A stretch of DNA of 33,016 bases from a virus, in IMG/VR virus record IMGVR_UViG_3300042894_001713, positions 1 to 33,016 of that record; one strand, 5' to 3'. This document shows, in pieces, positions 1 to 33,016 of the stretch; position 1 is the first letter of the stretch; the number at the start of each line of letters is the position of its first letter. Position numbers and translations under genes: made by a program. The notes below the pieces were generated by a model. It was not told the DNA's origin and did not search any database. It saw nothing but the letters and a program-made list of their open reading frames with translations.

Positions 1-1143
1 TCGGGATCCTTCCGGCAGCTCTCCAACCAGCTCTGGCCGGCGATCCGCAAACACCGCGACAAGTTCCCGACGTGGACGTTCCTCAGCGACGAACTCCGCA
101 CGCCCGAAGGCGGCTTCGCACTGGGGTTTTCGACCGACGACGGAGGCCGCGCTGAAGGATGGCACGGCGACCCTGACGCGCCGCTGATGCTGATCGTGGA
201 CGAAGCGAAGACGGTGCCGGACCAGATCTTCGAGGCCTTCGACCGATGCACTCGCCTGCTCCAGCTCTGGGTGTCGTCACCTGGCGCACCGCGTGGGCAA
301 TTCTACGACAGCCACCACAAGGACCGGTCCCTCTACTGGACGCGCAAGGTGCCGAGCAGCGAGTGCCCTCACATCCCAGAAGAGCGCCGGCAGCTCGACC
401 GGATCAAATATGGCGAGGACCACCCGCTGTATCGGTCCAAGCATCTCGCCGAGTTCACCGCCGACGACGAGCTGATGGTGCTGTCACCGGCCCGCCTCAC
501 CGCCGCGCTTGAGCGCCAACCGAAGGCCGACGAGTCCGGGGAGGTCGTCGCGTTCTGCGACTTCGCTGCCGGCCGGGATGAGAACGTGCTGGCGATCCGC
601 CGCGGCAACCACGCCCGCGTCGTCAAGGCATGGCAGGAGCGGGACACCGTGCAGGCCGCGCGGCAGTTCATCCGGCTTTTCGAAGAGGAGAAGCTGAAGC
701 CAGGGCAGATCTTCGGCGACGCCGACGGCCTCGGCACCGGGTTCGTCTGCCAGATGGCTGAGGAGGGATGGCACATCAACCGGTTCCACGGCGGGCAGGC
801 CGCGAAGGACTCTGACGAGTATGCCAACTTGATCGGCGAGGTCTGGCACACCGGCACGCAGGCGATCCACCGCGGCGAGGTCAACCTGGGCGAACTCGAC
901 CCGATGACCTTCGAACAGATCACCACGCGCCGGAGCGAGTGGAACGCCACCGGGAAGCTGCGGATCGAGGACAAGGAGAAGATGCGGAAGGCAGGCCTCA
1001 AGTCTCCTGACCGCGCCGACGCCCTGCTGGCGTGCATCGCGCTTGGGGCGCATCACTCCGGGCTGATGTCGGAGAAGTCGGCGATCCGAACGCAGGCCAA
1101 CCCGATGGCAACGCGGGCGGTGCGGGGGTTCAACGCGATATGA
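1..1143 (+). CDS. terL: Terminase large subunit (TerL), 5'-truncated by window edge
   Basis: The reading frame is open from base 1, so the N-terminal part, including the Walker A of the packaging ATPase, lies outside; 380 residues are visible. The Walker B is LIVDEAK (Asp-Glu at window residues 67-68), followed by an SSPG-type coupling segment (about 92-95). The C-terminal RNase H-like nuclease shows its three acidic clusters: FCDFAAGRDEN (Asp187), FGDADG (Asp240/242) and SPDRADAL (Asp340). The product packages DNA into the prohead and cuts the concatemer. It ends with TGA and overlaps the convergent methyltransferase gene by 14 bases. The portal follows downstream on the same strand, as expected, but is separated by the minus-strand cassette. 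Confidence 0.92.
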   Translation, partial: SGSFRQLSNQLWPAIRKHRDKFPTWTFLSDELRTPEGGFALGFSTDDGGRAEGWHGDPDAPLMLIVDEAKTVPDQIFEAFDRCTRLLQLWVSSPGAPRGQFYDSHHKDRSLYWTRKVPSSECPHIPEERRQLDRIKYGEDHPLYRSKHLAEFTADDELMVLSPARLTAALERQPKADESGEVVAFCDFAAGRDENVLAIRRGNHARVVKAWQERDTVQAARQFIRLFEEEKLKPGQIFGDADGLGTGFVCQMAEEGWHINRFHGGQAAKDSDEYANLIGEVWHTGTQAIHRGEVNLGELDPMTFEQITTRRSEWNATGKLRIEDKEKMRKAGLKSPDRADALLACIALGAHHSGLMSEKSAIRTQANPMATRAVRGFNAI

Positions 1144-1681
1144 GAGGCAATTCCGGTTGGTCGTGCATCATCCTTTCGGCAAGGCAGATTGTGTCGTTGT
1201 GGTCTCCTCCATGACACACTAGCATCGTCTCAATGGTTTCCCATCCCGGCCCCATGCCGACAGTATTCCACCCGAATGACAGCACGATGGTTCCGGGTTG
1301 TGAGAGTTTTCGCATGAGTTGGCGGCACTCCTTTTTCATGTTCGCTGTCTGCGTGTCCTTCATCGTGGCAGTGAGTCCAATTTCAGAATACACCTCAGAG
1401 ACTTGGCGGGGGCTGTATGGCGGGTCGAAGATTATCAGGTCAGCCTTCACTCCACGATTGACCATCTCAGTCAAGAAGACTCGCGCTTCCAAGTGAAATT
1501 CCGCCTCGGTGTTTGGGTTGATGTCGTTCGTGAACGTTGCCCATCGTTTGTTGCGAGCAAATGGGTCAACGCTTACTTCTGATCCCCGCATGTATCGCCT
1601 CACGAAATCCCCCATTGGCGGCACGCTGAAGGTGTCAGCAGAAGGCATTGCCCATACGCGGCTGAAAAATGGAGCTTTCAA
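1130..1681 (-). CDS. DNA N6-adenine/N4-cytosine methyltransferase (DPPY), phage type
   Basis: About 183 residues. A DPFAR...TNDINP segment looks like the AdoMet-binding region, and FDPPYSPRQ (DPPY at about residues 86-89) is catalytic motif IV; SFGWNTVGMG and CHGGDHNDT near the C-terminus fit a small phage methylase family seen as an orphan enzyme. Role: DNA modification, probably protection from host restriction; the recognition site is unknown. Start choice: the TTG at 1681 overlaps the upstream gene's stop (TTGA) and has GGAGGAG just upstream. ATG starts at 1699 and 1732 are alternatives, while ATG 1648 would cut into RVWAMPSADTF, which I consider conserved. It lies against the late genes and is co-transcribed with the small gene upstream. 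No restriction endonuclease is nearby. Confidence 0.85.
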   Translation of the reverse strand: MKAPFFSRVWAMPSADTFSVPPMGDFVRRYMRGSEVSVDPFARNKRWATFTNDINPNTEAEFHLEARVFLTEMVNRGVKADLIIFDPPYSPRQVSEVYSEIGLTATMKDTQTANMKKECRQLMRKLSQPGTIVLSFGWNTVGMGPGWETIETMLVCHGGDHNDTICLAERMMHDQPELPLISR

Positions 1682-1911
1682 GCGAAAAACTCCTCCCATC
1701 CCTGCTTGGCGCTGGCGGCAGACGGACCGCAAAACACTGGAGTCTTGCCGGGATGGTTGCGCTCGATCCAGCGGTCAAGGTCGTATGCGGCAACGGCCCA
1801 GCTGTCGGTATCGCTGACGCAATCGGTGTTTTTTCCGGCGTGGTGAAACCGTGGACCGTAATTGGTCCAGAGCGCTTTGATCTTGATGGTGGTAGTGTCG
1901 GTTGCGTTCAT
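1678..1911 (-). CDS. Small protein of unknown function, first gene of methyltransferase cassette
   Basis: 77 residues, beginning MNATDTTTIKIKALWTNYGP and ending GWEEFFA. No family recognised; it is soluble-looking, with no membrane segment. I chose ATG 1911 rather than the longer ATG 2046 because 1911 directly follows the leader CGTCAACCGACACCA...CCAACCG shared with early-gene starts elsewhere in the window, and a matching promoter lies just upstream. Its stop overlaps the methyltransferase start, so the two are probably translationally coupled. It may be an accessory protein to the methylase, but that is inference from position only. Confidence 0.6.
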   Translation of the reverse strand: MNATDTTTIKIKALWTNYGPRFHHAGKNTDCVSDTDSWAVAAYDLDRWIERNHPGKTPVFCGPSAASAKQGWEEFFA

Positions 1912-1938
1912 CGGTTGGTGGTGTCGGTTGACGGGCTG

Positions 1939-1966
1939 ACCATTGCACGCGGTTGCACTTTTGCAA
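1939..1966 (-). promoter_or_regulatory. Promoter of minus-strand methyltransferase cassette
   Basis: On the minus strand TTGCAA (1966-1961), a 16-base spacer, then AATGGT (1944-1939). The architecture matches the three plus-strand promoters at 20872, 22863 and 24840 (TTGCAC, 16 bases, TAGNNT). The leader CGTCAACCGACACCA (1933-1919) that follows is identical in two of those. The -10 is weaker than in the others. Plus-strand TTGCAC copies at 1943 and 1953 sit beside it and might be operator-like repeats. Confidence 0.6.
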
Positions 1967-2001
1967 CACCTTTCCACGCTATCGCTGTAGAATCCCCACC
2001 C

Positions 2002-2030
2002 TTGCCAAATCCTTAGTAAGTCGCTAAGGA
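2002..2030 (+). promoter_or_regulatory. Candidate late promoter / start-site element before portal
   Basis: TTGCCA (2002-2007), 17 bases, TAAGGA (2025-2030), then 9 bases to the portal ATG. The same place holds an inverted repeat CCTTAG-N7-CTAAGG (2011-2029). A near copy, CCTGAG-N7-CTAAGG, occurs before the protease gene at 4561. If TAAGGA is a -10 element, the transcript would be leaderless or nearly so. Alternatively AAGGA is simply a Shine-Dalgarno sequence at good spacing. The sequence cannot separate these. Confidence 0.35.
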
Positions 2031-2039
2031 TGCTCAAGA

Positions 2040-3680
2040 ATGACAATCGACGAACGAAAAGGCGTCGTCTGGCCCGTGCCGGCGCAGTATCGCACCAACG
2101 ACTTCGACCTGTCGAATGTCACCCCTGAGCAGGTCCGCACGATCCTGCGGAACGTCCGCACGGGCAAGCTGGAGGACCAAGACCGGCTGTTCCGCCTGAT
2201 GCTCGACACCTGGCCGCGCCTGCGGAAGGCGCTCAACGAGGTGTCCGGTGCCGTCGCCCGCCTTGAGATCCAGATCAAGCCTGCGACCCGCGAAGGATCG
2301 GAGGAGCCGACACCGCAGGCGCTGCGGATCCACGAGGTCGTCGAGCGGGCGATGGAGTCCTTCGCGCCTCGCCCGGGCTACTGGGAACTCGACATGGAGG
2401 GCGGGATCCGCGCTCTCATCGACGCCTACGCGAAGGGAATCAGCGTGCTGGAGATCGCGTGGCACGTCCAGAACGGCATCGTCTCACCGCGGTGCTACGC
2501 CCCGGTGCCTGCGAAGTATCTCGCTTACCCATCCGCCGGAAACGAGGTCGACCGGCTGATGGTCGCACCAGGCGGCGCGAACAACAGCCCGCTGGAGGAC
2601 TTCCCACCGGATCGCTTCCTCATCGCCGTCTGGAGCCAAGGCGGCACGCACCCGATCCACGCCGCCAACCTGCGAACGCTCACGAAATACTGGCTGGCGA
2701 GCATCTACGGTCTCGGGTGGCTGATGCAATACGCCCAGCTGTTCGGCGTCCCGTGGCGACACGTCGAGACGGACGGCAGCGAAGGCGCGATGGATGCCGC
2801 CGAAGCGATGCTTGAGAACGTCGGCAGCACCGGCGCAGCAGTGACCGGCCCCGGCGTGAAGCTGAACATCCTTGACGGGGTTTCCGGCGCCGCCGACTCG
2901 ATGCCGCAGTCGCACCTCATGGACGTTGCCGACCGAGCCTGCGACATCCTGCTGCTCGGCCAGACCCTCACCACCGACAACACCGGCACCGGCTCGCGGG
3001 CGCTGGGCGAGGTGCATGACGGGATCCGCACCGAGGTGCTCCAGTCCGTCGCGTCGTGGACGGCGTCGATCCTGACCGAGCAGCTCATCCCAGCCATCGT
3101 GCGCTTGAACTTCGGCGCGGTGCCGGCCGAGGACATGCCCTACGCCGAGATCACCATCCCTCGCGTGAAGGACGCCAAGGCCGCGGCCGAGCGGTTCAAG
3201 ATCCTCGTCGAGACCGGCGTCAAGATGCCGGCGAAGTGGGTCTACGAGGAGTTGGAGATCCCCGAGCCTGTCGACGGCGACGCGATCTTCGGCGAGGATG
3301 ACATGGAGGACGACACTCTCGACTTGGCCGACCCTCTCGACGCGCTCGCAGCAGCCCGCCTCGACGAAATCGACCTTCGACCGACCGCCGAGATGGCAGC
3401 GAACGCGCAGGAGGCGCTCGACATCCGACGGACGAAGCCTGCGAGCGAGCGAGGCATGACCGCTGTCGGGATCGCCCGCGCCCGCGACATCGCGAACCGG
3501 ACGACGCTCACGCCCGACACCGTGCAGCGCATGGTCTCGTTCTTCGCCCGCCACGAGGTGGACAAGTCCGGCGAGACCTGGCCGGCCAAGGGCAAAGGCT
3601 GGCAGGCCTGGCACGGCTGGGGCGGCGACGCCGGATACCGCTGGGCGAAGGCGAAGCAAAAACTCATCGAAGCAGAATGA
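2040..3680 (+). CDS. Portal protein, DUF935 (Mu gp29-like), with extra C-terminal module
   Basis: 546 residues. The first ~430 residues fit the DUF935 portal family: conserved early segments such as LDTWPRLRKALNEVSGAV and YAKGISVLEIAW, and a QTLTTDNTGTGSRALGEVH stretch typical of these portals. The portal forms the dodecameric ring at the capsid vertex where TerL docks and DNA enters. From about residue 470 there is a distinct module (MTAVGIARARDIANR...VQRMVSFFARHEVDKSG...WHGWGGDAGYRWA). I recognise this as a recurring add-on of phage head proteins, usually met in proteases or MuF-type proteins rather than portals. The start is preceded by AAGGA at 9-base spacing, one of the few SD-like signals here. 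The stop overlaps the next start (ATGA). Confidence 0.88.
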   Translation: MTIDERKGVVWPVPAQYRTNDFDLSNVTPEQVRTILRNVRTGKLEDQDRLFRLMLDTWPRLRKALNEVSGAVARLEIQIKPATREGSEEPTPQALRIHEVVERAMESFAPRPGYWELDMEGGIRALIDAYAKGISVLEIAWHVQNGIVSPRCYAPVPAKYLAYPSAGNEVDRLMVAPGGANNSPLEDFPPDRFLIAVWSQGGTHPIHAANLRTLTKYWLASIYGLGWLMQYAQLFGVPWRHVETDGSEGAMDAAEAMLENVGSTGAAVTGPGVKLNILDGVSGAADSMPQSHLMDVADRACDILLLGQTLTTDNTGTGSRALGEVHDGIRTEVLQSVASWTASILTEQLIPAIVRLNFGAVPAEDMPYAEITIPRVKDAKAAAERFKILVETGVKMPAKWVYEELEIPEPVDGDAIFGEDDMEDDTLDLADPLDALAAARLDEIDLRPTAEMAANAQEALDIRRTKPASERGMTAVGIARARDIANRTTLTPDTVQRMVSFFARHEVDKSGETWPAKGKGWQAWHGWGGDAGYRWAKAKQKLIEAE

Positions 3681-3916
3681 CCAAGGCCGACCTCCGTGAC
3701 CTCGCTGCCGAATGGCTCGCCCCGATGGACGAGCTACTCGGTGACTTGATCGAGCAGAGCCGCACGCTGACGCCTGGCGCATTCAACGCGCTGGTCGACG
3801 AGGCCGTGCAGCAGGTGCCGCGGATGTTCTCCATGCTGAACCAAAAGGCACTCGCCGACGCTCTCGAAGCGGAGATCGGCGAGGCCGTCATCCGAGGGAT
3901 CGAGCCAAATGTCTAA
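3677..3916 (+). CDS. Small helical head protein, possibly detached portal C-terminal tail
   Basis: 79 residues, all predicted helical (PMDELLGDLIEQSRTLTPG...AFNALVDEAV...LADALEAEIGEAV). The pattern resembles the helical tail that ends many DUF935 portals or starts MuF-like proteins. Because the portal here ends in an unusual extra module, this gene may carry the displaced native tail. It overlaps the portal stop by ATGA and the next start by 8 bases, so it is translated as part of the head operon. No enzymatic motif is present. Function is inferred from pattern and position. Confidence 0.7.
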   Translation: MTKADLRDLAAEWLAPMDELLGDLIEQSRTLTPGAFNALVDEAVQQVPRMFSMLNQKALADALEAEIGEAVIRGIEPNV

Positions 3917-4514
3917 GCTCACCGTCAACGTCACGATGACCGGCGACCAGTCGGTCAAGCTGGGGCTCGTCCTGCTTTCCTCCACTGCCGCCAGACGCCA
4001 AGCGATCGGTGACGGCGGGCAGGCCGCGCTGGCTGTGATCAAGGGCTACTACCAAGCCAAGGGTCGGCCGTTCTGGGTCAACCCTGCGCTGCCGACTCAC
4101 GGCCCCGGCCGCAGGGTGACGCAGTGGTGGAGGTCTACCGAAACCGGCTGGTCGATGAAGCAGACCAATACGTTCTCGGTGGGCTTCGTCAACGGCACCG
4201 TTGGCCTCGCCCACAAGGTCACCGGCGGCACGATCCGAGCGAAGCGGAAGAAGTTCCTCACCATCCCGGTGGATCCGCGGGCGCATGGCCTGACTGCGAA
4301 GACGTTCTCGCGCACGATCGCCCCGCTGTTCGCGGCGAAGGGAATGCTGATGTTCGTCGACGAGCAGACGGCCGACGTGAAGGCCGCCTATGCGCTCAAG
4401 AAGAGCATCACGCAGCGCCCTTGGCCGGGTGCCCTGCCGCCCGAAGCGAGCTACCTCGACACCTTCATCGACGAGGCGCTCGACAGCCTGATCGACTCCT
4501 TCGAGACCCCTTGA
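3909..4514 (+). CDS. Virion morphogenesis / head-tail completion protein (Mu gpG- or HK97 gp10-like)
   Basis: 201 residues. The central part, with FWVNPALPTHGPGRR, TGWSMKQTN and GGTIRAKRKKFLTIPV, matches the layout of gpG/gp10-type proteins, in which a basic TI-RAK..K.LTIP strand is common. Such proteins act at the head-tail joint or in tail completion. No signal peptide or membrane segment. It sits between the portal and the protease, where Mu-like phages encode this class. The family assignment rests on motif feel and gene order, not on an invariant residue. Confidence 0.55.
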   Translation: MSKLTVNVTMTGDQSVKLGLVLLSSTAARRQAIGDGGQAALAVIKGYYQAKGRPFWVNPALPTHGPGRRVTQWWRSTETGWSMKQTNTFSVGFVNGTVGLAHKVTGGTIRAKRKKFLTIPVDPRAHGLTAKTFSRTIAPLFAAKGMLMFVDEQTADVKAAYALKKSITQRPWPGALPPEASYLDTFIDEALDSLIDSFETP

Positions 4515-4524
4515 ATTTGCAATG

Positions 4525-4552
4525 TTGACTATCCTGAGCAATTTACTAAGGT
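4525..4552 (+). promoter_or_regulatory. Candidate late promoter / start-site element before protease-scaffold gene
   Basis: TTGACT (4525-4530), 16 bases, TAAGGT (4547-4552), then 8 bases to ATG 4561. It includes CCTGAG-N7-CTAAGG (4533-4551), the near copy of the element before the portal. The spacing equals that of the early promoters. A start of transcription six to eight bases after the -10 would give an almost leaderless head-gene mRNA. AAGG could equally be a weak Shine-Dalgarno sequence. Confidence 0.4.
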
Positions 4553-4560
4553 TTCGCCAG

Positions 4561-5538
4561 ATGACCGGCCTCACAGTCAACTCCGCGTTCCAATCCGAGC
4601 TTTCCGAAGCCGGGTCGATCGTGTTCCTGCCTGAAGGCACGCACAGCATCACCGCGAGCGTGGGCGGCAAGCCGAAGACGCTGACGGTGACGGTCGATGA
4701 CCGGGTTCTGGCCGGCTTCACCGAGGATCTCGCCCGCCGGCAAGAGTCCAACGTCCGGCCGTTCGCCGGGTTCGACCACAAGCCAGGTGCTGCGTCGTTC
4801 ATCCCGCAGGGATTTCGTTACGAGCCAGGCGTCGGCCTGCTGCTCGACGTCGAATGGACTGCCGCCGGCCGCGCAGCCATCGAAGGCCGCGACTACTCCT
4901 ACTTTTCCCCGACTTTCCTCATCTCGAAAGACGGCATCCCGACCGGCCTGACAGGCCGCGGGGAGATCGGCAGCTTGGTCAACGACCCGGCCTTCGAGGA
5001 AATCCCGCGGATCGCCGCAGCTCACCAAGCAACAGACCCCATGCAACACCTAGTTGAACTCGGGCTCGTGGAGGCGTCTTGCGCGCCCGATCAAGCTCTC
5101 GAAACCGCCAAAACCGCGCTCGCTTCCCTCCGTGAAGCCGCCGCGCAGGTCGAAACCGTCGAAGCCGCCAACATGGCCAAGAAGTCCGCCGAGGATGATC
5201 TGGCCGACATGAAGAAGCGCAACGACGAACTCGAAGCCGCCTACAAGTCGCTCAAGGACGAGATGGCTGCGAAGGCATCGGCATCCGCCGACGCCGCCAT
5301 CGAAGACGCCATCAAGGCCGGCCGCATCGCCCCTCAGGACGACGCGACCAAGGCGTTCTGGCGCTCGTCCATCACCAGCAACCCGGAAGCCGTGAAGGCG
5401 CTTAACGCCATCCCGGTCAATCCCGCCCTCTCTGGCAAAACAGTCCTCGCGGGCCGCACCGAAGACCCGCCTCAAGGCCCAGCTCTCACTGGCCTCGCCC
5501 GTGTTGAAGCCGCCTTCAAAGCTCAATCCCAATCCTAA
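4561..5538 (+). CDS. Mu gpI-like prohead protease / scaffold protein
   Basis: 325 residues from ATG 4561; I prefer this to ATG 4522, which lies inside the promoter-like element. The N-terminal half is the Mu I protease domain: FDHKPGAASF (His73), GLLLDVEWTAAGRAAI (Trp99) and YSYFSPTF (Ser116), then GSLVNDPAF. The second half (about 175-260) is a charged coiled coil (SAEDDLADMKKRNDELEAAY) typical of the scaffold fused to this protease. During assembly it nucleates the capsid shell, then cleaves itself and is lost. It directly precedes the capsid gene, as expected. Confidence 0.88.
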   Translation: MTGLTVNSAFQSELSEAGSIVFLPEGTHSITASVGGKPKTLTVTVDDRVLAGFTEDLARRQESNVRPFAGFDHKPGAASFIPQGFRYEPGVGLLLDVEWTAAGRAAIEGRDYSYFSPTFLISKDGIPTGLTGRGEIGSLVNDPAFEEIPRIAAAHQATDPMQHLVELGLVEASCAPDQALETAKTALASLREAAAQVETVEAANMAKKSAEDDLADMKKRNDELEAAYKSLKDEMAAKASASADAAIEDAIKAGRIAPQDDATKAFWRSSITSNPEAVKALNAIPVNPALSGKTVLAGRTEDPPQGPALTGLARVEAAFKAQSQS

Positions 5539-5544
5539 CATCCC

Positions 5545-6483
5545 ATGTCCAACAACTTGACCCTGCTTGACCTCGCCAAGCTCAACGGTGCCGACCCGAT
5601 CGTCGGACTCATCGAGGAAGTCGCAACCGCTTCGCCCGAGGTGACCATCATCCCGGCGCGCACGATCCGCGGCACCTCCTACAAGACGGTTATCCGCAAC
5701 AGCCGCCCGGCTGTGGGTTTCCGCGCTGCCAACGAAGGCACCGACGCCACCAAGTCGAACTTCACCGAGCGCCTCGTCGAGTGCTACATCCTCTCGTCTC
5801 GCGTCGAGGTGGACAAGGCAGTCGCCCGCGGCTACGAAGACGGACCCGAAGCCATCCAGGCCATCGAAGCCGCCGGCGTCATGCGCGCGGCTCTCTCGAC
5901 CGTTGGATCCCAGACGATCTACGGCACCGCCGCAGGCGCGAAGGGCTTCTTCGGCCTCCAGCAGCTCATCGGCACCTTCGGTGACGAGCTGGTCGTCGAT
6001 GCAGGCGGGACGACTTCCGCCACCGGCTCCTCGGTCTACGCCATTAAGGCAGGCACCACCGGCGTGCAATACGTCTACGGCAACGGAACCACCTTCGACC
6101 TCTCGCCATTCCGCGAAGGTGACGCAGTGGACGCCAACTCGAAGCGTTACGCCGCGTTCATCTCCGACCTCACCGCGTGGATCGGCTTCCAGTGCGTCAA
6201 CAAGTACGCCGTGGGCCGCTTGAAGGACTGCACCGCTGATACCGGCAAGGGAGTTACCGACGCTAAGATCGCCGAGCTTCTGAGCAAGTTCCCGGTCGGC
6301 GAGCGCCCGAGCCATCTGCTCATGTCCCGTCGCTCCGCTTATCAGCTTCAGATCAGCCGGACGATGACCGCCAGCACCAAGCAGGAAGCCTTCACTGGCA
6401 TCCTTCCGGGTGTTCCGACCGAGTCGTTCGGCATCCCGATCATCATCACCGACTCCATCAGTGACACCGAAACCCTCAGCTAA
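5545..6483 (+). CDS. Major capsid protein
   Basis: 312 residues. It starts LTLLDLAKLNGADPIVGLIEE, followed by a G-TSYKTVIRN...GFRAANEGT stretch and an E-loop-like segment, a pattern I associate with HK97-fold capsid proteins of Mu-head-type siphoviruses. LLMSRRSAYQLQISRT and FGIPIIITDSI near the end are typical of the A/P domain region. Position right after the protease/scaffold and before a cement-like gene and a strong terminator supports the call. No SD before the ATG (context ACATCCCATG). Confidence 0.88.
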   Translation: MSNNLTLLDLAKLNGADPIVGLIEEVATASPEVTIIPARTIRGTSYKTVIRNSRPAVGFRAANEGTDATKSNFTERLVECYILSSRVEVDKAVARGYEDGPEAIQAIEAAGVMRAALSTVGSQTIYGTAAGAKGFFGLQQLIGTFGDELVVDAGGTTSATGSSVYAIKAGTTGVQYVYGNGTTFDLSPFREGDAVDANSKRYAAFISDLTAWIGFQCVNKYAVGRLKDCTADTGKGVTDAKIAELLSKFPVGERPSHLLMSRRSAYQLQISRTMTASTKQEAFTGILPGVPTESFGIPIIITDSISDTETLS

Positions 6484-6491
6484 TCACGACC

Positions 6492-6899
6492 ATGTCTTTT
6501 GAATTCAATCGCAACCAGCAGGACCAGAACTACGTCTCGACCGTCACGCTCCTCTCCGGTGGAGCGAACACCGCAGCCTTCGACCTCGAGCAGGCCGTCG
6601 GCGGTGACATCGAGCGCGTCGTGTTTGAACTGGCTGGCCCGGCCCTGACCACTGCCCAGCTCGCTGATACGAAGATCGTCACCTACACGCTGCAGGACAG
6701 CGCCGACGGCACGACCTTCGCCGCAGTTGATCCTGCGATCACGACGACCCAGACCGGTGCCGGTGCCGCTGGTGCTGCCGCCAAGACCGTCCGGTTCCGC
6801 GTCCCGGCCAACACTCGCCGGTATGTCCGCATCGCCCAGACTGCAAGCGCATCCCCTGGCACGCTCACCGCTGCCATGGTCGCCAAGCTGCTGTTCTGA
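6492..6899 (+). CDS. Capsid decoration/cement protein (Bbp16-like)
   Basis: 135 residues. Segments NTAAFDLEQAVGGDIERVVFEL, TYTLQDSADGTTFAAVDPAI and VRFRVPANTRRYVRIAQT fit the beta-sandwich pattern of Bbp16-type cement proteins that bind the capsid surface and stabilise it. It follows the capsid gene by 8 bases and is the last gene before a 12-bp terminator hairpin, so it should be made at capsid-like levels. Family call is by recollection of the pattern. Confidence 0.6.
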   Translation: MSFEFNRNQQDQNYVSTVTLLSGGANTAAFDLEQAVGGDIERVVFELAGPALTTAQLADTKIVTYTLQDSADGTTFAAVDPAITTTQTGAGAAGAAAKTVRFRVPANTRRYVRIAQTASASPGTLTAAMVAKLLF

Positions 6900-6913
6900 C
6901 CGACCCACCCACT

Positions 6914-6950
6914 GAGGCCCGCCTGTTCGCGGGCGGGCCTCTTTCCTTTT
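6914..6950 (+). terminator. Strong intrinsic terminator/attenuator after capsid and cement genes
   Basis: 12-bp stem (6914-6925 with 6930-6941) closed by a UUCG loop and followed by TTTCCTTTT. It lies in the gap before the connector gene at 6959, so it would keep capsid and cement transcripts more abundant than downstream tail genes. Confidence 0.85.
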
Positions 6951-6958
6951 CCTGACTC

Positions 6959-7411
6959 ATGGCTTGGATTGCTCTCACCGTTGACTCCTTCCGCGACCGC
7001 CTCGGCAACGACGAACTCGACCGGCTGGTCGAAGAGTCGCCGACGCCTGACGCGAAGCTCGCTGAGATCCTCGCCCAAGTCGCCGCTGAGTTCGTCTCTC
7101 GCATCAACGCCGGCCGCCGCAAGCGTGGTCTCGGCCCGCTGGTCAATACCGGCCTCTACATCCCGCCCGGCTCTCAGCGGCACGCCTACGCCATCGCCCG
7201 CCGCCTCCTGACCGACGCATTCCCGTCGCTCTCTGAGTTCAACGGCGAGGACCGCAAGCTCTCCGTGGAGGCAGCCGAGAACTTCCTCGACGACCTCGCC
7301 AACAACAACGCCGACGCCGACGACACGGGCGCTGCATCCTTCGCTACTGCCTCGGGCGCATCGTTCCGCTACTCGGGCAAGGCGCTGATGGACTTCGCAG
7401 AATCTCCCTGA
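6959..7411 (+). CDS. Head-tail connector, DUF1320/Mu gp36-like
   Basis: 150 residues, helical, with ALTVDSFRDRLGNDELDRLV at the N-terminus and EFVSRINAGRRKRGL and YAIARRLLTDAFPSL in the middle, the layout of small helical connector (adaptor) proteins that sit below the portal. It is the first gene after the capsid terminator and precedes the neck/terminator candidate by 3 bases. No SD (GACTCATGG context). Family assignment is moderate. Confidence 0.6.
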   Translation: MAWIALTVDSFRDRLGNDELDRLVEESPTPDAKLAEILAQVAAEFVSRINAGRRKRGLGPLVNTGLYIPPGSQRHAYAIARRLLTDAFPSLSEFNGEDRKLSVEAAENFLDDLANNNADADDTGAASFATASGASFRYSGKALMDFAESP

Positions 7412-7414
7412 CCC

Positions 7415-7897
7415 ATGGCCTCCCTCATCCGCCAGATCGTTGAGAGCATCGCGGAGCACCTGCGGGAGTCCGAGTATTTCCGCACGGTCCCGACGATCCC
7501 CGTCCTCATCGAGGACCAGAAGGATGTCGAGCGCGAGATCGTCAATGCCGCGCAGAAGACCGGCGCGTTCGTGATGGTCAACTTCGCATCCGGCGAGACC
7601 GACACCGACAACACGCCCGGCCCATACCTGACGACCTCCACCTTCCAAGTGACTGTGTCGGAGATCCCGAGCATCTGGCGATCCAAGGCGCGCCCCGGCC
7701 CGTCATGCACCGAGATCGCGGAGGCCGTCGCCCGCCTACTGCATCACGTGCAGCCCGCCGACCGTGACGACGCCCCGTTGTCCGGCGGCGTTCTGCTCTT
7801 CGCCGGCATGAGCCAGCAGACCAACGACTCGATGCTCCAGCAGGCTCTTCAATTCACCATTCCAATCGGCCTCTCCAACGAACCACCCACCCGATAA
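7415..7897 (+). CDS. Neck / tail-terminator-like protein
   Basis: 160 residues. The layout, an N-terminal helix (LIRQIVESIAEHLRESEYFRTVP), a beta core with VEIPSIWRSK-type strand, a helix EIAEAVARLLHHV and a final strand QALQFTIPIGL, is that of tail-terminator/Gp37-like proteins that cap the tail and join it to the head. It sits just before the tube-like gene. I do not see a decisive motif, so this is a structural-position call. Confidence 0.5.
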   Translation: MASLIRQIVESIAEHLRESEYFRTVPTIPVLIEDQKDVEREIVNAAQKTGAFVMVNFASGETDTDNTPGPYLTTSTFQVTVSEIPSIWRSKARPGPSCTEIAEAVARLLHHVQPADRDDAPLSGGVLLFAGMSQQTNDSMLQQALQFTIPIGLSNEPPTR

Positions 7898-7900
7898 GCC

Positions 7901-8818
7901 ATGCCAACTTTCAACCGCACCACCATTGTTCGCGGCCCATGTAAGATCGCCTTCGACAGCGCGACTTTCTACTCCAAGGGCGGCGTTTCCCTGACGATGA
8001 CCAACTCGACCTTCGACAAGGAGACCGACGCTTACGGTGTCGTTTCCAAGTCAAAGACCGACTTCCAGATCGTCGTCGAGTTCGAGCCTGTCGGTGAGAT
8101 CGAAGACCTCGCCAAGCTCTTTCCATACGGCAATACCGTTATGGGAGCGAGCATCTATGGAGGCACCGACAAGCCGCTCGTGATCACTGCGACAGATGCC
8201 ACCTACACGATCAACAATGCTGCGATCACGCAGATGCCGAGCATTCGGTGCAGCGCCAACAACACAGCCTTCGGAAGCGTGCAGTTCACCGGCCTTCTGG
8301 AAATCAGCGGTGACCCGGCGGCGCTGGCCGACTACTACGCGGTGGCAGGAGGAAACCCCATCGGGACCGCATTCGACCCATCGAAGATCATCACCGCTCC
8401 GTATCAAGCCACTCTTGGAGGTGGATTGACGTTCTTCTCCGAAGGCGGCTTCGAGATTTCCTTCGACCTCTCGCTCAACCCGGTAACCGTTGACGGGATC
8501 GGCACTGTGGACATGAGCCTTCAGAACCTTGGTGCGACCATCACCTGTATTCCTACCGGAGTCGCTGAAAGCTCCTTCGATGGGTTTTTCGGATCCCTCG
8601 ATACAGGCGAAGACCTCGCATCTTCCACGCTCGACATCGCAACGGCAACCGTCGGCGGCATCAACTTCGATTGCGCTGCGGTGCAATTAATTGATCTGCA
8701 AAAGCGATTCTCACCAACTGACAACCGCCTCGGCCAGTTGACGCTAGCAGCGAAGCGCACGTTCAGCGCCGGAGCGCCCGTCGCGCTCTTCACTGTCGCC
8801 GCTGTCGCTGCCCCATGA
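7901..8818 (+). CDS. Major tail (tube) protein candidate
   Basis: 305 residues, beta-rich with regularly alternating strands (KIAFDSATFYSKGGVSLTM, GGLTFFSEGGFEISFDLSL, QLTLAAKRTFSAGAP). The repeat of a 'KG-/EGG-' strand near residues 25-35 and 185-195 suggests two related tube-type domains. Position between the neck candidate and the large tail protein, and upstream of the tape measure, fits the tube subunit. Its stop overlaps the next start (ATGA). No tail sheath gene follows. Confidence 0.6.
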   Translation: MPTFNRTTIVRGPCKIAFDSATFYSKGGVSLTMTNSTFDKETDAYGVVSKSKTDFQIVVEFEPVGEIEDLAKLFPYGNTVMGASIYGGTDKPLVITATDATYTINNAAITQMPSIRCSANNTAFGSVQFTGLLEISGDPAALADYYAVAGGNPIGTAFDPSKIITAPYQATLGGGLTFFSEGGFEISFDLSLNPVTVDGIGTVDMSLQNLGATITCIPTGVAESSFDGFFGSLDTGEDLASSTLDIATATVGGINFDCAAVQLIDLQKRFSPTDNRLGQLTLAAKRTFSAGAPVALFTVAAVAAP

Positions 8819-10821
8819 AATGCCGCCTTGAAATAGGATCGAGGTATTACGACCTCGCTGGCTCTGATGGCGCATCAAGCGACACTCAGGGTCTGCGGGT
8901 CGATTACTCCGTGAATTCGGAGACGGTGAACTACATCGGCGTCACTGAATCACGGAACTATGCCCGCCCGGGATCAGCAATCACCGCCTCGTTTTCAAGC
9001 GTTACAGCGTTTGCAAGCGTATCAGACTGCGAGGCCGAAATCGGCAGCTTGTATGAGTTTCTGAAGGACCAAAGCGGCACTGTAACAGCCTACCTTGGAG
9101 ACATCGTTTACGACGGCACCAATCAAGTTGAGACCGCCACAGCATCGGGCACTGTTCAGACTCAAGTGACGATCACGCAAGCAGATGCAACCGCGATCCA
9201 TTACACGACCGACGGCACCGATCCGACGACAGGATCCCCCACAATCGCAAGCGGGTCTTCGTTTCTTCAGGCTGGCACGTTCCGCGTGAAGGCGCTTGCG
9301 GTAAAGACCGGAGAAACTAACAGCGCCATCATCTGCCGGGGATTCATTGAATCAGGGGGGTTGCCTGAAGTATACGTATCACCTGAAAGTTCCGCCCAAC
9401 CAGCCGGGACGGTCACCGTGACCGTCACGATTCCAACAGCCGGCGCGACCAGTCACTACACGACCGACGGCACTGATCCGACAACCAGCTCTCCAACCGT
9501 GGCAAGCGGAGGCACGGTATCGGTTCCCGTCCCTGGCCAGCTTCGTGTCCTGTCTACTTTTGGGCTTTCTTTGGTGAGCCCCATCAAGCAGGTGAACTTC
9601 ATCTCGCTTCCGGCTGCATCCGGCTACACGACCGGAACCTATGTTGACGGCGGCACAACATACCGGTGGCACAAGCTGACGGCTGACTCCATTGTCAGAA
9701 TCAACACCTCAGCCTCAATCGACTACCTCATTGCAGGCGGCGGCGGAGCGGGCGGCGGTCGGTCTGGAGGCCGCAGCGGCGGCGGTGGGGGCGCTGGCAG
9801 GCTCATTGCCGGATCCGCATCAGCAAGCGCGCAAACAGTTTCAGCAGTCATCGGCAAAGGCGGCATCAGTTCGACGACATCACCAGCGACTTCGGCCTCG
9901 GATGGGACGACCAGTTCGATTTTCGGCTTCAGCGGATTCGGTGGCGGCGGCGGTGGCGTCGGGGCAGCTCAAAACGGAAGGAGCGCAAATGGATCTGGGG
10001 GAGGTGGCACCGGATCAACTGGCATCGGCGGCGGTTCAATCCTCAGCCTCGGCTTTGCAGGCGGGGATGGAGGAGTATCTGCCGGGTTCCTTTCCGGCGG
10101 TGGCGGATCTTCCACCGCAGTGGGGCTGACTCAATCAGGATCGAGCACGGACCGTATCGGCCGAGCCGGAACAACCTCGGCGCTCGACAACATCTCAACC
10201 GTTTACTGCAACGGCGGCGGCGTTCTCGCCACGGCAACAACTCTCACCCCTGGCAGCGGCGGAGCCGGCCGGATAGGGACTGACGGCGACGCAGGGCAGA
10301 ACGGGGCCGATGGCATTATCATTCTGCGACACGTTGACAGCGCCACGACAATCGACGTTTACGGACCAGTAGCCAGTCCTGCTTCGATTACGCCATCCAG
10401 CACAGATCCAGCATCTGGCACTGTTCTGGTTTCCGTCACGGTCGATTCCATCACTCAATCATTCAACGTCCCTGTCTTTGCAGGTCAAGCCGCGTCAACG
10501 TGGGCCGCAACTGCCCGCGCTCAACTCGCTGCCTCGTATTTCATCAATCGCGACTACACGGTTTCCGGGTCTGGAGCTTCAATCATTCTGACATCGCGGA
10601 CCCACAGGAGTGATTCGTCCTTGAACATTGCGACCGCCAATGGTTCACCCAGCGCAGGTATCACTCCAGTTTCCACAAGCTCCAACACTGCTCCCGGATC
10701 GCCTGACACGATTACCCCGAAGATCACGATCTACGAAGCGATTGCTCAGGTTTCAGCTGGTTATCGGGGACTCTCTCTCTCTATTGACGCAAGCATCACC
10801 GGACGAACAACAGCACCCTGA
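8815..10821 (+). CDS. Large multidomain tail protein with chitobiase-type repeats and Gly-rich adhesin domain
   Basis: 668 residues. Residues 1-100 form a tail-like domain (GVTESRNYARPGSAITASF). Two copies of HYTTDGTDPTT start at residues 129 and 214; this matches the CHB_HEX_C / Fn3-like carbohydrate-associated domain and the repeat is visible in DNA 255 bases apart. Residues about 300-500 are a Gly-rich domain with several GGGG runs, resembling the glycine-rich modules of phage adhesins. A final beta domain (PASITPSSTDPASGTVLVSV) precedes the C-terminal helix. Probably displayed on the virion and able to bind surface sugars. Its location between tube and tape measure is unusual, since assembly chaperones usually occupy that slot. 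Confidence 0.6.
   Translation: MKCRLEIGSRYYDLAGSDGASSDTQGLRVDYSVNSETVNYIGVTESRNYARPGSAITASFSSVTAFASVSDCEAEIGSLYEFLKDQSGTVTAYLGDIVYDGTNQVETATASGTVQTQVTITQADATAIHYTTDGTDPTTGSPTIASGSSFLQAGTFRVKALAVKTGETNSAIICRGFIESGGLPEVYVSPESSAQPAGTVTVTVTIPTAGATSHYTTDGTDPTTSSPTVASGGTVSVPVPGQLRVLSTFGLSLVSPIKQVNFISLPAASGYTTGTYVDGGTTYRWHKLTADSIVRINTSASIDYLIAGGGGAGGGRSGGRSGGGGGAGRLIAGSASASAQTVSAVIGKGGISSTTSPATSASDGTTSSIFGFSGFGGGGGGVGAAQNGRSANGSGGGGTGSTGIGGGSILSLGFAGGDGGVSAGFLSGGGGSSTAVGLTQSGSSTDRIGRAGTTSALDNISTVYCNGGGVLATATTLTPGSGGAGRIGTDGDAGQNGADGIIILRHVDSATTIDVYGPVASPASITPSSTDPASGTVLVSVTVDSITQSFNVPVFAGQAASTWAATARAQLAASYFINRDYTVSGSGASIILTSRTHRSDSSLNIATANGSPSAGITPVSTSSNTAPGSPDTITPKITIYEAIAQVSAGYRGLSLSIDASITGRTTAP
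9199..9482 (+). repeat. 255-bp spaced direct repeat encoding two chitobiase-type domain starts
   Basis: CAYTACACGACCGACGGCAC begins at 9199 and at 9454, near-identical and exactly 255 bases (85 codons) apart, and both continue YGATCCGAC. The high DNA identity of this stretch suggests recent domain duplication or maintained homogenisation inside the tail gene. Confidence 0.75.
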
Positions 10822-10823
10822 CC

Positions 10824-12542
10824 ATGGCGAGCCGCAAAGTTGACATCCAGATCTCGACCAAGGCCGACACGACCGGCGCGAAGGACACAACGCAGGCCAT
10901 CGACAAGATGGTGGACAAGGTCGATGAGGCTGAGGTCGCCGTTGTGGACCTGAGTCAAGCGGTTGACAAGCTGGACGGCAAGCTGGACGAGGTTGACAAC
11001 TCGACCAAGGTCGTCGACCGCGCTGTCGACAACCTGACCGACTCCGTCGTCAAACTCGATGACCGAGTCACTGATACGGCGCAGGCGACCGACAAGCTCG
11101 ACGACGCGCTCCATGTCGTCGAAACCAGCGGCAAGGGCGCAGCTCGCTCTATTGACGCCGTCTCTCAGGCGAGCGACAAGGCAGCGACATCCACAGCGAA
11201 AGCAGGGAAAGGGACCGCCAGCGTCGGCCAGATTGCATCCGCTGCGGGATTCCAGGTGCAGGACTTCGCCGTTCAGGTGGCCGGCGGCACCTCGGCTCTT
11301 ACTGCCATGGCGCAGCAGGCTCCGCAGTTCCTCGGCGTCTTTGGTCCCGGTGGTGCCATCGCGGGCGCTCTTATCGCCGTGGGGGCCATCGCACTGAAGG
11401 TGTTCAACGGCATGGCCGATGATTCTGCAAACGCTGCGGAGAAGGCGGCTTTCCTCGCAGAGTCCATCAAGGATGTAAGCGAGACAGCGGCGAAGGCAGT
11501 CGGCGAAGACATCGACTTCGGGCTAAAGCAGATCGATGATGCAGCCGATGCCGCTCTCGCTCTGATCGGAGCCTTCGACGGTGTCACAGAAGCAGCGAAT
11601 GCTTCGGCTCTCGCGTCTCTCTCGAATGCTGAGAAGATCCGCAAAGCCGAGATCGAGATCCGCAAGCTGCGAGGCGAGCAGGTCGATGAGATCAAGGAGA
11701 TTCAAGCCGCGACAGCCGCAGAGTCGGCCATGCGTGAAGAGCAGGCACGGCAAGCCATCGCGGCTGAGAACACGCGAGTCGAGCAGGCGAAAGCAGCACA
11801 GGCTGAGGTGCAGAAAGCGGGCGACCTGAAGCTGCAAGAGTTGGCAAATGCTCAAGCAAGCCTGCTCACGGAAAACCAGAAGCTCGGAGTTCTGCGAGCG
11901 CAGCGCGACGAGCTGGAGAAGCAGGCCAAGGAGCGCGGCAAGATCTCGGAAGGGGAAATCCCCTTCATGAAGACCCCCGCAGCAGAAGGCGCTCAGAAGC
12001 AGCTTGACGATCAGTTCTTCCAAGCGTCCATCGCGCTGGCAGAGCAGAACAGGGCGGCCCTAGAAGCGAAGGTCAAAGACATCAGTGATCAGCTTTCGGA
12101 AAACGCGAAGGCGGTCAACTCTGCGATGACTACCGTCGCCGCGACCGTGCAGGAAGCAGCGATTGCCATTCCTCAGATCGCTGAAGAGTTCAAGACGGCC
12201 GACATCGTCGCGCAGGTCGATGCCATCAAGCAGGTCGCCACTCAGGCCGCGACCCAGGTGCAGGGCATCATCGATACGGTCAAGCCAATCACCGAAGTCG
12301 AGAGGGCCGCAATCGAAAGCCTCAAGGTTGACGCATCGGACCGGCAAATCTCAGCGAATGAAACAGCGCGAGTCGCTCAAAACCTCGCGACCATCAGGAG
12401 TCTCATCAATACCCAGATGGGCACCGCTGCGACGAATACCGAGAAGCTGATCCAGACCATCTCCGCGATGCAGCAGCGGCTCGACGCGCAGCAGCGGCAG
12501 ATCGGACAACTCCAATCGAGCGCGAGAGGCTCAGGCAACTGA
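10824..12542 (+). CDS. Tape measure protein
   Basis: 572 residues. The N-terminal third is a heptad-like coiled coil of repeated DKLDD/VDNLTDSV/AVDKL units. A hydrophobic stretch (about 165-205, FLGVFGPGGAIAGALIAVGAIALKVF) is typical of tape measures, and the C-terminal half is long charged helix (KAEIEIRKLRGEQVDEIKE, MQQRLDAQQRQIGQLQ). It sets tail length and is ejected ahead of DNA. Using the usual ~0.15 nm per residue, a tail near 85 nm is predicted. It follows the adhesin-like gene by 2 bases. Confidence 0.82.
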   Translation: MASRKVDIQISTKADTTGAKDTTQAIDKMVDKVDEAEVAVVDLSQAVDKLDGKLDEVDNSTKVVDRAVDNLTDSVVKLDDRVTDTAQATDKLDDALHVVETSGKGAARSIDAVSQASDKAATSTAKAGKGTASVGQIASAAGFQVQDFAVQVAGGTSALTAMAQQAPQFLGVFGPGGAIAGALIAVGAIALKVFNGMADDSANAAEKAAFLAESIKDVSETAAKAVGEDIDFGLKQIDDAADAALALIGAFDGVTEAANASALASLSNAEKIRKAEIEIRKLRGEQVDEIKEIQAATAAESAMREEQARQAIAAENTRVEQAKAAQAEVQKAGDLKLQELANAQASLLTENQKLGVLRAQRDELEKQAKERGKISEGEIPFMKTPAAEGAQKQLDDQFFQASIALAEQNRAALEAKVKDISDQLSENAKAVNSAMTTVAATVQEAAIAIPQIAEEFKTADIVAQVDAIKQVATQAATQVQGIIDTVKPITEVERAAIESLKVDASDRQISANETARVAQNLATIRSLINTQMGTAATNTEKLIQTISAMQQRLDAQQRQIGQLQSSARGSGN

Positions 12543-12543
12543 C

Positions 12544-14331
12544 ATGACCGACTACATCATCAAGGGCGAGGCCGGGAAAACCCTCAACGCGACTGACCGA
12601 TTCCTCGGGGCCGACCTGCTCGCGGTCAACGCCAGCTTGCGCTTCGAGAACCTGGGGCCGGATGTCCTGACGTGGACCTGCCGCACCGAGAGCATCACCG
12701 CCGGCGAGACGATCATTCCCGATGTCGGGCAGCGGGTCGAGCTGTGGATCCCAGCCATCGGCGCATTCCCTGCAAGCCGCCAGTTCCGCGGGTGGGTGAC
12801 GCAAGCACGGGCGACCAACTTCGGCGTGCAGGTCGTCGTCGAGGGCCCGTGGCAGTTCCTGCGGAAGATCGACATCACCAGCAGCGTGAGCAGCGGCACG
12901 AACACGCAGGATCGCCCGACGATCATCTTCAACGAAGCGACGGTGAAGGCCAACATCGAGGCACTGCTTGCTCGTGCAATCGTGCTCGGCGCGCCGCTTG
13001 TGGTTGGAACCATTGCCACGACGTTCACGATCCCGAAGCTGCAACTCAGCATGATGACCTGCGCGGATGTCCTCGCGGAACTCATGCGCTGGGTGCCGGA
13101 TTCGATTGGATGGTTCGACTATACCGGAGCCGGGGAGCCGATCTTCAACCTGTCCCGTCGCTCCGGGATGTCGGCCCAGACCTATGCCGTCGGGACTGCG
13201 CCACTCGTTGACTTCGATCTGACCGGCAGGCCCGACCTGAAGCCTTCGCAGGTCGTCATCAAATACACCCGCCGCCGCCTGTCTCCTGCTGACGGTCGCC
13301 CGGAGTTCGTCGAGCAGGCGAGCGGCAGCGCCATCACCGGAAGGATCCAAACGATGGGCCTGTCTGGTAAGGAGCTGGACACGTTCCTGCCGCCTGACGA
13401 TTACCAGACGTTCGTCGCTCAGACGAAGCCGATGAACACCTCGACAGCGATCAAAAACGCGATCATCGCGCTGATCCCGCAGGTAGCTGAGAGCCGGACG
13501 AAGTTCGCCAACTATCCCCGCGAAGGGACGTCTGATGCCACCCTCGCGAATGGTGAATCGCTGTGGTATTTCAACCGACAACCGGTCGATAGCGTCACTA
13601 CACATCAAAGCGTGCAACAGCCTGCCTATCAGGTGCGGGATGCAGAGACTGGCACTGTCATCACATCATTCACGGGCAAGAACCTCGTCATCAAGGCCGA
13701 CACTCCAGACTGGGCGACAGGCGTCTATGCCAGCGCGCAGAAGGTCAAGGTCACGGGCAGGCTCTACCGGGCGCAGGTGATCACCACCAAGGCAACTTTC
13801 AACTCGGTGCCGGTGGCAGCAACAGCCGAGCCTTTGTGGTCGCAGTCATTCCCGTGGGTGAGGCAGACTCCGATTCTGTATTTCTCCGGGACATCAAAGG
13901 CACCAGAAGGGAGGCAGGATTCGACCGATATCAACTTTCTATACCTCGACTTCGAGGTGGACGCGATCCTGACCACCTCGACGTATTCCTCGCCGCAAAC
14001 AATCTACAAGCCGCAGGACTACGAATACCTGGAGCCGCCTGCGAGCCTAGCCTCCAACCTCCTCAGCGCGCAGAACTTTGATCCCTACGAAGGATCGCTG
14101 CGACTCGTTGTCAGCGACCTCGGAGGGCTTGTCAACTACCTCCAGTATACGTATCGAATCACCGGCGCGCAGACTGGCCTCGCGACTGCCGACGCCCTGC
14201 CTCGCGTCGTCACCTACGATCTCGCGGCGACTTCCCTCGATATAGAGATTGGCGCGCCGTCGCGCTTCAACTTTGCCACCCTCGGCGGCAAGGTGCGGCA
14301 GACTCCGCAGACGAACATCACCATCAACTAA
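12544..14331 (+). CDS. Tail hub / distal tail protein (gpD-like)
   Basis: 595 residues. Early segments (SLRFENLGPDVLTWTC, GQRVELWIPAIGAF, FRGWVTQAR) look like the OB-fold/beta layout of hub proteins, and DVLAELMRWVPDSIGWFDYTG followed by a PLVDFDLTGRPDLKPSQVVI strand region resembles the gpD/gp27-type hub core. The rest is beta-rich with no recognised enzyme motif. It sits immediately after the tape measure, the usual position of distal tail and hub genes. It starts one base after the tape-measure stop. Confidence 0.6.
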   Translation: MTDYIIKGEAGKTLNATDRFLGADLLAVNASLRFENLGPDVLTWTCRTESITAGETIIPDVGQRVELWIPAIGAFPASRQFRGWVTQARATNFGVQVVVEGPWQFLRKIDITSSVSSGTNTQDRPTIIFNEATVKANIEALLARAIVLGAPLVVGTIATTFTIPKLQLSMMTCADVLAELMRWVPDSIGWFDYTGAGEPIFNLSRRSGMSAQTYAVGTAPLVDFDLTGRPDLKPSQVVIKYTRRRLSPADGRPEFVEQASGSAITGRIQTMGLSGKELDTFLPPDDYQTFVAQTKPMNTSTAIKNAIIALIPQVAESRTKFANYPREGTSDATLANGESLWYFNRQPVDSVTTHQSVQQPAYQVRDAETGTVITSFTGKNLVIKADTPDWATGVYASAQKVKVTGRLYRAQVITTKATFNSVPVAATAEPLWSQSFPWVRQTPILYFSGTSKAPEGRQDSTDINFLYLDFEVDAILTTSTYSSPQTIYKPQDYEYLEPPASLASNLLSAQNFDPYEGSLRLVVSDLGGLVNYLQYTYRITGAQTGLATADALPRVVTYDLAATSLDIEIGAPSRFNFATLGGKVRQTPQTNITIN

Positions 14332-14333
14332 CG

Positions 14334-15308
14334 ATGACAGCCGCACCGTTTTCCACAGCCGTCGATGAGTTCGGCAACCTCTACATGCAGGGCGGCGTCG
14401 TCATCGGCCTGCACGGCACGACTGTATATTTCCTGACCGGTGGCTCGACGAACGCGGTGGCTGTGCAAGACCCGACGATGGCTCTCATGGATGCGTCGCG
14501 TGGCCTCGGCGGGTTCTACGGCGGGAGCGGTGCCAACGTGGCAGCAACATCCGCCGTCCTCGGCACGCTGGTGCCAGATGGATTCTTCAAGCCGCTGGAG
14601 CCGGATGTCTGGACGAGCGGCGGCTTCACCATGACCTTCGACCCTGGCACCGGGAATGCCGACATCGAGGACGACACCAACGTCGTGGCCACGATGGCAG
14701 CGACCACCACAGTCGCGCCGTATGGCACCTTCAATGCCACAACCTACGGCAGGACGACCTACAACGGCGGCACGGCATTCTCAATCTCGACGACCTACGA
14801 GGGCAACGCGGACACATGGCCGGCGCGCCCTGCCGTGCTGGTCTGCGACGATACCACCGTGCAGCTCGGCAGCTACTCGCGCACCGGATGGCAGGCGTGG
14901 GAGTCGGACGATGATCCCGATTGGACGATCACCATCGACGGCACCGGCGCAGGCATCATCAACGACGGCACCGACGACGTTCTGGAACGCGCTGCCGATG
15001 CGGATCGGATCTATGACCCGACAGGCAACGCGTGGGTCTCGACGGCCTACGGCGCTACAACCTACGGAGCAGGCGAGACGTTCTACGCTCAGATCTACCA
15101 GACCCGCGCATTCCCCATCGCAGGGCTGCTCTACGTCACCCTGACGCTCGACGGCAGCGACGAGGTGACGGCCGTGACAGGCCCGTTCTTCGCATCTTCC
15201 CTTCCGGCCAACTCTTTGACGGCTGTCTCGGTACCGATCGCCTACAGCGACGGCGCCGGGAACGTCACCCAGATCCAGCTTGGCCCGATCACATGGCGGC
15301 CAGCCTGA
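14334..15308 (+). CDS. Tail structural protein of unknown family
   Basis: 324 residues, beta-rich and acidic. Two similar segments (NATTYGRTTYNGGTAFSI near 136-153 and TAYGATTYGAGETFYAQ near 238-254) point to an internal duplication. SLPANSLTAVSVPIAYSDG near the C-terminus is a strand-rich end. No enzyme or lectin motif. It lies between the hub candidate and the glycosyltransferase-like gene and overlaps the latter by 16 bases, so it belongs to the distal tail module. Confidence 0.7.
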   Translation: MTAAPFSTAVDEFGNLYMQGGVVIGLHGTTVYFLTGGSTNAVAVQDPTMALMDASRGLGGFYGGSGANVAATSAVLGTLVPDGFFKPLEPDVWTSGGFTMTFDPGTGNADIEDDTNVVATMAATTTVAPYGTFNATTYGRTTYNGGTAFSISTTYEGNADTWPARPAVLVCDDTTVQLGSYSRTGWQAWESDDDPDWTITIDGTGAGIINDGTDDVLERAADADRIYDPTGNAWVSTAYGATTYGAGETFYAQIYQTRAFPIAGLLYVTLTLDGSDEVTAVTGPFFASSLPANSLTAVSVPIAYSDGAGNVTQIQLGPITWRPA

Positions 15309-15991
15309 CAGCCGCCGTCTTCGCCTACGGTGGCGACGCGCTGCCGGTGATCGAGTGCGTGCGCCACCTGGCGCAGCTCGGCGTCCGGGCATGGGTCTTC
15401 GACGACTCCGAGCACCGCCTGCCGGGATGGGTGCAGGGCCAACTGTGGCGGATGGGCGCCGCCTACGACGTGACGAAGTTCGCCAGGCGCGGCAACCTGA
15501 ACGGCACCGAGTGCTGCATCGGCATCCTCGAATCCATGCTGTCAACCGGGGCCAATGTCGTCGCCAAGATCGACGCCGACACGCTGCTGGTTCAGCCTGA
15601 CTTGTTCGCCGCCGGCACGGTCGGGTGCTGCTCGACGATGACAGCCCGACGCGACGCCTTCGGTGCCTGCTACTCGATCCGGCGCGAGACCATCACCGCG
15701 GCGCTGGCGATCCTTCGCGGGATGCCGCGTGACCCTTACTGCCCGGAAGATTTGACGATCTGGAGCGCGATCCGCGCAACCGGCCACCCGTTCGGCATGA
15801 TCGACCACCACCCCGACGGTGGAGGGCTGGCCGCGGTGCCGATCGGATCTCCGGTGGATCGGCCCGAGCGGTTCGCCGCGCTGACATTCGGCAACCCGCC
15901 CAGAGGAGGCTGGGAGGACCGTCAAATCCAAGTCACGCTGGAGATGCGACGATTCGCCTCCGGTATTGACCGGGCGCGGGAAATCCAATAG
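15293..15991 (+). CDS. GT-A fold glycosyltransferase-like protein in the tail module
   Basis: 232 residues from ATG 15293; the frame is open further upstream, but that part is the shadow of the preceding gene. VVAKIDADTLLVQPDLF carries a DxD-type motif (Asp94, Asp96) at the spacing and context of metal-dependent GT-A glycosyltransferases (K-D-D at the end of a strand). CPEDLTIWSAIRATGH in the C-terminal half resembles the acceptor-side E-D-L segment of that fold. It may glycosylate virion or adhesin proteins, or may be a degenerate relative used structurally. It overlaps the upstream gene by 16 bases and precedes a small beta-sandwich protein. The enzyme call is inferred from the motif only. 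Confidence 0.6.
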   Translation: MAASLTAAVFAYGGDALPVIECVRHLAQLGVRAWVFDDSEHRLPGWVQGQLWRMGAAYDVTKFARRGNLNGTECCIGILESMLSTGANVVAKIDADTLLVQPDLFAAGTVGCCSTMTARRDAFGACYSIRRETITAALAILRGMPRDPYCPEDLTIWSAIRATGHPFGMIDHHPDGGGLAAVPIGSPVDRPERFAALTFGNPPRGGWEDRQIQVTLEMRRFASGIDRAREIQ

Positions 15992-16001
15992 CGTCCCGCG
16001 C

Positions 16002-16331
16002 ATGACGAAGATCAACGCCTACTCTGGCGCGACTCTCAGCCTGTCCTTCACGGCGAAGGACGAAGACGGCGACCCGGTGGACCTCACCGGCTACACCGCC
16101 CGCGCCGAGGTTCGACCTACGATCTCCAGCTCGACGATCACGCTCAATCTCTCGCCGACGATCCCGACGCCTGCGAATGGGATCATTACAATCAGCATCA
16201 CCGACGAGGTGACGGCCCTGATTGAGCCAGGCGCTTACGTCTGGGGACTCGTGCTGGTCACTCCTGCCGGCGGCGTCATCCCAATCGAGTCCGGCCCAAT
16301 CGTCTTCCGTCAAATCGTCCCGCGCGTATGA
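16002..16331 (+). CDS. Small Ig-like / BppU-N-like beta-sandwich tail protein
   Basis: 109 residues from ATG 16002. The sequence YSGATLSLSFTAKDEDGDPV, DLTGYTARAEVR, ITISITDEVTALIEPGAYVW and IESGPIVFRQIV is the pattern of an N-terminal baseplate-upper-protein-like beta sandwich, used for docking fibres. It overlaps the next, fibre-like gene by ATGA, supporting a joint role in fibre attachment. Confidence 0.6.
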   Translation: MTKINAYSGATLSLSFTAKDEDGDPVDLTGYTARAEVRPTISSSTITLNLSPTIPTPANGIITISITDEVTALIEPGAYVWGLVLVTPAGGVIPIESGPIVFRQIVPRV

Positions 16332-17692
16332 GTATCCAGATTGTCGAAATCGCACAGCCGTCCGTCATCGACACCGTCGCAGTGGCGCAGCCGTCAACCG
16401 TCGCGCTGGTTGAGATCCGGCAGGGACCGGCTGGAGATGCTGGCGGCGGGACGAACAGTATCACCTCAGCCACGACCAGCGACGGCACCGCCAACCTCTC
16501 TCTGTCCAACGTCACGACCGCGACGGCGACTATTACAGGGATGTCCGTTGCACCGACAGCCGCGACGACCACCTCGACGACGCAGCTTGCAACCACGGCA
16601 TTCGTGCAGCAGGAGCTTGCGTCTGGAGTCGCGGTGGCGAAGAACCTTGAGTTCTTGGCCCACAACGGCACCGGCGCAACCATCACGAAAGGATCCATCG
16701 TTTACATCAACGGAGCGGTCAGCGGCAATCCTCGCATCACGCTCGCGCAGGCAAACAACGACACCAACTCGGCGCGAACGATTGGCTTCGCGAAGGCAGA
16801 CATTGCCAACGGCGCGAACGGGTTCGTCATCATGGAAGGCGAGCTTGAGAATGTCAGAACGGCTGACGCGGATGGGATCATCGGCGCAGGCATTCAGATT
16901 TACCTCTCTCCGACAACTCCCGGAGCGTTCACGCGGACGAAACCTTCCGCCCCAAATCATCTTGTCTACGTCGGCGTCATCACTCGGATCAGCACCGGTG
17001 TAAATTTGGACGGCAGGATTCTGGTTGGCATCCAGAACGGCTACGAACTGAACGAGATTCACGATGTCGCGATCTCCTCGCCTGCCGCGAAGCAGGTGAT
17101 CAAGCGCAACGCGGGCAACACGCTTTGGATCAATGAAGCCATTGTCAGTGCCGACGTGTCCGACGCGACCAGCGCAGCGACGGCGAACAGGCTGGTGCTG
17201 CGGGATGCAAGTGGCGGGACAAATTTTGCGGGCACAGCCATCTTCAACGAGACGCAGATTAGCACTCTCTTTTTCGAGGATTACCAGGCCTCGGTTGGCG
17301 CGACCTTTACCTACAGCGGCACCAGCGCGTCGGACCACCGCATCGCCCTCGGCGCAGGCACAACCGGCGCGGCGCTGTTTGGGGCGGCGGATGCGGCAGC
17401 GGCGAACACGATCCTCGCGAACAACATCGTCACCAAAAGCGCCGACTTCACGCTCGCGCAGACCGACGCCGGAACCTACATGCGGCTGACCAAGACCGGC
17501 AGCACGCAGACAATCACGCTGCCGACATCGGGCATCTCGGCGGGCGCGGAGTTCCAGTTCTATCGCATCACGACTCAATCACTCGCCTTCTCAGGCGGCA
17601 CCGTGAACGGCACGGCGAACCTCGCCAGCGTCCCGACGAACGGCGCGTTCGCCCTGAAACACATCGCAAGCGGCACCTACGATTTCATCTGA
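16328..17692 (+). CDS. Tail fibre protein
   Basis: 454 residues. After an N-terminal Val/Gln/Pro-rich strand region (IAQPSVIDTVAVAQPSTVALVEI) there is a short collagen-like QGPAGDAGGG, then TTSTTQLATTAFVQQEL, a segment characteristic of phage tail fibre shafts. The remainder is beta-helical in appearance with repeated A/T/S-rich strands, and the C-terminal part TLPTSGISAGAEFQFYRI is typical of fibre tips. It overlaps the next gene at TGATG. Confidence 0.75.
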   Translation: MSIQIVEIAQPSVIDTVAVAQPSTVALVEIRQGPAGDAGGGTNSITSATTSDGTANLSLSNVTTATATITGMSVAPTAATTTSTTQLATTAFVQQELASGVAVAKNLEFLAHNGTGATITKGSIVYINGAVSGNPRITLAQANNDTNSARTIGFAKADIANGANGFVIMEGELENVRTADADGIIGAGIQIYLSPTTPGAFTRTKPSAPNHLVYVGVITRISTGVNLDGRILVGIQNGYELNEIHDVAISSPAAKQVIKRNAGNTLWINEAIVSADVSDATSAATANRLVLRDASGGTNFAGTAIFNETQISTLFFEDYQASVGATFTYSGTSASDHRIALGAGTTGAALFGAADAAAANTILANNIVTKSADFTLAQTDAGTYMRLTKTGSTQTITLPTSGISAGAEFQFYRITTQSLAFSGGTVNGTANLASVPTNGAFALKHIASGTYDFI

Positions 17693-19119
17693 TGTCCTCA
17701 TTGCTTTCAATCATATCTGCGGGCCGCAAACGAAACCTACTCGGTGGGTTGGTCGATTGGTGGGATTCAGGTTTGTCGGGAGGCCAACACTCGGGAATTG
17801 CGTTCACGAATGCGAATTACGGCTTAACCGCAGATCCTTTTGGTGGAAGCCTTGCTTACTATGCAGGAAGCGGTGACACTTTCCGCCCTGCATTACCCAC
17901 GGCTATTTCGGCACTGAATCCATGGACGGTTGCTTGCGTTTTCTATCGAGGTGTGAGTACTCGGTTTTATGTTCTTTCCGCAACGTCTATCGACAATCCT
18001 GCCGTATATGTTGATGCCAATGGTTCAATAGTTAACCAGAGATTTTTTGATATAAGCACAGCAGTCAATCTTGCGCCCGCCGGAACCGTGACGAATGGTT
18101 GGCATTCTTTTGTGACAAGCTATGCCAGTGGAGTGGCAAGTTTTTACTTGGATGGCGTTCTGATCGCTACTAGGTCAGTCCCACACACTACTGCAACTTT
18201 CCAGCCAGCATTTTGCAACTTTTTCAGACTTGGGATTGACATAAGATGCGCCGTCGGCGCTATCGCAACCCGAGCTTGGTCGTTGGGAGATGCCATTTCG
18301 TTCCACAATTCCGGCAGCTTCAAAAGGTATCGGGATTTTTCCGGCTTTGAACCGGAGACCAACGTCTACCTTGCCAGAATTGTCGCGGCGGGCAGTTCGA
18401 TCAGTTCGAGCAATTTGGGTGCGGTCAACACTCTGTTTCTCGCGCTCAAAACGCAGTCGATCTGGACCTTGATTTCGGAGCTTTATTTGTTCGCTGGCGT
18501 TGATAATTTAACGGGGTGCCTCGTTAAAGCAAAAGGGTCCGGATCTCTATCTAACACGAGCTTTGCCGGTGGCGACCACAACCGGACAACTGGACTCCTC
18601 GGAAACGGATCGAGCAAATACCTAAACACGGGGCTTGCGAATAATGCTTTAAGCGGAACGAGCAATCATATATTTGTAGAGGGTTCTGGATTTGAAACCA
18701 GCGGCGACCGAATTCCAGCCGGAGCTTTCAATGGCGGCCCTGCAGCCAGCCTGCTCGCCCTCGACTTTTACTCAGCGGGGATAAGCAGTCGCGCATACAG
18801 GTCAGCTTCTGCAGCTATTAGTGCTGTCCCTAGAATCACTACAGGCCTTATTACCAGCGGCTCATTTTGCGGGACGAGAACAAGCGCGTCTTCGGCTTCG
18901 ATATATCAAAACGGATCGCTTGCCAATAACAACACGAGTTCTGTTTCTCCTGCTTTTTCAACCCGTCCAATTTTTGTTTTTGCGCTAAATAACATTGGAT
19001 CTCCAGGTGGTTACACGGCAGCAAGACTGAGGGCTGTGTCCATTGGATCAGGACTGTCTGACGCACAAGCATCATCGCTGAACGCTGCAATCGCAACCTA
19101 CATGTCATCCCTGACCTAA
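17692..19119 (+). CDS. Lectin-like tail protein, probable receptor-binding protein
   Basis: 475 residues. Residues about 20-190 resemble a LamG/concanavalin-like domain ([40 protein letters not shown]). Residues about 215-475 form a second module ([75 protein letters not shown]), a lectin-type end recurrent on phage fibres. The base composition is clearly lower in GC than its neighbours, the mark of recent transfer or rapid diversification, as is usual for host-range genes. It starts at TGATG behind the fibre gene. Confidence 0.75.
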
Positions 19120-19123
19120 TCCT

Positions 19124-19597
<474 letters not shown>

Positions 19598-19600
19598 TCC

Positions 19601-19936
19601 ATGCACCCTGTCATCGACCACACACTTTCAGGCCTGACCGCAATCGTGGCGGGCATCGTCGGCTCCCAAGCACTCCCTGATATGCTCTCGCAGGTTCCCG
19701 CGCCTGACTGGATACAGCAGCTGCAAGGGCCATTCGGCGCGCTCATCGGCCTTGCGCTTGGCCTGTGGTGGATGTCCAAGCGATTGGACAAGGCCGAGGC
19801 AAAAGCCGACAAGCGCGAAGACGAGCGAGACGCCGACCGCAAGAGCCTGATCACCGTCGTCGAGCAAAACTCCAACGTCCTGCGGAATGCGTCGGAAATC
19901 CTCGGCAGCGTCAAGGAGGCGCTGAAAAATCCGTGA
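19601..19936 (+). CDS. Holin candidate
   Basis: 111 residues. Two hydrophobic segments (about 10-30, LSGLTAIVAGIVGSQALPDM, and about 45-62, GALIGLALGLWWM) are separated by a short polar loop, followed by a long charged cytoplasmic tail (KAEAKADKREDERDADRK). This is the shape of class II holins. It sits directly before the M15-type endolysin and overlaps it by GTGA. No sequence family identified beyond topology. Confidence 0.65.
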   Translation: MHPVIDHTLSGLTAIVAGIVGSQALPDMLSQVPAPDWIQQLQGPFGALIGLALGLWWMSKRLDKAEAKADKREDERDADRKSLITVVEQNSNVLRNASEILGSVKEALKNP

Positions 19937-20601
19937 ATCTCCTCGTCGAGTTCTCGGCCTGGCTCGCCGGCCGGATCGGGGACGCGATATTTCCGCCAGA
20001 CCCGACGATCACAATCAGCTACCTAACACCTGAAGAGATCATGACACGCGACCGCATCAAAAGGATCCAGAGCAAGATCGGCGTCGAGGTTGACGGCTTC
20101 TGGGGGCCGAAATCAATCGCCGCCTGCCAGTCCTATCTGCGCTCACTGATGCCAAAGGACGCCAACTGGCCGCGAGCTTCTCAGGAGTCCCTACAGGGCT
20201 TTTACGGATCGCCCGGCGACGAGTCGAAGCTGGTCAGCGTCAACGTCGAAGGACTCGGGCTCAGATACGACGGAAAGCCGGTCAAGTCGATCCGATGCCA
20301 CGACAAGGTAGCGGACAGCCTCAAGCGCGTGCTGGTGGCACTCTCGAAGACGCACCCTGACATCCTCGCGCAATACGCTGGATGCTTCAACAACCGCCCA
20401 ATGCGCGGCGGATCGCTGCCGAGTCTCCACGCTCGCGGTGCCGCCATCGACCTCGCGTCGGACACTAACCGGATGTCGCAGTCGTGGCCGGTTTCTGCCG
20501 ACATGCCACTGGAGGTGATGGAGGCCTTCGCCGCCGAGGGATGGGTCGGCCTTGGCTGGCTGATCGGCAGGGATGCCATGCACTTCCAAGCGACCCAGTG
20601 A
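19933..20601 (+). CDS. Endolysin: peptidoglycan-binding + M15-type carboxypeptidase
   Basis: 222 residues from GTG 19933, whose GTGA overlaps the upstream stop; the frame upstream of it is an out-of-frame shadow of the holin gene. IGVEVDGFWGPKSIAACQSYL is a PG-binding-1-like repeat (about 50-75). The catalytic end has SLHARGAAIDL (His166, Asp173) and MHFQ (His217), the metal ligands of the SxHxxGxAxD...HxH-type D-Ala-D-Ala/endopeptidase M15 fold. It should cut peptide cross-links in peptidoglycan at lysis, after the holin. No signal peptide. Confidence 0.82.
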   Translation: MNLLVEFSAWLAGRIGDAIFPPDPTITISYLTPEEIMTRDRIKRIQSKIGVEVDGFWGPKSIAACQSYLRSLMPKDANWPRASQESLQGFYGSPGDESKLVSVNVEGLGLRYDGKPVKSIRCHDKVADSLKRVLVALSKTHPDILAQYAGCFNNRPMRGGSLPSLHARGAAIDLASDTNRMSQSWPVSADMPLEVMEAFAAEGWVGLGWLIGRDAMHFQATQ

Positions 20602-20664
20602 TTACGGCTCGACAACCGGCCAAGGCATGAGACCCTGTCGGCGGTATCTTGGTTGGTGCCAGCT

Positions 20665-20704
20665 CGGTCCCTCCGCCGTCATGCGCAAGCTAGCGATGGG
20701 ACCG
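20665..20704. other. Inverted repeat upstream of tRNA (possible RNA hairpin)
   Basis: CGGTCCC (20665-20671) pairs perfectly with GGGACCG (20698-20704). An inner imperfect arm (CATgCGC at 20680 with GCGATG at 20693) extends the stem. No T-tract follows. It might fold in the transcript leading into the tRNA; function unknown. Confidence 0.45.
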
Positions 20705-20715
20705 GGCACTTCAAT

Positions 20716-20787
20716 CGTAGGGTGGCGCAGTGGTAGCGCGGGAGTCTCATAAGCTCTAGGTCGTGGGTTCGATCCCCACCCCTGCAA
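20716..20787 (+). tRNA. tRNA-Met(CAU), initiator-like
   Basis: Full cloverleaf of 72 bases. Acceptor stem has six pairs plus a C1xA72 mismatch (C20716 with A20786), discriminator A20787, no encoded CCA. D-stem GCGC/GCGC, anticodon arm GGAGT-CTCATAA-GCTCT with CAT at 20748-20750, variable loop AGGTC and T-arm GTGGG-TTCGATC-CCCAC. The C1xA72 mismatch and AGGTC variable loop are as in bacterial initiator tRNA. The three consecutive G-C pairs at the base of the anticodon stem are not present, so it is a partial mimic. CAU could also be tRNA-Ile2 if lysidine-modified. It follows the endolysin and precedes a terminator, so it is likely a late or constitutive transcript. Confidence 0.9.
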
Positions 20788-20818
20788 TCTTTCCAGGGTA
20801 ATTCGTGCGTGTCATGAT

Positions 20819-20850
20819 CCCCGCCTCGAAAGGGGCGGGGATTTTATTTT
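20819..20850 (+). terminator. Intrinsic terminator after late operon and tRNA
   Basis: CCCCGCCT (20819-20826), a 6-base loop, GGGGCGGGG pairing, then ATTTTATTTT. A second GGGGCGGG + TTTATTTTG follows at 20851-20871 and leads straight into the early promoter at 20872. Confidence 0.85.
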
Positions 20851-20871
20851 GGGGCGGGTGGATTTATTTTG

Positions 20872-20899
20872 TTGCACTTCGCAGGGGGCGGGGTAGGTT
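20872..20899 (+). promoter_or_regulatory. Early promoter A (sigma70-like)
   Basis: TTGCAC (20872-20877), 16 bases, TAGGTT (20894-20899), in the context TTTATTTTGTTGCACTT. It follows a terminator-like T-rich stretch. Downstream a 5' hairpin CTCGC...GCGAG (20901-20916) and the 16-mer ACCAACCACCAACCAA (20927-20942) lead to ATG 20951. Same architecture as promoters at 22863 and 24840. Confidence 0.75.
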
Positions 20900-20950
20900 C
20901 CTCGCATCGAAGCGAGCAACGCGACGACCAACCACCAACCAAACGACACC

Positions 20951-21142
20951 ATGACCACCGAAGCAATCAAGACCGCAGCAACCAACGGCAACAACGGCTA
21001 CGCGGACTTCTCGTCCATCTCCATTGAAACGAAAGCCGAGCTTGCTGCCGCTGGCTTTACTACCCAGCCATCATCCTCGCTCTACTACGGCGGCGTCCGC
21101 GTTTACGCCCCAAAAGCGATCCGCGCAGGCCGCCCCGCCTAA
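20951..21142 (+). CDS. Small protein, first early gene of the recombination operon
   Basis: 63 residues (MTTEAIKTAATNGNNGYADF...). No domain recognised; the N-terminus is Ala/Thr/Asn-rich and the C-terminus basic. It is the first gene after promoter A and a structured leader, and its stop is followed by a T-arm-like hairpin. It might be a small early regulatory or host-takeover protein; function unknown. Start context is CGACACCATG, no SD. Confidence 0.7.
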   Translation: MTTEAIKTAATNGNNGYADFSSISIETKAELAAAGFTTQPSSSLYYGGVRVYAPKAIRAGRPA

Positions 21143-21152
21143 CCCACCCACC

Positions 21153-21175
21153 GCGCCGGGTTCGATCCCCGGCGC
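21153..21175 (+). other. Hairpin with tRNA T-arm-like sequence between genes
   Basis: GCGCCGGG (21153-21160), loop TTCGATC, CCCGGCGC (21168-21175): an 8-bp perfect stem with the conserved T-loop of tRNA and near identity to the T-arm of the tRNA at 20716. It is followed by TCTTCCTTTTCC. It could be an attenuator, the relic of a tRNA, or a core shared with a host tRNA used as an attachment site. No full tRNA body is present upstream. Confidence 0.6.
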
Positions 21176-21191
21176 TCTTCCTTTTCCAACC

Positions 21192-21989
21192 ATGACCACA
21201 CCAACCATCAGTCACGACCTGACCAACGCAGAATACCACGCCTCGCCCGCGATCTCCAAGAGCGGGCTGGATCTAATCCGCCGCGCTCCTTACCTCTACG
21301 CCTACCGGAGGGAGAACCCACAGGAGCAGACGCCCGCGATGCGGCTTGGCACGCTGACGCACACCGTCGTTCTGGAGCCGGAAGTCTTCGCCCACTCCGT
21401 GATCGCCCGCCCCGAAGGCATCGACCGCCGCACCAGCGCCGGGAAGGCCGACTGGGCCGCGTTCGAGCTGGAGGCTGAGGGCCGCGAGATCATCACCAAC
21501 GAGGAGGGCGCGAAGCTCGCCGCGATCCGGGACGCAGTGCGATCCCACCCTGCCGCTGCGAAGGCGCTAGCAGGCTCGCCGGTGATCGAGCAGTCAATCT
21601 TCTGGAACGCCGACGGGATCGCGTGCAGGTGCAGGCCGGATGCGGTGACCGAGCGTGGGGTGATCGTCGATCTCAAGACCACCCGCGACGCCTCACCCGA
21701 TGGCTTCGCGAAGTCGGTGGCACAGTATCGCTACCACGTGCAGGCCGCGTTCTACTCCGACGGCTACCGGGCTGCGTTCGGCGAGGCACCGCGTGGATTC
21801 GTCTTCATCGCCGTCGAGACCGAGCCGCCCTACCTCGTCGCCGTCTATGTCGCCAGCGAGACGATGGCACAGCGCGGCCGGATCGAATACCAGACCGACC
21901 TGGACACATTCCGCCGGTGCCAGGATGCCGACACTTGGCCCGGCTACTCCGACGCACCGTTAACGATTGACCTCCCCAAGTGGGCCTGA
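21192..21989 (+). CDS. RecE-like exonuclease / PD-(D/E)XK nuclease
   Basis: 265 residues from ATG 21192 (CCAACCATG). YHASPAISKSGLDLIRRAP is the conserved N-terminus of the RecE-like/DUF3799 group. CRCRPDAV followed by GVIVDLKTT and YRYHVQAAFYSDGY are the core acidic-lysine and QxxxY motifs of the PD-(D/E)XK fold. It would resect dsDNA ends 5' to 3'. The next gene is a RecT-like annealing protein, so the two form a phage recombination pair. Confidence 0.88.
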   Translation: MTTPTISHDLTNAEYHASPAISKSGLDLIRRAPYLYAYRRENPQEQTPAMRLGTLTHTVVLEPEVFAHSVIARPEGIDRRTSAGKADWAAFELEAEGREIITNEEGAKLAAIRDAVRSHPAAAKALAGSPVIEQSIFWNADGIACRCRPDAVTERGVIVDLKTTRDASPDGFAKSVAQYRYHVQAAFYSDGYRAAFGEAPRGFVFIAVETEPPYLVAVYVASETMAQRGRIEYQTDLDTFRRCQDADTWPGYSDAPLTIDLPKWA

Positions 21990-22018
21990 TTCTCTCCCTC
22001 ACCCCAACCAATACCACC

Positions 22019-22810
22019 ATGACAACCGACATCACGACCACCACGCATTCCATCACCGCGTTTTCAAACGCCGCCAGCTTCGAGTCCGCCCAGCGCATGG
22101 CGCTGGCGCTCGTCTCTAGCAACATCGTCCCGGAGCAATACCGAGGAAAAGACAACATCGGCAACGCCATCGTGGCGCTGGAGATGGCCCAGCGCATCGG
22201 GGCCTCGCCGCTCGCCGTGATGCAGAACCTCAACATCATCCACGGGCGCCCATCGTGGTCCTCCACCTTCATCATCGCGGCGCTCAACTCCTGCGGCCGG
22301 TTCGCGCCGGTTCGCTTCGAGGTGACCGGCGAGGGCGACGATCGGAGCTGCATCGCATGGACGACCGACAAGACCGGCGAGCGCCTCGAAGGCCCGCCGG
22401 CGTCGATTGCGATGGCCAAGGCAGAAGGATGGTATGCCAAGAATGGATCGAAGTGGAAGACCATGCCGGAGCTGATGCTCCGCTATCGTGCCGCCGCGTT
22501 CTTCGGGCGACTCTACGCGCCCGATGTCCTCAACGGGATGCACGCCACTGAGGAGGTGGAGGACATCGGCGACCGCCCGCGCAACGTGACGACCCGCACC
22601 GAGTCAACAATCCTCGACGACGCACCGGAGCCAGCCGCCGAGGTGGAGGTGCTGCCACCGGCCAAGAAGGCGAAGGCTGCGAAGGCCGAGCCGGTGCAGG
22701 TAGACCCATACGTCGAGCAGGCACGCAAGGCCGCCGAAAACACCCAGGAGCGGGATGCAGCGCGTAAGGACGCGCAGCCTGCCACTGACGACGGCGACAT
22801 CTTCGGGTGA
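22019..22810 (+). CDS. RecT-like single-strand annealing protein
   Basis: 263 residues from ATG 22019 (ATACCACCATG); a longer in-frame start adds a shadow. YRGKDNIGNAIVALEMAQRIGASPLAVMQNLNIIHGRPSW is typical of the RecT-like recombinase core, and SKWKTMPELMLRYRAAAFFGRL the later helix. The C-terminal ~70 residues are Ala/Lys/Pro-rich and end TDDGDIFG, an acidic tail that recalls SSB-type partner-binding tips. It anneals strands made by the RecE-like nuclease. It is the last gene before a terminator. Confidence 0.8.
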   Translation: MTTDITTTTHSITAFSNAASFESAQRMALALVSSNIVPEQYRGKDNIGNAIVALEMAQRIGASPLAVMQNLNIIHGRPSWSSTFIIAALNSCGRFAPVRFEVTGEGDDRSCIAWTTDKTGERLEGPPASIAMAKAEGWYAKNGSKWKTMPELMLRYRAAAFFGRLYAPDVLNGMHATEEVEDIGDRPRNVTTRTESTILDDAPEPAAEVEVLPPAKKAKAAKAEPVQVDPYVEQARKAAENTQERDAARKDAQPATDDGDIFG

Positions 22811-22819
22811 TACTCGCCA

Positions 22820-22858
22820 CCCGCCCCGGTGAATTTATTTTGCCGGGGCGGGTTTTTT
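22820..22858 (+). terminator. Intrinsic terminator after recET-like operon
   Basis: Perfect 10-bp stem CCCGCCCCGG / CCGGGGCGGG (22820-22829 with 22843-22852), 13-base AT-rich loop, then TTTTTT. The T-tract runs into TTATTGTTGCACT, the next promoter. Confidence 0.92.
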
Positions 22859-22862
22859 ATTG

Positions 22863-22890
22863 TTGCACTCCGGGCCGCATCGGATAGGGT
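22863..22890 (+). promoter_or_regulatory. Early promoter B (sigma70-like)
   Basis: TTGCAC (22863-22868), 16 bases, TAGGGT (22885-22890). The leader CGTCAACCGACACCA (22896-22910) is identical to that at 24873 and to the minus-strand one at 1919-1933. It drives the small gene at 22927 and those after it. Confidence 0.75.
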
Positions 22891-22926
22891 TCGCACGTCA
22901 ACCGACACCACCAACCGACCAAGACC

Positions 22927-23103
22927 ATGACACTTGAAGCATCAGTGACCGAAGTCCTCGAAATCCTCGCTGCCAGAAATGGCGATACCATCCCTGCAAT
23001 CCGCTTTCTTCGGAGTCGCGGGTTGAGCTTCCAAACCGCCAAGACAATGGTCACTGAAATCAAAAACGGCGAACACTGGTGGATCAAACGGACCCGCCGC
23101 TAA
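22927..23103 (+). CDS. Small protein with ribosomal L7/L12 C-domain-like segment
   Basis: 58 residues. IPAIRFLRSRGLSFQTAKTMVTE resembles the helix-loop-helix segment of the L7/L12 C-terminal domain family (I-AI+-LR---GLS---AK-MV), a fold also used in unrelated protein-binding domains. It starts right after promoter B at CAAGACCATG and is too short for most gene callers. Function unknown; a role in binding a translation factor is only a conjecture. Confidence 0.7.
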   Translation: MTLEASVTEVLEILAARNGDTIPAIRFLRSRGLSFQTAKTMVTEIKNGEHWWIKRTRR

Positions 23104-23149
23104 ATCTCCAACGGGGGCCGCGCATCCTACACGCGGAACAATACCAACC

Positions 23150-23359
23150 ATGAACCGAGAACTGAAACAACTGATCGAGCAGGTCGACGCCTTGCTCGCC
23201 CGATTCTGCGAAGCCATTGACCGCGCCGAGCGGATCGCAGAAGCCGCCGCTAAACCCGATCCATTCGCCGGCCACCCCGAGCTGCCGCTGGCGACCAGCA
23301 ACCAGCATCCCATCCCCGGCATCAACTGTGACATCAACGGCAAGCCTATCCAACCATGA
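23150..23359 (+). CDS. Small helical protein, unknown
   Basis: 69 residues; N-terminal half a charged amphipathic helix (LKQLIEQVDALLARFCEAIDRAERI), C-terminal half Pro-rich. Preceded by ACCAACCATG with a small CCGCG...CGCGG hairpin upstream. It overlaps the next gene by ATGA, so is coupled to the coiled-coil protein. No family recognised. Confidence 0.7.
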   Translation: MNRELKQLIEQVDALLARFCEAIDRAERIAEAAAKPDPFAGHPELPLATSNQHPIPGINCDINGKPIQP

Positions 23360-24237
23360 GCACCAACGCACTCGCCATCCTCGGAGATGGCTATCAGATC
23401 GCCATCACGCCCGAAGCTGAGAAGCAGAAGGCCACAATCATCAACGCCGCCCGCGCCGTCGTGGCGGTCACTGACGCCGACTCTTGCGACATCGCACAGT
23501 CCCGGCTCCGATCCCTTGCCAGCGTTCGCACCGCGGTCGAGTCGAGCCGCAAGCAGGTCAAAGCACCGGTCATCGACCTGGGTAAACGGATCGACGGGAT
23601 CGCCGCCGACTTCGTGGCCGAGGTCATCGCCGAGGAGGCCCGCCTGTCCGGACTGGTGACGGAATACGCCCGCGAGCAGCAGCGCATCAAGCGTGAGGCC
23701 GAACTCGCGGCAGAGCAGGAGCGCCAACGGGTCGAGCGCGAGCGCCACGAGGCCGAGATGGCAGCGCAGCGGGAGGCCGCCCGGATCGAGCGGGAACGGC
23801 AGGCCGCGGAACGGGCCGCGCATGAGGCCGAGATCGCCCGCCTGAAGGCCGAGGCCGCGCAGTCGGAGGATGGACAACGAGCAGCCCGCGAGGCGCAGGA
23901 GAAGGCACTGGCAGCGCAGCGGGAGGCCGAGGCACGGGCCGAAGCCGCCCGTCGCCAGGCTGAAGCTGACGCAGCCGCAGCACGGGAGCGGGAGGGGGCC
24001 GCACGGATCGCCGCAGCGGAGGCCGTCGCAGCACCGGCGCCTGCCGGCGTGCGGGAAGAGATCGACTTCGATGTCGAGGACATCCTCGCGTTCGTGGCGA
24101 AATTCCCGCAGCTCTGCCGGATCGAACCGAAGCGGGCTGATGTTCTGGCGGCGCTGAAGAAGAGCTTCGAGCGCAACGGAAAGCTGCCGGATGTCGCAGG
24201 GCTCCGGGTGTTCCAGAACCTGAAGGTCAAACGATAA
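23356..24237 (+). CDS. Long coiled-coil protein near recombination genes (DUF1351-like layout)
   Basis: 293 residues. Residues 1-110 form a globular helical part (ARAVVAVTDADSCDIAQSRL, KQVKAPVIDLGKRIDGIAADF), about 110-230 a continuous Ala/Glu/Arg coiled coil (AEMAAQREAARIERERQAAE), and the end (DFDVEDILAFVAKFPQL...VLAALKKSFERNGKLPD) a small helical domain. Proteins of this layout commonly lie beside RecT/ERF-type genes in phages, where their role is not settled. It probably acts with the annealing protein or SSB. Ends before a terminator. Confidence 0.75.
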   Translation: MSTNALAILGDGYQIAITPEAEKQKATIINAARAVVAVTDADSCDIAQSRLRSLASVRTAVESSRKQVKAPVIDLGKRIDGIAADFVAEVIAEEARLSGLVTEYAREQQRIKREAELAAEQERQRVERERHEAEMAAQREAARIERERQAAERAAHEAEIARLKAEAAQSEDGQRAAREAQEKALAAQREAEARAEAARRQAEADAAAAREREGAARIAAAEAVAAPAPAGVREEIDFDVEDILAFVAKFPQLCRIEPKRADVLAALKKSFERNGKLPDVAGLRVFQNLKVKR

Positions 24238-24248
24238 CCACCAACCCC

Positions 24249-24276
24249 GCGGGAGGTCCGATCCCTCCCGCTTTTT
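24249..24276 (+). terminator. Intrinsic terminator after coiled-coil gene
   Basis: GCGGGAGG / CCTCCCGC 8-bp stem (24249-24256 with 24264-24271), 7-base loop, TTTTT. The next ATG is at 24281, so it may only attenuate. Confidence 0.85.
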
Positions 24277-24280
24277 ACCC

Positions 24281-24496
24281 ATGAACTACCACCAACTACG
24301 CGCCCGCAACTGCTTAATGCTCGCCCGCCTATTCCTCAGCTGCGGGATCATCCTCATCTCCGGGGCAATCCTCACCGGGCCGTCATGGCCTTCGCTGGCA
24401 TTTGCCTGCATAGGCGTGCAGGCACTCAACCTCGCCGCGGCGGAATACTCCGACCGCCGGCACCACCTCAACCGCTCCAACCGATGCAGGCACTGA
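24281..24496 (+). CDS. Small membrane protein, two transmembrane segments
   Basis: 71 residues. Two hydrophobic helices (LARLFLSCGIILISGAILTG and SWPSLAFACIGVQALNLAAA) with a basic N-terminus and His/Arg-rich C-terminus. No family recognised. It is only 5 bases from the terminator T-tract and overlaps the next gene by 13 bases. A host-interaction role such as superinfection exclusion is possible but not shown. Confidence 0.7.
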   Translation: MNYHQLRARNCLMLARLFLSCGIILISGAILTGPSWPSLAFACIGVQALNLAAAEYSDRRHHLNRSNRCRH

Positions 24497-24777
24497 TTAA
24501 CGCTGGAAAGATGCTCGCTGCTGCCGGCGTCGGGGCACGGGAGGCCATCGCCCTCGGAGTCATCGCCGGGATGGACGGCAAGGCGCAGTCGCCCGACATC
24601 AAGGCCGCGCTCGACCACTGCTCGAAAGATCCGATGGCCGTCGTGGCTGTCCTCAAGAGCAAAGGACTCGTCCGACCCGAGGAGAACCGCAACGGCTGGC
24701 CGTTCTGGCGGCTGACTGCGGAGGGGCTGCGGCGGGTGGATTCTCTAGCCAACACCCCTGACAACCCGCCGCCCTAG
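24484..24777 (+). CDS. Small winged-helix-like protein
   Basis: 97 residues from ATG 24484 (CCAACCGATG). The segment IKAALDHCSKDPMAVVAVLKSKGLVRPEE...WRLTAEGLRRVD has the helix-helix-wing layout of MarR/DUF-type winged helices, with the wing at NGWPFWRLT. It may bind DNA, for instance to regulate early operons. It is followed by a terminator and promoter C. Confidence 0.6.
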   Translation: MQALINAGKMLAAAGVGAREAIALGVIAGMDGKAQSPDIKAALDHCSKDPMAVVAVLKSKGLVRPEENRNGWPFWRLTAEGLRRVDSLANTPDNPPP

Positions 24778-24799
24778 CGGTCGTGTTCGTCGCCGGTTC

Positions 24800-24835
24800 G
24801 CCCGTCCGTGGATTATTTTCGCGGGCGGGCTTTTT
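24800..24835 (+). terminator. Intrinsic terminator before promoter C
   Basis: 11-bp stem (24800-24810 with 24820-24830; two G-T wobbles), 9-base AT loop, TTTTT. T-tract continues into TTATTGTTGCACTT. Confidence 0.88.
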
Positions 24836-24839
24836 ATTG

Positions 24840-24867
24840 TTGCACTTGTGCGACAGGGGGCTAGTTT
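24840..24867 (+). promoter_or_regulatory. Early promoter C (sigma70-like)
   Basis: TTGCAC (24840-24845), 16 bases, TAGTTT (24862-24867). Leader carries CGTCAACCGACACCA (24873-24887) and ACCAACCACCAACCAA (24884-24899), then ATG 24910. It would drive the long micro-ORF/helicase/nuclease operon to 28479. Confidence 0.75.
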
Positions 24868-24909
24868 CACGCCGTCAACCGACACCAACCACCAACCAAC
24901 CAACAAACC

Positions 24910-25173
24910 ATGACCACCATCGCCCAACTGATTTTCGGACTCGACGGAAAAGCCAAGTTTGATGCCATGGCCGCCCGCGCCGGAATGACCGCCGAGCAAG
25001 CTGCCGCCGCCGGGATGCTCCAGTCGCTGGCCCACATGATGACCGCCGAGCACAAGACGGTCCTTGCCGATCAAGCCAAAGCGCTGCCGATCCTCGCCAA
25101 GATCGCATCCATGCCAGCCGGTGACGACGCTCTGGAGCGTTTTGACCGCGTTGTTGCCGCAATCCTCGCCTGA
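24910..25173 (+). CDS. Small helical protein, first gene of operon C
   Basis: 87 residues, almost all helix (AQLIFGLDGKAKFDAMAARAGM, AAAAGMLQSLAHMMTAEHKTV, LPILAKIASM). No domain recognised. Directly behind promoter C, so an abundant early protein is likely. ATG context AACAAACCATG, no SD. Confidence 0.65.
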   Translation: MTTIAQLIFGLDGKAKFDAMAARAGMTAEQAAAAGMLQSLAHMMTAEHKTVLADQAKALPILAKIASMPAGDDALERFDRVVAAILA

Positions 25174-25175
25174 CC

Positions 25176-25322
25176 ATGACCACCGACCTGCACTCTGAGA
25201 TGCGCGACCGCTTGGCGCTCGCCCGCCACGCCCGCCGCATGGGTAAACCCAACGCGCGCCGATGGCACATCGAGAAGGCCGTGGCTGCCCGGCTTGAACT
25301 CCGCAACCTGCCAAAGCCATGA
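25176..25322 (+). CDS. Micro-protein, Arg-rich
   Basis: 48 residues, basic helical (MRDRLALARHARRMGKPNAR). It follows the previous stop by 2 bases and overlaps the next start by ATGA. Below usual gene-calling length, but the tight coupling on both sides supports it. Function unknown. Confidence 0.55.
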   Translation: MTTDLHSEMRDRLALARHARRMGKPNARRWHIEKAVAARLELRNLPKP

Positions 25323-25438
25323 CCCGACTCCTCATCCTCGCCGCCGCCTTCTACGCCGCCGTCACCATCGTCAACCACCTCAACCCCGGACCCGGCGAAG
25401 CTGATGTCCGCGGGCCTGCTCACCTCATCCAACCATGA
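25319..25438 (+). CDS. Micro-protein with one membrane segment
   Basis: 39 residues; LLILAAAFYAAVTIV is a clear transmembrane helix after a short N-terminus, followed by a Pro/Gly-rich end. Both ends overlap neighbours by ATGA. Function unknown. Confidence 0.5.
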   Translation: MTRLLILAAAFYAAVTIVNHLNPGPGEADVRGPAHLIQP

Positions 25439-25614
25439 CAACCACCGAAATCGAATCCCGGGCCAAGGCCGCGGGCCACACCATCGCCGGCGTCCTTATC
25501 CTCGCCGGCGTCAACCGCGCCACGTTCTGGCGCTGGAAGACGGGCAAGTTCCAGCCGCGGGCTGCGAGCCTTTCCCGGATCCGCAGCATCATCCTCAGCA
25601 TTGAGAAGCCATGA
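25435..25614 (+). CDS. Small helix-turn-helix protein (XRE-like)
   Basis: 59 residues. AGHTIAGVLILAGVNRATF-WRWKTGKFQP has the spacing of an XRE-type HTH, with the recognition helix about NRATFWRWK. Could be a small repressor or operon regulator. Flanked on both sides by ATGA overlaps. Start context is CCAACCATG. Confidence 0.65.
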   Translation: MTTTEIESRAKAAGHTIAGVLILAGVNRATFWRWKTGKFQPRAASLSRIRSIILSIEKP

Positions 25615-25871
25615 CTGACCGCGAAATGAAACTCGCCAAGCAGGCCGCTGCCCGGCTGCTCCGCGACCGTGCGCCGGGACTCAGCGAGGACGACCGGCAC
25701 CTGCTGCGGAAGTATCCCAAGCACACCTTGGAGCAGGCGCGCGAGATCGACGCGGTCGGCCAACGCCTGCCGAGCGATCCAAGGATGCAAGACCTCGGGT
25801 TCGTGTCCGGCTTCGACAAGATCCTCGGGCAAGAGCGAGGCAACTACCACCTCAGCGGAGACCACACATGA
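25611..25871 (+). CDS. Small helical protein before helicase
   Basis: 86 residues, charged helices (REMKLAKQAAARLLRDRAPG, DRHLLRKYPKHTLEQAREID). No domain recognised. It overlaps both the HTH gene and the helicase by ATGA, so may be a helicase partner. Confidence 0.65.
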   Translation: MTDREMKLAKQAAARLLRDRAPGLSEDDRHLLRKYPKHTLEQAREIDAVGQRLPSDPRMQDLGFVSGFDKILGQERGNYHLSGDHT

Positions 25872-27247
25872 TCACCCTCCGAGACTACCAACTCGACCTG
25901 GTCGATGGCGTTCGCGGATCCTACCGATCCGGCAAACGGTCGCCTCTCGTCGTTGCTCCGACCGGATCCGGGAAGACGGTTCTGTTCTCCTACATCGCGC
26001 AGGGGACCGCAGCCAAGGGCAACGGCGTCGTCATCCTCGTCCACAGGCAGGAGCTGGTGGACCAGACCTGCCGGACGCTCCGGGCGTTCGGTGTCGATCA
26101 CGGCGTCATCGCCGCGGGCCGCACGCCTGACCGATCGCTTCCCGTGCAGGTGGCATCGGTGCAGACCTACGTCCGGCGTCTCGACTCGTTCCGGCCGGCG
26201 CTGATCATCGCCGACGAGGCGCATCACGCGACGGCTGGAAGTTGGCGAAAGGTGATCGCCCATCACTCGCAGGCCCGCGTCCTCGGCGTGACAGCGACGC
26301 CGCAGCGGCTCGACGGGCGCGGCCTCAAGGACGTGTTCGACGACCTGATCCGCGGGCCGGAAGTCGCCGATCTGATCGAGGGCGGGCACCTGGCACCGCC
26401 GGTCTACTTCGCGCCGCCGATCGTGGCTGACCTTTCCCACATCGGCACCCGAGGCGGGGACTTCGCCCAGGACGAACTCGCCGCCGAGATGGACCGCCCG
26501 ACGATCACCGGCGACGCGGTCGAGCACTATTCAAGAATCTGCCGGGGAGCGCCGGCCGTCGCGTTCTGCTGCTCCGTCAAGCACGCCCAGCACGTCGCCG
26601 AGCAGTTCAACGCCGCGGGATACAGGGCTGCGACCATCGACGGCACGATGGACCGCGAGTCACGCCGGGAAGTCGTGCGGGCTCTGGGTGACGGCCGCCT
26701 GCATGTCCTGACGAGTTGCGAGATCATCAACGAGGGCTTCGACTTGCCGCTCGTCACCGCTGCGATCCTGCTCCGGCCGACGAAGTCGCTGGGGCTGCAC
26801 CTCCAGCAGATCGGTCGGGTGCTGCGGCCGGCACCGGGGAAGACGAAGGCGATCATCCTCGACCACGTAGGCAACCTGTCCCGCCACGGGTTCGCTGAGG
26901 ATGTCCGCGACTGGACGCTGGAGGGCCGGAAGAAGAAGAAGCGCAAGGCCAGCGACGAGGAGGAGATCCAGCAGCGGCAGTGCAGGGAGTGCTACTGTTG
27001 TCACCCGCCAGCGCCGGTCTGCCCGGAGTGCGGGTTCGAGTATCCGAAGAAGGAGCGCGAGATCGAGCAGGCCGAGGGCGAGCTGGTGCAGATCGACCCG
27101 AAGGAGATCGCCCGCCAGAAACGGCAGGAGCAGGGATCGGCGCAAACGCTGGATGACTTGATCGCGCTGGGACGGGCGCGGGGCTACCGCTCGCCGGATG
27201 TCTGGGCGAAGCACGTGTGGAACTCGCGGAAGGGGGTGCTGCGATGA
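25868..27247 (+). CDS. SF2 DEAD/DEAH-type DNA helicase with C-terminal zinc ribbon
   Basis: 459 residues. Walker A APTGSGKT (30-37), DEAH box ADEAHH (Asp116), motif III GVTATPQRLDGRGL, motif IV/V ITSCEIINEGFDLP-like region and motif VI QQIGRVLR (313-320). The C-terminal ~90 residues carry QCRECYCCH...VCPECGF, four cysteine pairs in a zinc-ribbon-like order (372-388). This is the XPB/RAD25-like phage helicase type used in replication or recombination. The ATGA at 27244 starts the next gene. Confidence 0.9.
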   Translation: MITLRDYQLDLVDGVRGSYRSGKRSPLVVAPTGSGKTVLFSYIAQGTAAKGNGVVILVHRQELVDQTCRTLRAFGVDHGVIAAGRTPDRSLPVQVASVQTYVRRLDSFRPALIIADEAHHATAGSWRKVIAHHSQARVLGVTATPQRLDGRGLKDVFDDLIRGPEVADLIEGGHLAPPVYFAPPIVADLSHIGTRGGDFAQDELAAEMDRPTITGDAVEHYSRICRGAPAVAFCCSVKHAQHVAEQFNAAGYRAATIDGTMDRESRREVVRALGDGRLHVLTSCEIINEGFDLPLVTAAILLRPTKSLGLHLQQIGRVLRPAPGKTKAIILDHVGNLSRHGFAEDVRDWTLEGRKKKKRKASDEEEIQQRQCRECYCCHPPAPVCPECGFEYPKKEREIEQAEGELVQIDPKEIARQKRQEQGSAQTLDDLIALGRARGYRSPDVWAKHVWNSRKGVLR

Positions 27248-27738
27248 GTATGACACCGGAGGAGAGGAGGGCGCGGCTGCGTGAACAAAAGCGCCGATAC
27301 TGGGAAGCCAACAAGGAGGCCAACAAGGAGAAGAACGCGGAGCGACAACGCCGATACAGAGAAGCCAACAAGGAGCAGGAGACGGAGCGGCTACACCGAT
27401 GGCGCGAAGGCAACAAGGTGAAGCAGACGGAGCAGCAACGCCGATGGCGCGAAGCCAACAAAGAGAATCATGCGGAGATGAAACGGAGATGGCTACGCCG
27501 AAAACGCTTCGCCGGAGAAAACGGATCATCATTCCAATCATGGCAGGCGAGTCTCTACAACAGGAACGCGGTCTTCAAATCCATCGCCAACCTTCAACCC
27601 CACCCCGGCCAAACCCTCGCCGAACTCATCCACGAACTCAGCGGCTACGCGATGGAGGTCTGCGAGCAGATCGCGAACCCGCCGGTGATCGAGGATCCAC
27701 AACCCGCCCAACCAACTCCACAACCAGACCTCTTCTGA
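27244..27738 (+). CDS. Arg-rich tandem-repeat protein with C-terminal clamp-binding-like motif
   Basis: 164 residues from ATG 27244 (ATGA overlap with helicase stop). Residues about 18-88 contain four to five repeats of a 14-16 residue unit around RRYREANKE/RWREGNK/RRWREANKE, strongly basic and helical, a repeat seen in phage proteins that often flank HNH or replication genes. The last five residues are QPDLF, close to the beta-clamp-binding pentapeptide (QLxLF-type). Together this suggests a DNA-bound replication accessory. The stop overlaps the next start (TGATG). Confidence 0.75.
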   Translation: MSMTPEERRARLREQKRRYWEANKEANKEKNAERQRRYREANKEQETERLHRWREGNKVKQTEQQRRWREANKENHAEMKRRWLRRKRFAGENGSSFQSWQASLYNRNAVFKSIANLQPHPGQTLAELIHELSGYAMEVCEQIANPPVIEDPQPAQPTPQPDLF

Positions 27739-28085
27739 TGAACGAAATGAACCGCCTGCGAGCCATCATGCTCGGCCTCTCGACTCCCGGCGTCCGGCTC
27801 TTCCGCAACAACTGCGGCGCGCTCAAGGACGCCGAGGGCCGACTCATCCGCTACGGCGTCGCCAACCCCGGCGGGTCCGACCTGATCGGCTGGCGATCCG
27901 TGACCGTCACGCCGGACATGGTCGGCCAGAAGCTCGCGATCTTCCTCGCCATCGAGGTGAAGGGTGAGCGGGGCAAGGCCACCGACCAGCAGCGCAACTT
28001 CATCGCACGGGTCCGGGCCGACGGCGGGCTTGCAGGCGTGGCGCGATCGGTGGAGGATGCGCTGGGGATCATCAGCCCGCTCTAA
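27738..28085 (+). CDS. VRR-NUC domain nuclease (Holliday-junction resolvase-like)
   Basis: 115 residues from ATG 27738; longer in-frame starts are shadows. GRLIRYGVANPGGSDLIGW and IFLAIEVKGERGKATDQQRNFI are the D...ExK...Q core of the VRR-NUC (PD-(D/E)XK) family. It may process branched recombination or replication DNA. It lies between the clamp-motif protein and two small genes. Confidence 0.9.
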   Translation: MNEMNRLRAIMLGLSTPGVRLFRNNCGALKDAEGRLIRYGVANPGGSDLIGWRSVTVTPDMVGQKLAIFLAIEVKGERGKATDQQRNFIARVRADGGLAGVARSVEDALGIISPL

Positions 28086-28087
28086 CC

Positions 28088-28285
28088 ATGCCACAACCAC
28101 CTATCCCGCCGACCCTGCTACAGCTCCGGCGCAGCCCGCACTGGAAGGCGCTGGAGTCGATCTTCCAGACCGGCTTTGACGACGCCCGCAGGGGCCACTG
28201 GGACAACGACCAGCCACCCCGGACGCTCCGCTGGTATGCCTACGAGGCGGGCTGGGACGAGGGCGAAACTCAGAATCAACCATGA
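28088..28285 (+). CDS. Small protein, RMF/CrpP-like feel
   Basis: 65 residues. FQTGFDDARRGHWDNDQPP and WYAYEAGWDEGE recall the G-x-A...GW-x-G pattern of small RMF/CrpP-type proteins, which are often phage or plasmid borne. The match is weak, so function is open. Start context TCTAACCATG; stop overlaps next start by ATGA. Confidence 0.6.
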   Translation: MPQPPIPPTLLQLRRSPHWKALESIFQTGFDDARRGHWDNDQPPRTLRWYAYEAGWDEGETQNQP

Positions 28286-28479
28286 AACCCCGTTTTTTTA
28301 TCGCCGAACCCGGCACTCTTCTCGGCTCATTGGTGAAGCTCCAAGAGTGGCACGAGTGGGAAGTCGGCGACACCCGCGACCAAAGCCGCGTCTGCCTGAC
28401 ATCGTGCAAACGCAAGGCCGAACTGATCCGCGACGCCCTCCAGGCATTCCATGCGGGTGAGTCTGAAAACCAGAATTGA
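28282..28479 (+). CDS. Small protein, unknown
   Basis: 65 residues: a strand-loop-helix protein (FFIAEPGTLLGSLVKLQEW, RKAELIRDALQAFH). No family recognised. Last gene of the operon starting at promoter C; its stop is followed by the leader of the primase gene. Start is AATCAACCATG. Confidence 0.6.
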   Translation: MKPRFFIAEPGTLLGSLVKLQEWHEWEVGDTRDQSRVCLTSCKRKAELIRDALQAFHAGESENQN

Positions 28480-28520
28480 ACTTGCCACCCGCCCGCCCAA
28501 CTGCAACAGATCCGAACCGC

Positions 28521-28536
28521 ACCAACCACCAACCAA
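28521..28536 (+). promoter_or_regulatory. ACC/AACC leader of primase gene
   Basis: ACCAACCACCAACCAA is identical to the 16-mers at 20927-20942 and 24884-24899. Upstream only a weak TTGCCA-16-CAACAG pair is visible, so a promoter here is doubtful. Confidence 0.5.
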
Positions 28537-28538
28537 CC

Positions 28539-31181
28539 ATGAAAATCGACTTCGCGGCCATCAACGCCGCCGCCCTCTCATCCCTTGAATCCCTGCTCTA
28601 CGAATGGTTCCCGCACGGGCACCGCGAGGGCCACGAGTTCAAGATCGGCAGCCTCTCAGGCGAGCCTGGCCGGTCCCTCAGCGTCAACGCCCGCACCGGC
28701 GTATGGAAGGACTTCTCCTCCGACGCCGGAGGATCAGATCCGATCTCCCTGCTCGCTGCGATCCGGTCCTGCTCCATGAAGGACGCCGCCGCTGAGATCG
28801 GCGAGCGGTTCCGCACCGGGATCGAGTCGCAGGGCGTGACCGCAGCACCCAAGCCTGCCGCCCCGGCCGAGTGGATGCCGACGACCGCGCCGTTCGGCAC
28901 GCGACTCCCCGAGCGGATCCAGCACCACCGCTATGGTACATCGTCCGGCGTCTGGGAATACCGGGACGCTACTGGCTGCCTGTTCGGTGCTGTCTGCCGC
29001 TTCGACCTGCCCGACGGCGCGAAGCAGGTGGTGCCGCTGACATGGGCGCGCCACACCGATGGCCGCGAGCAGTGGCGCTGGCTGTCCTTCGCGAAACCGC
29101 GCCCGCTCTACGGCCTCGACCTACTCGCCTCCAACCCAGACGCCGGCGTGCTGATCGTCGAGGGCGAGAAAGCCGCCGATGCGGCGAGTAAGATCTCGCC
29201 GGGTGTCGTCGTGACGTGGCCGGGTGGATCGAAAGCTGTCCGCTACGCCGACTGGTCACCGCTTGCCGGCCGCAAGGTCGTCATCTGGCCAGACCGGGAC
29301 GCGCCAGGCATTGAAGCCGCCAGAGCCATCTCGAAGACGCTTGCCGGGATCGCCGCGAAGGTCCGCATCGTCACGCCGCCGGCAGGACCGCAGGACGGCT
29401 GGGATCTGGCCGACGCCGTGGCCGAAGGCTGGGACCGGGCGCGACTCATCGAGGCCATGAAGCCGCAGGCCGATCCGATGCCCGAGCAGGACTCTCCGCA
29501 GGACGAGGTCGAGCCATGGCAACCCGTGCAGGCACAGCCGCCGGCCAAGCCTCGGCAGGACGACCGGATCGAAGGCCTGCCGTTCCGCCTGCTCGGAGTC
29601 GATGGTGACTCGTTTTTTTACATGCCGGACAAGGGCCAGCAGGTGGTTTCCCTCACCGCATCCAGCCACTCCAAGAACAACCTCATGCGGCTGGCGGTCC
29701 TGAACGCATGGGAGGCCGAGTATGCCGACAACGGCGACCTCACTGGCAAGGGCTGGGACAAGGCGGTCAATGCGCTCATCCAGCGGTCGCAGGGGCTGCC
29801 TAAATTCGACCCGCAGCGGATCCGTGGGCGCGGGTGCTGGATCGACGGCGACGATGTTGTCTTCCACGCTGGCGACCGGCTGGTCATCAACGGCACCGCC
29901 CGACCCATCCCGCAGTTCTCCTCATCCGTGCGGGCGATCTACGAGGGGGCGCTGGAGATCCCCGTGGACTCCGGCGACGGGGCCGACAACCGCACCGCGG
30001 CCCGCCTGATCGAACTCTGCGAGATGCTGAGTTGGGAGCGCCCGCTCTACGGCAAACTCCTCGCCGGGTGGCTCGCCATCGCGCCGATCTGCGGGGCGCT
30101 CGTCTGGAGGCCTCACCTGTGGCTTACCGGGCCGTCCGGATCCGGGAAGAGCTGGAGTGTCGCCAACATCATCTCACCCATCGTCGGCGACTCCGCGATT
30201 CACGTCCAGGGCGCGACGACCGAGGCCGGCCTACGCCAGAAGATCGGCTCCGACGCGCTGCCGGTCGTCTTTGACGAGGCCGAAAGCGAGGACAAGCGGG
30301 GCCAGCAGCGGCTCGAGGGCGTGCTGGAACTCGCCCGCCAGGCGTCGAGCGAGAGCAAGGCCCGGATCACGAAGGGCAGCGCAGGCGGCGGGGCCATCGA
30401 CTACATGGTGCGCTCGTGCTTCCTGTTCGCCTCGATCGGCGTCGCCGCGGTGAAGAAGGCGGACGTATCACGCGTGACGGTCCTCCAGTTGAGGAAGAAC
30501 AACGGGCCATGCTCGCAGGAGCATTTCCAGATTGTCAAGGCGCTGTGGATCGACACCGTGCAGCGGAAGGGATTCGCCGAGCAGATCCGCGCCCGATCCC
30601 TCGCCAACGCGAAGACGCTCCGAGCCAACGCGGAGACCTTCTCCTCGGTGGCCGTCGAATTCACCGGCGACAAGCGGTCAGCCGACCAGCTCGGCACGCT
30701 GCTCGCCGGCGCGTTCTCATTGACCTCCACGCGGATCGCCACCGAGGAGTTCGCCAAGGATTGGATGGCGAAGCAGGACTGGACCGGCTTCAAGGCCGAG
30801 GAGATCGACAACGACGAGAACCAATGCCTCAGCCACCTGTTCGCCGCGTCGATCCGCTACGAGATCGTGGGACGCCCGCTCACTCGGTCGATCTCCGAGG
30901 CCGTGGCAATCGCCAACGTGTCGGGCTCCTACCTGTCAAACGACCAACTCGGCGAGCGGAATGAGACCCGCGACGCCCTTCGCCGGCACGGGATCCTGAT
31001 CAAGGACGGCCGCGCCAGCATCGCCAACCGCCACCCGGCGCTCGAGCGGATCTTCGCGGATACGCCATGGGCGGGCGCGAAGTGGCGGCAGCAGCTCGAG
31101 CGAGTGCCAGGGCACGAGAAGCACGATGTGATGAACTTCGGCCTCAACATCCGGCAGCGGGCGGTGTCGGTGCCGTTCTGA
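28539..31181 (+). CDS. TOPRIM primase-helicase / DUF927-like replication protein
   Basis: 880 residues from ATG 28539 (AACCAACCATG); an ATG at 28476 is in frame but lies inside the previous gene. N-terminus (about 25-75) is a zinc-finger-like primase fold region without Cys (FKIGSLSGEPGRS...SVNARTGVWKDF). TOPRIM: LIVEGEKAAD (Glu208), then WPDRDAPG (Asp252, Asp254). C-terminal ATPase: Walker A GPSGSGKS (Lys537) and Walker B VVFDEAE (Asp579, Glu580). It would prime and unwind at the phage fork. Separated by 59 bases from the upstream gene, with the 16-mer leader ACCAACCACCAACCAA (28521-28536). Confidence 0.88.
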   Translation: MKIDFAAINAAALSSLESLLYEWFPHGHREGHEFKIGSLSGEPGRSLSVNARTGVWKDFSSDAGGSDPISLLAAIRSCSMKDAAAEIGERFRTGIESQGVTAAPKPAAPAEWMPTTAPFGTRLPERIQHHRYGTSSGVWEYRDATGCLFGAVCRFDLPDGAKQVVPLTWARHTDGREQWRWLSFAKPRPLYGLDLLASNPDAGVLIVEGEKAADAASKISPGVVVTWPGGSKAVRYADWSPLAGRKVVIWPDRDAPGIEAARAISKTLAGIAAKVRIVTPPAGPQDGWDLADAVAEGWDRARLIEAMKPQADPMPEQDSPQDEVEPWQPVQAQPPAKPRQDDRIEGLPFRLLGVDGDSFFYMPDKGQQVVSLTASSHSKNNLMRLAVLNAWEAEYADNGDLTGKGWDKAVNALIQRSQGLPKFDPQRIRGRGCWIDGDDVVFHAGDRLVINGTARPIPQFSSSVRAIYEGALEIPVDSGDGADNRTAARLIELCEMLSWERPLYGKLLAGWLAIAPICGALVWRPHLWLTGPSGSGKSWSVANIISPIVGDSAIHVQGATTEAGLRQKIGSDALPVVFDEAESEDKRGQQRLEGVLELARQASSESKARITKGSAGGGAIDYMVRSCFLFASIGVAAVKKADVSRVTVLQLRKNNGPCSQEHFQIVKALWIDTVQRKGFAEQIRARSLANAKTLRANAETFSSVAVEFTGDKRSADQLGTLLAGAFSLTSTRIATEEFAKDWMAKQDWTGFKAEEIDNDENQCLSHLFAASIRYEIVGRPLTRSISEAVAIANVSGSYLSNDQLGERNETRDALRRHGILIKDGRASIANRHPALERIFADTPWAGAKWRQQLERVPGHEKHDVMNFGLNIRQRAVSVPF

Positions 31182-31230
31182 CTTTCCAGCGCCGCTGATG
31201 CCGGTCCTATGTCGGGAGCAGCACGGCACA

Positions 31231-31266
31231 GCGGCAACCCTATGCCAACCCTATGCCAACCATATG
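31231..31266 (+). repeat. Tandem start-signal repeat before HTH/zinc protein
   Basis: Three tandem copies of (C)CAACC(C)TATG at 11-base spacing (ATGs at 31242, 31253, 31264). Only the third ATG is in frame with the gene, so the first two are non-productive or out of frame. It looks like a duplicated CCAACC-ATG initiation module. Confidence 0.7.
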
Positions 31267-31614
31267 ACCACCAACCAAGCCTCCATCATCATCTGCGAAT
31301 CCATCCGCGAAGCCGCCAAGGCCGCCGGGCTGCAACGGTCCATCGTCCACAACCCGCACCGCCACGACTTCGCTGGCGTCGAGGCCCGCAATCATGCGAT
31401 CCGGCTCGCCTATGCCCAAGGTGTCGCCGCTGATGCACTCGCTGAGGGGTTCGTTCGCAACGGCCGCACGATCCGCGATGCCATCGCCCGTCGATCAGCG
31501 CCAGGTGAGTGTCCGCGCTGCGGATGCACCAACCCTGCCGAGTGCCGTGACCGATGCGGATCCGCGCCGGCCGTCCGTGAGTCCGCCGACATTGACGGCG
31601 CATCCCTCGTTTGA
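31264..31614 (+). CDS. HTH + zinc-knuckle protein
   Basis: 116 residues from ATG 31264. ARNHAIRLAYAQGVAADALAEGFVRNGRTIRDAIA has the layout of a DnaA_C/HTH-like DNA-binding helix set, and CPRCGCTNPAECRDRCG near the end is a zinc-knuckle (four Cys). Between the primase and SSB genes, an origin-binding or regulatory role is plausible. ATG 31198 is in frame but upstream of the repeat; I prefer 31264. Confidence 0.65.
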   Translation: MTTNQASIIICESIREAAKAAGLQRSIVHNPHRHDFAGVEARNHAIRLAYAQGVAADALAEGFVRNGRTIRDAIARRSAPGECPRCGCTNPAECRDRCGSAPAVRESADIDGASLV

Positions 31615-31633
31615 TCTCCTACCAAATACCACC

Positions 31634-31972
31634 ATGCAATCGCTGAAAATTGATCTCCTAAAGCTCGCCGGAGCGCGCCCGTTTACGTCCAAGGATGGCA
31701 CCGCGTTCGTCGCAATTCCGCTCCAGGCGAACGCCGTCTTCATCGGCGAGAAGGCGCACTACCTCGAGCTGACGCTGATCCCAAATCGGGACGGCCCGGA
31801 CAAGTACGGCTACGCCGGATTCGCCGCCGTCAACCTCACTAAGGAGCGCCGGGAGGCCGGCGAGAAAGGGCCGATCATCGGCAACTGGAAGCCCATCGGA
31901 CGGGCCGCTGCGGCACCTCCACCGGTGGAATCCGCGCCGATGCCGGACGACGGAGACGACATCCCGTTCTGA
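31634..31972 (+). CDS. Single-stranded DNA-binding (SSB-like) protein
   Basis: 112 residues from ATG 31634 (AATACCACCATG); longer starts are shadows. The C-terminal end PDDGDDIPF is the acidic tip DDIPF of SSB, which binds partner replication and recombination proteins. The body (TAFVAIPLQANAVFIGEKAHYLELTLIP) is a single beta-rich OB-like domain shorter than host SSB. It would cover ssDNA from resection and at the fork. Followed by a terminator. Confidence 0.85.
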   Translation: MQSLKIDLLKLAGARPFTSKDGTAFVAIPLQANAVFIGEKAHYLELTLIPNRDGPDKYGYAGFAAVNLTKERREAGEKGPIIGNWKPIGRAAAAPPPVESAPMPDDGDDIPF

Positions 31973-31991
31973 TTCCGGCGCAGGTTTCCCC

Positions 31992-32023
31992 AGCCCGATC
32001 CCTTCACGGGGGTCGGGCTTTTT
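31992..32023 (+). terminator. Intrinsic terminator after SSB gene
   Basis: 11-bp stem AGCCCGATCCC / GGGGTCGGGCT-type (31992-32002 with 32009-32019; one G-T), 6-base loop, TTTTT. Closes the early region. Confidence 0.88.
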
Positions 32024-32100
32024 CGTGGGCTGTTGTTGTTTGTAACCGGATTTTCACTGGTAATCAACCGGTTACGTTACAACGGTAATTTCCGGGAGAC

Positions 32101-32206
32101 AGCCCCTAATATATTAAGAGCCACTCACCCCTAGATAGAGGCCCATAGGGAGAGGGCTCTAATAATAATAATCTATTTATTGTTGTAGAGTAGTAGTATA
32201 GGGGCT
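32101..32206. repeat. Nested palindrome, AT-rich
   Basis: Outer arms AGCCCCTA (32101-32108) / TAGGGGCT (32199-32206). Inside, an imperfect hairpin (about 32114-32162): TTA-AGAGCC-CTC-CCCTA paired to TAGGG-GAG-GGCTCT-AA with a 12-base loop, about 16 pairs with small bulges. Between hairpin and outer arm lie TAATAATAATAAT and TAGTAGTAGTATA stretches. Only 7 of 40 bases in 32161-32200 are G or C. Confidence 0.75.
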
Positions 32207-32247
32207 CCCGCCATGATTCTCAAGGGGTTAGCCTCCAACGCGGGATT

Positions 32248-32274
32248 GTTACCCGCGTTACCTGCGTTACCGGC
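32248..32274 (+). repeat. Three tandem 9-bp repeats
   Basis: GTTACCCGC, GTTACCTGC, GTTACCGGC in direct succession. Iteron-like; relates to GTAACCGG/CCGGTTAC found 180 bases to the left. Confidence 0.85.
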
Positions 32275-32436
32275 TTGCAATCCTGCCCGGACCCGGCATC
32301 GTGCCCCCGCATTCCGTATAGCCCGAAGGAGTCCCGACCATCCCACAGTGTCGCCAGAGGGCGGGCCGCAAGACCCTTCATAACCGCCCGCCGCAGGCCG
32401 AGCGCGACAACTGGGGAGCCTGCAACCACCGCCGCC

Positions 32437-33016
32437 ATGATCGCCTACCTCGAAGCACTCCGCGCCCTGCTGAAACGCAAGGCCGCGCCTTCGACGTTCA
32501 AGAGCGCCGACTGGCAGGCCGTCGGACCAGCGATCCGCCAGCGATCGTTCTTCTCCGCGACGATCAACTCCGCGAAGGTTCTCAACCGCATGCGGAACAT
32601 GCTCCTCGACTGGCAGTCCGGCGCGACCCAGACCGTGACCAACCCGACCACCGGAGCCGAGGAAACCGTCTACAAGGTCAACGGGCTCGCCGAGTTCCGC
32701 GAGCGTGCAGGGACGCTCCTCGTGTCCGAGGGACTGGCGACGCCGGCCGATTTCAAGAATACCCGGATCGACAACGTCGTTTCAAACGCCCGCCTCCAGC
32801 TCATCTTCACGACGAACACCGAGCAGGCGCAGACCTTCGCCTACTGGCAGACGCGGGTCATGAACCCGCGCACGCTCAACCGATGGCCCGCCGCCCGGTT
32901 CTTCCGCCGCCCTGGCGCAGTCACGCCCCGCGATCGGCACGTCGCAGCCGAGGGTCAGGTCCGACGCTACGATGACTTCGAGTTCTGGCTGTTCCAAAAC
33001 GCCGCCGACATCGGGG
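32437..33016 (+). CDS. MuF-like minor head protein, 3'-truncated by window edge
   Basis: 193 residues visible from ATG 32437 (GCCGCCATG). IFTTNTEQAQTFAYWQTR followed by WPAARFFRRPGAV-PRDRHVAAEGQ and DDFEFW is the conserved MuF/SPP1-gp7 core (T-N-x-x-A...R-x-x-H...G-x...D). Its role is in head assembly near the portal. N-terminal part is helical (AVGPAIRQRSFFSATINSAK). The frame stays open upstream, so an earlier start cannot be excluded. It would normally adjoin portal/terminase genes, which are at the other end of this window. Confidence 0.8.
   Translation, partial: MIAYLEALRALLKRKAAPSTFKSADWQAVGPAIRQRSFFSATINSAKVLNRMRNMLLDWQSGATQTVTNPTTGAEETVYKVNGLAEFRERAGTLLVSEGLATPADFKNTRIDNVVSNARLQLIFTTNTEQAQTFAYWQTRVMNPRTLNRWPAARFFRRPGAVTPRDRHVAAEGQVRRYDDFEFWLFQNAADIG

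Follow-up and report, generated by a model that had tools for sequence, protein, structure and literature searches.

The locus described here raises the question of whether a phage whose sole tRNA has a CAU anticodon uses it in elongation, where codon use is the usual explanation of phage tRNAs, or in the initiation of translation. The window, i.e. the whole stretch of DNA analysed (33,016 bases, virus record IMGVR_UViG_3300042894_001713), contains this single tRNA, which was recognised as genuine by the Rfam model RF00005 (60.5 bits, E 6.9e-11). The preliminary description had read from it a CAU anticodon, a C1xA72 mismatch and an AGGTC variable loop, all correctly, and had called it initiator-type.

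Setting of the tRNA in the phage genome

The record encodes a large terminase, portal, head protease, major head protein, tape measure and endolysin, together with a RecE-like exonuclease, RecT, a helicase and a primase. A total of 77 related viral loci were found. Since the relatives of the terminase in bacterial genomes belong mostly to Verrucomicrobiota (Luteolibacter, Verrucomicrobiaceae, Opitutae and Chthoniobacteraceae), the host is taken to belong to this phylum. The statement that almost all genes lack Shine-Dalgarno (SD) sequences agreed with our count, in which an SD-like match of at least six bases was seen at 1 of the 30 gene starts examined, several of these start positions being approximate. 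The scarcity of SD sequences was dropped as a reason for carrying the tRNA: no link was shown, and the initiators of Verrucomicrobiota hosts are ordinary. Elsewhere in the record, the ORF at 19124–19597 has a run of PEPEPE repeats at its C-terminus (19520–19597) and is followed by a 111-aa ORF at 19601.

The order at the locus is endolysin, structured RNA, tRNA, terminator and recE (Table 1). In an alignment of five relatives the RNA showed 83% mean identity, and 6 of its 28 predicted pairs were maintained via changes on both sides. Within it, TCTTGGTTGGTGCC...CGCCGTCATGNGNAANCTAGCGATG forms a 10-pair hairpin with several compensatory changes. The core of the RNA was matched by six viral contigs in IMG/VR; no Rfam family was found at the gathering threshold, and a loose threshold gave no meaningful E-value and no credible family. 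Just upstream of recE, a further terminator-like hairpin with a T-loop-like sequence, GCGCCGGG-TTCGATC-CCCGGCGC (21153–21175), is conserved in relatives with the loop TTCAATC or TTCCATC.

Table 1. Features of the tRNA locus, in positions of the window
Feature	Positions	Strand	Basis
Noncoding RNA conserved 5' of the tRNA; its long hairpin spans 20662–20707	20606..20712	+	Alignment of five relatives
5' leader CAAU preceding the presumed cleavage at C20716, with C at -4, A at -2 and U at -1	20712..20715	+	Sequence compared with RNase P leader preferences (PMC9433436)
Probable initiator-type tRNA (CAU): C1xA72, C11:G24, A29-U41/G30-C40/U31.G39, A73, no encoded CCA	20716..20787	+	Rfam and covariance model scores
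Intrinsic-terminator-like hairpin followed by TTATTTT, closing the RNA-tRNA unit	20816..20843	+	Predicted; shared by relatives whether or not they have the tRNA

Five related contigs (G001, G028, L089, L092 and G004) have endolysin, noncoding region, tRNA and recE in this same order, and in all five the tRNA has a 1x72 mismatch. The mismatch is C1xA72 in the first four, with L089 having C3:G70 where the window tRNA has U3.G70. In G004, C1xC72 is combined with A11:U24 and a GGG:CCC anticodon stem, i.e. all three hallmarks of an initiator, and CCA is encoded; the acceptor and T arms are nearly identical to those of the window tRNA, whereas the D and anticodon arms are different throughout. Sequence comparison thus indicates that the locus conserves the CAU anticodon and the lack of pairing at 1-72. 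Two close relatives, G012 and G022, contain the flanking RNA and the terminator and lack the tRNA entirely, which indicates that the tRNA is dispensable and comes and goes. A remnant of an integration site was considered and rejected, the tRNA being complete and located between two phage genes and the G012 unit being intact without it.

Anatomy and classification of the tRNA

In the acceptor stem (CGTAGGG/CCCTGCA), the unpaired C1xA72 is followed by six pairs (G2-C71, U3.G70, A4-U69, G5-C68, G6-C67 and G7-C66). The D stem is GCGC/GCGC with a 7-base loop, the anticodon stem GGAGT/GCTCT encloses the loop CTCATAA, as in tRNA-fMet, and the AGGTC variable loop, the discriminator A73 and the lack of an encoded CCA complete the molecule. 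ARAGORN placed the 5' end at 20715, one base earlier than the C20716 given by both the Rfam model and our initiator model (R1); the earlier start probably arises from U(-1) facing A73. The leader agrees with the preferences reported for RNase P, namely U in position -1, a purine in position -2 and C in position -4 (PMC9433436).

As a yardstick, 93 distinct CAU tRNAs were collected from Verrucomicrobiota genomes. Among these, 36 had purine11:pyrimidine24, the initiator form, and every one of the 36 had AGG:CCU at 29-31:39-41; 30 were mismatched at 1-72 and the other six had U1-A72. The remaining 57 were of the elongator type, with pairs of the C11:G24 type, and 56 of them were paired at 1-72. 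Given 30/36 against 1/57, and the recurrence of C1xA72 in near relatives of the phage, the mismatch of the window tRNA is not attributable to chance. The one mismatched elongator-type tRNA of the host set (C1xA72; L158, also L473) belongs to Luteolibacter pohnpeiensis; genes for DUF5131 and a DNA methylase lie near it, and its contig, possibly mobile DNA, consists mostly of short ORFs without known function. Another oddity is a CAU tRNA of an Opitutae MAG (L156 in G041; CGTAGGT...CACCTGCA, C73), which scored low with all three models described below (best 42.7 bits) and has ordinary CAU tRNAs beside it in the bacterial genome.

Common to the window tRNA and the tRNA-fMet of Verrucomicrobiota are CAU, the unpaired 1-72 end, A73, U8-G9, A29-U41, G30-C40 and AGGTC. 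The differences are C11:G24 instead of A11:U24, U31.G39 instead of G31-C39 and the lack of an encoded CCA; the 7-nt D loop also differs, yet some host initiators have one. The claim that the three G-C pairs of the initiator anticodon stem are absent was correct as to G31-C39 and overstated otherwise: with AGG:CCU in all 36 host initiators, the core of the stem departs from the host form only at 31:39. The second real departure, at 11:24, had gone unmentioned. Both count against an initiator, C11:G24 being the elongator form and U31.G39 standing where all sampled bacterial initiators have a G-C pair. The match of AGGTC to fMet holds in that host initiators share it, but it is weak evidence, as the same loop occurs in 8/57 host and 19/52 viral elongator-type CAU tRNAs.

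Three covariance models (initiator, non-initiator and Ile2) were built from 23–24 host and viral sequences each; Ile2 and elongator Met were told apart by C4C5, a rough label, so that the elongator model is in effect a mixed non-initiator model. The window tRNA scored best with the initiator model (79.7 bits), followed by the mixed non-initiator (66.8) and Ile2 (53.1) models. Controls of all three kinds were sorted correctly (Table 2). The initiator score is nevertheless lower than that of the canonical initiators tested (96–99 bits). In a position-weight test with positions 1, 72, 11, 24, 29–31, 39–41 and the anticodon masked, the window tRNA leaned towards initiators by +11.5 bits (host-trained) and +13.9 bits (phage-trained), with leave-one-out accuracies of 92/92 and 167/171; G9 and the remaining non-hallmark positions thus favour an initiator overall. 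Its masked score is higher than that of any elongator (maximum -14.8) and lower than that of any host initiator (minimum 43.5). In other phages, the recurrent C1xA72 hybrids scored +9 to +19 bits, and three mismatched tRNAs of accidental appearance (L186, L210 and L226) were negative.

Table 2. Covariance model scores (bits) of control tRNAs and of the same-locus tRNA of G004
tRNA	Initiator	Non-initiator	Ile2
L257 (initiator control)	99.4	67.7	42.9
L162 (initiator control)	97.8	68.0	56.8
L159 (Ile2 control)	48.6	84.1	90.4
L189 (Ile2 control)	47.9	89.3	93.9
L153 (elongator control)	70.0	81.5	68.1
G004 (same locus)	57.7	40.4	40.3

These scores bear on two other readings. An elongator methionine tRNA that reads internal AUG codons and whose 1-72 pair has decayed would account for the C11:G24 D stem, for the lack of three G-C pairs in the anticodon stem and for the score of 66.8 bits that the non-initiator model still gives. 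We regard it as unlikely in view of the 12.9-bit lead of the initiator model, the nearly uniform 1-72 pairing of host elongator-type tRNAs, the lean of the masked test and the maintenance of the mismatch in related contigs, one of them with full initiator hallmarks. That the molecule is a tRNA-Ile2, in which C34 would be converted to lysidine and AUA read, is highly improbable even though a CAU anticodon in a CTCATAA loop is common in Ile2: the Ile2 model gave the lowest of the three scores, positions 4–5 are A and G, the group labelled Ile2 by its C4C5 is in addition paired at 1-72, and AUA makes up only 13 of 486 Ile codons (2.7%) in the genes counted, leaving little use for such a tRNA. With no clear elongator or Ile2 score, the 5' end unmoved and the initiator hallmarks of G004 at the same locus, the term initiator-type stands. 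Since it lacks A11:U24 and part of the anticodon-stem signature, we do not file the tRNA as a canonical tRNA-fMet, but we expect from its sequence that it would work like one.

Initiator tRNAs in other phages

The preliminary description had considered phage initiator tRNAs uncommon, which our survey contradicts. A scan of IMG/VR for CAU tRNAs, with positions 1 and 72 left unspecified, yielded 93 distinct sequences; 41 had purine11:pyrimidine24, and of these 33 were mismatched at 1-72 and six had U-A. A host-type initiator pattern matched 315 of 50,697 GenBank phage records, at least one of which was already annotated as tRNA-fMet, though some records in both viral collections may contain host DNA. 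Single tRNA-fMet genes have been published for Sinorhizobium prophages (PMC12429752); an exact-phrase literature search found no paper devoted to the initiator tRNAs of phages.

One initiator pattern was run on viral contigs and on 147 bacterial genomes of two further phyla. Among 99 distinct viral initiators, G30:C40 was present in 98, U29-A41 in 17 and a 31:39 pair altered from G-C in 14, whereas all matches in the 147 genomes were GGG:CCC or AGG:CCU and 31:39 was never altered (Fisher p 1.6e-6 for the 31:39 change, a statistic that ignores relatedness). Among viral elongator-type CAU tRNAs, C11:G24 with NxA72 recurred in company with AGGTC (6/19 with this loop vs 0/33 others, p 0.0013), one of the six, L186, looking like a gene with a deletion. 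The hybrid form of the window tRNA, searched for by a pattern of its D arm and anticodon, was absent from all 289 Verrucomicrobiota genomes scanned, whereas a close pattern matched 17 viral loci. The absence speaks against a host gene as its recent source. On these comparisons the window tRNA is assigned to the C11:G24, NxA72, AGGTC form, a phage-specific variant. Phage initiator tRNAs as a kind are thus common, and this one has a phage-only form that retains the two contacts on which initiation depends most and differs at positions left unaltered in the bacterial initiators sampled.

The window tRNA resembles phage-encoded tRNA-fMet in being a phage-borne CAU tRNA related to initiators and, as in some other phages, the sole tRNA. 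Examples are Microbacterium phage A3Wally and the phiLM21-like prophages of Sinorhizobium, which have a single tRNA-fMet or tRNA-Met (PMC12429752). A3Wally, annotated as fMet, and the crAss-like cr116_1 have the same A29-U41, G30-C40, U31.G39 stem; unlike the window tRNA, their ends are U1-A72 and A1xA72, respectively, and their hosts and gene neighbourhoods are different. The phage hybrids L088, L090, L091, L166, L173, L232 and L245 share C1xA72, C11:G24, the 7-nt D loop, AGGTC and A73 with the window tRNA and differ from it in anticodon-stem sequence and in encoding CCA. In the 735-kb uncultured phage LR756501 (L103), one tRNA cluster contains three CAU tRNAs in a row whose D and anticodon stems resemble those of initiators; one of the three has an enlarged variable region.

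The altered positions could have been selected because they protect an initiator-type tRNA from host toxins or nucleases directed at the initiator of the cell, in which case phage translation would continue during abortive infection. That 31:39 is altered in phages and in none of the 147 bacterial genomes fits this proposal, as do anticodon-loop changes of phage tRNAs, put forward as nuclease evasion (PMC10264068). We nonetheless think it doubtful: relaxed constraint in phages accounts for the same changes, we identified no initiator-targeting nuclease in a host of the phage, and phages are reported as a rule not to carry tRNA-fMet where it is a target of VapC (PMC10264068). Equally tentative is the broader idea that in many unrelated phages a recoded initiator keeps only the features most needed for formylation and the P site, the unpaired 1x72 end and G30:C40, changes 11:24, 29:41 and 31:39, and stays active when the cell's own initiator tRNA is destroyed by toxins of host defence.

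Proposed function and significance

We conclude that the window tRNA is probably a divergent, phage-specific initiator-type tRNA that would add to the initiator pool during infection. The present analysis shows its sequence features, homology, synteny and classification; that it is expressed, processed, charged, formylated and used to initiate translation is inferred. It would be transcribed downstream of the small structured RNA, probably cut at C20716 by host RNase P, supplied with CCA by the host and charged by host MetRS via the CAU anticodon. Formylation would follow because the 1x72 end is unpaired. In E. coli this end is the chief determinant, with help from G2:C71, C3:G70 and A11:U24, and transplanting a C1xA72 end and the G-C pairs makes elongator tRNAs initiate (PMC7949028). 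The window tRNA keeps the mismatch and G2:C71, has U3.G70 and lacks A11:U24. The retained A29-U41 and G30-C40 pairs would let the ribosomal P site grip the tRNA; 16S G1338 and A1339 grip 29-41 and G30-C40, respectively, and reversal of 30-40 lowers translation in E. coli about 20-fold (PMC11497404). On this evidence, the tRNA most likely functions as a working initiator, perhaps of lower efficiency, in addition to those of the host.

General annotation hides such genes, as ARAGORN labels all the surveyed initiator-type phage tRNAs as plain tRNA-Met. They would be ready substrates for tests of initiator-specific nucleases and of formyltransferase recognition. The survey points to 29:41, 31:39 and 11:24 as positions that can be relaxed outside a cell genome and to 30:40 and the unpaired 1-72 end as rarely relaxed, so that variation among phage initiators may serve as a natural test of the determinants that mutational genetics defined in E. 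coli. For the phage itself, an initiator-type tRNA as the only tRNA would point to initiation, not elongation, as the step that it serves.
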